DNA from: Fidelibacterota bacterium
GTDB taxonomy: Bacteria; Fidelibacterota; Marinisomatia; SCGC-AAA003-L08; TS1B11
Direction: 5' to 3'
NCBI GenBank assembly: GCA_004124295.1
Contig: SCKI01000005.1
Span: 1-64,000 of the forward strand
DNA length: 64,000 nt
Below the pieces are notes generated by a model. It had not been told where the DNA came from and did not search any database. It was given only the letters and a program-made list of their open reading frames with translations. This document shows, piece after piece, positions 1 to 64,000 of the stretch (its first letter is position 1; each line of letters begins with the position of its first letter). The translations under genes and the position numbers were made by a program.

Positions 1-1281
1 CGCGACCAGCGTGGCCGGCGTGGCGGCCAGGGCTTGCCAGCGGCTGAGGTCGATGTGGGTGCCGATGGCGCCGGGCACCGAGGGGTCCGCCGCCACGCCC
101 TTGCCGTTCAGCGCGGTGGCGAGCACGCCGCTGAGCTTGAAGGCCGCGCTGGCATTGAAGACGCCGAAGGCCGGGCCATCCAGCGACGGGTTGTCGGGCA
201 GGTCGTAGTCCGGCGGGAAGAAGTTGAACACCGTGGCCGGGCTGTACACCGGCTGGCCCAGCGCGGCGGCTTGCGCGCGCAGCCAGACCCCATCGCTGCT
301 GCCGCCCAGGGCCCGCAGCAGATGTGTCAGCTGCACGATGGGCTCGCGCAGCTTGCCGAAGCGGGACGGCTGGGCCGGGTTCAGCGCCTCGGTATCGGTC
401 AGGATGGCGCGCCGCACGGCCTTCCTGTCGCCGCGCGGCCTCGCCACATAGGCGGGGCTGGGGTTGGCGGTGACGAGCTGCTGGATCAGCTGGCGCCCGA
501 TGAAGGGGCCGACATTGGGGTGGTTGAAGATGTTGTCCAGCGCCGCCTCCAGGTCGGCGCGCGCGCTCTGGCCGCCGGGCAGCACCACGCCGTTGAGCAG
601 CTTCTTGCTGCCGGTGTCGTGGTGATCCTCGAAGGCGATCATCGGCGCGTCGTAGTAGCTCGGGTTGCCGAAGCGGTTGCGGGTCGCGCCGGGCCGCGGG
701 GCATAGGTCCAGCCGGTGAAGGCGTGGGCAAAGCCCTCGACCGTGTCCTGGTCGTAGCTCGGGATCGGCTGGCCCTGGCCATCGAGCTTCTGGCTGCCAT
801 CGGGGTTGAGCTGCCACAGGCCGATGGTGAACAGCTGCAGCACCTCGCGGGCGTAGTATTCCAGAAAGTCCACCGCTTCGGCAAAATCGGCGTCGGCCTC
901 GATCCAGTTTTTGCCCGCCTCCAAAATCAGGGTGGCGACCGCCTGATCCCGCCTGGAACGCAGGGCCTCAGCGGCCTTGAGCAGGTACTGGGCCCGGTCC
1001 CCGGCAGAGGTGGAGCGCCAACTGCGGAAGGTCTCGGCTGCCAGGTCGATGGCCTCAGCGGCCTGTTCCCGGGTGGCCTTCTGGAAGACGGCCAGAACCT
1101 GATCCGGGTCCGCCGGATTGGTGCTGGCCAGCTTGGCCGGGTTGGTGTAGCTGCGGTCGCCGATTGCCAAGGCGTATTCCGTGCCGGCCTGGGACTGCAA
1201 TTTCTCCAGAGCCGATTGCACTGCCGATACCTCGGCGTCATCCTGGAACCGCCTGATGGGCATATTTGTGAAGGGGTTCAT
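1..1281 (-). CDS. PruA N-terminus fused in frame to DUF1800 (partial; probable assembly chimera)
   Basis: One uninterrupted minus-strand frame of 427 codons runs from ATG 1281 off the left edge. Residues 1 to about 145 read as delta-1-pyrroline-5-carboxylate dehydrogenase (PruA/RocA), the second step of proline degradation: NPFTNMPIRRF, INPA-like STNPADPDQV, and EADADFAEAVDFLEYYARE. From YAREVLQLFTIGL onwards the protein is a DUF1800-family protein (AFTGWTYAPR, NHPNVGPFIGRQLIQQLVT, NPSPAYV, AILTDTEALNP, FGKLREPIVQLTHLLRALGG). The switch falls in codons 832-855, where both families encode YAREVLQL. The aldehyde dehydrogenase catalytic Cys and Glu are absent. A further short gap in the DUF1800 part lies after SPAYVAR (about 436). 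A chimeric contig join at a shared k-mer is more likely than a natural fusion. An AAAGG lies 12 bases upstream of the ATG. Confidence 0.8.
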   Translation of the reverse strand, partial: MNPFTNMPIRRFQDDAEVSAVQSALEKLQSQAGTEYALAIGDRSYTNPAKLASTNPADPDQVLAVFQKATREQAAEAIDLAAETFRSWRSTSAGDRAQYLLKAAEALRSRRDQAVATLILEAGKNWIEADADFAEAVDFLEYYAREVLQLFTIGLWQLNPDGSQKLDGQGQPIPSYDQDTVEGFAHAFTGWTYAPRPGATRNRFGNPSYYDAPMIAFEDHHDTGSKKLLNGVVLPGGQSARADLEAALDNIFNHPNVGPFIGRQLIQQLVTANPSPAYVARPRGDRKAVRRAILTDTEALNPAQPSRFGKLREPIVQLTHLLRALGGSSDGVWLRAQAAALGQPVYSPATVFNFFPPDYDLPDNPSLDGPAFGVFNASAAFKLSGVLATALNGKGVAADPSVPGAIGTHIDLSRWQALAATPATLVA

Positions 1282-1390
1282 AATTTTGGGCAACCTTTCG
1301 GGGGCTGGATACGAATGCTCAAATGCGCCCTGTCAGCCTGGGAATTTAGGCAGCCGGTCGAAACCCTATCAAGGTGCAGGTGGCCGCCGG

Positions 1391-1783
1391 TCAGGCTTCG
1401 TCCAGCAGCGCCTCGACCTCGATTTCGATGAGCATATCCGGGTCGATAAGCCGGGCCACCTCCACCATGGCCGCGGCCGGGAGGAAGTCGCCGAAGAAAG
1501 CGGCATGGGCCCGGCCATACTCAGCCCAGCGGGTGATGTCGGTGACGTACATGCGGGTCCGCACAATGTGCTCGGGCCTGGCGCCAAGGTCGGCCAGGGC
1601 GGCGGCGATGATCTCCAGGCAGCGCCGGGTCTGCGCTTCCGCATCGCCAGGGGCCAGTACGCTGCCGTCATCCGCCAGCGGAGCCGTGCCGGACACATAA
1701 ATGTGATCGCCGGAACGGAGGGCCCGGCAGTAGCCTACCTGGGCTTCCCAGGGGGCCCCGCTTGAGGTGCGTTTGACGGCCAT
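1391..1783 (-). CDS. RidA/YjgF-family protein
   Basis: A 130-residue protein of the Rid (YjgF/YER057c/UK114) family, whose best-known members hydrolyse reactive enamines/imines made by PLP enzymes; many subfamilies are uncharacterised. Visible family features are the N-terminal strand ending in GYCRALRSGDHIYVSGTAP, the paired helix QTRRCLEIIAAALADLGA, and VRTRMYVTDI. The last strand IEIEVEALL is usual, and the length is typical. The start at 1783 is chosen over a longer in-frame extension because GGAGGA sits about 10 bases upstream. The C-terminal part lacks the RAAVGV-type arginine motif of archetypal RidA (here PAAAMVEVARL), so it is a divergent subfamily. It lies downstream of the chimeric pruA fragment on no obvious shared operon (110-base gap). 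Confidence 0.85.
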   Translation of the reverse strand: MAVKRTSSGAPWEAQVGYCRALRSGDHIYVSGTAPLADDGSVLAPGDAEAQTRRCLEIIAAALADLGARPEHIVRTRMYVTDITRWAEYGRAHAAFFGDFLPAAAMVEVARLIDPDMLIEIEVEALLDEA

Positions 1784-2018
1784 AGGCAGAATCCTCCGCG
1801 GTGACAGGCCAACACCAATGCTGGACTTGATTGAAGCTACCGTTGGGGCCGGCACCTATCAATAGCCGACTGCCCGGGGCGTGGCCGGCCGGGGATACTT
1901 GCAAAAGGCACCCCAGCGCCGTAAGGTTGGCCCGGTCGGCAGCCGGGTGGTTCAGAAACGGCTGTTATCCCGGGGCGTGACCGGCGTCAGGCAGCACTCT
2001 CGCAGACGGGGAAATTGA

Positions 2019-2591
2019 ATGATGAAATCTCGACTACTCACGGTTCTTCTGCTCGCGGGACTGCTGGCCGCCTGCAGCCGCCGGACCGTGGAGGAGAACA
2101 TGCCAAGCGCGTCTGCCCGAACTGTTGCCGGACAGTATCAATTTGATTTTTGGCTCGGCTCCTGGGAACTGACGTGGGGCGACAGCGGCAGGGGCACCAA
2201 CGAAGTCAGCGTCATTCTGGACAGCATGGTGATCCTGGAAAACTTCGACGGCCAGCCATCCATCCGTCTGCAGGGCAGGAGCGTATCCAGCTATAACGTG
2301 CCCAAGAGTCAGTGGCAACAGACCTGGGTGGACAATCAGGGAGACTATCTTGATTTCGATGGCGGTTTCGAGGATGGCCGGATGATCCTGGCCCGGGATG
2401 CCGTTAACCCGCAAGGTGAGCCGATCCGGCAAAGGATGGTCTGGCATAACATCGGCGCCGAATCCTTCGACTGGAACTGGGAGGCCTCTCTGGACGGCGG
2501 CAAGACATGGCAAGTGAACTGGCAGATTCACTATCAAAGGAGCCGTGAGGGCGGGGAGCCAGGGCAGGATGGGTACGGAATCAGTCAGTAA
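2019..2591 (+). CDS. Lipoprotein with DUF1579-like fold
   Basis: A 190-residue predicted lipoprotein. Residues 1-20 form a signal peptide (MMKSR followed by a leucine-rich stretch) ending in the lipobox LLAAC, so Cys20 would be lipidated. The mature part begins QYQFDFWLGSWELTW, which resembles the opening strand of DUF1579/THAP4-like beta-barrels, and goes on with alternating beta strands and conserved Trp residues (WQQTWVDNQGDY, VWHNIGAESFDWNW). Function is unknown; the fold assignment is a pattern match only. Its 3' end overlaps the next gene by 23 bases, suggesting co-transcription. ATG 2019 and 2022 are alternative starts; no strong Shine-Dalgarno is seen. Confidence 0.65.
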   Translation: MMKSRLLTVLLLAGLLAACSRRTVEENMPSASARTVAGQYQFDFWLGSWELTWGDSGRGTNEVSVILDSMVILENFDGQPSIRLQGRSVSSYNVPKSQWQQTWVDNQGDYLDFDGGFEDGRMILARDAVNPQGEPIRQRMVWHNIGAESFDWNWEASLDGGKTWQVNWQIHYQRSREGGEPGQDGYGISQ

Positions 2592-3060
2592 TCCAGACCA
2601 CTACATGTCGCTGGCGATAGAGAACTGCCGGACCGGCTTCGCTGCCGGCGACGGCGGACCCTTTGGCGCCTGCATCGTACGGGATGGTGAGGTGATTGCC
2701 ACCAGCCACAACACCGTGCTGCGGGACAACGATCCCACAGCCCACGCCGAGATCAACGCGATCCGGCAAGCCGCCCGGCACCTGCGCCACTGGGACCTCT
2801 CGGCCTGCGAGATATACTCCACCACCGAACCGTGCCCGATGTGTTTTTCCGCCATTCACTGGTCGCGCATCGGCGTCATATATATGGGCACCCGCATCGC
2901 CGATGTGGCTGCCCTGGGATTCAGTGAATTACCGGTCTCCAACGAGCTGCTCAACGAGCTGGGCCGGTTGAAAATCAGGCTGGTGGCGGGGGTTGCGGAA
3001 GCGGCCTGCCGGCGGTTGCTGGCCGACTGGCAGGGGCAGTCCCAGGCGACGGCCTACTGA
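2569..3060 (+). CDS. Nucleoside/guanine deaminase (cytidine deaminase superfamily)
   Basis: A 163-residue zinc-dependent deaminase. The catalytic signature is complete: HAEINAI (zinc ligand His plus proton-shuttle Glu) and TTEPCPMCFSAI (two zinc-binding Cys). N-terminal GDGGPFGACIVRDGEVIATSHN and the C-terminal order match the GuaD-like/tRNA-adenosine-deaminase-like branch; guanine deamination to xanthine is the best guess, but TadA-like or other nucleobase activity cannot be excluded. ATG 2569 is preferred over the upstream GTG 2545 because GGGGAG lies 11 bases before it and because relatives start near this point. It overlaps the lipoprotein gene and converges with apaG 4 bases after its stop. 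Confidence 0.85.
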   Translation: MGTESVSNPDHYMSLAIENCRTGFAAGDGGPFGACIVRDGEVIATSHNTVLRDNDPTAHAEINAIRQAARHLRHWDLSACEIYSTTEPCPMCFSAIHWSRIGVIYMGTRIADVAALGFSELPVSNELLNELGRLKIRLVAGVAEAACRRLLADWQGQSQATAY

Positions 3061-3064
3061 GCGG

Positions 3065-3472
3065 TCAGTTCCGGGCGCCGGGCACAACCAGCGGGAAGGC
3101 CGGTATCGCCACGTCGAAGAATTTGCCCTCAACCGTGACCATCTGATAGGTCCCTTGCATGCTGCCAACTTCGGTGGGCAGCGGGCAGAAGCTCGAATAG
3201 GTGTGGGCCCGGCCGGGCAGAATCGTCGGCTGCTCGCCAATCACACCGGCCCCCCGTACCTCTTCCACCTGGCCGTGGCCGTCCGTAATGCGCCAGTGCC
3301 GGCGCAGCAGCTGCACTACCTCACTGCCTTCGTTGATGATGGTAATCTGGTAACTGTGCAGGTGCTGGCCGGGAAAGGCCGGCAGGGAGTGTCCCAGGTA
3401 GGACGGCGCCACCCGGACACGGATATTGCGGGTTACGGCCTCATAGGTCGGGCCACTTGAGGTTTCGCTCAC
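3065..3472 (-). CDS. apaG: ApaG-domain protein
   Basis: A 135-residue ApaG protein, a fibronectin-III-like beta sandwich historically linked to Co2+/Mg2+ resistance and diadenosine tetraphosphate levels; its biochemical role is unsettled. The family pattern is clear: VTRNIRVRVAPSYLGHS, HSYQITIINEGSEVVQLLRRHWRITDGHG, VEEVRGAGVIGEQPTILPG, YSSFCPLPTEVGSMQGTYQM. It is full length. It stands alone between a convergent deaminase gene and the RND exporter gene, which is 63 bases upstream on the same strand. Confidence 0.93.
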   Translation of the reverse strand: MSETSSGPTYEAVTRNIRVRVAPSYLGHSLPAFPGQHLHSYQITIINEGSEVVQLLRRHWRITDGHGQVEEVRGAGVIGEQPTILPGRAHTYSSFCPLPTEVGSMQGTYQMVTVEGKFFDVAIPAFPLVVPGARN

Positions 3473-3535
3473 TGCCGCTGCCTGGAAATTGGGTTGCTCA
3501 TCACGTCTATATCAGTCGTGGATAAACTTAGACCG

Positions 3536-5821
3536 TCAATCCTCGCGGGCGGTGACATTTCCGGCCACCCCAGGCACAGGCGGGCGGAAGGCCAGAATCA
3601 GTACCGGCAACAGGGTCACGCTGGCCAACAGGGCGATGAGCAGGATCAGCCCGGCCAGCAGGCCGAACTGGGACTGGGGCAGGAATTTCGAGAAAAGCAA
3701 CACGCTGAAACCCAGCAGCAAAACGGCGGTGGTACTGATGATGGCCTTGCCGGTGGTGACCAGAGTTTCGTTGATGGCGGCCCGGTAGTGCCCCCCCAGT
3801 CGGGCCATTTCCTGGCGGAAGCGCACCAGGAAATGGATGGTGTCGTCCACGGCGATGCCGAAGGCCACGGCAAAAATCATCACCGTCGTGGGGCGCAACT
3901 TGATGCCGATCAGGCCCATGAATCCCACCACCGCCAGCAGCGGCAGCACATTGGGCAGGACTGAGAGCAGGGCCAGGCGCAGCGAGCGGAACAACAGGGT
4001 CATGGCCGCAAGGATGATCAGAAAGGCCAGCATGAAGCTGGTGGTCATGCTGCGGACGATATGGTCGTTGGTGCGCAGGGCCAGGAAGGTGGTCCCGGTG
4101 ATCTGGACCGTCTGCCCGGCCGGCAGGTGCTCCTGGACCCAGCCGGCGATGGCAGCCCTGAGTTCATCGGCCTGCTCGGAATGGATATTGCCCACCCGGG
4201 CCGAGATGCGGCCCTTGCGCAGCAGCGGATCGGCGAATGCGGCCAGCAGGTCCGGGTCCAGCAGTTCCAGCAGGTCGCGCGCGGCGGCGCTCCGGGTGGG
4301 CAGGCTGTCCTGGCCGCTGCCGAAAAATTTATTGGCCAGCGCCAAGTGGTCGGTGAGGGAGGTGACCGCAGTGACGGACGGCTGGCCGGCCAGGAACTGC
4401 TGCAGGGCGGCCATGTGGAGCAAGTTGTCCACCTCTCCCAAGCCCCCGGCCTGGCCGCTGTCGTAGATGACCTCCAACGGCAGGATCTCCATCATCCGGT
4501 CGCCGACGAAGCGATAATCGGTGTAGATTTTCTCCCCGGAACGGATATCGTCCAGCACACCGGCCTGGGTACTGATGCGCCCGATCCCCACCAGCGAGAC
4601 CAGCAACAGCGCGGCAAAGGCGCCCAGAATGGCGTAAGGCCGGTGTTCGACCCAGTGGCTCAGCCGTCTGGCAGCCCGCAGGCGGACCCCGGCGGCGTGG
4701 CGCTCCAGTGCGGCCCGACCGGGCACCGGCGTCAACGCCAGCATTGAAGGTATGACCAGCAGGGTGACCACAAACATCAACACCACGCCGATAGCCAGCG
4801 CAATGCCGAACTGCTTGACGATGAGCACGTTGGTGGTCACCAGCGAGAGAAAGCCGACAGCGGTGGTGAAGCTGGTCAGGAGCAGGGCGCCGCCGATGCG
4901 CTGAAATATCTCTTCCAGGGCCTCCCTGAGGCGCAGCCCCTGGCCCAGCAGTTCATAATACTTTACCATGATATGGATCGAGTCGGAGATGCCCACGATC
5001 AGCAGCAGGTTGAAGGTGAGATAGGAAACGATATTGATGGTGTAGCCCAACAGGGCCATGATGCCCGCCACCCATATCAGGGTGATACCGATCGCCACCA
5101 GAGGATAGATCAGGGCCCGAGGCTGCCGGAACATGGCATATAGCACGATCAATGCGAGCACCATCGCCACCGGCAGGAACAGCCGCTGTTCACGCTGCAT
5201 GGCCTCCACGTAGCGGGTCCTGAGCACCGGCAGGCCGGCATCGTACCAGGTCCAGGGGGTGCCGCTACGCAGCGAATCGAGCTGGGCAATGAGAATTTGC
5301 CGGTCGTCGTGGGTGTTGAATTCATCGGCCAGATCAAGGAGCAGCCCCCCCAGGGTGCCGTCGCCGGAAATCAGCGCCCGGCCGTACAGGGGATGGCCCT
5401 GCAGTTCGACCTTGCGGAGCTCGACCTCGCTCTGCGGCAGACCGGGCGGGAAGTAGTCGTCGATCTGCACCACCCCGTCCGCCAGGCTGAGGCGTTCGAT
5501 GTTGGCCAGGGAATAGACCGACTCGAGACTTTCCAGCTCCTCCAGCCGGTCGGTGAGCTCCCTGAGCAGGGCCATGTTTTCCGGTGACAGGGGATCGCCC
5601 GCTTCGTAGACAAGCAGGATCAGGTCGTCATCGGAAACGAAATCCTCGCGGAACCGGAAGTAGGCTTCCTTCTCCGGATCACGCTCCGGAAAAAGCTGCT
5701 CGATGCTGAAATCGATGGCCAGATGCGGAATCTGGGTGGCCAGGGCCAGGGTGATGGCGGCGATAACGGCCAGCACCGTCCAGGGACGCCGGACGACCTG
5801 CCGAACCAGGCGGCGCAGCAT
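3536..5821 (-). CDS. RND/MMPL-family exporter (HpnN-like)
   Basis: A 761-residue inner-membrane transporter of the RND superfamily, in the MMPL/predicted-exporter branch that includes HpnN. Architecture is the duplicated RND plan: TM1 at about residues 14-32, a large periplasmic loop (about 35-205), five TM segments (about 207-370), TM7 (about 395-413), a second loop, and five more TM segments (about 590-750). Within the second bundle the sequence FAVAFGIAVDDTIHFLVRFR carries the acidic pair expected of the proton relay; the first bundle has LLIVGISDSIHIMVKYYE. Substrate is unknown; lipid or hopanoid export is only a family-level possibility. No membrane-fusion protein or TolC-like partner is nearby. 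It follows the Na+/solute symporter gene by 33 bases. Confidence 0.85.
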   Translation of the reverse strand: MLRRLVRQVVRRPWTVLAVIAAITLALATQIPHLAIDFSIEQLFPERDPEKEAYFRFREDFVSDDDLILLVYEAGDPLSPENMALLRELTDRLEELESLESVYSLANIERLSLADGVVQIDDYFPPGLPQSEVELRKVELQGHPLYGRALISGDGTLGGLLLDLADEFNTHDDRQILIAQLDSLRSGTPWTWYDAGLPVLRTRYVEAMQREQRLFLPVAMVLALIVLYAMFRQPRALIYPLVAIGITLIWVAGIMALLGYTINIVSYLTFNLLLIVGISDSIHIMVKYYELLGQGLRLREALEEIFQRIGGALLLTSFTTAVGFLSLVTTNVLIVKQFGIALAIGVVLMFVVTLLVIPSMLALTPVPGRAALERHAAGVRLRAARRLSHWVEHRPYAILGAFAALLLVSLVGIGRISTQAGVLDDIRSGEKIYTDYRFVGDRMMEILPLEVIYDSGQAGGLGEVDNLLHMAALQQFLAGQPSVTAVTSLTDHLALANKFFGSGQDSLPTRSAAARDLLELLDPDLLAAFADPLLRKGRISARVGNIHSEQADELRAAIAGWVQEHLPAGQTVQITGTTFLALRTNDHIVRSMTTSFMLAFLIILAAMTLLFRSLRLALLSVLPNVLPLLAVVGFMGLIGIKLRPTTVMIFAVAFGIAVDDTIHFLVRFRQEMARLGGHYRAAINETLVTTGKAIISTTAVLLLGFSVLLFSKFLPQSQFGLLAGLILLIALLASVTLLPVLILAFRPPVPGVAGNVTARED

Positions 5822-5854
5822 GATTCGCTCCTCTACCGGCCAGACCTGCCCCGG

Positions 5855-7291
5855 TCAGGCAGTCCCGGCGGTTGGGGTCGTGGGCTGCGGGCTCTTGAGG
5901 TAGCTCAGCGCCACCAGCAACAGAATGGAGCTGGCCGCCGCCGGATAGACGGCCTCCCAGCCGAAGAGAAGTTCGCCGGTGAACTTGCGGGCCAGCTCCC
6001 AGGCGATAGTGACGCCGGCGCCAGCCAGGACCGATGCGAAAGCCGCCCTGGCATTGGCCCGGGGCCAGACGAACCCGGCGATAAGGGCCGGTGTGATGGA
6101 GGCGCCGTACACGGTGTAGGCGGCGAAGGCGGCCGTGAGAATCGAGGGGAAGAAACGGATCATGCTGAAGGCCAGGATACCGAACACGACCACCGCGATG
6201 CGGCTCACCAATAGCAATTGCTTGCCGCTGGCCTCAGGGCGGAAAAAGCGGCCGTACAGGTCGGTGGCGATAATGTTGGCCGGTACCAGCAGAAAGGAGT
6301 CGGCGGTAGAGATGATGATGGAGAGGATCGCCGCCAGTAGAAAGGCGCCGATCCAGAACGGCACCGCCTGATGGGCCACCAGGATCAGGATACGGGCGGC
6401 CTCGTCCCCTGACAGGCCGGGGAAATGGACCGAGGCGAAGAAACCGAGCGTAACGATGAGCACTTCGATAATGATCACGCCGATTATCCAGCCTGCCACC
6501 GCCTTTTCCGCATGGCCGCCGTCTTTGGCCGCCAGGAGCCGCTGGTACATATTTGCGTCACCCATCAGCAGCAGCAGGGTGGGGATAAACAGGGCCAGCA
6601 TACTTTTGAAGCCCATGGCTCCGAACAACTCCCACTTGATCTCCGGCACAGTCGCCAGCACCGCTTCATAGCCGCCGATGGCGCTCAGCACAAAGGGGAT
6701 GGCCAGGGCCAGTCCCAGCATGGCCACAATGCCGTTGAGCACGTCGGTATAGACCACCGACAGCAGGCCGGCCATGGCGGTGTAGATAATGGTGAACGTG
6801 GCGATAATGATCATACCCAGGGTCATGTTGCTCATACCGGCGATGATGGGATCAGTACCGGCGATGATCTCAAAAACCAGGCCGCCGCCCCGGAACTGGT
6901 AGCTGACAATGGTGAGGTAGGCGATAATGGTGGTCAGGGAAGCGAGCACGCCGGTCTTGGCATCGAACCGCTTTTCCAGTATCTGGGGCACGGAGGAGGC
7001 CCCCACGGCGCGGATTTTGCGGGCAATAAAATAGATCAGCAGGATACCGAGCCAGGCGCCGCTGGAGGCCCACAGCGCGGCCCAACCGTTTTCGTAGCCC
7101 AGCCGTCCGTTGTTGAACACCGACCCGGAGCCGGTCCAGGTGGCCAGCAGGGTGCCCACCAGGATGGGCCAGGTGAGGCTGCGGCCGCCGACGGCAAAGT
7201 CTTCCGCGCTGTGGACCTGCTTGCGCTTCACCAGGCCCACGCTGATCAGTACCGCCAGGTAAACCATGACAACGATGAGGTATCCGGACAT
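5855..7291 (-). CDS. Sodium:solute symporter (SSS family)
   Basis: A 478-residue secondary transporter of the solute:sodium symporter family with about 13 TM segments beginning at residue 3. Family marks include VKRKQVHSAEDFAVGGRSLTWPILVGTLLATWTGSGSVFNN in TM1-TM2, YTAMAGLLSVVYTDVLNGIVA in the core and SIIISTADSFLLVPANIIATDLYGR near TM8, where the paired Ser/Asp normally help bind Na+. The substrate cannot be read from sequence. ATG 7291 is chosen over an upstream in-frame start at 7351 because AGGGAA lies at the right distance and the protein then starts directly in TM1. It probably shares an operon with the RND exporter downstream and lies 69 bases after the aminotransferase gene. Confidence 0.88.
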   Translation of the reverse strand: MSGYLIVVMVYLAVLISVGLVKRKQVHSAEDFAVGGRSLTWPILVGTLLATWTGSGSVFNNGRLGYENGWAALWASSGAWLGILLIYFIARKIRAVGASSVPQILEKRFDAKTGVLASLTTIIAYLTIVSYQFRGGGLVFEIIAGTDPIIAGMSNMTLGMIIIATFTIIYTAMAGLLSVVYTDVLNGIVAMLGLALAIPFVLSAIGGYEAVLATVPEIKWELFGAMGFKSMLALFIPTLLLLMGDANMYQRLLAAKDGGHAEKAVAGWIIGVIIIEVLIVTLGFFASVHFPGLSGDEAARILILVAHQAVPFWIGAFLLAAILSIIISTADSFLLVPANIIATDLYGRFFRPEASGKQLLLVSRIAVVVFGILAFSMIRFFPSILTAAFAAYTVYGASITPALIAGFVWPRANARAAFASVLAGAGVTIAWELARKFTGELLFGWEAVYPAAASSILLLVALSYLKSPQPTTPTAGTA

Positions 7292-7360
7292 AAGATTCCC
7301 TGTTAAATGATGGTAAATGGAGCCGGGCGGCCATGCTGCCCGAAGCCGCACTGCGGCAAG

Positions 7361-8527
7361 TTACAGCTGCTGCACCCCGTCTTGGATGCGCTCCAGGGCC
7401 AGTTGGAGGTTGTCGATGGAGTTGGCGTAGGAGAGCCGGATGTAGCCTTCGCCCAGCTCGCCGAAGGAAGTGCCGGTGAGGGTCGCCACGCCGCATTCCT
7501 CCAGAAAGTAGGTTTCCAGCTGCTTGCTGCTGCGGCCCAGGGCAGTGATGTTGGGGAACACGTAGAAGGCTCCCTGGGGCTTACGGCAAGTGATGCCCTC
7601 GATGGCGTTCAGGCCTTCCACGATAAAGTCCCGCCGGCGTTTGAACTCGGCCACCATCTTGCCCACCTCGTCCTGGGGCCCCTGCAACGCCTCCACTCCC
7701 GCCAGCTGCGTAAAACTGGCCGTGCACGAGTTGCTGTTGGTCATCAGCCGCCCCACCCAGAAGGCCACCTCCTCCGGCATCACGCCGTAGCCCAGCCGCC
7801 AGCCGGTCATGGCGTAGGTCTTGGAAAAGCCGTCCAGCAGGATCAACCGGTCCGCCATGCCTGGAACCGAGAGCAGGGAGGCATGGGTCTGGTCGTAGAT
7901 TATGCGCGAATAGATTTCGTCCGCCAGGATCATGAAGTCGTGCTCCCGGGCTAACTCCCCGATGCGCCCCAGCAGGGTCTCGTCCAGTACCCCGCCGGTG
8001 GGGTTGGCCGGCGAGTTGAGGATCAGCAGTTTCGTGCGGGCCGTCACCAGGCTGGCCAGCTCGTCGATATCGATGCTGAAGTCGGCCGCTTCCCGGATCG
8101 GCAGCGCCACCGCCTTGGCCCCCACCCAGTTGATGACCGACGCATAGATGGGAAAGCCGGGATTGGGGTAGATCACCTCGTCGCCGGGGTTGACCAGGGC
8201 CAGCAGGGAGAAGAAGATGATCGGCTTGCCGCCCGGCGTCACCACCACCTGCTCCGGCGTTACGGCTGTGCCCCGGGTCCGTTCTATCTCGGCAGCGATG
8301 GCCTGGCGCAGCTCGGGCAGCCCTGCGGAAGGGCCGTAGTGGGTATGGCCGTTATCCAGGGCCTGTTTGCCGGCGGCGCGGATATTGGCCGGCGTGTCGA
8401 AATCTGGCTCGCCGATTTCCAGGTGCACGATATGGCGGCCCTGGGCCTCCAGCTGGCGGGCCCGGCCCAACACCTCGAAGGCGGTTTCCGTGCCCAGCCG
8501 GGACATACTGTCTGCGATCTGAATCAT
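7361..8527 (-). CDS. Class I/II PLP aminotransferase
   Basis: A 388-residue fold-type I aminotransferase. Visible landmarks are HLEIGEPDFDTP, YGPSAGLPELRQAIA, the phosphate/ring contact NSPANPTGG, ADEIYSRIIYD, and the PLP-binding lysine in DGFSKTYAMTGWRLGY. The C-terminal substrate arginine appears in EGYIRLSYA. It belongs to the AspC/AlaA-like subgroup; aspartate, alanine or aromatic specificity cannot be decided. The gene starts a minus-strand unit divergent from the dicarboxylate/amino-acid symporter, with 216 bases between them that carry no clear promoter beyond weak -10-like boxes. Confidence 0.93.
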   Translation of the reverse strand: MIQIADSMSRLGTETAFEVLGRARQLEAQGRHIVHLEIGEPDFDTPANIRAAGKQALDNGHTHYGPSAGLPELRQAIAAEIERTRGTAVTPEQVVVTPGGKPIIFFSLLALVNPGDEVIYPNPGFPIYASVINWVGAKAVALPIREAADFSIDIDELASLVTARTKLLILNSPANPTGGVLDETLLGRIGELAREHDFMILADEIYSRIIYDQTHASLLSVPGMADRLILLDGFSKTYAMTGWRLGYGVMPEEVAFWVGRLMTNSNSCTASFTQLAGVEALQGPQDEVGKMVAEFKRRRDFIVEGLNAIEGITCRKPQGAFYVFPNITALGRSSKQLETYFLEECGVATLTGTSFGELGEGYIRLSYANSIDNLQLALERIQDGVQQL

Positions 8528-8743
8528 CAGCTAATGGGTGCCTTCCCTGGGGGCGTTCAGCCCGGCACAATTTAAGCCGCCGGAAAGGTCTGCGCACACC
8601 CCCCGTCAACGGAACCGGCCGACCGGCATAATCCCTCTGCATTGTCCCGCTGCCCAGCTTTGGTTATATTCCCCGGCCTCGGCCGCAGACCATCTGCTCT
8701 TGTGCCGGCCAATCGGATGACACATCATTAACCGGGGAGTGAC

Positions 8744-9967
<1,224 letters not shown>

Positions 9968-9999
9968 GGCGCCGGTCTATCGGCAAAGGCCGGTTGTGC

Positions 10000-10028
10000 T
10001 TGACGGTGAAGATCGGGCAGACTAACTT
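10000..10028 (+). promoter_or_regulatory. Sigma-70-type promoter of the structured RNA
   Basis: TTGACG at 10000-10005 and TAACTT at 10023-10028 are separated by exactly 17 bases. Transcription would start near 10035, just before the paired elements of the RNA. No coding sequence follows on this strand, so the promoter appears to serve a non-coding transcript. The same -10 hexamer occurs in the exopolysaccharide promoter at 41815. Confidence 0.65.
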
Positions 10029-10034
10029 GAGCGT

Positions 10035-10229
10035 TGAGGCAATGATTTGATATTGCCCGTGAGTCGCAGACTAACCCAGATCCTTCAAATACGACTCAGC
10101 AGGGCGCCATATTCGGCTAACGCAGCGTAGGCCTTTCCTCTCGGGGATCAAGGAAACCTGCCTTAGTTGAGAGGGGCCCACCGTTCTTAAAAAACGGGAT
10201 CTGGGTTAAGAGCGCTCACGGGCATTTTT
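10035..10229 (+). ncRNA. Structured small RNA, about 195 nt (6S-like candidate)
   Basis: The region between convergent genes holds long-range complementarity typical of a structured RNA. The outer helix pairs 10054-10063 (TGCCCGTGAG) with 10215-10224 perfectly and is followed by TTTTTATTT, so it would also terminate transcription. After an 8/6-base internal loop a perfect 12-bp helix pairs 10072-10083 with 10197-10208. Inside are a helix 10129-10138/10152-10159 with a CC bulge and a small CCGTT/AACGG hairpin at 10181-10197. A 6-bp hairpin near the 5' end (GGCAAT 10038-10043 with ATTGCC 10052-10057) competes with the outer helix. Size, rod shape and a GGGGCCCACC segment near the 3' side recall 6S RNA, but no family match is proven; a MITE-like inverted-repeat element is the alternative. 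Confidence 0.6.
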
Positions 10230-10239
10230 ATTTGCCCCG

Positions 10240-11535
10240 CTACGGCCCCGGGGCCGGGTCCTGCGCTAGACGATGCTGGATGGCCCGAATCGCCTCATCC
10301 GGGCCGCTTACCGACAACACCGTAACATCCTCTTCGTAGCTCCGGCTGTGCACATCGAGGCTGTCGTATATCTGCCCCAGCAGGCCCGATTTGCGGCTCG
10401 GCACGCGCAGCTCCACATGGCTGAAACGGGCCGCCTGGGCCTCCAGGATGGCCTGCTCCACCTGCTCCAGACGCAGCCGCTGCCGGGCGGAGATGAGGAT
10501 GGCTCCGGGAAATTTCTCTTTCAACCGGTTGACGGCCCGTGATTCGGCCAGCGCATCTATCTTGTTGAGGATGGTGATGATGGGCACCTTGTCGGCGCCC
10601 AGTTCGCGGAGCACCTGCCGGGTGGTCAGATCGTGCTCCACCACCTGGGGTGAGGAGGCATCCAGCACATTCAGCAGCAGGTCGGCCTCGGTCACTTCGG
10701 CCAGCGTGGCCCTGAACGAGGCCACCAGGTGATGCGGCAGTTTGCGGATGAAGCCGACGGTATCGCTGAGGATAATGGAGCCGCTGCCCGGCAGGTCGAG
10801 CTTCCGGGTGGTGCTGTCGAGGGTGGCAAAAAGCCGGTCCTCGACCAGCTGCCCGGCGCCGGTGAGGGCGTTCATCAAGGTGGACTTGCCGGCGTTGGTG
10901 TAGCCCACCAGCACCACCCGGTAAGCCGATTTCCGCTGGCTCCGCTGGGTGCGCCGTTCGGCGGCGATCCGTTCCAGTTCCTTCTGCAGATGGGCGATGT
11001 GCCGGCGGATCATCCGGCGGTCCACCTCAATCTGCGCTTCCCCCATGCCCCCGCGGGTACCGATGCCACCCATCTGCCGCTCCAGGTGCGTCCACTGGCG
11101 GGTCAGCCGGGGCAGCAGGTATTGGAGCCGGGCCAGTTCCACCTGGGTTTTGGCCTCCCGGCTCCGGGCCCGGCGGCCGAAGATGTCCAGGATCAGGCCG
11201 CTGCGGTCAATGACCTTGATGTTGTCCCCCGCCAGGCGCTGCAGATTTTTCTGTTGGGTAGCGCCCAGGTCATCATCGAAAATGACCAGACTGCAGCCCA
11301 GTTCCGCGGCCTGGGCCATCAGCTGTTCGGCCTTTCCCTTGCCGATGTAGGTGGCTCCATCGGGCCGGTCCCGGCGCTGGATCAGCCGGCCGGCTTCCTC
11401 GGCCCCCGCTGTATCGGCCAGCTGGGCCAGCTCGTCCAGGTGCTCATCCAGGGTGGCCGATTTATCGGCCCGCCGCCCGACCCCCACCAGGAGGGCCCGT
11501 TCCCTAGGCTGGTCTTCGGGGACTGCTGTATACAT
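10240..11535 (-). CDS. hflX: GTPase HflX
   Basis: A 431-residue HflX GTPase, a ribosome-associated factor that splits stalled or hibernating 70S ribosomes. The N-terminal HflX domain (ERALLVGVG, DGATYIGKGKAEQL, VIFDDDLGATQQKNL, VIDRSGLILDIFGRRA) is followed by a coiled-coil stretch with GIGTRGGMGEAQIEVDRR and then the G domain: G1 GYTNAGKST, G2 region FATLDSTTRKL, G3 DTVGFI, G4 NKID. A short C-terminal domain follows. The gene overlaps the 3' end of the upstream VWA protein gene by 32 bases, so translation is probably coupled; no separate Shine-Dalgarno is seen before ATG 11535. Confidence 0.95.
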   Translation of the reverse strand: MYTAVPEDQPRERALLVGVGRRADKSATLDEHLDELAQLADTAGAEEAGRLIQRRDRPDGATYIGKGKAEQLMAQAAELGCSLVIFDDDLGATQQKNLQRLAGDNIKVIDRSGLILDIFGRRARSREAKTQVELARLQYLLPRLTRQWTHLERQMGGIGTRGGMGEAQIEVDRRMIRRHIAHLQKELERIAAERRTQRSQRKSAYRVVLVGYTNAGKSTLMNALTGAGQLVEDRLFATLDSTTRKLDLPGSGSIILSDTVGFIRKLPHHLVASFRATLAEVTEADLLLNVLDASSPQVVEHDLTTRQVLRELGADKVPIITILNKIDALAESRAVNRLKEKFPGAILISARQRLRLEQVEQAILEAQAARFSHVELRVPSRKSGLLGQIYDSLDVHSRSYEEDVTVLSVSGPDEAIRAIQHRLAQDPAPGP

Positions 11536-13618
11536 TGGCTATAATGAGTTCGGCCACCGTTACCAGCAACAGCAGGTAGAGCAGCAGGCGCCAGAGCTCC
11601 CGTCCGAAGCGGGCCTGGGTCACCCAGGGCCCCACGGGCTGCCCGCTGTTGTAGATGAAGGCCCGGCCGCTGCCGGTGACATCCTGCAGTTCCGCGGAGG
11701 TGAGATAGCCGGCGGCCAGCTCCCGGGCTGAAATATTTACCGGAAAGCGCTCCTCGATCTCTGCGCTCCCGGTCCCGCTGCCGAAACGGGCACTGTAAAG
11801 ACCCGGTTCATGGAGGTCCCGCAGGATCACCGAGCGCCGCTGCAGGTCGGGTATCAGGCGGCTGTTGATGTTGGCCGGGCCCCGCAGATTGACGGGCTGG
11901 GTCGCCTGGCGGGGGGTCAGCGGCAGCTCGGGCTCAGCGCCGATGCGAATGTTGGCCAACACGCCGCCCGTTGGCCGCCAGGAAATCAGCTGGTGCCACA
12001 TGGGCAGGAAGCTCCCCTTGAGGGGCATATCGCTCCAGGCCAGGTCCATGGGGACCGTGAATATAAATGCCTGGCCGCTCTGCACCGGCGAACGCACCAG
12101 CACCGGCCGGCGATTGGACAGCCGCAGCACCACCTCGTCCCGGCCGCCGGGGCGCAGGGCATAGAGGGCTTTAACAAGCGGTCCGTCAGCACGCTTCACC
12201 TCCCGGGACAGGGCCGTGCCCAGGAACGATCTGCGGGCCGCGGCCCCGTCCAGTCGCAGCCCCGCCCCGAGGCTTTCTCCCGTGCCGGTAATCTCCGGCA
12301 GGCCCAGCAACTGCCCCAGCTCCCGGAAGGCCGTGGCGGCTGCTGCCGCACTGCCGGGCAACATGATGAGCTTGCCGCCGATTTCCAGAAAATCCCGCAG
12401 CCGCCGGGGCAAGAGTCGGGGCACGGTCCGGGGGCCGTCAAGTATCACCACATCGTGGTCTTCCGGCCTCCAGGTGACCTCGCCGTAGGGCAGTCGGTGG
12501 AACTCGATCTGCGGCGAAGCGCCGGCCAGGGCCTGCAAAGCCAGCCGGGTGAAGGCCGGATCAGCATCGTCCCGATCAAGCAGCAGGACCCGCAGCCGGA
12601 TAGGAATGGTGGTATGGAAATAGTAGCGGTTGTCGCCGGGCCGTTCATCGGGTTCGATTTCAGCGTAACCCTCTTGGTGGCCGGGGCGGGTCGGCGCCAC
12701 TTGGAAAGTGACCTGGGTTTCCTCGCCGGGGGCCAGATCGACAACCAGCTGGCCGGCCCTGACACCGTTGAGCAGCAGCTGGATGGGAAAATCCTGCAGC
12801 TCGGTGGTGCCCGTATTGGTCAAGGATACCTGCACATCCATCAGTTCGCCGACAATGGGGATAGCCGTGGTCACCTGGGCGCCGGAGAGGGCCCCGTTCC
12901 GGCCCTGGGGGGCCACCGGCAGCAGAAACATCTGCCACTGGTCCCAACCGCTGGTATCGTTGGCCCACAGACGCAGGGCCTCCTGTTGCTGGGTCTGAAA
13001 ATCGCTGATGATGAGCAGCTCCCGGTTGGCATACAGCCGGCCCTGGTCGAGTATGCCCGCAGCGCCCAGGCTGTCGAGCACCGCTTCGAGCCGGTCGGGC
13101 TGGTAGCGGGGCTGGAGCAGCGGGGCCAATACGCGCACTGCCGGCAGGCCGCTGCCGGGACCGTCGTAGATCCGCCGGGCATCGCTGGAACGGATGATGA
13201 CCACCCTGCTCTGGGAGCCGGGGTTGGAGAGGACTTCGAAGAGCGGCGACAGGTACTCCGTGTAGCGGCTGCGCCGGCCCCCCACCCGGTCGGAACCCTG
13301 GCCGCTCATGCTGAAGGAATCGTCTATCACCACCACCGACAGCGTCGAGGCCCCCTGGCCGGTCAGCCCCTGGTAATAGCCTTCCAGCACGGGCCGGGCC
13401 AGCAGCAGCACCAGCAGCAGAATCATCAGGGTACGCAGGAAAATGACCAGCCAGTGATGCCAGCGCAGCCTGCGGATAGTGTCGTGCTCCATGACCTTGA
13501 GGAAGCGTAGCGCGCTGAACTCGACGGTGCGGGTGTTGGCCCGGCTCAGCAGGTGGATCAGCAGGGGCAGGGCCGCCACCGGGAGGGCCCACAGCAACTG
13601 GGGAATCAGGAAACTCAC
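11504..13618 (-). CDS. BatA/VWA-type membrane protein
   Basis: A 704-residue membrane protein with the aerotolerance-regulator N-terminal (BatA) module: two TM helices at about 5-24 and 55-77 with the typical PLLIHLLSRANTRTVEFSALRFLK between them. A VWA-like domain follows (VVVIDDSFSMSGQG, a MIDAS-like DxSxS motif), then beta-rich and glutamine-amidotransferase-like stretches, and a C-terminal TM (about 680-698) with a short basic tail. Related proteins are widespread in FCB-group genomes, usually near MoxR/Bat genes, and their function is unknown. Here there is no MoxR ATPase; the gene sits between a polyprenol-kinase-like gene (4-base overlap) and hflX. A second protein of the same plan is at 39681. 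Confidence 0.8.
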   Translation of the reverse strand: MSFLIPQLLWALPVAALPLLIHLLSRANTRTVEFSALRFLKVMEHDTIRRLRWHHWLVIFLRTLMILLLVLLLARPVLEGYYQGLTGQGASTLSVVVIDDSFSMSGQGSDRVGGRRSRYTEYLSPLFEVLSNPGSQSRVVIIRSSDARRIYDGPGSGLPAVRVLAPLLQPRYQPDRLEAVLDSLGAAGILDQGRLYANRELLIISDFQTQQQEALRLWANDTSGWDQWQMFLLPVAPQGRNGALSGAQVTTAIPIVGELMDVQVSLTNTGTTELQDFPIQLLLNGVRAGQLVVDLAPGEETQVTFQVAPTRPGHQEGYAEIEPDERPGDNRYYFHTTIPIRLRVLLLDRDDADPAFTRLALQALAGASPQIEFHRLPYGEVTWRPEDHDVVILDGPRTVPRLLPRRLRDFLEIGGKLIMLPGSAAAAATAFRELGQLLGLPEITGTGESLGAGLRLDGAAARRSFLGTALSREVKRADGPLVKALYALRPGGRDEVVLRLSNRRPVLVRSPVQSGQAFIFTVPMDLAWSDMPLKGSFLPMWHQLISWRPTGGVLANIRIGAEPELPLTPRQATQPVNLRGPANINSRLIPDLQRRSVILRDLHEPGLYSARFGSGTGSAEIEERFPVNISARELAAGYLTSAELQDVTGSGRAFIYNSGQPVGPWVTQARFGRELWRLLLYLLLLVTVAELIIANVYSSPRRPA

Positions 13619-14202
13619 AGACCGCTGGCCATCGTGAAGAGCATGACGCCACCGGAGATAAGCGGGATGACCAGGTTGTCATCCAGCACCCCCCAAGGGA
13701 CCAGCTCCGCCAGCGTTGCGGCGGTCGCTCCGGCCAGCTTGGTGGTCAGGCTCAGGTCGGCCGGCAGGGTGATGAGCAGGCAGACGATAAAGCAGGCCAG
13801 GCTCCCCTCCAGGCTTTTGCGGCCCAGCCGGATGCGGCCCCAGCGCAGGCCCACCAGGGCCGCCATAGCGTCGCCCCAGGTCATGAACAGGATCGCCAGC
13901 ACGGCCACCACGGGCGGGAACAGGGCCACGGCCAGCAGGGCGCCGGCCAGCAGATAGGTGGCGCCGGTAAGGCGGTGCGCTTCGGAGGGGCGGGTCATGA
14001 TACCCAAATAGCGCCCGTACAGCGCCGCCGCACGGCTGTTGCTCAGGCGCAGCAGCTCCGCCACCAGGATCAGCAGGGTCAGTACGCCCAGCACGATCAG
14101 CGTAATTTCCCGGCCGGCGAGCCAGTAACCCAAGGCAATGCTGCCGGTGCCCAGATGGATCAGCTTCCGGTACAGTTCTTCCGGCGGAATCCTTGGGCTC
14201 AT
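13615..14202 (-). CDS. Dolichol/polyprenol kinase-like CTP-dependent membrane protein
   Basis: A 195-residue integral membrane protein with about six hydrophobic segments. It resembles the SEC59/DGK1/VTE5 family of CTP-dependent lipid kinases: N-terminal RKLIHLGTGSIALGYW, the basic loop with YGRYLGIMTRPSEAHRLTGATYLLAGALL, the signature LFMTWGDAMAALVGLRWGRIRLGRKSLEGSLACF (Asp plus GR.S.EG), and a C-terminal E-L-V-P-W-G-V-LDDN segment. These enzymes phosphorylate polyprenols, diacylglycerol or phytol. The substrate here is unknown; undecaprenol or other isoprenoid alcohol salvage is plausible. It overlaps rpe and the VWA gene by 4 bases each. Confidence 0.8.
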   Translation of the reverse strand: MSPRIPPEELYRKLIHLGTGSIALGYWLAGREITLIVLGVLTLLILVAELLRLSNSRAAALYGRYLGIMTRPSEAHRLTGATYLLAGALLAVALFPPVVAVLAILFMTWGDAMAALVGLRWGRIRLGRKSLEGSLACFIVCLLITLPADLSLTTKLAGATAATLAELVPWGVLDDNLVIPLISGGVMLFTMASGL

Positions 14203-14846
14203 CCCCGGAGCTCCCGGAACCGTCCCGGAATATCCTCGGCGCCGAACAACCCCGAGCCGACGATAGCGATGTCGATGCCGGTGGCGAAAACCGTCTCCAG
14301 CGTCTCCCGGTTCACACCACCGTCAACGGCGATGAGGTATTCAGCGTCGCTCCGCCGGGCCACGGCCTTGCGCATGTTCTGCAGCGTATCCGCGATGAAA
14401 CTCTGGCCACCGAAGCCGGGGAATACGGACATGATCAGCACATAGTCCAGGTCAGGCAGATAGGGGACGAGCAGATCGAAATCCGTATCCGGATTGATGG
14501 CCACGCCCGGCTGGGCCCCCAACCGGCGTATCGTCCGCAGGTCCCGGCGCAGGTCTTCACTGGCCTCATAGTGGATGATCACCGTATCGGCGCCGGCCTC
14601 CACGAACTGCTCCAGGAAGCGGTGCGGTTTGGCGATCATCAGATGGGCGTCGAGGTGGGCCTGCGCGACGCGGCGGATCGCCTTGACAATGAACGGGCCG
14701 AAGGTGATGTTCGGGACAAAGTTGCCGTCCATGACATCCAGGTGCAGCCGGTCGGCTCCGGCCCCTTCGACCAGCCTGATCTGGTCCTCCAGACGGGCGA
14801 AATCGGCGCTGAGGAGGCTCGGCGATATGGCGCGAGGTTTCGTCAT
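14199..14846 (-). CDS. rpe: Ribulose-phosphate 3-epimerase
   Basis: A 215-residue TIM-barrel enzyme interconverting ribulose 5-phosphate and xylulose 5-phosphate in the pentose phosphate pathway. Motifs in order are ISPSLLSADFARLEDQ, the metal/catalytic strand LHLDVMDGNFVPNITFGP, DAHLMIAKPHRF, HYEAS, the phosphate loop VDGGVNRET and the final GSGLFG. Length and order are typical. It sits directly after the PASTA-protein gene and overlaps the polyprenol-kinase-like gene by 4 bases, within a long co-directional run. Confidence 0.96.
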   Translation of the reverse strand: MTKPRAISPSLLSADFARLEDQIRLVEGAGADRLHLDVMDGNFVPNITFGPFIVKAIRRVAQAHLDAHLMIAKPHRFLEQFVEAGADTVIIHYEASEDLRRDLRTIRRLGAQPGVAINPDTDFDLLVPYLPDLDYVLIMSVFPGFGGQSFIADTLQNMRKAVARRSDAEYLIAVDGGVNRETLETVFATGIDIAIVGSGLFGAEDIPGRFRELRG

Positions 14847-14856
14847 GGGCTAGGTC

Positions 14857-15591
14857 CTAACCGCGGTCATAGGTGCTCACTTTCAGGCTCACCGCCCGCT
14901 TGAGTTTCAGCACGGTGCCGCCGGGGATCGACTGGTCAATGATGGTGTTGGGCAGCAAATTAGGGGCATAGATATACTGGACCCGGCCGATATCGAGGCC
15001 CGCATCGAGCAGCTCCCGGCGGCCGGCCTGGTAGCCCATGCCGACGACACTGGGCACGTAAAAAGTCGGTGGCGGCGTCCCCTTGCTGACCATCAGCGAC
15101 AGGCCCAGCCCCCGGCGCAGGAAATTGCCCCCCTTGATGGACTGCCAGGTGACCGTCTCGGCGGCGAATTCCTCGCTGTAGGTGGTCATCATCGTATCGA
15201 TTTCCAGCCCGGCCCGGGCCATTTCGATCTCCGCCGTACGCAACGATTTGCCAATGAGGTCGGGGACCGTCACCATCCGTTCCTGCTCGGTGACGGTGAG
15301 CTGTATGATGCGTCCCCGCTTCACTCTGGAGTAGGCCTTGGGATACATTTCGAAGACCTGGTTGGGCGGATATTCCCGGGTGTGGGCGATTTGGGCCTTG
15401 GGCACCTTGAACCCTTTTTCGCGCAGCAAACGGGTCGCTTCGGGATAGGCCATGCCGACGACATTGGGCAGAAACTGCACCTGTCCCTGACGCACGTAGA
15501 GGGGCAACACGACCCGGTCCATCAGCAGCGTCAGGGCCCCGCCGGTGACCACCAACGCCACCCCCAGGCGGATCAGGCCGGCGAATTTCAT
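14857..15591 (-). CDS. Stand-alone triple-PASTA membrane protein
   Basis: A 244-residue protein with an N-terminal signal anchor (TM about residues 8-28) and three consecutive PASTA repeats: about 39-105 (LPNVVGMAYPEATRLLREKGF), 107-175 (VTVPDLIGKSLRTAEIEMARAGL) and 178-243 (YVPSVVGMGYQAGRRELLDAGL). PASTA repeats bind muropeptides in Ser/Thr kinases and penicillin-binding proteins, but there is no kinase or transpeptidase domain here or nearby. Periplasmic peptidoglycan sensing or scaffolding is an inference. It overlaps rsmB by 4 bases and is spaced 10 bases from rpe. Confidence 0.88.
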   Translation of the reverse strand: MKFAGLIRLGVALVVTGGALTLLMDRVVLPLYVRQGQVQFLPNVVGMAYPEATRLLREKGFKVPKAQIAHTREYPPNQVFEMYPKAYSRVKRGRIIQLTVTEQERMVTVPDLIGKSLRTAEIEMARAGLEIDTMMTTYSEEFAAETVTWQSIKGGNFLRRGLGLSLMVSKGTPPPTFYVPSVVGMGYQAGRRELLDAGLDIGRVQYIYAPNLLPNTIIDQSIPGGTVLKLKRAVSLKVSTYDRG

Positions 15592-16943
15592 GACCGGTCC
15601 AGCCCCACGGCAAAGACCCCATCCACCGCGTGTTCGGGCGGAAAGGTGGCCAGGGCTCCCTGGGCATCCAGCCAGGCCTCGGGCACTGCGGCCGGGAGGG
15701 GCGTCAGGTTGTAGTCGGGATGCTGCGCCATGAATGAATTTACACCCGCCCAGTTTTCCTCCTGTTCCAGGGAGCAGGTGGCATAAATCAGCACCGCCCC
15801 GGATTGGAGGGCCCCGGCCCCATGGGCCAGAAGTTCGCCCTGCAGCTGGGCCAGCTCGGCAATGTGCTCCGGCTCCCGGCGCCAGCGCAGGTCTGCCCGG
15901 CGGGCCATGACGCCGGTTCCACTGCAGGGGACGTCGATGAGAATCTTGTCGGCCGCAGGCAGTTGTTGATCACGGGCGTCCCCCGGGTGGAGGCTGACAT
16001 TCCCCAGACCCAGCCGTTGGAGCATTTCCTTGAGCAGTTCGAGCCGGGCCGGATCGGCTTCGAAGGCATGGATGCGCCCTGCGCTTCCTACCGCTGTGGC
16101 CAGGGCCGCCGTCTTCCCGCCGGGGCCGGCGCAGAGGTCGATGATGGTTTCGCCGGGCCGGGGATTGACCGCCCGCAGCACGGCCCCGGCGGACGGGTCC
16201 TGCACGGTGAACAGCCCCTCCGCCAGCACCGCTTCCGTCAACAGCGCCCCGGCAAAGGGCCGGACGGCCGTGTATTCGTCCAGCACCGGGTGCCCTTCCA
16301 GGCTGACGGCGGCATCTGCGGCCAGCTCCCCCAGCCGGTCCCGGGCCGGCTCGCCGCCCAATATTCGCAGCCAGACCGTGGGACGGCGGTTGTTCCAGAT
16401 CAGCAGCTGCAGGGTCCGGGTCCGGCCCCACTGCTCCAGCCAGCGTTCGACGATCCAGCGGGGATGGCTGTGCCACTCGGCCAGTGCTGCGCTGTCCGCA
16501 TCCGGTCCCGGCTCAGGCAAAGGGTCCGTGCCGGCCAACTTGCGCAGGACGCCATTCACCAACCCCGTGGCGCGGCCCAGGCCCACCGCCCGGGCCAGGT
16601 TGACGCTGCTATCGACCGCCGCATGGGCCGGGACCGCATCCATGAAGCGCATCTGGTAGGCCCCCAGCCGGAGCAGTTGCCGGACCTTGTGCTCCAGGTG
16701 CCGGTAGCGTCCCCGGTAACAGGGCAGCAGCTCGGCATCGAGACGCCCCTGCATGCGGGTGGCGCCCAGCACGAGCTCGGTGACGAAGCGCCGCTCCCGG
16801 CTAGGCAGCCCGGCGGAGGAAAGTTCCCGGTGCAGGGCGTCGCTGACCCGGCTGGCCTGCCGGGAGCGGGCATAGATGCGGTAGGCGCACAGCCTGGCCC
16901 GGTCTCCGGCCAGCGGCTCGGTCTGGGTGGCAGTCTGGGTCAC
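15588..16943 (-). CDS. rsmB: 16S rRNA m5C967 methyltransferase RsmB
   Basis: A 451-residue RsmB/Sun protein that methylates C967 of 16S rRNA using S-adenosylmethionine. Residues about 20-165 form the NusB-like helical domain (AVDSSVNLARAVGLGRATGLVNGVLRKLAG). The Rossmann methyltransferase domain has the SAM loop DLCAGPGGKTAALATAVG, the Asp of EADP, the DVPCSGTGVMARRADLRW motif IV with its Cys, and the catalytic-cysteine motif VLIYATCSLEQEEN. It overlaps fmt upstream by 4 bases and the PASTA gene downstream by 4 bases, the common fmt-rsmB pairing. Confidence 0.95.
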   Translation of the reverse strand: MTQTATQTEPLAGDRARLCAYRIYARSRQASRVSDALHRELSSAGLPSRERRFVTELVLGATRMQGRLDAELLPCYRGRYRHLEHKVRQLLRLGAYQMRFMDAVPAHAAVDSSVNLARAVGLGRATGLVNGVLRKLAGTDPLPEPGPDADSAALAEWHSHPRWIVERWLEQWGRTRTLQLLIWNNRRPTVWLRILGGEPARDRLGELAADAAVSLEGHPVLDEYTAVRPFAGALLTEAVLAEGLFTVQDPSAGAVLRAVNPRPGETIIDLCAGPGGKTAALATAVGSAGRIHAFEADPARLELLKEMLQRLGLGNVSLHPGDARDQQLPAADKILIDVPCSGTGVMARRADLRWRREPEHIAELAQLQGELLAHGAGALQSGAVLIYATCSLEQEENWAGVNSFMAQHPDYNLTPLPAAVPEAWLDAQGALATFPPEHAVDGVFAVGLDRS

Positions 16944-17866
16944 GATTGCCCCAAATAGTCGCCCAGGGCGAGGGGCGCCCCGCGAAAGTAGACCGCCGCC
17001 TGCAGGCGCCGCCGGCCTTCAATTTGCAGCTCGGCGATTTTTACGGAACCTGCCCCGGCCGCCACCTCCAGGTAGTTGCCGGTAGCCAGCACGGCGCCGG
17101 GATCCCCCTGGCCGTCAGCGGCGGCAGCGGCAAACAGCTTCAAACCTTTGCCTGCCAAGGTGGTCACCGCGCCGGGCGTGGGGGAGAAGGCCCGGATGCG
17201 ATTCACGATTTCGGCTGCGGGGCGACGCCAGTCGATCTGCTGGTCGGCCGGTACGATTTTAGGCGCTGGCCGCGAGGGAGCGGAAGGGTCCTGGGGCCGG
17301 GGCGTGATGGAACCGTTGGCCAGGCCATCCAGCGTCTCCACCATAAGAGCGGCGCCCTCCTGCGCCAGCCTGGCCGACAAAGTTCCGTAGTCGTCGTCGG
17401 GAAGGATGGGGGCGCTGCGCTGAAGCAGCATATCGCCGGCGTCGATCTGCCGGGTCAGGGCGATAATGGTGATGCCGGTCAGCTCATCGCCGTTCAGCAG
17501 GGCATGCCGGATAGGCGCGGCCCCCCGGTAGGCCGGCAGCAGCGAAGGATGCAGGTTTATGGCGCCCCGGGGCGGGATGGCCAGCACGGCGTCGGAAAGA
17601 ATGCGAAAGGCCACCACCACAAACAGGTCCGGGGCCAGGTCCCTAAGGTGGGTATGGAAGAGGGCATCGCGCAGGTCCGGGGGCTGGAGGATGGGGTAGC
17701 CAAGTTCGGCGGCGGCGGATTTTACCGGCGGTGGCTTGGGCTTGCGGCCCCGGCCGGCCCGCTTGTCGGGTCCGGTGACCACGGCCACCAGTTGATGATC
17801 AGAAGCTGCGATCTGCTGGAGGGCCGGAACGGCAAAGGCAGGGGTGCCCATAAAGACGACCCTCAT
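16940..17866 (-). CDS. fmt: Methionyl-tRNA formyltransferase
   Basis: A 308-residue Fmt that formylates initiator Met-tRNA from 10-formyl-tetrahydrofolate. Key elements are the N-terminal VVFMGTPAFAVPALQ, the folate-site NLHPSLLPAYRGAAPIRHALLNGDELTGITII (Asn-His pair and SLLP signature), the catalytic Asp in RQIDAGDML, and the C-terminal OB-like tRNA-binding domain from about residue 205. It lies 17 bases after def and overlaps rsmB, giving the usual def-fmt-rsmB arrangement. Confidence 0.96.
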   Translation of the reverse strand: MRVVFMGTPAFAVPALQQIAASDHQLVAVVTGPDKRAGRGRKPKPPPVKSAAAELGYPILQPPDLRDALFHTHLRDLAPDLFVVVAFRILSDAVLAIPPRGAINLHPSLLPAYRGAAPIRHALLNGDELTGITIIALTRQIDAGDMLLQRSAPILPDDDYGTLSARLAQEGAALMVETLDGLANGSITPRPQDPSAPSRPAPKIVPADQQIDWRRPAAEIVNRIRAFSPTPGAVTTLAGKGLKLFAAAAADGQGDPGAVLATGNYLEVAAGAGSVKIAELQIEGRRRLQAAVYFRGAPLALGDYLGQS

Positions 17867-17883
17867 ATCTGCCGATGGCCCAT

Positions 17884-18411
17884 TCAGAGGATGATACCGG
17901 TAGACGGTGCTCCCGTTGCGGCGATTTCAGCCAACCGTTTGTTGATCAGTCCGCGCTTGGCCGGCGTCAGGTAGTCGGTAAAAAGAATCCCGTTGAGGTG
18001 GTCCACCTCGTGCTGGATCACCCGGCTCAGCAGGCCGTCGAACCAATCTTCCCGGTCGGCGCCGTCCTCGTCCTGGTAATGGAGCAGCACCTTCTCCGCC
18101 CGGGTAATGGTGGCCCGGATTTCAGGCACGCTGAGGCAGCCTTCCTCCAGGTCGGTACTGCCCTCCCGGTCAACAATCTCCGGATTGACGAACATGCGGG
18201 GGTATTCGTCCTCCTCCACATGGCTGATGTCGGTGACCATGAAATTCATGTCCAGGCCGACCTGGTTCGCCGCCAGGCCCATGCCGCTTTCCTCGTACAT
18301 GGTTTCCAGCATGTCCTCCCGGTGCCGGGTGGCATCGGTGACGGCGGCCACGGGCGCGGTTTTCCGGCGCAGGATAGGGTCCCCGTATTTTATTACCGAA
18401 AGAGCCGGCAT
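17884..18411 (-). CDS. def: Peptide deformylase
   Basis: A 175-residue metalloprotease removing the N-formyl group from nascent proteins. All three motifs are present: GMGLAANQVG (motif 1), EEGCLSVP (motif 2, metal-binding Cys) and QHEVDHLNG (motif 3, HExxH with catalytic Glu). ATG 18411 is chosen because its A is the last base of the yajC stop (TGATG), implying reinitiation; TTG 18414 is one codon earlier. The product complements fmt, immediately downstream. Confidence 0.96.
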   Translation of the reverse strand: MPALSVIKYGDPILRRKTAPVAAVTDATRHREDMLETMYEESGMGLAANQVGLDMNFMVTDISHVEEDEYPRMFVNPEIVDREGSTDLEEGCLSVPEIRATITRAEKVLLHYQDEDGADREDWFDGLLSRVIQHEVDHLNGILFTDYLTPAKRGLINKRLAEIAATGAPSTGIIL

Positions 18412-18743
18412 CAACGGTCGGTCGGCGCCGCGATAGTATCTGCCGCCGGGCCCACGATATAGGGCCGGGCTACGGTCACCTTGAGGCCCTTGCCCAGGTC
18501 GATGATGACCTGCTGGTCATCCTTGCCCTTGAAGGCCTCGATCTTGCCCAGGAGTCCGCCCCGGGTCACGATCTGGTCGCCTTTGGCCAGGGTGTTGAGC
18601 ATTTCCCGCTGCCGGCCCTGGCGCTTCATCTGTGGCCGGATCAGCAGAAAATAGATGATCGCAAACATCAGGATCATCGGGAAAAAAGCAAGCATTCCGC
18701 CGCCCCCGCCCGCAGGCTGGCCGGCTGCCATTAATATATCCAA
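18411..18743 (-). CDS. yajC: Preprotein translocase subunit YajC
   Basis: A 110-residue YajC, the small SecDF-associated inner-membrane protein. One TM segment (about 19-38, LAFFPMILMFAIIYFLLI) is followed by the family signature RPQMKRQGRQREMLNTLAKGDQIVTRGGLLGKIEAF and a beta-rich cytosolic tail. The start is a TTG at 18743 with GGAG 5 bases before it; the alternative ATG at 18731 has poorer spacing. secD/secF are not in the window; the next genes are def and fmt. Confidence 0.93.
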   Translation of the reverse strand: MDILMAAGQPAGGGGGMLAFFPMILMFAIIYFLLIRPQMKRQGRQREMLNTLAKGDQIVTRGGLLGKIEAFKGKDDQQVIIDLGKGLKVTVARPYIVGPAADTIAAPTDR

Positions 18744-18816
18744 AGGTTCTCCATCCTATTTAACAGGGAAAGTTACGTCGAAAAGGGCAAGGTTCACAAC
18801 GGCCAGCGGTGGGCCG

Positions 18817-19803
18817 TTAATCGGCTGCGGTCCCGGCCTTTTTGGCGCGCGCTTTCCGGGCCACACTCTGGACCGATTTGGTCAGCGCAGTTTTGAGCCC
18901 TTCCAGGGTCGCGCCGGGAATCCGTTTGAGGTGTTCCTTGGCCGCATCCCAGATGGTCCGGGAGAGGGTCCCGGAGGCTTCGCTGACCAGGCCGGCCAGC
19001 ATATCCAGCGCCTCCTGGTTGACGGCCCGGCGCTCCTTGTCCGCATCAAAGGGGCCCCCCTCCAGCCGGCGGTGGAAGTAACGCCGGGTCAGCAGCCCCA
19101 GGCGCAGTGTCATCAGGGCGTTGGCCGAGCCTTGGATCACCGCATCGGCAATGATGTTGGAGACCAGCCCGGCGCCCGGTATGGCCCCCACCACTGAGGC
19201 GCCGACAATGGCCGGGCCGATCTGGGCGCCGTAATCGATCTCGTCCGCCCGGTTGGGGGTCAGGGCGGCATCCAGCACATGCACATACAGGGCCGGCAGC
19301 ACTGACCAGCGGGCGTGGGGATGATAGAGCCGGGCCAGCCGCTTCACCAGGCGCAGCTGTACGCGCAGTACCAGCAGGCCGTCCATGCGCCCGGACTGGG
19401 AGATGGCCGTGTGGAAAAAGATGGCCCGGGCCTCCCGCATCAGCAGTTCATTGGAATTATCGTAGAGGCGCAGGTAGAGCTGCTCCATGAACGGATACGG
19501 ATCACTGGGCAGTCCGTCCAGGGAAGCGATCCTGGCTTGACGGTGCAGCCGGGTCAGGCCGCTTATGTAGCGGCGGCGGACGGTACCCTCCACCGGGTAG
19601 CGGCTGCGGTACATTATGATCAGCAGGATGCGCAGCGGATAGGCCACGGCAACGCCCAGGATACCCAGCGTCAGCAGACCGGCGAGGGGGGCCAGCAGCG
19701 ACCCTTCCGGCGCCAGGGCCATGAGCTGCAGACCGGCAGTGGCTACGAAAAAGCCCAGCATAAGGAAAAAGACGCTGGCGTAGGTGGTGAGCCTGCGGGT
19801 CAT
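18817..19803 (-). CDS. Membrane protein with DUF697-like region
   Basis: A 328-residue protein with two N-terminal TM segments (about 9-30 and 37-64), a helical, basic, arginine-rich middle and a C-terminal section HARWSVLPALYVHVLDAALTPNRADEIDYGAQIGPAIVGASVVGAIPGAGLVSNIIADAVIQGSANALMTL that resembles DUF697/YcjF-type hydrophobic regions, split across two lines of homology. The C-terminus is lysine/alanine-rich. Function is unknown. It precedes yajC on the same strand by 73 bases that hold no recognisable element. Confidence 0.55.
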   Translation of the reverse strand: MTRRLTTYASVFFLMLGFFVATAGLQLMALAPEGSLLAPLAGLLTLGILGVAVAYPLRILLIIMYRSRYPVEGTVRRRYISGLTRLHRQARIASLDGLPSDPYPFMEQLYLRLYDNSNELLMREARAIFFHTAISQSGRMDGLLVLRVQLRLVKRLARLYHPHARWSVLPALYVHVLDAALTPNRADEIDYGAQIGPAIVGASVVGAIPGAGLVSNIIADAVIQGSANALMTLRLGLLTRRYFHRRLEGGPFDADKERRAVNQEALDMLAGLVSEASGTLSRTIWDAAKEHLKRIPGATLEGLKTALTKSVQSVARKARAKKAGTAAD

Positions 19804-19833
19804 ATCAGGTTGTCCGCCGTGGCGCCCAAAGGC

Positions 19834-20856
19834 TCAACCGGCATGCTGCCCGGTTTCACTGGCCAGCGGCAGGGTCACGGTGCCGGCGTCCTCGGCGAAC
19901 CGGTCCAGTTCATCGAGGAGCTGCCCGATGCTGGCCGTCGATTCGGTGCTGAGAAACGCTTTACGCCAGTGGCCGGCGTTGGGGAACCCCTTCAGGTAGT
20001 GGCTGAAGTGCTTCTTGGTGAGGTTAACGGCGAGTTGCTCGGAGCGGTCGGCCAGCAGCAGCTCGAAGTGCCGGCGGCAAACCCGGGTTACCTCGGAGAG
20101 GGTCACCTCCTGTGGCTCGCGGCCGGCCAGCAGGTCGCCGATCTGGCGGAAAAACCAGGGCCGTCCCAGGGCCCCCCGGGCCACCATCACCGCATCGCAG
20201 CCGGTCTCCTCAAACATGCGCAGGGCGTCGTGGGGGGTGCGCACATCGCCGTTGCCCACCACCGGTATGCTGACGGTCCGCTTCACCTCCGCGATGAGGC
20301 TCCAGTCGGCCAGGCCGGAAAAGGACTGTGTGGTGGTGCGGGGATGGAGGGTCAGCGCGACAGCCCCGGCTGCCTCAATGATGGCCGCGGCCTCGCTGGC
20401 GACGATGCACGATTTGTCCCAGCCGGCGCGCATCTTCACTGTCACCGGCAGGTCCGGCACCGCGGCAACGGTGGCCTCCACCACCCGGCGCATCAGGTCC
20501 AGGTCCCGGAGCATGGCCGACCCGGCCCCCCGTTTGGTCACCTTGGGGACCGGACAGCCGAAGTTCAGATCGATGATGTCGGGCTGGAAGCGCTCCGCCA
20601 TGATAGCGGCGGACTCGGCGATGGTGGCCGCGTCCTCACCGAAAAGCTGGATGCCGATGGGCCGCTCATCGGGGGTGAAACGGACCATGTCGAGGGTCTT
20701 GGCGCTCTCCCGGACGATGCCGTTGGCGCTGACGAACTCGGTGTAGACCACCCCCACGCCGTACTCCCGGCAGATGACCCGGAAGGGGTGATCGGTGATG
20801 CCGGCCATGGGGGCCAGGAAGATGGGGTGGTCGATATGGAGGTTGCCGATCTGCAT
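19834..20856 (-). CDS. dusB: tRNA-dihydrouridine synthase
   Basis: A 340-residue FMN-dependent Dus enzyme reducing uridines in tRNA. The TIM-barrel start FLAPMAGITDHPFRVICREYG is followed by the catalytic-cysteine motif DLNFGCPVPKVTKRGAGSAML. VTVKMRAGW, LTLHPRT and VVGNGDVRTP come next, then the FMN-phosphate loop GCDAVMVARGALGRPWFF and the C-terminal helical tRNA-binding domain. It groups with DusB by length and motif wording. It lies 25 bases after the DNPH1-like gene on the same strand. Confidence 0.95.
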   Translation of the reverse strand: MQIGNLHIDHPIFLAPMAGITDHPFRVICREYGVGVVYTEFVSANGIVRESAKTLDMVRFTPDERPIGIQLFGEDAATIAESAAIMAERFQPDIIDLNFGCPVPKVTKRGAGSAMLRDLDLMRRVVEATVAAVPDLPVTVKMRAGWDKSCIVASEAAAIIEAAGAVALTLHPRTTTQSFSGLADWSLIAEVKRTVSIPVVGNGDVRTPHDALRMFEETGCDAVMVARGALGRPWFFRQIGDLLAGREPQEVTLSEVTRVCRRHFELLLADRSEQLAVNLTKKHFSHYLKGFPNAGHWRKAFLSTESTASIGQLLDELDRFAEDAGTVTLPLASETGQHAG

Positions 20857-20881
20857 GGCAGGCCGGGGAAGTTAAGGCCGG

Positions 20882-21301
20882 TTATCCTCGACGGGCGAAA
20901 AAGGCCTCGATGGCTTGGGCGGCCCCCTCCAGGTCCGCATACTCGGCCAGCGTCACGTTGGGATCGCCGGCGATCATGGCCGACAGGCGGCGGCCTTCCT
21001 CCGGCTGCCAGAGGGCCAGCACCGGCTTGCCGAGCTGACCGGCGGCGGCAATCTCCACGCCCACCCCGAAGGAGGGGACGGTGACGTCGGCCACCAGGAT
21101 GTCGCAGCTCTGGACCATGCCGATATCGCGCCGGTAGATAGCCTCAGGGGTCAGGGCCGACTCGCCCATCCGGGTGACGCTCTGGTCGCCGACAAACTCG
21201 GTCAGGACCGTGCCGTGGCGCTGCAGGGCGGCGATGATGCCGGGGTAGAGGTGGGCCTGGCCCCGGCCTCCGCTCATGGCCCCTGAAAAGTAGATTTGCA
21301 T
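20882..21301 (-). CDS. DNPH1/nucleoside deoxyribosyltransferase-like hydrolase
   Basis: A 139-residue protein of the nucleoside 2-deoxyribosyltransferase superfamily, closest in pattern to DNPH1 (Rcl), which hydrolyses deoxynucleoside 5'-monophosphates and sanitises the nucleotide pool. Visible elements are IYFSGAMSGGRGQ, YRRDIGMVQSCDILVADVTVPSFGVGVEIAAAGQLGKPVLALW (catalytic Glu in GVEI) and the usual length. The first residues have the GxxR-free DNPH1-type loop. It is the last core gene before the AT-rich island; its start is 129 bases from the HEPN-like gene's stop. Confidence 0.85.
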   Translation of the reverse strand: MQIYFSGAMSGGRGQAHLYPGIIAALQRHGTVLTEFVGDQSVTRMGESALTPEAIYRRDIGMVQSCDILVADVTVPSFGVGVEIAAAGQLGKPVLALWQPEEGRRLSAMIAGDPNVTLAEYADLEGAAQAIEAFFARRG

Positions 21302-21342
21302 GGCGCGGCGAATGTACGGCGATGGGCGGCAGGGAGCGGAGG

Positions 21343-21352
21343 AAAAAGCCCC
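21343..21352 (+). repeat. Left copy of a 10-bp direct repeat bordering the AT-rich island
   Basis: AAAAAGCCCC occurs here and again at 22599-22608, inside the terminator on the other side of the HEPN-like gene. Such a pair could be a target duplication or the remnant of a duplicated terminator arm. At 10 bases, chance cannot be excluded. Confidence 0.3.
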
Positions 21353-21430
21353 CGTCTTAGCAGCTGCTTTTAGGATCGAGTTAGTGAAGCGTCTTCAGAT
21401 TAGTTGGGGTCGATGTTCAGAGCCGAATTT

Positions 21431-22513
21431 CTAATATTTCTCATTAGCATCAGGAAAAGAAGCTGAACAAATGAAGCAGCCGAGATAGGAGGAAGCCACT
21501 TCCGTAAATCCAGCGATATAAGTGCCACAATGCTCACACTGCCCCATTTCATCGTATTCTGTAGCACAATTCAAACAAAATGCACCACCATCGCCAGCCG
21601 GAATAGCAGTTGTTAACGAATGTTCGCACTCGGGGCAATGTCCGTTATAATCTATGCCATCGTTCATGAACGGATCATCACCATAGTGAGATATGAGTAC
21701 TTCCATTGCATCATCCGGGATCTCAATTTGCACGTCCTTGGTACAAGATGAACAATCACGGTCAGAAGAACTCCAATCATAGTATCCGATATAAGAACAA
21801 GAGGAGCATATTGCTTCCACGAAAACGTCCCAGTCCCCACATACTCTGCAAACACCTGTGTATACGGGGAGGCTGAGATCACTCATTCTGGATGAGAGTT
21901 TCTGACATACAGCGCAAACACCAAATTTCATGCCTTTTGCAATCTCATCGGAAATGCTATCCTTCAGCGTTTCATATCGAGCATCTATGAAATCTCGATG
22001 CCCTTTCATGAGTCGGTCAATGTCCTTTATTGACTCTTGGTGATTAATAAACTCTTTTTCCCACTCTTCTGAAAGAAGTTCATGCAAGTGTACCCAACCA
22101 ACATATTGGTCCTTCATGACAACCTCGGTTGCCTTTGGGTTTTTGGCATCCGCGTATTCGGGATGATAAAAGTGGATCATCTTGTTACGATGGGTGCGGA
22201 TGTTTTTAAAGGCCTTTTCAGCGCTGGTAGAGATCGATAATCCCAATACTTTTTGGAGGCGAAGAATTGCGCTCTGAACATTCACCGATATGAAATCCCC
22301 CTTTTCAAATTCGCTCACCGTTGTATTGTCAGGGTTTTCTAGTATCAATGTCCAGTGTTCATGCATAAGTCTTGCTTTTAAAAAGAGTTCTACGGCAATT
22401 GCAAAACTGATCAGCGACTTTTTCAGGTCTGAATTGATAAGTTCAATTGCATCGCGAAGAAAGCCGAGAGCATTTTCGGTTATCCTGTTAAAAAGTTTAT
22501 CCTGCTTTTCCAT
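21431..22513 (-). CDS. HEPN-like domain with eight CxxC zinc knuckles (accessory gene)
   Basis: A 360-residue protein not assignable to a named family. Residues about 10-150 are helical and carry a HEPN-type RNase signature: an early helix pair (SFAIAVELFLKARLMHEHW), then R109-N-K-M-I-H114, i.e. R-x4-H. Residues 200-349 contain eight CxxC knuckles (200/203, 222/225, 236/239, 254/257, 293/296, 313/316, 326/329, 346/349), enough for four zinc ribbons, in an acidic, aromatic-rich context. The start has AGGAGG 10 bases upstream. Base composition is visibly AT-rich compared with both sides and codon choice differs, which indicates recent acquisition. A role as a ribonuclease in defence or toxin function is an inference; no antitoxin gene is adjacent. 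Confidence 0.75.
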   Translation of the reverse strand: MEKQDKLFNRITENALGFLRDAIELINSDLKKSLISFAIAVELFLKARLMHEHWTLILENPDNTTVSEFEKGDFISVNVQSAILRLQKVLGLSISTSAEKAFKNIRTHRNKMIHFYHPEYADAKNPKATEVVMKDQYVGWVHLHELLSEEWEKEFINHQESIKDIDRLMKGHRDFIDARYETLKDSISDEIAKGMKFGVCAVCQKLSSRMSDLSLPVYTGVCRVCGDWDVFVEAICSSCSYIGYYDWSSSDRDCSSCTKDVQIEIPDDAMEVLISHYGDDPFMNDGIDYNGHCPECEHSLTTAIPAGDGGAFCLNCATEYDEMGQCEHCGTYIAGFTEVASSYLGCFICSASFPDANEKY

Positions 22514-22596
22514 CTCTCAACTCCTCCTTGCGCTGCTTTCACCGTTGCACTCTTTTTCCCAGCTTGTAAACTTAAGGGCATCGAGCTCAGCAGCAT

Positions 22597-22629
22597 AAAA
22601 AAAGCCCCTGCACAAGCAGAGGCTTTTTT
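22597..22629. terminator. Bidirectional intrinsic terminator
   Basis: AAAAAAAGCCCCTGC, loop ACAA, then GCAGAGGCTTTTTT forms a GC-rich stem flanked by A- and T-tracts, so it can end transcription on either strand. It lies between the puuD-like gene stop (22650) and the start of the HEPN-like gene (22513), isolating the island from readthrough. Its left arm contains the second copy of the AAAAAGCCCC repeat. Confidence 0.85.
22599..22608 (+). repeat. Right copy of the 10-bp direct repeat bordering the AT-rich island
   Basis: Second AAAAAGCCCC, located in the left arm of the bidirectional terminator. Together with 21343-21352 it brackets the HEPN-like gene. Confidence 0.3.
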
Positions 22630-22649
22630 GAATTCAATGGGGCCGGTTT

Positions 22650-23414
22650 CTACATACCCTGTATCTTCTGCGACTTCTTGTACAGCCAGGCCACTGCCAG
22701 CCAGCCGATGATAATCACACCGTACAGGACGTACCGGCTGCCGGCGCCAACCGTGGTGGTGTGGGCGTTGATCATGGTCCAGACCAGGGGCACTGACATG
22801 TAAGTATTGTGCTTCGAGCGCATGCCGGCCATTGCCAGCAGGTCCATGTCCGGGGCCTCGCCGGCCTTCACGGCAGGGATGATCTTCTTCTGCGCCGGCC
22901 AGATACGCATCCAGACGTTGAGCAGCATAAAGGTACCGAACATAGCGCCCAGGTGGATCACATAGCCCCGGTAGCTCCACTCGGCCCAGCGCTCGAACAG
23001 GAACAGCACCCCCGCGATCAGGAGCAGGCTGATAATGGTGGCCACGATGTCATTTTTCTTCAGGGGTCCCATGTAAAGCCAGTCGTAGAGGAAGAAGCTG
23101 AACAGCACCACCGCCAGCATGACAAAGGTGGGGGTGCCCCAGCCGCCGCCCATCTCGAACAGTATCTCGCCGTGGTAAAATACGATCAGCAGCAGGAGCA
23201 GGCCCGTGCCCCAGGTCCAGGCTGCGCCCCAGCGGAACCAGTAAAGTGTCCGGGGGAAAAGTTCCGGCGTGATTTTTTTCTTCGTCTCGGCGTCGATGGT
23301 GGCGCCCCAGGGAATGTTGATGAAATTGAACCAGTAGAGCAGGCCGATCCACATGATGCCGGCCACGATGTGGGTCCAGCGGAACAGGGCCTGCAAAATA
23401 TCCATGACTTCCAT
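22650..23414 (-). CDS. PuuD-like membrane protein (urate hydroxylase N-terminal domain only)
   Basis: A 254-residue multi-pass membrane protein matching the N-terminal membrane domain (DUF989) of urate hydroxylase PuuD: LFRWTHIVAGIMWIGLLYWFNFINIP, ELFPRTLYWFRWGAAWTWGTGLLLL, FFLYDWLYMGPL, GAMFGTFMLLNVWMRIWPAQKKIIPAVKAGEAPD and RSKHNTYMSVPLVWTMINAH. About seven TM segments with conserved His and Trp are visible. Full PuuD carries a C-terminal cytochrome c domain, missing here. Whether this short form oxidises urate is uncertain. ATG 23414 is preferred because GAGGAC lies 7 bases upstream. No other purine-degradation genes are nearby, apart from the distant deaminase at 2569. Confidence 0.8.
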   Translation of the reverse strand: MEVMDILQALFRWTHIVAGIMWIGLLYWFNFINIPWGATIDAETKKKITPELFPRTLYWFRWGAAWTWGTGLLLLLIVFYHGEILFEMGGGWGTPTFVMLAVVLFSFFLYDWLYMGPLKKNDIVATIISLLLIAGVLFLFERWAEWSYRGYVIHLGAMFGTFMLLNVWMRIWPAQKKIIPAVKAGEAPDMDLLAMAGMRSKHNTYMSVPLVWTMINAHTTTVGAGSRYVLYGVIIIGWLAVAWLYKKSQKIQGM

Positions 23415-23520
23415 GCTCAGTCCTCGCACTAGCTATGTGTGGTTAGATAAGGTTCGCGGGGCAAAGCTACGCAGGGCCGCAGGCAGTTGCAATCCCTTCA
23501 CCCGCCCCCGGGGGCCGGAA

Positions 23521-24108
23521 TCAGGCGGCGGTCAGGTCGGCCAGCAGGGCCTGCCGGGTCTCGGCGGAGAGATCAACCAGGTGCCGGTAATCGCGGTGGT
23601 CGATACCGAGGCGGGCGGGCCGGTTGGTATCCGCCAGGGCCTGCTGCAGTTGAGCATTCACGTCAAAGCGGATATAATGCACCGCGCTGATCTGGTCCTC
23701 CGTGCTGCGGCCTTCCTCGAACCTGGCATAGCTGCGCTCAGCGCCGGCCTCCAGCCATAGGCGGTCCCCTTCAGTGAGACCGATGAAGCGCTGGAGCTGG
23801 GGCTTGATCTGCTCGGCCTGGGTGATCTCGATGAACAGGGTGGCGCTCAGTTCCCCCGGCTCGGGAATCAGGGTGTTGTAGATGTCCAGTTCCTCCTGGA
23901 TCACGGCCGGCTCCACCATCTCCTCTGCGCGCATCATTTCCTGCACCTGGAACAGCATGGTCCGGCGGTCCTCGAAAGTGATGCCGAGGTCGGGGCCGAG
24001 GTTTACTCGCCGGGGGCGCTTGTGTTCCATAATTTCCCGGCGATAGCTGTCGCGGGCCAGTTCATATTCGGCGATGGGCTGCATATCGCCCAAGGTCATT
24101 TTCTGCAT
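23521..24108 (-). CDS. DUF3501 family protein
   Basis: A 195-residue DUF3501 protein: start KMTLGDMQPIAEYELARDSYRREIMEHKRPRRVNLGPDLGITFEDRRTMLFQVQEMMRAEE, and later NTLIPEPGELSATLFIEI, with YIRFDV near the C-terminus. Function is unknown, but this family commonly accompanies the rubrerythrin plus Fe-S oxidoreductase genes seen directly upstream. AAAGGA lies 6 bases before the start. The 137-base gap to the Fe-S gene holds a small palindromic repeat. Confidence 0.88.
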   Translation of the reverse strand: MQKMTLGDMQPIAEYELARDSYRREIMEHKRPRRVNLGPDLGITFEDRRTMLFQVQEMMRAEEMVEPAVIQEELDIYNTLIPEPGELSATLFIEITQAEQIKPQLQRFIGLTEGDRLWLEAGAERSYARFEEGRSTEDQISAVHYIRFDVNAQLQQALADTNRPARLGIDHRDYRHLVDLSAETRQALLADLTAA

Positions 24109-24141
24109 GTCATGTCCTTTATCTCATTATCCATTGTCCAC

Positions 24142-24164
24142 CATCCTTCGACAGGCTCAGGATG
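24142..24164. repeat. Short palindromic intergenic repeat
   Basis: CATCCT, an 11-base loop with TTCGACAGGCTC character, and AGGATG form a hairpin. The core TCCTTCGACAGGCTCAGGAT is a dispersed intergenic sequence that recurs in many unrelated bacterial genomes. The flanking DNA (24109-24245) has low-complexity GACTGATGACTGG-like direct runs and no coding potential. Confidence 0.55.
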
Positions 24165-24245
24165 ACTCGTGGCTGATGACTGGCAACTGACGACTGATGC
24201 CTCCTCGGCAGCCACCATCCAATATCCAATACCCCTCCGGCCCGC

Positions 24246-25697
24246 TCAACTGTCCAGTCCGTAGGCGTGATGCAGCAACCGCACCGGATGCTGGGGATCC
24301 AGCTCCCCGCCACTGGCCTGGCGAATCTGCAGGCCGGCGAGAGTGCAGTCCGAGCAGGTGTACCGGGCCGGTTTCTTCTGCAGCTGGGCGACCAGTTTTT
24401 TCCCCATGGCCATGGAGGCATCGAAAAACTCCGTCCGCATGCCCCAGCCGCCGTCCATGCCCGAGCATTTATCAATCATGTTTACCGTCGTTCCGGGCAC
24501 CAGCTTCAACAGATCCCGGCTCTTGTAGCCGCTGCGCTGGGCCTTCAGGTGGCAGGGCAGATGGTAGTTGATCTCGCCCAGTTCGTTCACGAAGTCGGTG
24601 CGCAGCGTGCCCCCCTTGTGCAGCGACATCAGGTACTGGGAAATATCCACCGTATGGGCGGCCACCTTGGCAATCTCGGCGCTCAGGCCGGCCTCGGGAG
24701 AATCGAGGTAGCTGCTATCCTCCCGCAGGGTCAGGGAGCAGGTGGGTGGACCGGTGACCACAATCTGGTAGCCCTTGTCGACCCAGCCGGCCAGCTCGGA
24801 AATGTTGGGTAGGGCCTGCTTGGTGAAGCCGTCAAAATCGCCGGTGGAGAGGTAGGGGGCGCCGCAGCAGCGCGGGGCCGCCAGCTGCACCTCCACGCCG
24901 CTGTGCTCCAGAATCTCCACCGCCTCCCGGGCCACCCCCGGATCGTTGACATTGGTGTAGCAGGTGGCGAAAATCACCGCCTTGCCCAGCGGCTCGGCTG
25001 GGATGGGGACCTGGCGCCGGTGCCGGCGGAACCACTTGGCAAAGGTCTGCCGGTGGAAGTCGGGCAGCTGCCGGCGGCGGCTGATGCCGATAAGTTTTTC
25101 CATCAGAAAGCGTAGCGGCCAGAATCGGTTGCCCCAGTTGGAGAACGGCGCGGTCAGCGAACCGAGCCTGCCCGAAGCATCGGTGCGGGCCAGAATCTTG
25201 TCGCTCAGTTTGGGACCCCGCCGCCGGGTACGCACCGCCTGGGAGCGCAACATGAGCCGGGGAAAATCGAGCTGGAAATCGTGCTCCTTCTGCGGAGTGT
25301 AGGGGCAGATGGAATCGCACAGTTTGCACTGGTAGCAGAGGTCCACAACCGTCCACTTTTCCGCCTGGGTCAGTTCCTCCACCGCGCCGATGAACAGGGC
25401 CTCTCCGCTGGCCTCGGCGGCTTGGGCCCCTTCGGGCAGGTCGAGGTAGCCGCTGCGCTCGGTGGCCGCTTCAATTTCACCGGCCTCCACCGCTGCCTCC
25501 CGCTTGGCATCGGCCTGGCTATCCAGGCTGCCGAACAGGGCCGGAAAGGAGGGGCAGAGATTCCAGCACAGGCGGCAACCGGTGCAGATATCGAACACGC
25601 GGTTCATCTCCGCATCCAGGGAGTCGCCATCCCAGTAGAGCCCCTCGCGGATATCGTAAACGGTCTGGGAGGTGTCGGTATGATTCAGGAGTGCCAT
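24246..25697 (-). CDS. Two-cluster Fe-S oxidoreductase subunit (GlpC/HdrD-like, CCG domains)
   Basis: A 483-residue protein with two ferredoxin-type 4Fe-4S motifs near the N-terminus: [13 protein letters not shown] (about residues 38-50) and [13 protein letters not shown] (about 123-135). Two cysteine-rich CCG regions follow: [12 protein letters not shown] (about 278) and, further on, CHLKAQRSG with [12 protein letters not shown], of the heterodisulfide-reductase subunit B/D type. The order matches GlpC-like electron-transfer subunits. It probably passes electrons to or from rubrerythrin or a membrane quinone; the partner flavoprotein is not encoded nearby. It sits between rubrerythrin (91 bases upstream) and DUF3501, a recurrent trio. 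Confidence 0.9.
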
Positions 25698-25788
25698 CGG
25701 TCTGGTCTCGGGCAGTTACAGTTAGTGCAGGATTCCGGGGGACCTGACGCGGAACCGGGTGGCCCCGCGCGTGGTCCTCCGCTGGATG

Positions 25789-26202
<414 letters not shown>

Positions 26203-26247
26203 GCGGGTCTCCTTGCTTTCTGCTTAGTTTGGTGATGCGCCGGCCTG

Positions 26248-26709
26248 CTATTGCAGGGCGTCCAGCGCTGAAAAAATATCGTCCATAGTGGGGGTGTCGT
26301 TTGCGGCGGAGGCTTCCACATTCAGCCAGCGGATTATGCCCTCCTTGTCGATGGCAAACTCGGCCCGGGTGGAAAAACCATCCGGGAGCTTCACACCATA
26401 GACATCGGCAATGTCCAGGGCCATGTCGCTGAGCATGGGATAGTCAATCCCGCCCATTGAATCACAAAACGCCTGCTGGGAAAAACTGTTGTCCACACTC
26501 ACAGCCACTACCTGTGTATTGCGCTGCTTGAAGCCGTCCAGGTTGGCATTATAACGGGGCAGCTGCGTGGCGCAGACGCCGGAAAAGGCCTTGGCATAAA
26601 AGACCAGGAACACGTTCTGCTTCCCTTTGAATTTGCCCAATGAAATATCACTGCCATCCAGTGCCTTGCCGGCAAAGTCCGGCGCAGTATCGCCAATGTT
26701 AAGCGTCAT
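26248..26709 (-). CDS. Peroxiredoxin (AhpE/BCP-like) with altered active-site motif
   Basis: A 153-residue thioredoxin-fold peroxiredoxin (TAPDFAGKALDG, NVFLVFYAKAFSGVCATQ, VSVDNSF, YPMLSDM). Cys46 is the peroxidatic cysteine and Cys81 a possible resolving one. The usual Pro seven residues before the cysteine (PxxxTxxC) is Ala39 here, although Ser43 is kept. ATG 26709 is chosen because AAGGAA precedes it at good spacing; a longer upstream reading is basic and unlike the family. The start overlaps the end of the PerR-like gene by 11 bases, so the two are translated together. Confidence 0.88.
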   Translation of the reverse strand: MTLNIGDTAPDFAGKALDGSDISLGKFKGKQNVFLVFYAKAFSGVCATQLPRYNANLDGFKQRNTQVVAVSVDNSFSQQAFCDSMGGIDYPMLSDMALDIADVYGVKLPDGFSTRAEFAIDKEGIIRWLNVEASAANDTPTMDDIFSALDALQ

Positions 26710-27103
26710 GATCTTGCGTTCCTTTTTTCTGTGGTGTCTGGCACTCATCGCAAATGCCCATCAATTCCAGGTTAAAATCGGTTACCTTGAAACCGGGCCG
26801 CTCCGGGAGCCGGGTGGGAATATCCTGCAGCGCGATATGGACATCGAACATCCGGCGGCAGTGCAGGCAGCGGAAGTGCTCGTGGGGCTCGATATTGGCG
26901 TCGTAACGGAAATGGCCATCATCCAGAAGACGGCGGATCCGGCCGGCGGCCTCCAGCTGGCCCAGGTTCCGGTAAATCGTCCCCAGGCTGATACGGGGCA
27001 GTTCCTGCCGTACCTGATCGTATACCCAATCGGCGGTGGGGTGGCTGTCGGTTCCCTGGAGAACCTCGAAAATTGTTTCGCGTTGTCTGCTAAATCTTTT
27101 CAT
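26699..27103 (-). CDS. Fur-family repressor, PerR-like
   Basis: A 134-residue Fur-superfamily regulator. The winged helix has PRISLGTIYRNLGQLEAAGRIRRL; the metal-sensing part has HFRYDANIEPHEHFRCLHCRRMFDV and the structural zinc site completed by CDECQ. A PerR role is supported by its operon partners (peroxiredoxin, rubrerythrin, Fe-S protein) and by absence of iron-uptake genes. There is no Shine-Dalgarno; instead the ATG abuts a perfect palindrome (27102-27124), so the gene is likely autoregulated at the very start of its message. Confidence 0.9.
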   Translation of the reverse strand: MKRFSRQRETIFEVLQGTDSHPTADWVYDQVRQELPRISLGTIYRNLGQLEAAGRIRRLLDDGHFRYDANIEPHEHFRCLHCRRMFDVHIALQDIPTRLPERPGFKVTDFNLELMGICDECQTPQKKGTQDHDA

Positions 27104-27124
27104 AACAGTAATAGTTACTGTTAT
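27102..27124. promoter_or_regulatory. Palindromic PerR/Fur-type operator
   Basis: ATAACAGTAA, spacer TAG, TTACTGTTAT is a perfect 10-bp inverted repeat with a 3-base spacer. Size and AT-rich arms fit Fur-family boxes. It overlaps the ATG of the PerR-like gene and includes TATAAC and TATTAC, which could act as -10 boxes on the minus strand, so binding would block both transcription and initiation of the peroxide cluster. Confidence 0.8.
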
Positions 27125-27200
27125 AGTTTAGTGAGAATCGATGGGCTTCGCAAGCGAAATTTACAACCGGCAAGGGGTTCGATAAAAGCGCTCTGCCAGC

Positions 27201-28991
27201 CTAAATCACTGATGGCAGGAAGCGCCAGGAGATACTGAAGTGCGTCAACGGGGCAGGGGCCTCGTACTCGAACGAATTTTGTATCGTCACTTCGGTGAAA
27301 TTAATCCAGCCGTAGCGCAGTTCAAATTTCGACACCTTGATGCCGAACTCGGCTGTTGCCCAGACAATCAGGCTGCGGGCATTTTCCACCGCAGGCACCA
27401 GCCGGGCCAGATCGGCGTAGCGTGGATCGAGCCAGGTGTTGAAATCGTGGGAGATCAGACTGGCCGAAATCGTGGCGAAGGGTCGTGCCCGGGCCTTCTC
27501 CAGCGGCAGGGTCAGCGACAGTTCGCCCCAGCCATTAAGCCGCATCGGCGGCAGCGAGCCGCTGGTCGATTGCAGCAGCGAAAAGGTCCCCTCCAGGCGG
27601 ACCACATCGCTTCGCGAAACCCAGCCGCCGTAGCCCCCGGCGGTCAGCGCCTGGCGTCCATCCCTGTCCGTGAGCAGGTTGGCCTCGGTGGAGAAGGCCA
27701 GCCCGTCCCGGGCCCAGCTCCAGGCTGCCTGCAGGCGGCGCAGCAGGCCCGGCTCGCGGATCAGTACAAGGCTGTCGGGGTTCGCGCGGCGGCCCGCATG
27801 GGGCCAGTCGAGGTAGGCCTCCCAGCGCGAGGCCAGATGCAGCGTCCCGTGGTCCGACACCAGCCGCAGCGCCGCCTCGGCCCCTGGCGACCTATCGGCT
27901 AGTGCCAGACCTATGTACAGGATTGTCCGCCGCCCGCGTCTTTCCAGCCCCAGCTTGCCGTTCAGGGCAGCCACCCGGCTGTCGCTGCCGAGCTGCCAGT
28001 CCCGTAAGGTCCGGCCCTTGAGCTCCCCGCTGCCCTTGATAGTCAGCTCCAGCGGCAGGCGATAGGCGAACTGGCCGCCAGCCCAGGTGGAGAGCGTGCG
28101 GCGGTTCAGATAAACCTGGGCCGAATCCTGCTTTGAGGTGATCAGCCGCGCCGACATGGCCGCGGTGTGGAACCGCCATGCAATGGGGCCGCCGCCGCCG
28201 CTTAACTCCAGACCCTGGCTCCAGGTCCAGCTCGTGCGCAGATCGGCCACCCGTTGGCCGGCGTCGCTCACGTAGGGCAGGCCGGCTGCCTCCTGCTGAT
28301 GGATCAGCGTGTAGTTGAACTCCAATTTGCCGCTGCCGGTCATCCGGTAATCGATCAGGTAATTCTCCAGGGCCGCATTTTCCCGGACAAAAAATCCCGC
28401 TCCCGGCCCGTCCCGGCCGGCCCAACCCGGATGGCTCAGCCCCTGCCCGGCGAGCAGCAGCCTGCGGCCGGGGGCCAGATTGATGGCGCCGCCTACCTGC
28501 ACATCCCGGAAGCGGTAACTGCCCTGGTCCCAAAACAGGAATGTCTGGCTCGATGGGTCGCCTCCATCCAGCGGCGCCGGCACAAAGCGGACGGTCCCGC
28601 CTGGGGCCGCCTCCTGTGCAGCGCTGCCGATGGGCAACAGCCGGTCAGTCGCCAGCGGAAAGGCGGCCGAGAGAATCGGCTGTCCCAGCCCGCCGTCCAG
28701 CCGGGCCGCGCCGATAATCAGGTCCGCCGGTATGAAGGGATTGTCGAGTGTGGTGGCCATATCGCCGTGGCCCCAGACATCCCAGGGATGGTGCAGCAGT
28801 CCGGCCTTGGGCCTGTCCCGCAGGGCCAACACCAGCCGGCGGGTCCACGGCTCCACAACGACCAGGGTATCAACTGCGGCCGAATCCGTAGCCGTGATTT
28901 CGACCGGAGCAGGCTTGTTTTCCTGCGCCGGCAGGACCCCGGCAGTGAGGGCCACAACCGCCAGCAGGCGCATTCCCCGGGCCTGTTTCAA
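27201..28991 (-). CDS. Putative outer-membrane beta-barrel protein
   Basis: A 596-residue secreted protein: signal peptide about 1-22 (MRLLAVVALTAGVLPAQ), then a long succession of amphipathic strands with alternating polar and hydrophobic residues. It ends FSISWRFLPSVI, resembling the aromatic C-terminal beta-signal of outer-membrane barrels. There is no recognisable TonB box or plug domain, and no close named family is recognised; it looks like the large porin/TonB-receptor-like proteins of FCB bacteria. It overlaps the ECF S-component gene by 4 bases (ATGA), so the two are translationally coupled and may act on the same nutrient. Confidence 0.7.
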   Translation of the reverse strand: MKQARGMRLLAVVALTAGVLPAQENKPAPVEITATDSAAVDTLVVVEPWTRRLVLALRDRPKAGLLHHPWDVWGHGDMATTLDNPFIPADLIIGAARLDGGLGQPILSAAFPLATDRLLPIGSAAQEAAPGGTVRFVPAPLDGGDPSSQTFLFWDQGSYRFRDVQVGGAINLAPGRRLLLAGQGLSHPGWAGRDGPGAGFFVRENAALENYLIDYRMTGSGKLEFNYTLIHQQEAAGLPYVSDAGQRVADLRTSWTWSQGLELSGGGGPIAWRFHTAAMSARLITSKQDSAQVYLNRRTLSTWAGGQFAYRLPLELTIKGSGELKGRTLRDWQLGSDSRVAALNGKLGLERRGRRTILYIGLALADRSPGAEAALRLVSDHGTLHLASRWEAYLDWPHAGRRANPDSLVLIREPGLLRRLQAAWSWARDGLAFSTEANLLTDRDGRQALTAGGYGGWVSRSDVVRLEGTFSLLQSTSGSLPPMRLNGWGELSLTLPLEKARARPFATISASLISHDFNTWLDPRYADLARLVPAVENARSLIVWATAEFGIKVSKFELRYGWINFTEVTIQNSFEYEAPAPLTHFSISWRFLPSVI

Positions 28992-29587
28992 GGGGTCGAT
29001 TCGGCCTGGGTGGCAGACGCTGCGGGCTCATCCAGCAGATCCTGCCGGCCCCTGCTGATCCCGATGAGGCGGGGCACAACCAGGTAAAATATGAGCACGT
29101 TCGAGACCTGATGCAGCAGGGTAAAGGCCAGGCCGGCCACCAGGACGCTGATTATTTCGGCCGTTCCGGCGCCGGAGAGCAGCGGAAAACTGATCGAAGT
29201 CAGCCCGTCGTAGATCACGGTCCCGGTGAGCCCGGCCAAGGCCAGCAGCAGCCGTCCGCCCGCCCGCTCCAGCCGCTTGACCGGCCAGCGGACAAACAGT
29301 CCGCCCAGCAGCCCCATCAGCGCCATGCCGATAACCTGAGCGATAAGGAGCAGTGGAAAGGCCAGCCCCGAGCCGACCGGATTGGTGGCGGAAAAGATGA
29401 ACATACCGCTGGCGCCGATGAGGGCCCCCAGCCGGGGACCGAGGGTCGCTCCGGCCACGCAGGCCAGGGCCGTGACCAGTTCCACGTTCGGCACCAGGGC
29501 CAGGGCCCAGCCGCTGGCCACCATCAGGGCGACGAACATTGCCGTCAGGGCCATGGTGGTGGTTCTCACCGGTCGTAATGTTTCCAC
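28988..29587 (-). CDS. ECF transporter S-component-like membrane protein
   Basis: A 199-residue, six-TM protein resembling substrate-binding S-components of energy-coupling-factor vitamin importers: MALTAMFVALMVASGWALALVPNVELVTALACVAGATLGPRLGALIGASGMFIFSATNPVG is the typical TM1-TM3 region (read here in parts), and HQVSNVLIFYLVVPRL lies near the end. Substrate is not predictable. The EcfA/EcfT energising module is not in the window and would have to be shared from elsewhere. It is sandwiched between, and overlaps, the barrel-protein and YhaM-like genes. Confidence 0.75.
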   Translation of the reverse strand: METLRPVRTTTMALTAMFVALMVASGWALALVPNVELVTALACVAGATLGPRLGALIGASGMFIFSATNPVGSGLAFPLLLIAQVIGMALMGLLGGLFVRWPVKRLERAGGRLLLALAGLTGTVIYDGLTSISFPLLSGAGTAEIISVLVAGLAFTLLHQVSNVLIFYLVVPRLIGISRGRQDLLDEPAASATQAESTP

Positions 29588-30525
29588 AGCGCGGTGCGGA
29601 AATGATTGCGGTCATCGGTGAAGGGGGCCTCGTCATCAACCCCGTCCAGCTCCCGGTAGATCAGGTCAAGTTGGCCATCGAGGCGGTCGATGTGATGGGC
29701 CGCCAAAGCTTCGGGGAAACGGGGCGGCTGGGGCGATCCGGCGGCTGGCGAGCCCTGGTGGGAGAGGATCATGTGCTCCAGCTTTAGCAGCAGCTCCGGC
29801 GGCACATTGCCTAGCTCGGCGGCGGCCTCCTGGAGAATATCGCGGCCCAACACCACATGGCCGATGAGCTGGCCCGCATCGGTATAGTTGGCATCCAGAC
29901 CGGTCTTCAGGCCGCGCACCTTGCCGATGTCGTGGAGCAGCACCCCGGCCAGCAGCAGGTCCCGGTCGAGCCGGGGCTCGTGTCCCGCCAGGAGTTGGGC
30001 CAGTTGGCCGGTGGAGACCAGGTGCTGCAGAAAGCCGCCCCGCAGCGGGTGGTGGTGCTTCAGCGATGCCGGTATCACCATGATGGTCGCTTTCCAGGTC
30101 TTGAAGACCTGCCGCAGAAGCCGTTTGATGGGCCGGTTTTTCACGCTGCCAATGAGCTCCAGCAAACGGGCCCACAGTTCCTTGGGGTCTTCATCAATGG
30201 TGGGGATGAGCAGCTCTTCCCGGAAGCCGTAGCGGGCGTAGCGCTCGGCTGTGGCCCGGGCCACCTGCGAGCAGATCAACTGCAGGGCGCCCTTGTAGCG
30301 CTCCACCGAGCCCTTTACCGCCACCGCATCGCCGGCGTCGAACTGGCGGTTGAAATGGTCGGCGTTCTCCCAGATTCTGGCGGTGATGCGCCCACTGGCA
30401 TCCTGGAGCAGGAGGTCGAGGTAGGCGTCACCGCTGCGGGTGGTCCGCAGCCGTTTCTCCAGGCAGACAAAGAAACCCTGGATGACGCTGTTTTCCTCGA
30501 ACTGTTTTATGGCGGTAAGCTGCAT
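29566..30525 (-). CDS. YhaM-like HD-domain 3'-5' exoribonuclease
   Basis: A 319-residue protein with an N-terminal OB-fold nucleic-acid-binding domain (about 1-95, GFFVCLEKRLRTTRSGDAYLDLLLQDASGRI) and a C-terminal HD phosphohydrolase domain (HHHPLRGGFLQHL, VLLHDIGKVRGL with the HD pair, then HMILSHQG). This is the YhaM arrangement, a 3'-5' exoribonuclease. ATG 30525 matches relatives' starts; the upstream in-frame extension to 30705 has no family similarity. No clear Shine-Dalgarno is visible. It overlaps the ECF S-component gene by 22 bases. Confidence 0.88.
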   Translation of the reverse strand: MQLTAIKQFEENSVIQGFFVCLEKRLRTTRSGDAYLDLLLQDASGRITARIWENADHFNRQFDAGDAVAVKGSVERYKGALQLICSQVARATAERYARYGFREELLIPTIDEDPKELWARLLELIGSVKNRPIKRLLRQVFKTWKATIMVIPASLKHHHPLRGGFLQHLVSTGQLAQLLAGHEPRLDRDLLLAGVLLHDIGKVRGLKTGLDANYTDAGQLIGHVVLGRDILQEAAAELGNVPPELLLKLEHMILSHQGSPAAGSPQPPRFPEALAAHHIDRLDGQLDLIYRELDGVDDEAPFTDDRNHFRTALWKHYDR

Positions 30526-30862
30526 CCACACGAATTTGAGGGCAGCGCAGCAATTAAACAAGCTTCTCTGGAGCGACCACAGCACCCGCCCCTCCCAGGC
30601 CGTAAGTTTGGCCCACTTTACAATATGGGGGCATGGACTGCTGAGAATTCTCCCGGAAGGCGCCCGGGCCGGTCGCAGAATCGCGATACTGCCGCAAGAT
30701 GCCAAACATTCCTCGAGTAAAACCTTGAACGGTCAGGCTCAGCCCGATAATATTGAGGTCTCCATGAGAAGAACGAGCAGGCAATGACAAGCACCAAGCA
30801 ACATGGCACGATCACCAAGGGCCTGAACAGGCTGCCCGATGCAGACTAACGGCACCGGTATC
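30526..30862. other. Divergent intergenic region, 337 bases
   Basis: It holds the promoter for the plus-strand HNH gene (30725-30753) and, downstream of it, two chained micro-reading frames: 30764-30787 (7 codons) and 30784-30849 (21 codons), the second overlapping a possible upstream HNH start at 30839. Neither has a Shine-Dalgarno or recognisable product. In the left half (30526-30720) I see no element I can support; a minus-strand promoter for the YhaM-like gene is presumably there. Confidence 0.5.
30725..30753 (+). promoter_or_regulatory. Sigma-70-type promoter upstream of the HNH/trpS run
   Basis: TTGAAC at 30725-30730 and TAATAT at 30748-30753 are 17 bases apart, close to consensus. 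Transcription would start near 30760, leaving a leader of about 100 bases before the HNH gene. Confidence 0.6.
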
Positions 30863-31372
30863 ATGAACCGCTACGTGCTGGTGCTCAACCAAAGTTACGA
30901 GCCGGTGATGGTGACCAGCGCCAAGCGGGCGGTGGTGCTGATGCTGCTGGAAAAGGCCGAGCAGGTGGTCTGCTACGAGGAGATCATCCACTCGCCCAAT
31001 CTGGAGATGCCGCTGCCCAGCGTGGTGCGGCTGGCGCGCTATGTGCGCATCCGGGCCCGGGACATCGTGCTGACGCGCAAGAATATTTTCAAGCGGGACA
31101 ACCACCGCTGCCAGTACTGCAGCCGCACTTCGGTGCCCCTCACGCTCGACCATGTGATTCCCAAGCATCGCGGCGGCGGGGACAGTTGGGTTAACCTGGT
31201 GGCAGCCTGCCACCCCTGCAATGTGCGCAAGGGCAACCAGAACCCGGCCGAAGCCGGCATGCCGCTCCTGCGCCGGCCCCACAAGCCGTCGCGGATCACC
31301 TATTTCCAGAAATTCGTGCGCAAACGGCAGGACGCCTGGCGGCCCTACCTGTATATGGAACCGGCATCGTGA
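30863..31372 (+). CDS. HNH endonuclease-fold protein
   Basis: A 169-residue protein: N-terminal RYVLVLNQSYEPVMVTSAKRAVVLMLLEKAEQVV, a basic linker, and an HNH module with two zinc-binding CxxC pairs, CQYCSRTSVPLTLDHVIPKHRGGGDSWVNLVAACHPCNVRKGN (read in parts), where the DH and the later N-x-H residues are the nuclease core. This is a widely conserved chromosomal HNH family of unknown role, not obviously a restriction enzyme. ATG 30863 fits relatives; ATG 30839 is an in-frame alternative coupled to an upstream micro-frame. trpS follows after 28 bases. Confidence 0.85.
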   Translation: MNRYVLVLNQSYEPVMVTSAKRAVVLMLLEKAEQVVCYEEIIHSPNLEMPLPSVVRLARYVRIRARDIVLTRKNIFKRDNHRCQYCSRTSVPLTLDHVIPKHRGGGDSWVNLVAACHPCNVRKGNQNPAEAGMPLLRRPHKPSRITYFQKFVRKRQDAWRPYLYMEPAS

Positions 31373-31400
31373 TAAACAGTGCGGTGACTGAAGCGATCCA

Positions 31401-32375
31401 GTGAAGCGGGTGCTGAGCGGGATGCGGCCCACGGGCAAACTGCACCTGGGCCACTATGTCGGCGCCCTGGAGAACTGGGTTGCCATGCAGGGGGAGTACG
31501 AAAATTTTCACCTGGTGGCCGACTACCATGTGCTGACGACCCAGAGCGACACGTCGGATATCGAGCAGAATACCCTGGAAATGATCCAGGACTGGCTGGC
31601 GGCAGGCATTGATCCGGAGAAAAGTCCCATCTTCCGGCAGAGTAAGATCAAGGAGCACAGCGAGCTGTTCCTGATCCTCAGCATGCTGGTGACCACCGCC
31701 CGGCTGGAGCGCAACCCGACGCTGAAGGAGCAGATGCGCGACCTGAACCTGCGGAACCCCAGCTACGGCCACCTGGGCTACCCGGTGCTGCAGTCGGCGG
31801 ATATCCTGCTCTACAAGGGAGAGGCCGTACCGGTGGGGAAAGACCAGGCCCCGCATGTGGAGATCAGCCGGGAGCTGGCCCGGCGCTTCAACAAAACCTA
31901 TGGCGTCGTGTTTCCCGAACCCGAGGCCAAACTGACCCCCTTTTCGCGACTGCCGGGACTGGACGGCCAGGCCAAGATGAGCAAATCTCTGCATAACGCC
32001 ATCCTGCTGTCCGATGAACCGGAGACCATCCAGAAGCGGATGCACAAGGCCTTCACCGATCCGCTGAAGATTCGCCGCAACGATCCGGGCCGCCCCGACA
32101 TCTGCCTGGTCTACACCTATCATACCCGCTTCAACGCCGGCGAGGAGGCTGAGATCAGGAGTGGCTGCGAGTCCGGTTCGCTCGGCTGCGTCGATTGCAA
32201 GCAGCGCTGCGCTGAAGCCATTGCCGGGCAGCTGGCGCCGCTGCGGGAACGGCGCCGCAAGTATGACGGCCGCCCGGATGATTTGCGCGATGTGCTGGCC
32301 GACGGCGAAAAGCGCGCCGCTGCCGTGGCGCAGGCCACCATGGCCCAGGTCCATGAAGCGATGGGGCTCGGCTGA
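31401..32375 (+). CDS. trpS: Tryptophanyl-tRNA synthetase
   Basis: A 324-residue class Ic synthetase charging tRNA-Trp. The HIGH motif appears as [14 protein letters not shown] near the N-terminus and the KMSKS motif is intact ([13 protein letters not shown]). [19 protein letters not shown] contacts the substrates. The start is a GTG at 31401, in line with relatives that begin [11 protein letters not shown]. Its last base is the first base of the scpA ATG, so it is coupled to the segregation genes. Confidence 0.96.
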
Positions 32376-33100
32376 TGGCTTACACCATCCACCTGGACAA
32401 TTTCGAAGGGCCCCTGGACCTGCTGCTCTACTTCATCCAGCGCGACAAGATCGACATCTACGATATCCCCATCGCCCGCATCACCGCCGAGTACCTGGAG
32501 TACCTCGATATCATCAAGGTCCTCAACCTGGCCGTGGCCGGCGAGTTCGTCCTGCTGGCGGCAACCCTGATGCGCATCAAGGCCCGCATGTTGCTCCCCC
32601 GCCGGGAGGTGGAGGGGGAGGAGCCCATTGAGGATCCGCGGCAGGAACTGGTGCAGCAGCTCATCGCCTACCAGCAGTTCAAGCAGGCGGCGGAGGAGCT
32701 GGGCAGCCTGAAGGAGCTGCGCAGCGCCTATTATCCGGTGGCCGAAGCAACCGCAACCGCGGACGACGGCTCCCTGGCCGCCGAGTATCTCCAGGAGGTC
32801 AGCCTGTTCGACCTGATGGCGGTGTTCCAGCAGGTACTGCGGCGGATGCCCTCTAGCGAACCGTTGCGGCTCGCAGTCGAGCCCATCAAGCTGGACGATC
32901 AGATGCGGCACCTGCGGCAGGTGCTGGCCAGCCGGGGGCAGGTCGCCCTGCGGGAGCTGTTGCTGGAGGCGGAAAACATCCATGCGGTGGTGGTCATGTT
33001 CCTGGCGCTGCTCGAACTGATGCGCCGGCAGGCGGTGCTGGTGGTCCAGAAAGGGCCTTTCGACGAGGTCACCGTGCGCCCGGCGGGGGCCGAGGCATGA
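32375..33100 (+). CDS. scpA: Segregation and condensation protein A
   Basis: A 241-residue kleisin that bridges the SMC heads in the bacterial condensin. Family opening [44 protein letters not shown] is unmistakable (N-terminal kleisin domain), followed by an acidic linker ([10 protein letters not shown]) and a C-terminal winged helix ending [23 protein letters not shown]. It overlaps trpS by 1 base and scpB by 4 bases. SMC itself is not in the window. Confidence 0.96.
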
Positions 33101-33672
33101 TACCCAATGCCGTCGATCTGGAACTGCTGCAGATTGTCGAGGCGCTGCTCACGGCCTCTCCCGAGCCCCTGACCCAGGCCCGGCTGAATCAGGCCCTGGA
33201 CCAGCCGGCGCCGGAACTTCCTGCCATCATCGCCCAGCTGCAGGCCCGCTTCCAGGCCCAGGACCGGCCGGTGGAAATCGTCTCCGTGGCCGGCGGTTAC
33301 CAACTGGTCACCCGGCCCGAGTATCGCCACTATCTGCAACGGATGTTCCGCAAGACCGGCCGCCTGGCCCTCAGCCGGGCCGCCCTGGAAACCATCGCCG
33401 TCGTGGCCTATCGCCAGCCCCTGACCAAGACGGACATTGACCAGATCCGCGGCGTGAACTGCGATTCGGTGCTCAGGTCGCTGCTGGAAAAGAAACTCAT
33501 TACCATCAAGGGCCGGGACGAGGGTGTGGGCCGGCCGCTGCTCTACGGCACGACCGGGGCTTTCCTGGAAGCGTTCGGCCTGGCGGGGCTGGGCGACCTG
33601 CCCAAGCTGCGTGAAATCGAAGAGATCATGGGTGACGGCCAGGGTCCGACCCAGCTGGCCCATGCGACTTAA
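33097..33672 (+). CDS. scpB: Segregation and condensation protein B
   Basis: A 191-residue tandem winged-helix protein binding ScpA in the SMC complex. Recognisable parts are LLQIVEALLTASPEPLTQARLNQAL, GGYQLVTRPEYRHYLQRMF, the highly conserved LSRAALETIAVVAYRQPLTKTDIDQIRGVNCDSVLRSLLEKKLI, and GRPLLYGTTGAFLEAFGL. The start overlaps scpA by 4 bases and its end overlaps rluB by 11 bases. Confidence 0.96.
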   Translation: MIPNAVDLELLQIVEALLTASPEPLTQARLNQALDQPAPELPAIIAQLQARFQAQDRPVEIVSVAGGYQLVTRPEYRHYLQRMFRKTGRLALSRAALETIAVVAYRQPLTKTDIDQIRGVNCDSVLRSLLEKKLITIKGRDEGVGRPLLYGTTGAFLEAFGLAGLGDLPKLREIEEIMGDGQGPTQLAHAT

Positions 33673-34393
33673 CAAGTACCTGGCCCAGGCCGGTATCGCC
33701 TCCCGCCGGCAGGCAGACCAGCTCATCGCCGCAGGCCGGATTCGGGTGAATGGACAGCTGGTCACGGCCTTGGGCAGCGTGGTGGGCCCCGATGATGCGG
33801 TGGAAGTGGCCGGGGAAGCGGTAGCCGCGCCGGAGCCGGCCACGGTTTACCTGCTGCACAAGCCGAAAGGTGTCATCAGCGCCGCGTCCGACAACCGGGG
33901 CCGCAAGACCGTGGTCGATCTGGTCCGGGACAAGCGCCGTCTCTACCCCGTCGGCCGCCTCGACCGGGACACCACCGGCGCCCTGCTGATCACCAACCGG
34001 GGCGATCTGACCTATCGCCTCACCCATCCCCGCTTCGGCATCGCCCGGCACTATCTGGCCGAGGTGCGCGGCCAACTGCCCTCCGAGGCCCGCCAGGCCC
34101 TGCAGGCCGGTCTGCGCCTGAAGGATGGCGTCAGGGTGCAGGCCAAAATCCGTAAGCTGGCCCGCCAGGGCAAACGGACCCTTTACGAGGTGGTCCTTAC
34201 CGAAGGTAAAAACCGGGAGATCAAGCGCATCTTCCGCCATTATGAGCTGCCCCTGCTGCGGCTGCACCGGGCCAGTTTTGCCGGTCTGGAGGTTGACCAC
34301 CTGGCGCCGGGCAAGTACCGCCGGCTCAGGCCGGCCGAAGTGCAGGCCCTTTACCGCCAGGCCGAGGTCAAAAAACCGGAACAACTTGTCTAG
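33662..34393 (+). CDS. rluB: 23S rRNA pseudouridine synthase (RluB/RsuA family)
   Basis: A 243-residue pseudouridine synthase. An S4 RNA-binding domain occupies about 1-60 (MRLNKYLAQAGIASRRQADQLIAAGRIRVNG). The catalytic domain has the motif YPVGRLDRDTTGALLITNRGDL with the essential Asp, the LHKPKGVISAASDN strand, and the C-terminal EGKNREIKRIFRHYELPLLRLHRASFAGL of the RluB/RsuA group. RluB (U2605-type) is favoured by the scpA-scpB-rluB order, common in bacteria. The start overlaps the scpB stop. Confidence 0.93.
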   Translation: MRLNKYLAQAGIASRRQADQLIAAGRIRVNGQLVTALGSVVGPDDAVEVAGEAVAAPEPATVYLLHKPKGVISAASDNRGRKTVVDLVRDKRRLYPVGRLDRDTTGALLITNRGDLTYRLTHPRFGIARHYLAEVRGQLPSEARQALQAGLRLKDGVRVQAKIRKLARQGKRTLYEVVLTEGKNREIKRIFRHYELPLLRLHRASFAGLEVDHLAPGKYRRLRPAEVQALYRQAEVKKPEQLV

Positions 34394-34456
34394 AAACAGA
34401 TGGATATTGGCAGTGCAGGGACGTAAACTAGCCTGCTTTTTGACGCAGGCGCCGTC

Positions 34457-35131
34457 GTGAGCACGGTGGTCGCCATTGACGGGCCCTCGGCTTCGGGCAA
34501 GAGTACCACGGCCCGGCTGGTGGCCCGGCATCTGGGCTTCCTGCACCTGGATACCGGGGCGATGTACCGGGCGGTGACCCTGGCCTGCCACAAGCAGGCG
34601 CTGCCCGCCGATCCTTCCCCGCAGATGTCTGCCCTGCTGGATGAACTGGATATCCGCTTCGAGCGCGACGCGGCCGGCAACCAGCGGGTACTGCTTAACG
34701 GCGCGGACGTCAGCCAGTTGATTCGAACACCGGAGATCAACCGCGCCGTGAGCCGTTACAGCGCGCTGCCGGTGGTACGGGAACGGCTGGTGAGGTTCCA
34801 GCGGCAGATGGCTGCCGAAAACGACGTGGTCTGCGAAGGACGGGACATCGGCACCCGGGTATTTCCCGAGGCGGCGTATAAATTTTTCATCGTCGCCGAC
34901 ATTGAAATCCGAGCCCGCCGCAGGCAACAGGAGCTGCTGGCCAAAGGCTACGAAGCAGATTTGGCGCTGCTCGAGACAGAGCTGCAGCGGCGGGATGCGG
35001 AGGACAGTGCCCGGGAGCATTCGCCGTTGGTGCAGGCCGACGATGCCATCGTTATTGATACGTCAGGCCTGACCATCGAAGAACAGGTGGCAACAGTAAT
35101 CGCGCATATTGAGGCGCAAACGAAACCGTAA
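34457..35131 (+). CDS. cmk: Cytidylate kinase
   Basis: A 224-residue (d)CMP kinase. P-loop GPSASGKSTTARLVARHLG is followed by LDTGAMYRAVTL, the CMP-site region VCEGRDIGTRVFPEAAYKFFIVAD and the LID-like RRRQQELLAKG with basic residues. The start is GTG 34457 (relatives begin within a few residues of VVAIDGPSASGKS). It lies directly before rpsA (6-base gap), a conserved bacterial pairing. The 63-base gap to rluB contains a GC hairpin (GCCTGC/GCAGGC) without a T-tract. Confidence 0.95.
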   Translation: MSTVVAIDGPSASGKSTTARLVARHLGFLHLDTGAMYRAVTLACHKQALPADPSPQMSALLDELDIRFERDAAGNQRVLLNGADVSQLIRTPEINRAVSRYSALPVVRERLVRFQRQMAAENDVVCEGRDIGTRVFPEAAYKFFIVADIEIRARRRQQELLAKGYEADLALLETELQRRDAEDSAREHSPLVQADDAIVIDTSGLTIEEQVATVIAHIEAQTKP

Positions 35132-35137
35132 AACCAA

Positions 35138-37606
35138 ATGACTGAGGGAGCAACCGATACGAGTATGAGTGACACCGAGAGCCCGAACCCCCAACCCGAT
35201 GCGCTGGAGGAGACCCCTGCTGGCGACATCACAACCGCTACTGAAGATACTGAAATTGTTGAGACCGGCGCCGACAGCCCGGCTGCCGAGGCCGCTCCGG
35301 AGGAGGCCCCCGAAGAGGCCCCGGACGGCGACGGCGAAGCGGCGCCAGCCAAAGAGGCCGTAAAAGCACCCATCAGGGACTACCTGGCCGCCGATTTGCT
35401 GGACAGCATTACCACCATCACTCCTGAGCAGTTGCACTCCATGGAGGTGTCCGAAGTGCAACAGCGCGAATCATCCCTCGAAGAGATGATCAGCGCTTCC
35501 GTAGGCGAAATTCGCGAGGACCGGGTCATCAAGGGCCGGGTCATCGGCAGCAACGACCGTGAAGTCCTGGTGGACATTGGCTTCAAGTCCGAGGGCATCG
35601 TGCCCCGGGAGGAGTTCGGCAAGGAAGGGCTCCCGGAGATCGGCGACGAGATCACCGTCTATCTGGTGCGCATGGAAGATTTACACGGGCAGACGGTGCT
35701 TTCCAAGGAGAAGGCCGACTTCATGGCCCGCTGGTCCGAGCTGCGCCACAAGGAAGAGAACGAGGAGACGGTGACCGGCACCATTTCCCGGCGCATCAAA
35801 GGGGGCATGATCGTGGACCTGGATGGGGTGCCGGCCTTCCTGCCCGGCTCACAGGTCGACGTCCGGCCGGTGCAGGATTTCGACGCCTATATCGGCCGCG
35901 AGTTTGAATTCAAGATCGTCAAGCTCAACGAGTCCCGGAAGAACATCGTCCTCTCCCGCAAGGAGCTCCTGGAAGCGGATATGAAAGAGAAGCGGGCCGC
36001 GCTTATCGCCGGCCTGGAAGTGGGCCAGCTGTTGGAAGGACGTGTGAAGAACATTACCGATTTCGGCGCGTTCGTCGATCTGGGCGGTCTGGACGGCCTG
36101 CTCCATATCACTGACCTGAGCTGGGGCCGGGTCCACCATCCCTCGGAGGTGGTCAGCCTGGATGAGGAAATTACCGTCAAGGTGATCAACTTCGATCCTG
36201 AGAAGCAGCGCGTGTCACTGGGCCTGAAGCAGCTGCAGCCCCATCCCTGGGAGAACGTCGGCGCCAAGTATCCCGCCGGCTCGGTGGTCACCGGCAAAGT
36301 GGTCAGCATGACCAATTATGGCGCCTTTGTCGAACTTGAGCGCGGGGTTGAGGGACTGGTCCATGTCTCCGAGATGTCCTGGACCAAGCATATCCGCCAC
36401 CCTTCGGAGGTGTTCACCCTGGGCGAGAGCATCGAAACGAAGATCCTCACGCTCGATACGGAGGAGCGCAAGATTTCCCTGGGGGTCAAGCAGTTGCTGC
36501 CCGATCCCTGGGACCGGATCGAGGAAAAGTATACCGTCGGCTCGCTGCGTAAAGGGGTGGTCAGGAACCTCACCCAGTTCGGCGCCTTTGTGGAACTGGA
36601 GGAAGGTATTGACGGCCTGATCCACGTCACCGATCTTTCCTGGACCCTGAATGTCCGCCATCCCAAGGAGATTCTGGACAAGGGGGACGAGGTGGAGGTG
36701 CGCATCCTCGATGTGTCCCGGGAAAACCGGCGCATCGCCCTGGGCTACAAGCAGGTCAACGACGACCCCTGGGAGCAGATTGAACTGCATTTCACCTCCG
36801 GCAAACGGGTCCGGGGGGAGGTCTTCCGCATGCTCGAGAAGGGTGTCATTCTGCAGATGGAAATGGAAATCGAAGGAATCATCCCCGCCCGGGATATTTC
36901 CAAGTCGGACCGTGAGGCCCTGCTGGGCGAGATGGCGGTGGGCGATATCCTGGAGGTTACCGTCCAGGAGCTCAGCGCCGACGAGAAAAAAGTTATCCTG
37001 ATGACCGATGCGGTCAAGGTGGGCGAGGCCGAAAAGAAGGCCGAAGAACCTGCTGCCGGCCCGGCCCCCGGGAAGGCGGAGGCTGAAGCGCCGGCCGCCG
37101 CTGAAGCGGAGGCTGCTGCCCCGGCCACCGGGGAAGCCGAGGCTGAAACTCCGGCCGAGACCGCAGAGGCGCCGGAGCCTGAACCCGAGGTGGCCGCAGA
37201 GACGGACGCCACGGGGACAGAAGCCCCGGAGACAGATATTGCTGAGGCCGAGCCTGTAGCCGACAGCGAGGCGGCCGTTATTGAAGAGGCGCCCGCTCCT
37301 GCTGAGGAGACGGCCGAGGCTGCAGAGGACGAACCCGAAGCGGCGCCTGCAGAAGCTGAGGCCCCGGCCGAGAAGAAGGCCGCCGCTGAAAAAACGCCGC
37401 CGGTAGAAGAGGCCGCTGAGCCGTCTGCGGTGGCGGAGGATGCCGAGAAGCCGAAGACGGCTGCGGCCAAAAAGAAAAGCGCCCCAAAGGCCAAGAAAAA
37501 GACCGTGAAGAAGGCCGCCGCAGCGAAGAAAAAGCCCGCGGCCGGCAGTAAGGCAAAAGCTGCCCAGCCGGCCAAGAAAAAGGCTGCCGCTGCCAAGAAG
37601 TCCTGA
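35138..37606 (+). CDS. rpsA: 30S ribosomal protein S1 with long charged tail
   Basis: An 822-residue S1, longer than the usual 550-600. An acidic Glu/Pro/Ala-rich leader (about 1-75) precedes six S1 OB-fold repeats at roughly 125-195, 205-285, 288-370, 375-455, 460-545 and 548-630; repeats 3-5 are the most canonical (TDFGAFVDL, TNYGAFVEL, TQFGAFVEL). From about residue 632 the protein becomes low complexity: about 140 residues rich in Glu, Ala and Pro, then about 45 residues rich in Lys and Ala, like a histone-H1 tail. No Shine-Dalgarno precedes ATG 35138; ATG 35165 is an alternative. Weak initiation signals are common for rpsA, which is often autoregulated. Confidence 0.93.
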   Translation: MTEGATDTSMSDTESPNPQPDALEETPAGDITTATEDTEIVETGADSPAAEAAPEEAPEEAPDGDGEAAPAKEAVKAPIRDYLAADLLDSITTITPEQLHSMEVSEVQQRESSLEEMISASVGEIREDRVIKGRVIGSNDREVLVDIGFKSEGIVPREEFGKEGLPEIGDEITVYLVRMEDLHGQTVLSKEKADFMARWSELRHKEENEETVTGTISRRIKGGMIVDLDGVPAFLPGSQVDVRPVQDFDAYIGREFEFKIVKLNESRKNIVLSRKELLEADMKEKRAALIAGLEVGQLLEGRVKNITDFGAFVDLGGLDGLLHITDLSWGRVHHPSEVVSLDEEITVKVINFDPEKQRVSLGLKQLQPHPWENVGAKYPAGSVVTGKVVSMTNYGAFVELERGVEGLVHVSEMSWTKHIRHPSEVFTLGESIETKILTLDTEERKISLGVKQLLPDPWDRIEEKYTVGSLRKGVVRNLTQFGAFVELEEGIDGLIHVTDLSWTLNVRHPKEILDKGDEVEVRILDVSRENRRIALGYKQVNDDPWEQIELHFTSGKRVRGEVFRMLEKGVILQMEMEIEGIIPARDISKSDREALLGEMAVGDILEVTVQELSADEKKVILMTDAVKVGEAEKKAEEPAAGPAPGKAEAEAPAAAEAEAAAPATGEAEAETPAETAEAPEPEPEVAAETDATGTEAPETDIAEAEPVADSEAAVIEEAPAPAEETAEAAEDEPEAAPAEAEAPAEKKAAAEKTPPVEEAAEPSAVAEDAEKPKTAAAKKKSAPKAKKKTVKKAAAAKKKPAAGSKAKAAQPAKKKAAAAKKS

Positions 37607-37688
37607 CCTCATGGACCGGCCTGATTCGCTGAATATTCCCCGCCTGCCGCGGGCAGTCGCCGGCTGCTAGCGCAAGGAGGTCTACCGG

Positions 37689-38681
37689 ATGGCCGCTAAA
37701 TCGGGGCCTAAGCGACTCTATTCAGACCCGATTTACAAACTCGGCGCCGTCGGTTTGGCCATCATTTTGTGGTTTTTTTCCGTCAGCACCAGCCAGTTTG
37801 TTGCCGATATTATCTTCCCCCTGGAGATTCGCAATATCCGGGCCGGCAAGGCCCTCAGCGAGGAGGCCCCCCGTAGCGCCACCATCCGGCTGCGGGGCAC
37901 CGGCCGGGCGCTGGCCAAGCTCTACCTGCTGCGGCCCTTTTCTGATCTGAAGGTGGTGCTCGACCTGGAGCGGGTCCGGCGGCGGCATGTGTTTTATCTC
38001 GATGAGTACCTCAGCGCCAATCCCCAGCGGATCGTCATTCCAATCGTCGGCCTGAAGGAGAACCTCAGCTTCGTCGAAGTGATCAGCCCCGACAGTGTGC
38101 TCATCGTGCTGGGGGACTACACCGAGCGGGTGGTGCCGGTGCAGCATCAGGTGACGGTGGAAGTTGCCTCCGGCCATGTCCTGGTGGGCGAACTGGAGAT
38201 CATCCCCGCCAGGGTTACCGTGCGGGGCGTGGTGGAAGCCGTGGGTAAAGTGGACCTGGTGCGCACCATGCGGCGGACCTACCAGGAGGTGTCCGCGCAA
38301 CTGGAGTTCACCGTCGGCCTGCTGCATCCCGACCCGGGCAAGGTGCTGGATGTCTCCCCGGTGGTGGTCACTATCCGCGCCAATGTACAGATTCTCGGCG
38401 AGCGGCGTCTGGACGAGGTGCCGGTGCGGGTGATCAATATTCCTGCGGACCTGAACGTGTTCGTCAGCCCATCCACCGTTGCCCTGACGCTGATAGGGGG
38501 CGTTGATTTACTGGCCCGCCCCGATTCCGAACTGGTGGAAGTCACCATTGATTACCGCTCTCAATGGTCGGCCACCGATCCCATTGTGCAGCCGCGGGTG
38601 GCCCCCCATCCCAACCTGAGCAGATTCTCGAACCTGGTGCCCCGGCAGCTGGAGCTCATCGCCACCCGGCAGTCCCCGTGA
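37689..38681 (+). CDS. YbbR/CdaR-like protein
   Basis: A 330-residue protein with one N-terminal TM (about 15-35) and repeated beta-rich YbbR domains outside (for example FPLEIRNIRAGKALSEEAPRSATIRLRGTG, VPVQHQVTVEVASGHVLVGELEIIPARVTVRG and VPVRVINIPADLNVFVSPSTVALTLIGG). In Firmicutes the homologue CdaR regulates the diadenylate cyclase CdaA; no cyclase gene is visible here, so that role is only a family analogy. AAGGAGG lies 10 bases before the ATG, the strongest Shine-Dalgarno nearby. The stop overlaps the tsaD GTG. Confidence 0.8.
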   Translation: MAAKSGPKRLYSDPIYKLGAVGLAIILWFFSVSTSQFVADIIFPLEIRNIRAGKALSEEAPRSATIRLRGTGRALAKLYLLRPFSDLKVVLDLERVRRRHVFYLDEYLSANPQRIVIPIVGLKENLSFVEVISPDSVLIVLGDYTERVVPVQHQVTVEVASGHVLVGELEIIPARVTVRGVVEAVGKVDLVRTMRRTYQEVSAQLEFTVGLLHPDPGKVLDVSPVVVTIRANVQILGERRLDEVPVRVINIPADLNVFVSPSTVALTLIGGVDLLARPDSELVEVTIDYRSQWSATDPIVQPRVAPHPNLSRFSNLVPRQLELIATRQSP

Positions 38682-39688
38682 CCGTTCTGGGCATCGAGAC
38701 GAGCTGCGACGATACGGCCGCGGCGGTGTTGGTTGACGGCCACCTGCAGGCCCATACGGTTATCACCCAGCTCGATCATGATGCCTATGGCGGTATTGTG
38801 CCCGAAGTGGCCGCCCGCCTGCACGAGCGCAAGATCGTGACCGCCGTACGCCAGACGCTGGATCGGGCCGGCTGCGAGCTGTCCGGCATCTCGGCCCTGG
38901 CGGTGACCTACGGTCCCGGTTTGGCCGGCGCCCTGGCCGTCGGGGTGGCTTTTGCGAAGGGGCTGTCCCAGGCGTTGTCGGTGCCGCTGGTGGGGGTCGA
39001 TCATATGGAGGGGCACCTCTGGGCCAGCTTCCTCGATCCACTGCAGGCGCCGTTCAGCGGCCCGTTCCTCTGTCTGCTGGTCAGCGGCGGCCATACCCAT
39101 ATCTGGCGGGTCAACGCAGCCGGCGACTACGACCTGCTGGGTCGCTCCCGTGACGATGCCGCCGGAGAGGCCTTTGATAAGGGCGCCCGGCTGCTGGACC
39201 TGGGCTACCCCGGGGGTCCAGCGCTGCAGGCCGCGGCGGCTGACGGCAATGATCAGAAGGTGCGCTTTCCTCGCCCCATGGCCGGTACGGAGCACTGCGA
39301 TTTTTCCTTCAGCGGCCTGAAAACGGCGCTGCTCTATTACCTGCGCGATGCGGCCCCTGACGCCCGGGCAACAGACGCCGATATTGCCGCCTCATACCAG
39401 GCCGCCATCGTCGATTGCCTGATGGACCGTCTCCAGTCGGCGGTCCGGCTGAGCGGATTGCGGCAGGTCTGCGTGGCCGGGGGTGTATCGGCCAACCTGC
39501 TGCTGCGCCAACGGCTCGACAGCTGGAGCGGCCGGGAGCAGATCCCCGTGCGCTATCCGCCCCAGGAGTTCTGCACCGATAATGCGGCCATGATCGCCCT
39601 GGCCGGGTACCACCGCCTGCAGGCCGGGCAGAGCGCCGGCATGGAGCTGCCTATCGTCCCCAACCTGAGCCTGGCTGGCCGTGGATAG
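38678..39688 (+). CDS. tsaD: tRNA N6-threonylcarbamoyladenosine transferase TsaD
   Basis: A 336-residue ASKHA-fold enzyme that transfers the threonylcarbamoyl group to A37 of ANN-decoding tRNAs. Landmarks are VLGIETSCDDTAAAVLVDG, the metal-binding HMEGHLWASF, LLVSGGHTHIW, DDAAGEAFDKGARLL, and VAGGVSANLLLRQRL. The start is GTG 38678, overlapping the ybbR-like stop (GTGA); earlier in-frame ATGs fall inside the ybbR-like gene. The last residues overlap the next gene by 8 bases. Confidence 0.96.
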   Translation: MTVLGIETSCDDTAAAVLVDGHLQAHTVITQLDHDAYGGIVPEVAARLHERKIVTAVRQTLDRAGCELSGISALAVTYGPGLAGALAVGVAFAKGLSQALSVPLVGVDHMEGHLWASFLDPLQAPFSGPFLCLLVSGGHTHIWRVNAAGDYDLLGRSRDDAAGEAFDKGARLLDLGYPGGPALQAAAADGNDQKVRFPRPMAGTEHCDFSFSGLKTALLYYLRDAAPDARATDADIAASYQAAIVDCLMDRLQSAVRLSGLRQVCVAGGVSANLLLRQRLDSWSGREQIPVRYPPQEFCTDNAAMIALAGYHRLQAGQSAGMELPIVPNLSLAGRG

Positions 39689-41783
39689 CTGGCAACTGGA
39701 TACGGTCCTGCCCTGGAGCCTGGGCCTGCTGGCGGCCCTGCTGATGATGGGCCTGCTGCTCTATTACCGCCTCCGGCTGGGATTGCTGCCCCGGGTTCTG
39801 GCCCTGTGGATCTGGGCTGCCCGGGCGCTTTTCATGCTGCTCGTCCTGCTCCTGCTGCTGGACCCCCATCTGGCCTGGCGGCGGATCGTGCATACGCCTC
39901 CGCGGATCGGCATCTTTCTGGACAATTCACTCTCGATGGCCAACCATTCCACCTCTTCCGCCAGCACCGTATATGCCCAGGTGGCCGCCCTGGCTGATTG
40001 GGCCCGGGCCAACCATTACGAGCCGGTGGTGGCCACCTTCGGGGAGACGCTGACCCTGCAGGATGTGGACCAGATCGACTACCAGCCCAGCGAGCGGCTC
40101 ACCGATTTCAACTTGTTGCAGGAATGGTGGCCGGCGGCGAACCTGGCGGCCGGTTTCATTTTCAGTGATGGCGTGGCCACCACCGGTCCCGGCCCGGGCA
40201 ACCTCAAAGGCCCCCCCGACGTGCCCCTGTTTACCATCGGGGTGGGAGACACGCTGGCCAGTGTTGATCTGAGTATCGATGCGGTCCGCTACCCCCTCTC
40301 CCTGCTGGCCCAGGAGCAGGGCCGGATGGAGATTACGGTACGCGGACGGAACGCCCAGGGGCTGCGCCGCAGCCTCTACCTGTTTCACGGCGATGAACTG
40401 ATCTTCTCCCGCCAGGTGAGGTTCAGCTCCCAGGATCATCTGGAGACCCTGACCGCCCCCGTGGTGGGACGTCTCGATGCGACCCGGTTCCGGCTGGAGC
40501 GGGAGGTGCTGCCGGACGAGGCCAACATTGAGAATAACCGCCGCGAGATCGAGATCGACGTCCTGCCCGGCCGGCGTCAGATCACGCTGATCACCGGGGC
40601 CCTCTCGCCCAACAGCGGTCTCTGGTGGTCGGCCGTACGGCAGGTGTCCCAGGCCCGGACGCAGCACCTGGTATTCCTCCGGGGAGCCTGGCGGGGCGAC
40701 GAAGCGGCCTTCTGGCAGACCCCCCAGGACCTGGTGGTCCTGGACAATTATCCCACCACCCAGCACTCCGCCGGACACCTGGACCGGCTGCTGGAGAAAT
40801 TTCGCCGTGAGGGCACGGCAGTGCTGGTGGCCGAGGGCCCGGACAGCGGCCACCGGGCCTTCGTCCGCCTGCTGCGGGAGCTCGGTATCACCGTGCGGGC
40901 CGCCGCCGATACAGCGGCCACCATCAGGCCGGTGACTCTGCTGGAACGAACCGGTCTGCTGGCCCTGGACCGGTCCGGAATCATTGCCCTTGCCCGTGCG
41001 GATTTTCCCCCGGCGGCCTCGCGGTTCTACCTGCCCCCGTCATCCAATCGCCGTTTGAGCGCCCTGCTGCAGCGGGAGTCCGGCGGTTGGCTGGCGGCCT
41101 ATGGCTCCCAGAGCCGGGGCAAGCGGGGTGTGCTGCTGCTGCCGGCGCTGATGACCCTGCACCTGCAGCTCGGCCGGACCGCCGGCGGCGGCTTTATACC
41201 GGCGGCCATTCAGGCCCTGCTGGAGTGGAGCCTGGAGCCGGAAGGATTCTCCTCCTATGTGGTGCGCACGGACCGGCAGGTCTATCACCTGGGCGAGCGG
41301 GTCCGCTTCCGGGGGCTGCAGCGGGACCGGGCGGGCGAACGGATGCTCCAGCCGATCCTGACCCTGGAAGTGGAAGGGCCCGACAGCGAATTTCTGGTGA
41401 CCCTGACCTACGATTTCGAAGCGGCCGAATACAAAGGGGAGTACTGGCCCAGCGAGGCCGGCGCGCACCGCTACCGGGTCGAGGGTTTGCCCGCTGAGGA
41501 GGCGGGCAACGGCTGGCAGCGGTTCGATATGCAGGCCGGGCGGGTCGAGCTGGAGATGCTGTCCCAAAACCGCTACGGCCTGGAGCGGCTGGCGGTCACC
41601 ACCGGCGGCGTCTATGCGGGACTGTCCGAGGCGGCCGAACTGTGGCAGGATCTGACCTACCTGCCGAGGAGCGCCACGCGGGAGGCGCGCTTCAATTTGT
41701 GGCAGCTGACTTACCTGGGGCCGGCCATGCTGCTGCTGCTGGCCATCGAGTGGTCCCTGCGCCGGCGGGCCGGCCTGATATAG
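39681..41783 (+). CDS. VWA-domain membrane protein (BatA-like paralogue)
   Basis: A 700-residue membrane protein. Two N-terminal TM helices (about 12-30 and 40-62) are followed by a VWA-type domain with MIDAS motif GIFLDNSLSM, and VFIFSDGVATTG-like strand FIFSDGVATTG. Beta-rich domains come next, then a glutamine-amidotransferase-like stretch (LVVLDNYPTTQHSAGHLDRLL), and a C-terminal TM (about 678-695). It has the same plan as the protein encoded at 11504, though without the classic BatA opening. Function is unknown; a role in envelope assembly is only inferred from topology. It overlaps tsaD by 8 bases and ends just before the exopolysaccharide promoter. Confidence 0.72.
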   Translation: MDSWQLDTVLPWSLGLLAALLMMGLLLYYRLRLGLLPRVLALWIWAARALFMLLVLLLLLDPHLAWRRIVHTPPRIGIFLDNSLSMANHSTSSASTVYAQVAALADWARANHYEPVVATFGETLTLQDVDQIDYQPSERLTDFNLLQEWWPAANLAAGFIFSDGVATTGPGPGNLKGPPDVPLFTIGVGDTLASVDLSIDAVRYPLSLLAQEQGRMEITVRGRNAQGLRRSLYLFHGDELIFSRQVRFSSQDHLETLTAPVVGRLDATRFRLEREVLPDEANIENNRREIEIDVLPGRRQITLITGALSPNSGLWWSAVRQVSQARTQHLVFLRGAWRGDEAAFWQTPQDLVVLDNYPTTQHSAGHLDRLLEKFRREGTAVLVAEGPDSGHRAFVRLLRELGITVRAAADTAATIRPVTLLERTGLLALDRSGIIALARADFPPAASRFYLPPSSNRRLSALLQRESGGWLAAYGSQSRGKRGVLLLPALMTLHLQLGRTAGGGFIPAAIQALLEWSLEPEGFSSYVVRTDRQVYHLGERVRFRGLQRDRAGERMLQPILTLEVEGPDSEFLVTLTYDFEAAEYKGEYWPSEAGAHRYRVEGLPAEEAGNGWQRFDMQAGRVELEMLSQNRYGLERLAVTTGGVYAGLSEAAELWQDLTYLPRSATREARFNLWQLTYLGPAMLLLLAIEWSLRRRAGLI

Positions 41784-41791
41784 TGAGTTTA

Positions 41792-41820
41792 TTGACAAAC
41801 TGGGAGCGTGCGCCTAACTT
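41792..41820 (+). promoter_or_regulatory. Strong sigma-70-type promoter of the exopolysaccharide locus
   Basis: A perfect TTGACA (41792-41797) and TAACTT (41815-41820) are 17 bases apart. It lies 9 bases beyond the stop of the VWA gene and about 190 bases upstream of the wza-like gene, leaving a long untranslated leader. Confidence 0.8.
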
Positions 41821-41928
41821 TGGCGGCCCGGCTCGAATGCAGGAGGCCAGAGCATCTGTTTCAGCCAGACGGGCAGTTGATCAGGGATCCTGGGAGCAGT
41901 CTCAAAACGTCTGACGAACGGCGTGGGG

Positions 41929-41957
41929 AACCGAGTGTTCTGGCATTCGGTTTTTTT
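41929..41957 (+). terminator. Intrinsic terminator inside the exopolysaccharide leader (attenuator candidate)
   Basis: AACCGAGTG, loop TTCTGG, CATTCGGTT (one G-T pair) forms a 9-bp stem followed by a run of seven T. It is downstream of the locus promoter and 63 bases before the wza-like ATG, so it would stop most transcripts unless antiterminated. Upstream in the leader CAGACG (about 41869) can pair with CGTCTG (about 41908), and CAGG-GAT-CCTG forms a small hairpin, indicating further structure. Confidence 0.75.
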
Positions 41958-42019
41958 ATGTCGGTCGAAAATTATGTCCATCCAAGCAGAGCATATTACC
42001 CGGCGGTGTTCCAGGCCCG

Positions 42020-43222
42020 ATGATGCAGCATAGACTGCTGACATTTCTGGTCCTGCTGGCCACGTTCTCCACAGTGACACCACAGGTGCGGAGCCGGGGG
42101 GTCAACCCGGGTGCGCGGCCAGCACGGCCCATTCCCACTGTCCCGCCATTCAAGGCCACGGTAGGCAATACGGCCCTGGAAAGGCCGGTGATGTTGGAGC
42201 AGTATTTCGTTGGGCCCGGTGATGTCTTTCTGGTCACCATCTTCGGCACGGAGCCGTACCTCATTCAGGCTACCGTTACCCCTGCCCGGCAACTGATCAT
42301 TCCCCAAATCGGCTCTTTTGGCGTGCAGGGATTGACTGCCGCCCAGGTCAGGAGCGAGGTCCTCAACAAGATCAAGGCCTTCTATCCCACCTACGAAGCC
42401 GACTGCACCCTGTACGGCATTCGCCAGATCAAGGTGAGCCTGAGCGGCGCCGTGGCGAAAGTGGGCATGTACAATGCCACGCCCCTGACGCGGCTGATCA
42501 CTTTGCTGCGCCAGGGCGGCGGCTGGCTCGGCAACGGCGCCCTCCATCGCCTCGAAATCCACAACGGCGGGTCGGTTGCCATAGTGGATATGTACCGCTA
42601 TATGCTGGAAGGGGACATGGCCCATAATCCGCTCCTGCGAGAGGGTGACCAGGTGATTGTCCCCTACAGCGCGCTGGAAGCAGAGCTGATCTCGGTGCGC
42701 GGCCTGACCGTAAGCCCCACTTATTACTCGTTGCGGCCGGGAGAGACCGTGGGTGAATTCCTGAGCCGGTGGATCACGGCGAAGCAGCAGGTGGACCTGT
42801 CCCAGGTGGAAATCTACCGCCGCCAGCCGGAACTGCAGATGAGTCCGCTGGTCGTGCAGCTGGCCGAGTATGGTGAGGTCGTGCTGGAAGCGGGCGATAT
42901 CATTTATGTGATGCCTTTCGAAGAGATCGCGGTGCTCGGCGAAGTACGCAGGCCGGGCCGCTACCCGTTTCAACCGGGACTGTCGGCGGCCGATTATCTC
43001 ACCCATGCTGGAGGTGTCGGCAGTGACGGCTCCCCCGGCAGGGTAAGAGTGACCCACAAGGACGGTGCTTCCTCCAGCGGACCGGACACGCCGATCAGCT
43101 CGGGGGATGTCATTTCCGTACCCCGCTCCCTGCGCGCCCTGCTGGTGGGGCAGACCGGCCTGGTCCAGGTGCTGCTGGCGGTGTTCAACATCTACCTGAC
43201 GTTCCTGGCCGCGACCCGATGA
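42020..43222 (+). CDS. Wza-like polysaccharide export protein (SLBB)
   Basis: A 400-residue secreted protein with signal peptide about 1-22. A Poly_export domain follows (YFVGPGDVFLVTIFGTEPYLIQATVTPARQLIIPQIG, read as the usual GPGD...I.G signature), then SLBB repeats (VSLSGAVAKVGMYNATPLTRLITLLRQGGG; VRGLTVSPTYYSLRPGETVGEFLSRW; VAVLGEVRRPGRYPFQPGLSAADYLTHAGGV). A C-terminal hydrophobic helix (about 380-397) is present. It lacks a lipobox cysteine, unlike E. coli Wza. It would form the envelope channel for the polymer and is first in the locus, overlapping the wzz-like gene by 4 bases. Confidence 0.88.
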   Translation: MMQHRLLTFLVLLATFSTVTPQVRSRGVNPGARPARPIPTVPPFKATVGNTALERPVMLEQYFVGPGDVFLVTIFGTEPYLIQATVTPARQLIIPQIGSFGVQGLTAAQVRSEVLNKIKAFYPTYEADCTLYGIRQIKVSLSGAVAKVGMYNATPLTRLITLLRQGGGWLGNGALHRLEIHNGGSVAIVDMYRYMLEGDMAHNPLLREGDQVIVPYSALEAELISVRGLTVSPTYYSLRPGETVGEFLSRWITAKQQVDLSQVEIYRRQPELQMSPLVVQLAEYGEVVLEAGDIIYVMPFEEIAVLGEVRRPGRYPFQPGLSAADYLTHAGGVGSDGSPGRVRVTHKDGASSSGPDTPISSGDVISVPRSLRALLVGQTGLVQVLLAVFNIYLTFLAATR

Positions 43223-44379
43223 CGGCGCCCGGTGAGCCTCAGGAACAACCGCCTCCTGTTGATTTGACCCTGCGGGAGATAATCGGGAGCATATGGACGG
43301 CGCGCATCACCATCCTGCGGAACTTTCTGGTGATGGCCGTGGCCTCGGCCGCCGTCGCCCTGTTGCTGCCGGTGTGGTTCGCCTCCACGTTCGTGATTCT
43401 GCCATCTACGGCCGGCAACCAGGATATCGCCCCGGGCAGCATGGGCTTCGGGAACCCGTTGGCCGGGCTGGGGTTTGGCCTGAGCAATGAAGAGCTGAAC
43501 ACCTATATCAGTGTGCTCAAAAGCCGGGATGTGCGCGATGCCCTGATCGAAGCCTTCGATCTGCTGCGCATCTATAAAGTGGATACGATTGAAGATGCGC
43601 TGCTTATTCTGGACGACCGCATCGAGATCAGCGTTTCGGACGAAGGGGCTCTACGGGTCCTGGTGACCGACCGCGACCCTCAGCAGACCAAGGCGCTGGC
43701 GGACGGTTTGCTGGCTGAACTTGGCTCTACCATGATGACCCTGGGTGTTGCCGCGGGACAGCGCCAGACGCGGTTCATTGCCAGCCGGATCGGGGCCGTC
43801 GAGGCCGAGCTGCTCCAGATTGAGGCGGAGCTCGAAAGTTTTACGCAGAAGTACGGCACCTTCGACCTGCCGGCACAGATTCCCATATTTATGGAAAAAC
43901 TGATCGAAATGGAACTGGAACTGGCCCAGGCGGAAATAGAATATAATATCGCCACGAGCAGCTCCCGGGAGGGGAGTCCGGAACTTGCCTTCCTGCTCAT
44001 TACGCGGAATGAAATACGGGCCCAGCTTGATAAGATGATGGCCGGCAACAGCACCGCCAAGCTCATTCCCAACCTCGATGAGCTGCCGGCAATAGCGGTG
44101 CGCTACGCCCAGTATCAGCGCGAAATCCAGATAAACAGTTCGATACTGGAATACCTGTATCCCCAACTTGAGCAGGCCCGGCTGAAGGCGGCCAAGGATG
44201 AGCCGACCCTGCAAATCCTCGACTACCCACAACTGCCGCAGAAGAAATACAAGCCCCACCGTGCGCTGATCGTCATCTCGGCCACACTGTTCACTCTGCT
44301 GATTTCCTGTTTCTGGGCCGTTTTCCAGCAGCGCTGGGCGACCCTTTCCCGCTCTGTTTCCGGCGGCGCCCCCGCATGA
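43219..44379 (+). CDS. Wzz/GumC-like polysaccharide co-polymerase
   Basis: A 386-residue inner-membrane protein with a cytosolic start (DLTLREIIGSIWTARITILRNFL), TM1 about 37-55, a long periplasmic helical hairpin with coiled-coil character (about 175-330, GAVEAELLQIEAELESFTQKYG), the typical proline-rich pre-TM segment LQILDYPQLPQKKYKPHRALIV and TM2 about 345-365. No tyrosine-kinase domain is fused and none is encoded nearby. It would set chain length together with the downstream Wzy-like protein. It overlaps both neighbours by 4 bases. Confidence 0.88.
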   Translation: MTAPGEPQEQPPPVDLTLREIIGSIWTARITILRNFLVMAVASAAVALLLPVWFASTFVILPSTAGNQDIAPGSMGFGNPLAGLGFGLSNEELNTYISVLKSRDVRDALIEAFDLLRIYKVDTIEDALLILDDRIEISVSDEGALRVLVTDRDPQQTKALADGLLAELGSTMMTLGVAAGQRQTRFIASRIGAVEAELLQIEAELESFTQKYGTFDLPAQIPIFMEKLIEMELELAQAEIEYNIATSSSREGSPELAFLLITRNEIRAQLDKMMAGNSTAKLIPNLDELPAIAVRYAQYQREIQINSSILEYLYPQLEQARLKAAKDEPTLQILDYPQLPQKKYKPHRALIVISATLFTLLISCFWAVFQQRWATLSRSVSGGAPA

Positions 44380-45746
44380 TGGACCGCCCGGCCAGAAACA
44401 GGGCGCTGGTGCTCACTTCGGTGCATGCCGCCGGATTGGGTCTGGCCATCCTGCACCCCCTGGCCCCCCTGCTGTTGGTTGCCGGTGTGGCCGCAGTTGG
44501 CATTTTGCTGGCCTATCAACATTTGATATTGGCATCGCTGGCCAACCTGGGGGTGGTGAAGGCATTTCTGATCAGCACGGTGCCGGCGTTGACACTCTTC
44601 GACCCGACCCTTATTCTCGCCGGCCTGGCGCTGCTGGTCATACTCTGGCGGCTGACGGATACGACCGGCCGGGCTGCCCTCAACCGGCACGGTCACCTGC
44701 TGATGGCATTTGTGGCCTGGCTGACCTGGATGTTGCTGGCCGTGGTCCATGCGCCTGATATGCCGATGGCGCTGCAGAAAGCGGGCCGCTTCATCCTCAT
44801 CGTGCCGCTGCTGTTCCTGGGACCCCTCGTGCTGATCCGTTCCGCCCGGGACAGCCGCATCGTGCTGTACCTGTTTGTGGCCTATGCCGTGATGGCAGCC
44901 GGGCTTCTCTTCCTGAAGCTGTGGGGCCTTGTTTCAGGCACGATCACCGATCCGCTCACCCACCGCTTGAGCATTCTGGGCGCGAACCCGATATCCATCG
45001 CCCGGCTCCTGGTTGTTGCCGCCAGCATGATCCTGGCGGCTTGGGCCAGGCAAAAGACGGGGGGCTGGAGATGGCTGCCCCTGCTCGGATTGCTGCTTAC
45101 CGCAGCCCTGCTCACCGGCTCCCGGGGCCCCATACTGAGCCTGCTGGCCGCCTGGGTTCTGATCGGGCTGCTCCATAAGGGGCGCCCCCGGCGAATATTC
45201 TTCGGCGGCCTGGTCGGTATCGGCCTGGTCATCAGCCTGTTTTTGGGGCTGGCCCCGGCGGAGTTGACCAAGCGCTACCTGGCCTTCAGCGCCGCCGAAC
45301 TGAAGGTGGACCAACAGGGACTGCAGATATCCAGTTCGGTCTCTTCACGCTACCGGCTATACGAGATCGCCTACGATGAATGGACGAGCAAGCCGTCAAA
45401 ATTCTTTTTCGGGTCCGGCACGGCAGGGTACGCGGCCCTCTTCCCCTGGCGGGATTTCAGGTATCCGCACAATCTTTTCCTTGAACTCCTGGTCGAGTTC
45501 GGCCTGCTGGGCGCCCTGGTATTTTGCTGGCAGGTTGTGCTCATCATTCCCAAACTGTTTACCCGGGCTACCCGCCGCTTGAGCACGGAAGCCTTCATGT
45601 GGCTGGCGGGCACATTTACATTTTTCTTTTCGACCATGTTTTCAGGCGACCTGAATGACAACCGCTTGCTCTGGTTCCTGGTCGCGGCCTATCTTGCGTC
45701 ATGGTCCCTTAGCCCGGCGTCGAAACTCAGCCCTCGGCGGATCTGA
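44376..45746 (+). CDS. Wzy/O-antigen ligase-family polymerase
   Basis: A 456-residue, roughly 12-TM membrane protein of the O-antigen polymerase/ligase superfamily. The large periplasmic loop holds the pattern SSVSSRYRLYEIAYDEWTSKPSKFFFGSGTAGY...DFRYPHNLFLELLVEFGLLGALVF, where the R and the H-N-x-F-L motif are typical of Wzy/WaaL active sites. TGSRGPILSLLAAW is another signature. In this locus polymerisation of exported repeat units is the likely role. It overlaps the wzz-like gene by 4 bases; the next gene starts about 35 bases after its stop. Confidence 0.87.
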   Translation: MMDRPARNRALVLTSVHAAGLGLAILHPLAPLLLVAGVAAVGILLAYQHLILASLANLGVVKAFLISTVPALTLFDPTLILAGLALLVILWRLTDTTGRAALNRHGHLLMAFVAWLTWMLLAVVHAPDMPMALQKAGRFILIVPLLFLGPLVLIRSARDSRIVLYLFVAYAVMAAGLLFLKLWGLVSGTITDPLTHRLSILGANPISIARLLVVAASMILAAWARQKTGGWRWLPLLGLLLTAALLTGSRGPILSLLAAWVLIGLLHKGRPRRIFFGGLVGIGLVISLFLGLAPAELTKRYLAFSAAELKVDQQGLQISSSVSSRYRLYEIAYDEWTSKPSKFFFGSGTAGYAALFPWRDFRYPHNLFLELLVEFGLLGALVFCWQVVLIIPKLFTRATRRLSTEAFMWLAGTFTFFFSTMFSGDLNDNRLLWFLVAAYLASWSLSPASKLSPRRI

Positions 45747-45780
45747 ACGTTGGGCGCTGGACTGCTCCAGTCAATTCTAT

Positions 45781-46284
45781 GTGGGAGGAGGTAGAATCCT
45801 TTCGATCCGGCAAGCCCAGACCCTGAATCTGGACACCCCCACGGCCTACTGCTCGCAGGTGCAGGTCGGGGCCGGGAGCCTCATCTGGAACTATGTCCAC
45901 CTTGACGGCTGCCGGATCGGGGCCGCCTGCATGATCGGCACGTTCGTGCAGATCGAAGCCGGCGCGGCTATCGGCGACCGCTGCAGGGTCCAGTCCCATA
46001 CCCGCATCTGCCCGCAGGCTGCCCTGGGCCCCGACTGCTTCATCGGCCACGGGGTGGTCTTCCTGGCGGCGGCGGAGTTGCCCTCGGCCGCAACCTACAG
46101 CCTCCCGGCAGCCCGGGTCGGCCGGGCGGTGTCGATGGGCTCCAACGTCACCCTCTATCCGGTGCAGATCGGCAACGGCAGCGTCATCGGGGCCGGCTCG
46201 GTGGTGACCGAAGATATCCCCCCGGATGTGGTGGTGGCCGGCAATCCGGCCCGGGTCATGCGCCGCCTGGATCAGGATGACTGA
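45781..46284 (+). CDS. WbpD-like hexapeptide-repeat acyltransferase (start uncertain)
   Basis: A left-handed beta-helix acyltransferase of about 167 residues: repeated hexapeptides (VGAGSLIWNYVHLDGCRIGAACMIGTFVQIEAGAAIGDRCRVQSH, read in parts) and the terminal GSNVTLYPVQIGNGSVIGAGSVVTEDIPPDVVVAGNPARVM. It resembles WbpD/WlbB N-acetyltransferases that acetylate 3-amino sugars of polysaccharides. No ATG lies at the family start. GTG 45781 is the only conventional start in the gap after wzy, yet the strong GGGAGGAGG at 45783-45791 follows it and points instead to ATC 45796. Homology begins at about ILSIRQAQT. It overlaps the next gene by 8 bases. Confidence 0.8.
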   Translation: MGGGRILSIRQAQTLNLDTPTAYCSQVQVGAGSLIWNYVHLDGCRIGAACMIGTFVQIEAGAAIGDRCRVQSHTRICPQAALGPDCFIGHGVVFLAAAELPSAATYSLPAARVGRAVSMGSNVTLYPVQIGNGSVIGAGSVVTEDIPPDVVVAGNPARVMRRLDQDD

Positions 46285-47446
46285 GATGGCCCCCGCCACC
46301 ATCATGATTGCCTCTTCCGCCCACCCCTGGGACGATCCCCGCATCCTCTACCGGCAGGCCCTCAGCCTGGCCAAGGTCTACCGGGTGGAGCTGCACGCTG
46401 TGGCTCCGTTCCGCGAAAAATGGTACCGGGGCATCCGGGTGGTAGGGTTGCCGGCCCGGGCCCGCTGGTTGCGGCCGCTGCAGTGGCTGACCCTGGGGAA
46501 ACGTGCCCTGCGCTCCCGGGCCCGCCTGTTTCACTTCCACGATCCCGACCTGTTGCCGCTGGCCATGTTCCTCCGTCTTTGCGGCCGGCAGACGGTATAC
46601 GACGTGCACGAAGCGGTGCCTGAAGACATCAGCTCCAAGGCCTGGCTGCCCTCCTTTTTGCGGCCCCTGGCCCGGGGACTTTACCGGCTGACGGTGGCCG
46701 CCGCCCAGCCCGGTCTCGGGGCCATTGTCACTGCCAGCAGCGCCATTGCCGGGGCCTACCGCCATCCGCGCCTGCAAGTCATACAGAACCATCCCCCACT
46801 GGATATGTTCGCCGCCTCAAACGGCGCCCGGCCGGCGTACCGCCAGGGCCAGACCCTGCGGATCATCTATGCCGGCTCCCTGCAGCCGAGCCGCGGCATC
46901 CGGGAAATCCTGGCCGCCTGCAGCCGCCTGCCTGAGGGTCTGGACTACCGGCTTGATATCATCGGGGCGGAAGCGGCCCTGGACCTGTATGGGGAAGACA
47001 TCCGGCCGCGCAGCGAGCCCCTCGCTTCCCGCGTCACCTTCCACGGTTGGCTGCAACTGCCCGAGGTCATCGAACGTCTGCAGCAGGCCCATCTGGGACT
47101 GGTCTGCACCCTGCCCAACGCTGCCGATCCCCAAGGCAGTCCCCTGAAACTGTTTGAGTACATGGCGGCGGGCCTGGGGTTGGTGGTTTCCGACATTCCC
47201 CAGTGGCGGCCCTGGACAGAGGACTATCATGCCTGCGCCCGGGTGGATGCGGCCCGGCCCGAGTCCATCGCCGCAGGGATTCTCCAGGTCGCAAATATCC
47301 TCTCCCGGAACGGCCGCCAGGCCGGGCTGCACGACGCTGGGGCCGGAGGGACAGGAGCGCTGCGGCCCGGCTTCAGTTGGCAGCGGCAGGAGCGGCGCCT
47401 GTTGGACCTTTACGCCCGGCTGTTGCCGAAAGGGAGCGCAGCATGA
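46277..47446 (+). CDS. Family 4-type glycosyltransferase
   Basis: A 389-residue GT-B glycosyltransferase. The N-terminal Rossmann half has [21 protein letters not shown] and [10 protein letters not shown]; the C-terminal half has [50 protein letters not shown] and [24 protein letters not shown], where the E-x7-E-like nucleotide-sugar site is represented by K-L-F-E-Y-M. The donor sugar is unknown. ATG 46277 overlaps the previous stop; ATG 46286 is an alternative with GAG before it. It overlaps the next acyltransferase by 4 bases. Confidence 0.85.
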
Positions 47447-48021
47447 TTGTCGATCATGACCAGCTCCTCTCCATCGAAGACGGGCAGCGCACGGTGCGCG
47501 AGGTGCAGGTCGGGGCCGGCACCCGGTTGGGCCGCTTCGTGAACCTCTACGGCTGCAGTCTGGGAAAAAATTGCGAGGTGGGACCGTTCGTCGAGATCAC
47601 CAAGGGGGTCGCCATCGGTGACCGCTGCCGCATTGCAGCGCTGAGCTTTATCTGTGACGGCGTGACCATCGGCGACGACTGCACTATCGGCGCCGGAGTC
47701 ATGTTCATCAACGATACTTTCAGCGGGGGCCGGCCGGCTATCTCCCGTGACCTGTGGGAGGAAACCCACATTGAAGATGGGGTGCGGATCGGCGCCAACG
47801 CCACCATTCTGCCGGTGCGCATCGGCCGGGGGGCGTTGATCCAGGCCGGTTCGGTGGTGACCGCCGATGTTCCGGCCGGCGCCGTGGTGGGCGGCAATCC
47901 GGCCCAGGTCGTGGATGCGGCGGGGGGGGGGAAGACGTGGCGCTGGGCCCAGCGGCCACCCGCCCCGCTGCCGGGCTCGATCCGGCCTGGCTCGCCGACC
48001 CGCAGGCGCGGCCGTTGGTGA
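47443..48021 (+). CDS. WbpD-like hexapeptide-repeat acyltransferase, 3' end past a G10 tract
   Basis: A 192-residue left-handed beta-helix acyltransferase similar to the one at 45781 ([71 protein letters not shown], in parts). It carries the WbpD-type loop [12 protein letters not shown] and terminal [22 protein letters not shown]. The family domain ends there, at about residue 155. The remaining tail after the G10 run (47922-47931) is arginine/proline-rich and is just the next gene read out of frame, so the real end is doubtful. One extra G would continue directly into the downstream glycosyltransferase. Confidence 0.8.
47922..47931 (+). repeat. G10 homopolymer tract
   Basis: A run of ten G lies where the acyltransferase domain ends and just before the GTG (47937) proposed for the glycosyltransferase. 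With 11 G the two frames join (Ala-Ala-Gly-Gly-Gly-Glu-Asp-Val-Ala). The length is in the range where slipped-strand changes and sequencing errors are frequent. Confidence 0.9.
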
Positions 48022-48995
48022 GCGTCATAATTCCCATGTATAACGAGGAGCGCCACATCGCCGCCTGTTTGCGGGCCATGCTGGATCAGGACTATCCTCC
48101 CGGCAAGCTGGAAATAGTGGTGGTGGATGGCGCCTCGACGGACCGCTCGGCAGCCGTGGTTAAGGAGCAGTTTATAGCCGCCGGCGCTCCGCTACGGTTG
48201 CTGCATAATCCGGGCCGGAAAACGCCCCACAGCCTGAATATGGGGCTGGAGGCTGCCCGGGGTGAGGTGATCGTCATTATGAGCGCCCACGCCGCTGCGC
48301 AACCCGGTTTTTTGCAGATGAACCTGGAGAACCTGCGCCGGCCCGGGGTGGATTGCAGTGGCGGCACCCTGCTGAATGTCGGCGGGACGCCGAAACAGGT
48401 ATCCATCGGTGTTGCCATGAGTCACCCGTTTGCGATGGCCGTGCCTCACCGCTACCGGCGCAAACCGGGCTTTGTGAAAACGGCTGTGTACGGCGCTTAC
48501 CGGCGGAAAGTATTTGAAACCGTGGGGCGCTTCGAAGAGGACTGGACCGTTCCCGACGATGCAGATCTGAATCATCGCCTGACCCAGGCGGGCTACAGGA
48601 TTTATTACGACCCGCGGATTCAAACGCGCTACTTTCCCCGGCAGACCTTCCGGTCGTTGGCCCGCCAGATGCTAACCTACGGCTTCCTTCGCGCCCGGAT
48701 GTTGCGCCGGCACTACGGGGCAGTCTCCTGGTTTCATTTCATACCGCCGCTCTTTTTGCTGGTGCTGGCAGGCTTGGCCGCCGGAGCTGTTTTCAGTCCC
48801 CCGGCCCGATATCTGCTGGGGTTGCTACTGTTGGTCTATGCTGCCTCTGCCGCAGGTTTTGCGCTGGACGCCCGCAACCGGCAGGGCCAGGGACGAATCG
48901 TCTGGATTGCGATGGCCTTTGCCAGCATTCAATTATCCTGGGGTTATGGGTTTATCAAAGGCCTGTTGACCCTGAAGCATGATGCGCAGGCATAG
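47937..48995 (+). CDS. Family 2 glycosyltransferase with membrane anchor
   Basis: A 352-residue GT-A glycosyltransferase. After a Pro/Ala-rich leader of about 27 residues comes [26 protein letters not shown], then [14 protein letters not shown] (nucleotide-binding Asp), the DxD-equivalent region around [12 protein letters not shown], and [22 protein letters not shown] with the catalytic-base-type Asp pair. C-terminal hydrophobic segments (about 265-330) anchor it in the membrane, as in ExoA-like succinoglycan transferases. Its GTG start follows the G10 tract, which may serve as a crude Shine-Dalgarno, or the protein may be the second half of a fusion with the acyltransferase. Confidence 0.87.
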
Positions 48996-49093
48996 GTCCA
49001 TTAAGGGGGGTGGGTGCGCTGTGCGCCGGGGACAGGAAACCGTAGTGTGCGGTCCCGGCAAGTCGCTGGCGCTGGCCGCGGCTCTGGCCCCCA

Positions 49094-50497
49094 ATGAGCA
49101 GGCTTATGCTGAATAAGGTCTGGCGTCCGGCGATTGTCACTTTGTTGCTGCTGGGCGACCTGGCAGCCATGCTGTTGGCGTTCAGAATCGTTGGCCTGAA
49201 CGGCATGGCACTGGACGCTGTGGGCGGATTGGCGGGGCGTCCCGATCCCTGGCTGGCAAGTTATTATTTCGCCCTGCTGGGGGGCTATTTCCTGGCGGGC
49301 CTGTATCGCCCGGCCGGCAACCTGAGCCGGGTGGATGAGGCGGTCCATATCCTGCGCACCGTTTTTGGGCTCACGGTCGTTGGCATTGTGCTGGGGGTGC
49401 TGTTTAACCTGGATTTTCCCCTGAGTCCGGTGGAGCTGACCCGGCTGGCCGTTGGGTTTGTCGCTATCAATCTACCCTACAGGATGTTGCTCAGGTCGAT
49501 CCAGAAGGGACTGTATCATTTCCATATCGGTATGCGGCGCACCTTGATCGTGGGGACCAGCCGCCGGGCCCAGGAGATAAGCCGGCAGATCACCGCCAGT
49601 GGCCGCCTGGGCTATGAAGTGGTCGGTTTTGTGACGGATGCGCCCCAGGCTGATGACCCGCCGCTGAAACCGGTGGTGGGGGATACCCGCTCCCTGCCCG
49701 ATCTCGTCCAGGCCTTGAACGTCGATGACATTGTCATCACCTGGGAAAATCCCACTCCGGAGTCCTTGACGGAACTTTTGTCCCGCGTTGATGGGAGACC
49801 GGTGGACATTATGATTGCTCCTGAACTGCATGAGGTGCTGGCCGGCCAGGGCAAAACGGAGCAGGTCTACGGCCTGCCCCTGGTGCGCATCAATCCCCGG
49901 ATCCTGACCCCCTTTCAGGCTGCGGCCAAACGGGCCATTGATATCTGTGGCGCGGTCCTGGGGTTAATCGTCACTGCGCCCCTGATGGTGGTCGTGGCCC
50001 TCATGGTGCGGCTGACATCCCGGGGGCCGATTATTTTTTCCCAGGAGCGGGTGGGGCTGCACGGCAAGCGCTTTACCATTTACAAATTCCGCTCGATGTT
50101 TCAGCGTGATGAAGAACCGGGCATACCTGTCCAGGACCGGGATGAAGCAGCACGGATCAGCCCCCTGGGCCGTTTTCTGCGCCGCCTGCACGTGGATGAA
50201 TTGCCCCAGTTGTTCAATGTGTTGCGCGGCGACATGAGCCTGGTGGGTCCCCGTCCGGAATGGTATAAATTCATGGATTGGCTCATGACGGAGCTGCCGT
50301 ACTACCATCGCCGCCATCTGGTCCGGCCCGGCATAACCGGCTGGGCCCAGCTGCAAGGCAGCTATGATACTTCCATTGAGGATTTTCAACGTAAGCTGAA
50401 ATATGATTTCTTCTACATCGAAAACCTTTCCCTGACCCTCGATTTCAAAATCCTGCTGATGACAGTCTGGGTGGTGCTCGGCAGCAAAGGACAGTAA
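49094..50497 (+). CDS. Polyprenyl-phosphate sugar-1-phosphate transferase (WcaJ/WbaP-like)
   Basis: A 467-residue initiating phosphoglycosyltransferase. Four N-terminal TM segments (about 12-130) precede a CoA_binding_3/Rossmann domain (RRTLIVGTSRRAQEISRQITASGRLGYEVVGFV) and a membrane-dipping C-terminal catalytic domain: KRAIDICGAVLGLIVTAPLMVVVALMVRLTSRGPIIFSQERVGLHGKRFTIYKFRSM (in parts), ARISPLGRFLRRLHVDELPQLFNVLRGDMSLVGPRPE with the catalytic Asp-Glu pair, and RPGITGWAQLQGSYDTS. It loads the first sugar phosphate onto undecaprenyl phosphate. ATG 49094 has no clear Shine-Dalgarno; ATG 49106 is an alternative preceded by GAGCAGG. Confidence 0.92.
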   Translation: MSRLMLNKVWRPAIVTLLLLGDLAAMLLAFRIVGLNGMALDAVGGLAGRPDPWLASYYFALLGGYFLAGLYRPAGNLSRVDEAVHILRTVFGLTVVGIVLGVLFNLDFPLSPVELTRLAVGFVAINLPYRMLLRSIQKGLYHFHIGMRRTLIVGTSRRAQEISRQITASGRLGYEVVGFVTDAPQADDPPLKPVVGDTRSLPDLVQALNVDDIVITWENPTPESLTELLSRVDGRPVDIMIAPELHEVLAGQGKTEQVYGLPLVRINPRILTPFQAAAKRAIDICGAVLGLIVTAPLMVVVALMVRLTSRGPIIFSQERVGLHGKRFTIYKFRSMFQRDEEPGIPVQDRDEAARISPLGRFLRRLHVDELPQLFNVLRGDMSLVGPRPEWYKFMDWLMTELPYYHRRHLVRPGITGWAQLQGSYDTSIEDFQRKLKYDFFYIENLSLTLDFKILLMTVWVVLGSKGQ

Positions 50498-50522
50498 GCG
50501 GTCCCGGACCGACTGCGCCTCC

Positions 50523-50681
50523 GCCTGGCACCCGATCAGGGGCAACTATGGTACCTCCCCGGACGCTGCCCGTTCTAACTTCAAGTACAATTTGTTGTAA
50601 TTGGAGATTCTGTCTCTGCGGCTCGATCTGAAGATCATGCTGCCGGCCCTGCAGGTGATCTTGCGGGGCCAGGGGCGGTAA
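50523..50681 (+). pseudogene. Remnant of a second sugar-transferase C-terminus
   Basis: Reading codons from 50523 gives AWHPIRGNYGTSPDAARSNF, then KYNLL, a stop at 50598-50600, and LEILSLRLDLKIMLPALQVI continuing to a stop at 50679-50681. This lines up along its whole length with the last 47 residues of the intact upstream transferase (GWAQLQGSYDTS...KYDFFYIENLSLTLDFKILLMTV...). The internal stop and missing catalytic part show a dead duplicate or deletion scar. Residues differ enough that it is an old or divergent copy, not a fresh tandem duplication. Confidence 0.8.
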
Positions 50682-50724
50682 CCGGGCCGGGACAGCGCCG
50701 GCGCTACGACCGGCAGGAAGTGCC

Positions 50725-52002
50725 ATGATTCCACTGAAAGTCATTCGCCAGGAGCCGGACCGCATCCGGGCCGCCCTGGCCGACAAGGGTGAGAGCCCGG
50801 CCTTGGTTGAGAGCATACTGGAGCAGGACAGGGCCGTGCGGGCCCTCCTCGGTGAGGTGGAGGGACTGAAAGCCCAGCGCAACACGGTGAGCCAGGAGAT
50901 TGGCCGGCAGAAGCGGGCCGGATCGGACGCCGCCGAAAATATCGCTGCCATGGCCGCTCTGGCAGACCGGGTCAAGGCCCTCGACAAGCGGCTCCAGGAG
51001 CAGCAGGCCGCCCTGGAACTCGATCTGCTGCAGGTGCCCAACGCCCCGCATCCCTCCACTCCCGCCGGCAGCACTGCGGCGGACAACCGGGCCGTGAGCA
51101 GCTGGGGAGAAGTGACCCAGCCGGGGCCGGAGGCCAAGGATCAGCACGATCTGCTGGTCGATCTGGCGCTGGTGGATTTCGCGGCCGGGGCCCGGATTAC
51201 CGGCCAGGGATTTCCGCTCTACACGGGCCGGGGGGCGAAGCTGGAACGGGCCCTGCTGAATTTCATGCTCGATCTGCAGACGGCCGAACATGGCTACCTG
51301 GAGGTGCTGCCCCCTCTGCTGGCTTCCCGGGCCTCCACCCTGACCACCGGCCAGCTGCCCAAGCTGGAGGAGGACATGTACCGGGTGGGCCAGGACGACC
51401 TGTTCCTCATTCCCACCGCCGAAGTGCCGCTCACCAATCTGCACCGGGGGCAGGTGCTGGAGGAGGCCGCGCTGCCGCTCAAATATGTGGCTGCCAGCGC
51501 CTGTTTCCGCCGGGAGGCCGGCAGTTACGGCAAAGATACCCGGGGCCTGTTGCGGGTGCACCAGTTTAACAAGGTGGAGCTGGTCAAATTTGTCCATCCC
51601 GACCACTCCTACGACGAACTGGAGTCGCTGCGGGAGGATGCCGAGACGGTGCTCCGGCGGCTGGGACTGCCCTACCGGGTGGTGGAGCTCTGCCGGGGCG
51701 ACCTCTCCTTTGCCGCCGCCAAGTGCTACGATCTGGAGCTCCACGCGCCGGTCACCGGGCGCTGGCTGGAAGTGAGCAGTTGCAGCAATTTCGAGGCTTT
51801 CCAGACCCGGCGGGGGCATATCCGCTTCCGGCGCAGCGACACCGGCAAGCTCGACTACCCCCATACCCTCAACGGCTCCGGCGTGGCCACCCCCCGGTTG
51901 CTGGCGGCGCTGCTGGAAAACGGCCAGCAGCCCGATGGTAGCGTGCGCCTGCCCGCCGCGCTGCAATCCTATTTCGGCGCCGAGGTTATCGAACCCCTAT
52001 GA
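50725..52002 (+). CDS. serS: Seryl-tRNA synthetase
   Basis: A 425-residue class II synthetase. The N-terminal antiparallel coiled-coil arm (about 27-105, EVEGLKAQRNTVSQEIGRQKR) binds tRNA-Ser. The catalytic core has motif 2 (YVAASACFRREAGSYGKDTRGLLRVHQFNKVELVKF), ELCRGDLSFAAAKCYDLE, SSCSNFEAFQTRR and motif 3 (NGSGVATPRLLAALLENGQQPDG). Full length. It overlaps plsC by 4 bases. The gene follows 43 bases after the sugar-transferase remnant, i.e. at the border of the exopolysaccharide locus. Confidence 0.97.
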   Translation: MIPLKVIRQEPDRIRAALADKGESPALVESILEQDRAVRALLGEVEGLKAQRNTVSQEIGRQKRAGSDAAENIAAMAALADRVKALDKRLQEQQAALELDLLQVPNAPHPSTPAGSTAADNRAVSSWGEVTQPGPEAKDQHDLLVDLALVDFAAGARITGQGFPLYTGRGAKLERALLNFMLDLQTAEHGYLEVLPPLLASRASTLTTGQLPKLEEDMYRVGQDDLFLIPTAEVPLTNLHRGQVLEEAALPLKYVAASACFRREAGSYGKDTRGLLRVHQFNKVELVKFVHPDHSYDELESLREDAETVLRRLGLPYRVVELCRGDLSFAAAKCYDLELHAPVTGRWLEVSSCSNFEAFQTRRGHIRFRRSDTGKLDYPHTLNGSGVATPRLLAALLENGQQPDGSVRLPAALQSYFGAEVIEPL

Positions 52003-52718
52003 GACGGAAATTGCGCCTGGCCTGGGCTGGCTTCCATATCGTTCTGGCCACGGCGGTCTGCGGCCTGTTCTGTATCTTGGCCGCCCTGGTGGACTGGCGC
52101 AAGCGCTCCATGTGGCTCTACAGCAAGTCCTGGTCGCGCTGGATACTCTGGTCTACAGGGCTGAAAGTGCAGGTGGACGGCCGTGAGCGCCTGACCCCGG
52201 GGGCTCGCTATATCTATATGCCCAACCACAACAGTGCCCTGGACATCCTGCTGGCCTTTGCCATACTGCCCGGCTCCATCGCCTTTATGGCCAAGCGCGA
52301 ACTGTTCCGCATCCCGTTCTTCGGCTGGACCTTGCGGGCCGTCGGCAGCATACCGGTGGACCGCTCAAACCGGGCCCAGGCCGTGCGGTCGGTGGAGCGG
52401 ACCCTGGTCACACTGGCCCGGACGCGGGTGAACCTGGTCCTTTACCCGGAAGGGACCCGCTCCCGGACCGGCGAGCTGCAGCCGCTCAAGCGGGGCGGCT
52501 TCGTGCTGGCCATCCGCAGCGCTCTGCCCGTTGTGCCGGTGGTCTCGACCGGCAGTTTCCAGGCCCTGCCGCCTGACGGACTTAACTTGACTCAGGTCCC
52601 CCTGCGCCTTACCATTGGTGATCCGATCCAGACCCGAAATTTGACCGTTGATGATGCCCGCCAGCTCCGCGCAGAGGTCCGTAGCCGCATGGAGGCCATG
52701 CTCGCCGCCCCCGGCTGA
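51999..52718 (+). CDS. plsC: 1-acyl-sn-glycerol-3-phosphate acyltransferase
   Basis: A 239-residue PlsC-type acyltransferase for phosphatidic acid synthesis. An N-terminal TM (about 8-28) precedes the catalytic HX4D motif (NHNSALD), the glycerol-phosphate site GSIPVDRSN, and YPEGTRSRTGELQPLKRGGFVLAI, with VPVVPVV-like strand LPVVPVVSTGSF. Order and length are standard. It overlaps serS by 4 bases and the DUF2851 gene by about 65 bases. Confidence 0.93.
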   Translation: MRRKLRLAWAGFHIVLATAVCGLFCILAALVDWRKRSMWLYSKSWSRWILWSTGLKVQVDGRERLTPGARYIYMPNHNSALDILLAFAILPGSIAFMAKRELFRIPFFGWTLRAVGSIPVDRSNRAQAVRSVERTLVTLARTRVNLVLYPEGTRSRTGELQPLKRGGFVLAIRSALPVVPVVSTGSFQALPPDGLNLTQVPLRLTIGDPIQTRNLTVDDARQLRAEVRSRMEAMLAAPG

Positions 52719-53793
52719 GCCGCCGGCTGCCTTCCAGCGTCCCCGCTGCGGGGTTGCGGAGCGGGCCGCTGAAGCCGAGCTGTACCCTCTGTGGGAGCGT
52801 TGCGCCGGACGGCAGGCGGCCGGCACCGGCGGCACCTACCTGATTCTCGATCCCGGCCAGCGTAACGGCGGTCCCGGTCCCGATTACCGGCGGGCCGCGA
52901 TCCGTTTCCCCGATGGCAGCCTGCGCCGGGGCGAAGTGGAGATTCATACCACATCGGCCGGCTGGAGGGCGCACCGCCACGGGCCCGATTTCCGCTACAG
53001 CCGCCTGCTCGCTCAGGTCGTGGGCTGGGGACCGCTGCCAGCGGTGACCACGGCCGGCGGGGATGTACCGACATTGCGCTTGCCGGCGCTGTCCGGGCCG
53101 ACGCTGCGGCCCTGCGAAACCGGTAAAACCGGCCTGAGCGCTGCCGTGACCACCGATATGCTGCAGCTGCTGGCAGCCCAGCGCTGGTTTCGCCGGCTGG
53201 CCGTCTGGCAACGGCTGGACCGTAAGGGTGAACTGGCGCTGCTGGCGGAGCGCCTCGGTTCCACTGGGGCGGCGGAAGCGCTGCTGGAAGCCTGGCAACG
53301 GGAACTCCCTGGCGCCGCCGGGCTGCACCCGTTCCTGGAGGCGGTGGGCTGCGGGAAGGGCGATGTGGCGCCTGGCCAGGTCCGGCGGACAAGGCGCCGT
53401 AGAGCCCGGCTGCTCAGTGCCCTGGCTTGGCGCACCCGGGCGGGGCAGGATAGCCCCGCTGGCCAGGATAATTGGGGCGCGGCCGGCTGGGCCGATCTGG
53501 CGATGCTGCTGAAGGAGCTGCAGGGGGCGGGGTACGGCGCACCGGGGCATGGATTCCGGGTGGAAGTGGCCGGCAACTGGCTGCTCCCCCGGCAGGCCGC
53601 CCGCGCCGGCGCAGAACGGTTCCAGGCCTGGTTCGATCTGCCCCGGGGTTTCCTTTACGGCCGGGTGCGGCGTTTGGTGGACCGGCTGGGCCAGCCGTGG
53701 CCGCGCAGCTTCGGCCAGCAACAGGGTTGGCTGGAGTGGCTGGGCACGCTGTGTGGTCCGGCAGACTGTGACCGCTGCCCGGTGACCGGCTGA
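52654..53793 (+). CDS. DUF2851 family protein
   Basis: A protein of up to 379 residues. The family pattern is visible from about residue 40: LYPLWERCAGRQAAGTGGTYLILDPGQRNGGPGPDYRRAAIRFPDGSLRRGEVEIHTTSAGWRAHRHGPDFRYSRLLAQVV (in parts), the GPD and GEVEIH motifs being typical. At the C-terminus are four cysteines (LCGPADCDRCP). Function is unknown; DUF2851 proteins are common in Bacteroidota and relatives. The start is unsettled: in-frame ATGs exist only inside plsC (52651, 52654), and family homology begins after them. The first 35 residues are low-confidence. Confidence 0.75.
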   Translation: MPASSAQRSVAAWRPCSPPPAEPPAAFQRPRCGVAERAAEAELYPLWERCAGRQAAGTGGTYLILDPGQRNGGPGPDYRRAAIRFPDGSLRRGEVEIHTTSAGWRAHRHGPDFRYSRLLAQVVGWGPLPAVTTAGGDVPTLRLPALSGPTLRPCETGKTGLSAAVTTDMLQLLAAQRWFRRLAVWQRLDRKGELALLAERLGSTGAAEALLEAWQRELPGAAGLHPFLEAVGCGKGDVAPGQVRRTRRRRARLLSALAWRTRAGQDSPAGQDNWGAAGWADLAMLLKELQGAGYGAPGHGFRVEVAGNWLLPRQAARAGAERFQAWFDLPRGFLYGRVRRLVDRLGQPWPRSFGQQQGWLEWLGTLCGPADCDRCPVTG

Positions 53794-53870
53794 CACTGCC
53801 CTGAGCGTAGCGGCGGCTGTTGAATTGACCCGTGTTTCCGGGGCAACCTGCCCCTAAATTCGTCCCCGAT

Positions 53871-55745
53871 ATGCGGAATTTGCAAAAATTCGCCCCCTGG
53901 CGCTGGTTGCCCGCGCTGCTCTGGCTGAGCCTCGCCCTGGGCCAGGCCGACCAGGCCCGGCTGCCCCTCGGTGAGGGGGTGCCGGCCAGCGACCCCTGGA
54001 TGGCCGCAGAAGATATCTCCCGGTTCGACGAACTGCTCACCGAAGCCCGGCTGATTTTCACCGATGCCATCATTGCCGACAAGAGCGAGGATACGCTGGA
54101 GGCGGCCTTCCATTTCGACCTGCTGTTCGAGGCCATGTCCGACATCGAGCAGCTGCCCTATATCGACGAGCTCCAGCGCCTGGAGTTCAACCGCTTTCTG
54201 AATGCCACCGTGGCCTATTACGAGAACGACACCCGGACCCTGGAGAAATACGAGACCTCCCTGACCGTCTCGGCCCTGCGCGACGAGCTGAGCCGCTACA
54301 CCCGCAGCCTGCCCTACGACCTGGGCCCTGTATCCACCATCGACAGCGAGGGGAACGGTGGCATGCCCGTGACCCACAACGCCCATGTGGCCCGGATTAT
54401 CCAGTTTTTCAATACCCAGGGCCGCAGCAGCATGCAGGCCTGGCTCAACCGGATTCCCCAGTATGCCCCGATTATCGGGCCGATCCTGGAGGAGGAGGGG
54501 ATCCCCCGGGACTTCATCTTCATGGCCGTGGTGGAAAGCGGCCTTAACCCCCGGGCCTATTCCTGGAAGCATGCCTCCGGACCGTGGCAGTTCATCACCT
54601 CCACCGGCAAACGTTACGGCCTGGAAAGGGACTGGTGGCGGGACGAGCGCCGGGACATCGAGAAATCGACCCGCGCCGCCGCCCGGTACCTGAGGGACCT
54701 GTATGCCGAGTTCGGCGACTGGTATCTGGCCATGGCGGCCTACAACACCGGCGAGGCCCGGGTCCGGCGGGCCATCCGCGTTCACGATAGCCGCGATTTC
54801 TGGAAACTCTACGTGCTGCCCCGGCAGACGCGCAACTATGTGCCCAACATCATGGCCGCATTCCTGATCGCCCAGGATCCCGAAAAATACGGCTTTACGG
54901 TGACGCCTAAAGCGGCGCTCACCTGGGAAAAGGTGGCCCTGGACCGCAGCCTGACGTTCGACATTCTGGCCCAGATCGGCGGCTTTCCGGCCGATACCCT
55001 GGCGCTGCTCAATCCCGAGCTGCGGCAGAAAGCAACGCCACCGGTGGAGGAGGATAAACCGTATCAGTTGAATATCCCGCTGGGCTACCGGGAGCAGTTC
55101 CTGGCCAACTATGATGCCATCGCCTCCCAGGTCGGTCCGGAGCTGCTGGCTGCGGTGCAGTTGCGCCGGCACCGGGTGCGCCGGGGCGAGAGCCTCTATT
55201 CCATCTCCAAGCGCTACGGGGTGCCTATCAACCGGATCGTGCGGGCCAACGACATCCGCAACCGCAACCGCCTGCGGGTGGGGCAGATTTTGTCCGTGCC
55301 TCTCACGGCTTCGGCGCTGCCGGCCCGGCCGGCCGAGGTGCCTTCTGCAAGGGGGCTCAAGCAAGTCTATTACACCGTCCGCCCCGATGACGCCCTCGGG
55401 TTTATTGCGGAGGCCTTCAATGTGGGGCTGTCGAAAATCCGCAGTTGGAATGGCATCCGGCCGGGCAGCGCCGACAACATCAAGGTGGGCCAAAAACTGG
55501 TGATCTGGGTGCCGGAGAGCTGGAACGGCCGCGCCGCCCTGGCCGTGCCGCCCAAGCCGAAGGTCCCCGATCTGGCCGGGAGAGAGAAAATTTATTATAC
55601 TGTCCGGCCCGGCGACACCCTGGGCCACATCGCCGAGGCGCACAATATTGGCCTGTCGAAGCTGCGCATGTGGAACGGCATGAGCCCCACCAGCAACAGC
55701 ATCCGCACCGGCCAGAAGCTGGTCATTGTCAGGGGCGAGAGTTGA
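53871..55745 (+). CDS. MltD-like lytic transglycosylase with three LysM domains
   Basis: A 624-residue periplasmic or outer-membrane-associated murein hydrolase. A signal peptide (about 1-27) is followed by an SLT domain: [37 protein letters not shown] (catalytic Glu in VVESGLNP), and [16 protein letters not shown]. Three LysM repeats lie at the C-terminus (about 440-485, 503-552 and 575-622; e.g. [30 protein letters not shown]). It cleaves glycan strands to anhydro-muropeptides. ATG 53871 gives a clean signal peptide; the in-frame GTG at 53832 would add 13 residues. It overlaps sppA through TTGA. Confidence 0.9.
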
Positions 55746-56623
55746 GCCGCAGCCGCTATGACCGGGTCCTGAAATGGACGCTGCTGGTGGCCGGGGGCAT
55801 CATGCTGCTGATGTTGCTGAATCTGTTCCAGCGGCCCGGGCGGCAGGACTGGACCGTCAGCGGCGGACCCCGCGTGGGGGTGGTGGATATCCGCGGGCCG
55901 ATCCTGGACAGCCGGAAGATTGTCGAGCGCATCGACCAATTCGCCCGGCGCAAGGACATCGACGCGATCCTGGTGCGCATCGACTCTCCCGGCGGCACCG
56001 TGGGGGCCAGCCAGGAGATTTACGCCAAGCTGGCCAAGGTCCGGGACGAGGGCGACAAGCCGGTGGTGGCCTCCATGGGGACCGTGGCCGCATCAGGCGG
56101 CGTTTACGTGGCCTTGGGGGCCGATACCATCATGGCGGCGCCCGGCACGGCCACCGGCTCCATCGGCGTTATCCTCGATTTTCCGGTGGCGACAGGTCTG
56201 TTGGAGAAGCTCGGTATCCAGGTGGAGGTGGTCAAAAGCGGGGCGCTGAAGGACGCCGGCTCGCCCTATCGCGTGCCGACGGCGGCGGACCGGGCCAGCT
56301 TTCAACGCATCATCGACGACCTGTACGATCAGTTCATCAACGTGGTGGCGAAGGAGCGGGGATTGAGCTTGGAGGCGGTGCGGCAGATGGCCACCGGGGA
56401 AGTATTTACCGGCCGGGAAGCGTTGCAACTGGGCCTGATAGACCTTTTGGGAACCTATGAAGATGCCGTAAACTTGGCCGGCTCAATGACCGGCAGCGAT
56501 AAGCGGCCGGAAGTGGTGCGGCCGGTGGAGCGCCGCCGGCGGACGCTTTTGGATTGGATCATTGGCGACCTGGCCTCCGAAAGCATTTATCCCCAGTTGA
56601 TGCCCCAGTATCGGATGTGGTAG
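55742..56623 (+). CDS. sppA: Signal peptide peptidase SppA
   Basis: A 293-residue short-form SppA (S49 family) that degrades signal peptides in the membrane. One N-terminal TM (about 13-30) is followed by [39 protein letters not shown], the nucleophile Ser in [16 protein letters not shown] and the general-base Lys in [17 protein letters not shown]. The start is assigned to TTG 55742, which overlaps the preceding stop (TTGA) and places the TM at the N-terminus; no ATG exists before the TM. Confidence 0.9.
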
Positions 56624-56651
56624 TATCGAATGTGGTAGTCAGGAGGTAGGT

Positions 56652-56990
56652 TTGAACAGCGGCGACCTGGACGCAATCCTGGGAAAAAAAACGGGATTGA
56701 CCAAAAGTGAAACCATCCAGTTTCTGGCCCAGATGACGGGCCTGACCAGGGTGGAGACGGAGACGGTTGTGGACGGACTGCTCGGTATCGTGCAGGAAGT
56801 CCTCAGCCAGGGCAAGAAAGTGGAACTGCGCGGTTTCGGCACCTTTTCGGTCCGCACCCGGCAGCCCCGGGAGGCCCGCAATCCGGCCACCCAGGAGACG
56901 GTGATGCTGGGGAAGCGGTTCGTACCGGTTTTCCGGCCCTCAAAGTCACTGCGCGGGGCTGTGGATCAGGCCCTGAGCGCCGGCCGTTAA
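56652..56990 (+). CDS. HU/IHF-family DNA-binding protein
   Basis: A 112-residue histone-like protein. After a short N-terminal extension comes the helical dimer core (GLTKSETIQFLAQMTGLTRVETETVVDGLLGIVQEVLSQGKKVELRGFGTFSVRTR, in parts) with the family signature GFGTFSVR.R..R.ARNPATQE, the DNA-intercalating arm region, and VPVFRPSKSLRGAV. The proline of the RNP motif is kept. The start is a TTG with AGGAGGT 5 bases upstream. It follows sppA by 28 bases. Confidence 0.92.
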   Translation: MNSGDLDAILGKKTGLTKSETIQFLAQMTGLTRVETETVVDGLLGIVQEVLSQGKKVELRGFGTFSVRTRQPREARNPATQETVMLGKRFVPVFRPSKSLRGAVDQALSAGR

Positions 56991-57041
56991 GCGGTAGCAG
57001 TTATTTTTTACAGTTAACCTTTTTTAGCGAAGCGAGACAGC

Positions 57042-57137
57042 ATGCCCTGTGGACGAAAGCGGAAACGACGGAAAATCAACACGCATAAGCGCAAGAAGCG
57101 CTTGCGCGCCAACCGGCACAAGAAGAAACTGCGCTAA
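57042..57137 (+). CDS. AURKAIP1/COX24-domain micropeptide (31 residues)
   Basis: ATG 57042 opens a 31-codon frame encoding PCGRKRKRRKINTHKRKKRLRANRHKKKLR after Met, given here in pieces: MPCGRKRKRRKI, NTHKRKKRLRANR, HKKKLR. The pattern MPCGKKRKRxKxxTHKRKKRLRxNRHKKK is that of the COX24/AURKAIP1 domain, a tiny ribosome-associated protein found in Bacteroidota, Chlorobiota and relatives. Fifteen or more of 31 residues are Lys or Arg. Upstream is AGCGAGA, a weak ribosome-binding site. It sits between the HU-like and S1/P1 nuclease genes. Confidence 0.85.
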   Translation: MPCGRKRKRRKINTHKRKKRLRANRHKKKLR

Positions 57138-57162
57138 CCTCTGGCGCGTCAGGAGACCCGGC

Positions 57163-58056
57163 ATGCAGCGGGCGGGGATGCGGCTCACGATCAGCACAGT
57201 ACTGCTGGCCGTGCTGCTGCTTCCATCGGAAACGGCCTGGGGCTGGGGTTTCCCGGCGCACAGGCGCATTAACCGCCATGCCGTGGAGCTCCTCCCGGCG
57301 CCTCTGGGTGATTATTACCGGGCCCACAGCAGCTGGCTGGTGGCCCTGGCCACCGATGCGGACCAGCGCAAGCGCTACAGCCCGGAAGAGGCTCCCAGCC
57401 ACTACATCGATTTCGAGTACTACGGCGACGGCCCCTATGCCGGCCTGCCCCATAACCGCCGGGCGGCCGAGGAGCGGTTTGGCCGGGAGAATTTGCCCAA
57501 ATGGGGCACCTTGCCCTGGCATGCGGTGGGGCTCACCGAAGCGCTCCGGGACGCGATGGCGGCCGGGGAATGGGAGCGGGTGCTGGTCCTCTCTGCCGAC
57601 CTGGGACACTTTATCGGCGACGGCCACCAGCCGCTGCACACCACCGTCAACTACGACGGCAAAGACTCGGGCAATGACGGCGTCCACAGCTTGTTCGAGA
57701 GCGTCATGGTGAGCCACTTTCTGGAGCGCTACCAGCCGGACAATCCGCCGCTGGTGCCGATCGACAGCCTGGCCCCCGCTATTTTCGGCTGGCTGGAAGA
57801 ATCCTATGGGCACCTGCAGGCGCTGCTGGATGCCGACAGCCGGGCCCGCCAGGGGCTCACTGGGGAACAGCGCCAGGCCCTCACGGAGGCCCGTTTCAAC
57901 GTTGCTGTGGCCAGCCTGCCCGCAGGCTACCTCGATAAGCTCTATGCCGGCGCAGGCCAACTGGCCTGGGACCGCATGGAGCTGGCGGCGGTGCGGCTGG
58001 CCTCCCTGTGGCAGTGGGCCTGGGTGCAGGCCGGCAGGCCCGACCCGCCCGGCTAA
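57163..58056 (+). CDS. S1/P1-type zinc nuclease, secreted
   Basis: A 297-residue protein with signal peptide about 1-26 (LTISTVLLAVLLLPSETAWG). The mature start WGFPAHRRINRHAVELLP supplies the N-terminal Trp and His zinc ligands of the S1/P1 nuclease/phospholipase C superfamily. Other ligands are in THYIDFEYY-like SHYIDFEYYG, LPWHAVGLTEAL and the hallmark DLGHFIGDGHQPLHTTVNYDG. It probably degrades single-stranded nucleic acids in the periplasm, or phospholipids. ATG 57163 is chosen because AGGAGA lies 8 bases upstream; the longer frame starting at 57049 overlaps the COX24-like gene and is not signal-like. Confidence 0.85.
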   Translation: MQRAGMRLTISTVLLAVLLLPSETAWGWGFPAHRRINRHAVELLPAPLGDYYRAHSSWLVALATDADQRKRYSPEEAPSHYIDFEYYGDGPYAGLPHNRRAAEERFGRENLPKWGTLPWHAVGLTEALRDAMAAGEWERVLVLSADLGHFIGDGHQPLHTTVNYDGKDSGNDGVHSLFESVMVSHFLERYQPDNPPLVPIDSLAPAIFGWLEESYGHLQALLDADSRARQGLTGEQRQALTEARFNVAVASLPAGYLDKLYAGAGQLAWDRMELAAVRLASLWQWAWVQAGRPDPPG

Positions 58057-59274
58057 ATGCCCCTTCCCGGACCATTAGAAGTACTCTCCGTCTCCGACCT
58101 GAACCGGCAGGCCCGGCAGCTGCTGGAAGGGGCCCTCGGCCGGATCATGGTGGAGGGCGAGATCAGCAATTTCAAGCACCACAGCTCCGGGCACATGTAT
58201 TTCTCGCTCAAAGACAGCCAGGCCCAACTGCCTATGGTGATGTTCGCCTCGGCCAACGCCCGTCTCACCTTCCGGCCCCGGGATGGCCAGCATGTGCTGG
58301 CCCAGGGCCGCCTGACCCTGTACGAGGTGCGGGGCCAGTACCAGCTGGTGGCGGAAAACCTCTATCCCGCCGGGGAGGGGGCGTTGTGGCTCAAGTTCGA
58401 GGCCCTGCGGGAGCGGTTGCGCGGTGAAGGCCTCTTTGAGACGGCCCGGAAACAGTCCCTGCCCAGCTTCCCGCTGACCGTGGGACTGATCACCTCGCCG
58501 ACGGGCGCGGTCGTCCATGACCTGCTGAACGTGCTGCGCCGGCGGGCGCCCCAGGTGACCGCCCTGTTGCGGCCCACCCTGGTGCAGGGGGCCCAGGCCG
58601 CAGCCGATATCGTGGCCGCCATCGCGGAGCAGGTGGCCCACGGCGCGGCCGATCTGCTGATCCTGGCCCGGGGGGGCGGCTCCCTGGAGGACCTCTGGCC
58701 GTTCAACGAGGAAGCGGTGGTCCGGGCGGTGGCGGCCTGCCCCCTGCCGGTCATCTCTGCCATCGGGCACGAAACCGATATGACCCTGTGCGATCTGGCC
58801 GCCGATGTCCGTGCGCCGACGCCATCCGCGGCTGCCGAGCTGGCCGTTCCCGAGCGGGAGGGCTTTCTGCAGCTGCTGGATGAACAGACCCAGCTGCTGG
58901 AATCCCAGCTCCGGCGCCGGCTGGCTGAGATGGGCCGTCAACTGCATTCGCTGGAGCAGCAGTACGCCTTTCGCCAGCCCCTCCGGCCCATCGAAATTTA
59001 CCGGCAGACGGCCCGGGACCAGCAGGGCCGGCTTGATCGAGCCATGACGCACCTGCTCAACAATTTCCGGCAACGCACCCGGGCGGCACAGGGCCTGCTG
59101 GAGGCGGCCGATCCCCAGCGGCCCCTGGAGCGGGGCTATGCCCTGGTATCCCGGGAGGCGTCCGGTGAGCCGGTGGCCCGCAAGCGGGAGCTGCGCTCCG
59201 GGGAGCTGCTGCAGATTCGTTTTGCCGATGGCACGGCGCCAGCCCGGGCCGGGGAACTGGGGCCGGGACGGTGA
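58057..59274 (+). CDS. xseA: Exodeoxyribonuclease VII large subunit
   Basis: A 405-residue XseA that, with XseB, degrades single-stranded DNA to oligonucleotides. The N-terminal OB-fold (about 20-105) has VEGEISNFKHHSSGHMYFSLKD. The catalytic domain has LITSPTGAVVHDLLNVLRRRAP, ILARGGGSLEDLWPFNEEAVVRAV and AIGHETDMTLCDLAADVRAPTPSAAAELA, followed by the long coiled-coil tail and LERGYALV near the end. Its ATG begins right after the preceding stop codon, and its end overlaps xseB by 4 bases. Confidence 0.96.
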   Translation: MPLPGPLEVLSVSDLNRQARQLLEGALGRIMVEGEISNFKHHSSGHMYFSLKDSQAQLPMVMFASANARLTFRPRDGQHVLAQGRLTLYEVRGQYQLVAENLYPAGEGALWLKFEALRERLRGEGLFETARKQSLPSFPLTVGLITSPTGAVVHDLLNVLRRRAPQVTALLRPTLVQGAQAAADIVAAIAEQVAHGAADLLILARGGGSLEDLWPFNEEAVVRAVAACPLPVISAIGHETDMTLCDLAADVRAPTPSAAAELAVPEREGFLQLLDEQTQLLESQLRRRLAEMGRQLHSLEQQYAFRQPLRPIEIYRQTARDQQGRLDRAMTHLLNNFRQRTRAAQGLLEAADPQRPLERGYALVSREASGEPVARKRELRSGELLQIRFADGTAPARAGELGPGR

Positions 59275-59537
59275 CCGCCAAACCGAAAAAGAAGGTTCCG
59301 CAGTTGAGCTTTGAGGCGGCCTTGGAACGGCTGGGCGAGATCGTTGGCGCCCTGGAAAATGAGTCGCTGGGGCTGGACCGCTCGGTGGAACTGTTCGCCG
59401 AAGGCCGCCGGTTGGCCGCGCTGTGCCACGAGCAACTGTCCGCGGCGGAGGAGCAGATCAAGACGCTGCTCAAGGACGACGGCGGTTTCCGGGAGGAACC
59501 GGGCCTGCCCGCAGCGGCCGGGGAGCCGGACGCGTGA
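59271..59537 (+). CDS. xseB: Exodeoxyribonuclease VII small subunit
   Basis: An 88-residue XseB: LSFEAALERLGEIVGALENESLGLDRSVELFAEGRRLAALCHEQLSAAEEQI (in parts) is the diagnostic two-helix hairpin that binds the XseA coiled coil. The start is a GTG within the xseA stop (GTGA). The stop overlaps the NAD kinase GTG in the same way, giving an xseA-xseB-nadK string coupled by 4-base overlaps. Confidence 0.95.
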   Translation: MTAKPKKKVPQLSFEAALERLGEIVGALENESLGLDRSVELFAEGRRLAALCHEQLSAAEEQIKTLLKDDGGFREEPGLPAAAGEPDA

Positions 59538-60415
59538 CGACTTTCGGCATCATCGCCAACTATCGGAAAACCGAGTTGTGGGAGATTCTGCCGCCCCTGG
59601 TCCAGTGGCTGCTGGATAAAGGCCAGCAGGTGGCCCTCACCGACCGTCTGGTGGGCAGCCGCTACCAGGCCCCGAAGGAAGTGAAAATCTATTCCACGGC
59701 CGTTATCGTCAAGCATGCCGACATCATGCTCTCCATCGGCGGCGACGGCACGCTGCTCTCCAGCGCCCGCATCATCGGCAAGGCGGATGTCCCTATCCTG
59801 GGCATCCATATGGGTGGGCTGGGATTCCTGGCCGAGGTGCCCGTAGCCGGCACCTACACGGCGTTGGAAAAGGTGTTGGCCGGCGATTACCAGCTCGATG
59901 AGCGGATGGTGCTGGCCGTCGATCTGCAGGCTGCGGGAAAGGTGCAAACCTACTACGCCATCAACGATCTGGTGGTGGCCAGGGGCGCTTCGCCACGTTT
60001 GCTGAAGGCGCGGGTGGAAGTCTCCAACCGGAAGCTGAACGAGTACGTGGCCGACGGCCTTATCGTGGCGACCCCTACCGGCTCGACCGCCTATTCGCTG
60101 GCGGCCGGGGGGCCTATCGTCGTGCCGACCCTGGAGGCGCTGACCATCACGCCCATTTCCCCCCATTCCCTATCGGCCCGGCCCATCGTGGTGCCGAGTA
60201 CCGACCGGGTCGTCATCCGCTTTGCCGAGCAGGAGGAGAAGATCGCCCTGATTCTCGATGGCCAGGTGATGATCGACATCGACAGCAAGGCGGTGGTTAC
60301 GGCCCGCCGGGCCCGCTGGAATATCAAACTGGTGCGCCTGGCAGATTGGGATTATTACCAGGTGCTGCGGACCAAGATGGGCTGGTCCGGCGACACCGGC
60401 GGCCGCAACGGCTGA
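59534..60415 (+). CDS. nadK: NAD kinase
   Basis: A 293-residue NAD kinase making NADP+. FGIIANYRKTELWEILPPL opens the fold; the ATP/polyphosphate motif is LSIGGDGTLLSSAR (GGDG), with IHMGGLGFLAEV, YAINDLVVARG (NE/D motif) and ADGLIVATPTGSTAYSLAAGGPIV. The start is GTG 59534 overlapping the xseB stop; an earlier in-frame ATG (59423) lies within xseB and adds non-homologous residues. The gene converges with the CoA-binding protein gene 6 bases after its stop; no terminator is visible in that gap. Confidence 0.95.
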   Translation: MTTFGIIANYRKTELWEILPPLVQWLLDKGQQVALTDRLVGSRYQAPKEVKIYSTAVIVKHADIMLSIGGDGTLLSSARIIGKADVPILGIHMGGLGFLAEVPVAGTYTALEKVLAGDYQLDERMVLAVDLQAAGKVQTYYAINDLVVARGASPRLLKARVEVSNRKLNEYVADGLIVATPTGSTAYSLAAGGPIVVPTLEALTITPISPHSLSARPIVVPSTDRVVIRFAEQEEKIALILDGQVMIDIDSKAVVTARRARWNIKLVRLADWDYYQVLRTKMGWSGDTGGRNG

Positions 60416-60421
60416 GCGGCG

Positions 60422-60841
60422 CTACAGGCCCGGACGCGGCCGGCCCAGCCGGGCGTGCTCAATTTTAATGCACCTGTCCTGAACCGCCAGCAGGCCCCCT
60501 TCAACGGCGACCTGCAGGGCAGCGTCGTTGACAATGCCCAGCTGCAGCCAGAAGGCCCGCGCACCAATGGCCACGGCCTCTTCGGCGACCTGCAGGGTAT
60601 GCTCGGCCCGCCGGAAAACATCCACAATACCAACCGGCTCAGGGATGGCGCTCAGGCTCGGGTAAGCCTTAAGCCCCATGATTTTATCGTGCCCCGGATT
60701 CACCGGGATGATGCGGTAGCCGTATCTCCGCATGTAATGGGAAACGCTGTTGGAGGGCCGCCACGGCCGGGGAGACAGCCCCACAACGGCAATGGTTTTT
60801 TCTCCCAGCATGGTGCGCAGTTCTGCATCGCTGGCATTCAT
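60422..60841 (-). CDS. CoA-binding protein (YccU-like)
   Basis: A 139-residue Rossmann-fold CoA-binding domain: TIAVVGLSPRPWRPSNSVSHYMRRYGYRIIPVNPGHDKIMGLKAYPSLSAIP (in parts), IVDVFRRAEHTLQVAEEAVAIGARAFWLQLGIVNDAAL, and the terminal CIKIEHARLG. This matches YccU-type stand-alone proteins related to succinyl-CoA synthetase alpha; their cellular role is unknown. It lies 15 bases downstream of the proline dehydrogenase gene and probably shares its transcript. Confidence 0.92.
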   Translation of the reverse strand: MNASDAELRTMLGEKTIAVVGLSPRPWRPSNSVSHYMRRYGYRIIPVNPGHDKIMGLKAYPSLSAIPEPVGIVDVFRRAEHTLQVAEEAVAIGARAFWLQLGIVNDAALQVAVEGGLLAVQDRCIKIEHARLGRPRPGL

Positions 60842-60856
60842 GTCGACTCCCGCCGG

Positions 60857-61762
60857 TTAGCTGCGCCGCAGCATGTTCTTCAGAATATAGCCCGCGATGG
60901 CCGGATTTTCCTTGAGCCGCCGGAGGGCATAGTCGTGCCAGTCCTCGCCGAAGGGCAGGTAAACCCGCACGGTATAGCCCGCCGCCAGCAGCCGCTCCAG
61001 TGTTCCGGACATGGGCACGCCGTAAAGCACCTGGAACTCGAAGCGCGACGGCGGCACCTGCAGCTCGTCGATGAGTCTGCGGGCGGCCTTGATGAGCTTC
61101 TGGTCGTGGGTGGCGATGGCCATGCTGGCCCCGCCCTCGAAACCTTGCCGCAGCAGGGCCGTGTAATTGTCATTGACGGCGGCCCGGTCCTGCAGGCCGA
61201 TCTCGGGCGGTTCCCGGTAAATCCCCTTGCAGATGCGCACATTGAGAGCGGCGGACATCAGGTCAGCCAGATCGGCGGCGCTCCGCTTCAGGTAGGCCTG
61301 CAGCACCAGTCCGACCTTAGCATAGCTGCTGTGGAGCTGCCGGTAGAGCCGGATGGTGTCGTCGGTCTGGGCCGAGCTTTCCATGTCCAGGCACAGAAAA
61401 TTGTCCTGCTGCCGGGCGGCCTCCATGACCAGGCGGAGGTTGGCCAGGCAGACATCGGTCCCCAGATCGAGGCCCAGGTGGGTCGGCTTGAGGGATATGT
61501 TGGCCTGCACGCCGGCGGCGGCAATCTCCCCGTACAGGTGGCTGTAGGCGGCGGTCACATCGGCGGCCCCCCCGGCCGTCTGCACATGCTCACCAAGGAT
61601 ATCAAGCGTCACCTGGAAGCCGCGGTCATTCAGTTTTGCGGCCACGGCCAGGGCCCGCGCGGCCGACTCCCCGGCCACATAGCGCTGGGCGAAGCGCCGC
61701 ACAAGGGCCTTGGGCAGGATGGGCAGGATGCCCACCAGCAAGCGGTTCAGGGGAGCGGTCAT
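60857..61762 (-). CDS. Proline dehydrogenase
   Basis: A 301-residue monofunctional, FAD-dependent proline dehydrogenase, oxidising proline to P5C and passing electrons to quinone. TIM-barrel landmarks are VTLDILGEHV, ISLKPTHLGLDL, LCLDMESS, GLVLQAYLKRS, NVRICKGIYREP, IATHDQKLI, FEFQVLYGVP and the C-terminal substrate segment RVYLPFGEDWHDYALRRLKENP with the paired Arg. The next enzyme, P5C dehydrogenase, survives only as a fragment at the left window edge. A promoter-like pair (61770-61799) ends 8 bases before the ATG, so the message may be leaderless; no Shine-Dalgarno is present. Confidence 0.93.
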   Translation of the reverse strand: MTAPLNRLLVGILPILPKALVRRFAQRYVAGESAARALAVAAKLNDRGFQVTLDILGEHVQTAGGAADVTAAYSHLYGEIAAAGVQANISLKPTHLGLDLGTDVCLANLRLVMEAARQQDNFLCLDMESSAQTDDTIRLYRQLHSSYAKVGLVLQAYLKRSAADLADLMSAALNVRICKGIYREPPEIGLQDRAAVNDNYTALLRQGFEGGASMAIATHDQKLIKAARRLIDELQVPPSRFEFQVLYGVPMSGTLERLLAAGYTVRVYLPFGEDWHDYALRRLKENPAIAGYILKNMLRRS

Positions 61763-61769
61763 GGAGAGA

Positions 61770-61799
61770 AATTTACGGCCCGGCTGCGAAGCCGTACAA
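61770..61799 (-). promoter_or_regulatory. Putative promoter of proline dehydrogenase (leaderless)
   Basis: On the minus strand TTGTAC (61799-61794) and TAAATT (61775-61770) are 18 bases apart. The -10 box ends 8 bases before the ATG at 61762, so transcription would begin at or within a base or two of the start codon. Confidence 0.45.
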
Positions 61800-61860
61800 C
61801 CGTTCACCGGGACCCCGTAAGTTGCCCGCCGCCATGGATTCCCGGCTCGCGGTATAAGCC

Positions 61861-61890
61861 TTGACTTGAAAATTCCCCGCTGGGTAATTT
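61861..61890 (+). promoter_or_regulatory. Promoter of the nuo operon
   Basis: TTGACT (61861-61866) and TAATTT (61885-61890) are 18 bases apart. The predicted start near 61897 leaves a leader of about 20 bases that contains AGGGGAGG, the nuoA Shine-Dalgarno. Confidence 0.65.
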
Positions 61891-61917
61891 TACAGGCTGT
61901 AATAAGGGGAGGATATC

Positions 61918-62331
61918 TTGTATAGCGATTTTGCACCCATCCCAGTTTTTGCGGTCCTGTCGGTCGTATTGATCGGGGTCGCACTCTTCCTGCAACGGAT
62001 TTTGGCGCCGGCCGAGAAAACCGCTCTGAAGCTGTCGGTGTATGAGTGCGGCGAGGAGGTTGAAGGGCCGGCCTGGATACAGTTCAACATTCGGTTTTAC
62101 GTTATCGCCCTGATATTCCTGATATTTGATGTGGAGGTTGTGCTGCTGTTCCCCTGGGCCGTCGTATTCAAGGATCTCGGCTGGGTGGCCTTCATCGAAA
62201 TGCTCATTTTTCTGGGAATCCTGACGGTCGGCCTGGTGGCGGTTTGGAGCCGCCGGGACCTGGATTGGGTGAAGATGAAGGTGCCCTACGGGCAGGGGCG
62301 CTACGCCAAGTTGCGCGGGTCGGCAGAATAA
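61918..62331 (+). CDS. nuoA: NADH-quinone oxidoreductase subunit A
   Basis: A 137-residue, three-TM complex I subunit: TM1 about 8-27, TM2 about 66-86, TM3 about 92-112. The conserved loop KLSVYECGEEVEGPAWIQFNIRFYVIALIFLIFDVEVVLLFPWA (in parts) carries the ECG motif and the buried Asp/Glu of TM2. The start is TTG 61918 with GGGGAGG 6 bases upstream. It opens the nuo operon, divergent from proline dehydrogenase. Confidence 0.96.
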   Translation: MYSDFAPIPVFAVLSVVLIGVALFLQRILAPAEKTALKLSVYECGEEVEGPAWIQFNIRFYVIALIFLIFDVEVVLLFPWAVVFKDLGWVAFIEMLIFLGILTVGLVAVWSRRDLDWVKMKVPYGQGRYAKLRGSAE

Positions 62332-62376
62332 CGCTGCCGCTCCCTTTTTCTCTGACAGGATAATCGAGGACACGAT

Positions 62377-62871
62377 ATGGCTCTTTCCCTTGTGCATAAA
62401 TTTGACCAGGACAACGTCATTGTCGAGAAGCTCGACAACCTGCTTAACTGGGCCAGGTCCAATTCGCCCTGGTTTTTCCAGTTCGGCCTGGCCTGCTGCG
62501 CCATCGAAATGATGGCCGCCGCTGCCCCGCGCCACGACCTGGAGCGGTTCGGCGCCATGCCCCGGGCCTCACCCCGGCAGTCGGACGTGATGATCGTGGC
62601 CGGTACGGTGACCATGAAAATGGCCACCCGCATCAAACGGCTCTACGAGCAGATGGCCAATCCGAAGTACGTGATATCCATGGGCAGTTGCGCCAACAGC
62701 GGCGGACCCTACTGGCAGTACGGCTACCACGTGCTCAAGGGGGTCGACCTGGTGGTGCCGGTCGATGTCTATGTGCCCGGCTGCCCGCCCCGGCCGGAAG
62801 CGCTGATCCAGGGCATCAACGAGCTGCAACGCCAGATCAGGGAAGAAACGCCCCTGCGGAAGGTCTCCTGA
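62377..62871 (+). CDS. nuoB: NADH-quinone oxidoreductase subunit B
   Basis: A 164-residue peripheral-arm subunit binding Fe-S cluster N2, the last electron carrier before quinone. The ligand cysteines are in [38 protein letters not shown] and [18 protein letters not shown]. The N-terminal [17 protein letters not shown] is typical. It follows nuoA by 45 bases, with a weak Shine-Dalgarno (GAGGAC) before the ATG. Confidence 0.97.
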
Positions 62872-62896
62872 GGACAGTCCGGCCGGACTGTGGCAG

Positions 62897-63388
62897 ATGG
62901 ATCTTCAAAGCATAGTTAAATCGGTGCGCGGGGCCCAACCTGAGGCCCTGGTGGCGGATGCTGCCCAGGAAGAGCACCTGGAGCTGACCCCTGACCGCTG
63001 GCGGGAAGTGGCCCGGCACCTGATCGATGACGCCGATCTCCAATTCGACGCGCTGATGTGCCTCTCGGGCTATGATGAGGGGCCGGAGGGGAGCCTGGCG
63101 GTGATCTACCACCTGTTCTCCATGCAGCACAAACACAAGCTGGAAGTGCGCATCAAGGTGCCCCGGGACGGTGGCAGCCTGCCCAGCGTCGCCGACATCT
63201 GGCGGACGGCGGACTGGCACGAGCGGGAGGCTTACGACCTCTTCGGCATGACCTTCGAGGGGCATCCCGATCTGCGGCGCATTCTGCTGCCCGATGACTG
63301 GGAGGGGCACCCCCTTAAAAAGGATTATCTGACGCCCGACTACTACCGGGGCATCCCGGTGCCCAAGGACAAGCGCGGCTGGGAATGA
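62897..63388 (+). CDS. nuoC: NADH-quinone oxidoreductase subunit C
   Basis: A 163-residue 30-kDa subunit of complex I, separate from NuoD. Recognised by LMCLSGYDEGPEGSLAVIYHLFSMQHKHKLEVRIKVPRDGGSLPSVADIWRTADWHEREAYDLFGMTFEGHPDLRRILLPDDWEGHPLKKDY (in parts), with the ERE.YDLFGI-type signature. Its stop overlaps the nuoD ATG by 4 bases. Confidence 0.96.
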   Translation: MDLQSIVKSVRGAQPEALVADAAQEEHLELTPDRWREVARHLIDDADLQFDALMCLSGYDEGPEGSLAVIYHLFSMQHKHKLEVRIKVPRDGGSLPSVADIWRTADWHEREAYDLFGMTFEGHPDLRRILLPDDWEGHPLKKDYLTPDYYRGIPVPKDKRGWE

Positions 63389-64000
63389 CGGCGACCGACA
63401 GCAAATCGTCCAATTTCGGCGTGGTGGAAACCGAGGAGATGGTGCTCAACATGGGGCCCCAGCACCCCAGCACCCACGGCGTCCTGCGGCTCAAGATCCG
63501 CACCGACGGCGAAATTGTCACCCACATCGAACCGCACCTGGGCTATCTCCACCGCTGCTTCGAGAAGCATTGTGAAAACCTCTCCTACGAGCAGGTGATT
63601 CCCTTTACCGACCGCTGTGACTACCTGGCATCCATGGCCAACAACCATATCTATGCCCTGGGGGTGGAGCAGATGATGGGGCTGGAGGTGCCCGACCGGG
63701 TGGAGTACATCCGCATCATCATGGTCGAGCTCCAGCGCATCGCCAGCCACCTTATGGGGGTCGGCACGTTCGGCCTTGATGTGGGCGGCATCACCCCCTT
63801 TACCTACTGCTTCCGGGACCGGGAACGGGTCCTCGACCTGTTCGAGTACACCTGCGGCGCCCGGCTGCTGTACAACTATATATGGATCGGCGGCCTGTCC
63901 CACGATCTGCCGGAGAATTTTGTGCAGTACGCCAACGAGTTCCTGGACTACTTTGAGCCCAAGATCGACGAGTATAACCGCATCCTGACCTACAATAAAA
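63385..64000 (+). CDS. nuoD: NADH-quinone oxidoreductase subunit D (partial, 3' end outside window)
   Basis: The first 205 codons of the 49-kDa subunit that forms the quinone site with NuoB. Clear marks are LNMGPQHPSTHGVLRLKIRTDGE (quinone-site His), PHLGYLHRCFEKHCENLSYEQVIPFTDRCDYLASMANN and VEYIRIIMVELQRIASHLMGVGTFGLDVGGITPF. The gene runs off the right edge; the rest of the operon is not seen. Confidence 0.97.
   Translation, partial: MTATDSKSSNFGVVETEEMVLNMGPQHPSTHGVLRLKIRTDGEIVTHIEPHLGYLHRCFEKHCENLSYEQVIPFTDRCDYLASMANNHIYALGVEQMMGLEVPDRVEYIRIIMVELQRIASHLMGVGTFGLDVGGITPFTYCFRDRERVLDLFEYTCGARLLYNYIWIGGLSHDLPENFVQYANEFLDYFEPKIDEYNRILTYNK

Follow-up and report, generated by a model that had tools for sequence, protein, structure and literature searches.

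A divergent candidate 6S RNA gene beside hflX in a Neomarinimicrobiota genome

The window analyzed here, a stretch of 64,000 nt from the genome of a bacterium of the uncultured marine phylum Neomarinimicrobiota, contains a short gap between two genes that do converge, as the initial annotation had stated, namely a gltP-like gene on the forward strand and hflX on the reverse strand. For this gap, a free-standing RNA gene with its own promoter and terminator had been proposed, either a 6S RNA or a member of a new family. 6S RNA, which restrains RNA polymerase by mimicking an open promoter, regulates transcription globally, and it is usually encoded by one free-standing gene per genome. The features of the locus are listed below, where RF00013 is the Rfam model of 6S RNA, R1 is a model built from the window's own taxonomic family only, and R2 is a phylum-wide model of 44 sequences.

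8744-9967, forward strand: gltP-like dicarboxylate/glutamate symporter gene, the upstream neighbor (10 of 11 family members have it there, and outside the family it is often replaced)
10000-10005, forward strand: -35 element TTGACG of the predicted 6S promoter (9 of 11 family members have TTGAC, and the distance to the -10 element is always 17 bp)
10023-10028, forward strand: -10 element TAACTT (family consensus TAAnTT(g); conserved in 11 of 11, each with a spacer of exactly 17 bp)
10035-10053, forward strand: predicted 5' leader, carrying GGCAAT, with a start site near 10035 as judged from the promoter position
10051-10228, forward strand: predicted 6S RNA body (RF00013 positions 1-187 of 187, 33.2 bits, E 2.6e-5; R1 168.5 bits and R2 142.6 bits, both models having been built including this sequence)
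10054-10067, forward strand: closing helix, 5' arm, pairing with 10212-10224 (10+3 bp) in the predicted fold, with compensatory change in all 14 modeled pairs
10072-10082, forward strand: inner (downstream, or P2) helix, 5' arm, 11 bp with 10198-10208 in the predicted fold, with compensatory change in 7 of 8 modeled pairs; together with the next bases, the putative template strand of the product RNA
10083-10101, forward strand: central bubble, 5' side, with a product RNA predicted to start opposite C10086 and to read 5'-GAAGGAUCUGGGUU (from the position relative to P2 and the rule of GG at 4/5, PMC8414754)
10102-10179, forward strand: apical arm with a terminal hairpin (predicted fold; covariation in helices 3-6)
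10181-10197, forward strand: small hairpin CCGTT/AACGG in the 3' part of the central bubble (28 of 44 homologues are predicted to form it in the free RNA; its pairs covary partly, 79% being paired)
10198-10208, forward strand: inner (P2) helix, 3' arm (predicted fold)
10212-10224, forward strand: closing helix, 3' arm (predicted fold)
10225-10233, forward strand: T-tract TTTTTATTT directly 3' of the closing helix
10240-11535, reverse strand: hflX, convergent downstream neighbor and conserved syntenic marker (convergent in 46 of 51 loci)

Folding of the forward strand yields -89 kcal/mol against -68.4 +/- 4.6 for shuffled sequences (z of -4.4), with none of 200 shuffles as good, and the long-range helices described initially are borne out as the closing and inner helices. 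The opposite strand likewise folds far better than its shuffles, since the rod has near-symmetrical arms; the orientation is given instead by the promoter, the T-tract, and the model scores, R1 reaching 168.5 bits on the forward strand and 46.3 on the reverse. Regarding length, the RNA measures 178 nt by the model and about 195-200 nt from the predicted start to the T-tract, which is within the 6S range of about 160-200 nt.

A covariation analysis of relatives, which the initial annotation had named as a check, gives a very strong signal. In an alignment of 44 sequences, which was fitted to the model and hence leans towards the structure, 92.8% of the cells hold standard pairs versus 70.4% after shuffling, and compensatory change is found in 46 of 55 pairs. 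Also, the covariation score is 0.639 versus 0.235 and the compensatory cells are 557 versus 162, no shuffle attaining any of these values, while controls with a slid structure are 37-53% paired. Moreover, an independent, plain MAFFT alignment of another family (f3), folded alone, returns the same rod, in which 22 pairs are compensated, and the alignment of the window's family alone shows 12. Thus, covariation supports the rod shape expected of a 6S RNA, with its closing stem, a central bubble, and an apical arm, and the central bubble of the window RNA lies in register with what is required of one.

The promoter was correctly recognized from the start, both elements being present with the proposed spacing, and the spacer is exactly 17 bp in all 11 members of the window's family. 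In these members, the closing helix begins about 14-18 nt past the inferred start site. The family-wide -10 element is TAAnTT(g) rather than TATAAT, which perhaps corresponds to a preference of the primary sigma factor of the phylum. In favor of the 6S reading, an RpoD-type sigma factor is matched in the window's genome with an E value of 1.8e-69, yet under the curated cut-off. As a separate observation, a CTTTnnAAA-like motif recurs in the leaders of many homologues, immediately ahead of the closing helix (e.g. L048, L067, and L055), and is possibly a 5' processing site. At the other end, the T-tract noted initially is indeed present past the closing helix, and both together probably form an intrinsic terminator. 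At least 7 T in the 12 nt past the closing helix are found in 26 of 51 loci, whereas 7.5% of random 12-mers reach this number. T is also abundant in the 12 nt ahead of the helix (mean 5.8 vs 6.0), so that only the T-tract combined with a stable helix argues for a terminator.

An Rfam search of the whole window at the gathering threshold returns no match. A sensitive scan of 9950-10260 aligns RF00013 from end to end at 33.2 bits, which is below the curated cut-off of 46.4 bits, and this is why a default scan finds nothing; this gathering score is a curated detection cut-off and not a biological feature. In the same scan of 9950-10260, no plausible family besides 6S was detected, and a match to PtaRNA1 (E 6.7) was set aside as due to chance. 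RF00013 run against the complete genome of this bacterium gave no match, probably through filter loss, given that the local scan recovers the RNA. When RF00013 was searched in 60 relatives, single matches were found in 25 of them, full-length or nearly so and mostly subthreshold, with one relative of the same class (G052, 46.7 bits) above the cut-off. Moreover, the family-only model R1 independently recovers distant loci found with RF00013 (65 bits in G052 and 61 bits in G042), so that two lines of evidence meet on the same loci.

With R2, the RNA is found in 183 of 245 Neomarinimicrobiota genomes, which represent 78 of 84 genera, almost always as a single copy, and the window's genome holds one full copy only. 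Among the genomes with two matches, G168 carries them on two contigs, the RNA copies being 97% identical, in G009 the second match is partial and reaches a stretch of N, and G224 and G226 are the remaining ones. The second gltP-6S locus of G009 (L181, G009:C1:968800-969900) runs into the N block of a single-contig genome, which suggests that part of the assembly is composite or withheld. The neighborhood is conserved too, with hflX lying 0-285 nt from the 3' end of the RNA in 46 of 51 loci (one overlapping by a few nt), a count in which 8 of the 46 were fetched via hflX itself and are therefore biased, the loci found by the RNA alone giving 38 of 43. At least one of the five loci that lack a convergent hflX is a contig ending just past the RNA. 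Outside the phylum, no 6S RNA beside hflX was seen in 70 loci with R2 (a few of them labeled Marinimicrobia), nor in 20 loci with Rfam.

Taken together, the full-length subthreshold match to RF00013, the phylum-wide covariation, the conserved synteny, and the conserved promoter support the 6S identity, and with it the free-standing gene that had been proposed; together with the single copy, they lead us to consider that the locus is very probably the 6S RNA (ssrS) gene of this bacterium, predicted to encode an RNA polymerase-holding rod. It is a divergent 6S RNA, missed by default annotation, yet no new kind of RNA. It shares with the 6S RNA (SsrS) of RF00013 the rod, the closing stem, the central bubble, the apical arm, the length, the full-length alignment, and a 5' bubble predicted to hold, beside the inner helix, the template of the product RNA; it differs from it in the score below the cut-off, in an apparent terminator of its own made through the closing helix, and in the adjoining hflX.

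Other explanations of the locus have to be weighed against this one. The structure could be a bidirectional terminator or a 3' UTR structure common to gltP and hflX, without a promoter of its own, as its position between convergent genes and the T-tract past the helix would suggest. However, the RNA has its own conserved promoter, it stays in place in many relatives where gltP is replaced, and a conserved bubble and an apical arm would be superfluous for a terminator, which leaves this explanation extremely improbable. Near-symmetrical arms, together with a reverse strand that folds too and obtains a weak R1 score, would be compatible with the remnant of a MITE or another repeat with inverted arms. 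The many dispersed copies expected of such an element were looked for, but one copy per genome is present, located in the same hflX-adjoining place across the phylum and with compensatory changes around a conserved bubble; copy number and synteny refute this origin, and the probability left to it is negligible. Finally, the RNA could belong to a new rod-shaped family, binding RNA polymerase or otherwise regulatory and merely 6S-like, in the manner of Ms1, because its score is under the Rfam cut-off. The scores of 24 of the 25 relatives with a match are under it too, which counts against the 6S reading. Nonetheless, RF00013 aligns over the whole of 10051-10228 with the bubble in register and a relative from the class clears the cut-off, so the new family considered initially is not needed. 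Moreover, Ms1 of actinobacteria, likewise a rod-shaped RNA of the polymerase-binding kind, is about 300 nt long, has extra 5' and 3' hairpins, and binds the core enzyme (PMC9130861), whereas the window RNA, at about 178-195 nt, has the length of a 6S RNA, differs from Ms1 in length and fold, and gives no match to it. A new family is thus given only a slim chance.

The initial annotation had also proposed that a competing 5' hairpin, GGCAAT/ATTGCC, could turn the closing helix on and off, which would add to the 6S reading rather than exclude it. The hairpin itself exists (10038-10043/10052-10057), being predicted in incomplete transcripts only (-7.2 kcal/mol in the first 32 nt), and it is shared by the window and the one other genus member searched. 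However, the hairpin is missing from 9 of 11 family members, and in the predicted folding it gives way as soon as the closing helix has fully formed, making a switch very unlikely. Given its genus-only occurrence (2 of 11) and its formation in incomplete transcripts only, the hairpin probably arises incidentally from the local sequence; at most, it would be a transient folding guard.

As to function, the sequence is consistent with transcription from the housekeeping-type promoter at 10000-10028, which would give an RNA of about 190-200 nt ending at the T-tract past the closing helix. This RNA would fold into the rod, whose central bubble would stand in for an open promoter. If it acts like its counterparts in E. 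coli and B. subtilis, it would associate with the RNA polymerase holoenzyme that contains the primary sigma factor and restrain the enzyme in slow growth. When nucleotides return, the polymerase would copy the 5' side of the bubble from C10086 into a short product RNA, predicted as 5'-GAAGGAUCUG. Known product RNAs start in the 5' bubble with GG at positions 4/5 or 5/6 and an A just upstream (PMC8414754), and as a sequence pattern only, the predicted one has G at position 1, GG at 4/5, and A10087 just upstream; some families of the phylum lack this GG. The product RNA would then peel the inner helix open, so that the RNA refolds and the enzyme is released. The analysis itself establishes the homology, the covarying structure, the conserved promoter, the synteny, and the single copy, and from these we infer transcription, polymerase binding, product RNA synthesis, and release.

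For the release step, the 14-nt template was blocked in silico and the RNA was refolded. In this case, the window RNA forms a 7-bp bubble-collapse helix, GACUCAG/CUGGGUU, whereas the relatives G004 and G008 form an extended 9-bp 3' hairpin, and these two predicted refoldings match the two release types described for 6S RNAs (PMC8876501). The possible collapse helix would correspond to that of B. subtilis 6S-1 RNA (PMC8876501), with which the window RNA also shares a small 3'-bubble hairpin already present in the free RNA, although the collapse helix is absent in most of the phylum. On the other hand, the hairpin that the 3' bubble is predicted to make with the released P2 strand in G004 and G008 resembles that of E. 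coli 6S RNA, and the window RNA forms none. When the distal bubble was shuffled, 7 pairs were reached by 14 of 150 shuffles in the window, and in four relatives 66-92 of 150 shuffles were as good. The collapse helix is thus weakly above chance in the window, and release by collapse is put forward tentatively; as a conserved feature it was rejected, being no better than shuffles in most members.

A further result concerns the genome-reduced family f6. In its 24 genomes of 0.4-1.0 Mb (G041, G045, G047, G051, G055, and G092-G110), eight of which are at least 90% complete, no significant R2 match was obtained, and no RNA was detectable in the 12 f6 hflX loci examined. This apparent absence, the most interesting side observation of this work, may reflect loss in the lineage or extreme divergence; hflX itself is kept in 23 of the 24 genomes. 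A wider scenario can be drawn, in which release switched between close relatives, the window genome and certain sister genera using a collapse helix and genus g4, which belongs to the same family, an E. coli-type 3' hairpin, and in which f6 lost the 6S RNA and kept hflX, but we regard it as unlikely.

In the literature searched, no paper mentioning both 6S RNA and Marinimicrobia was found. A 6S RNA beside hflX provides a marker for annotation and for recognition in ocean metatranscriptomes. Moreover, the 6S RNAs of the phylum form a natural set in which mechanisms of release could be compared and the loss of 6S from streamlined genomes could be tested.

Finally, two loci of genus g4 (L018 and L062) display, past the apical arm, a hairpin of 8-9 bp, CTTCACAG/CTGTGAAG, that joins the 3' bubble to the 3' strand of the inner helix. 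This hairpin, which the rest of the family does not have, resembles the release hairpin of E. coli 6S RNA.
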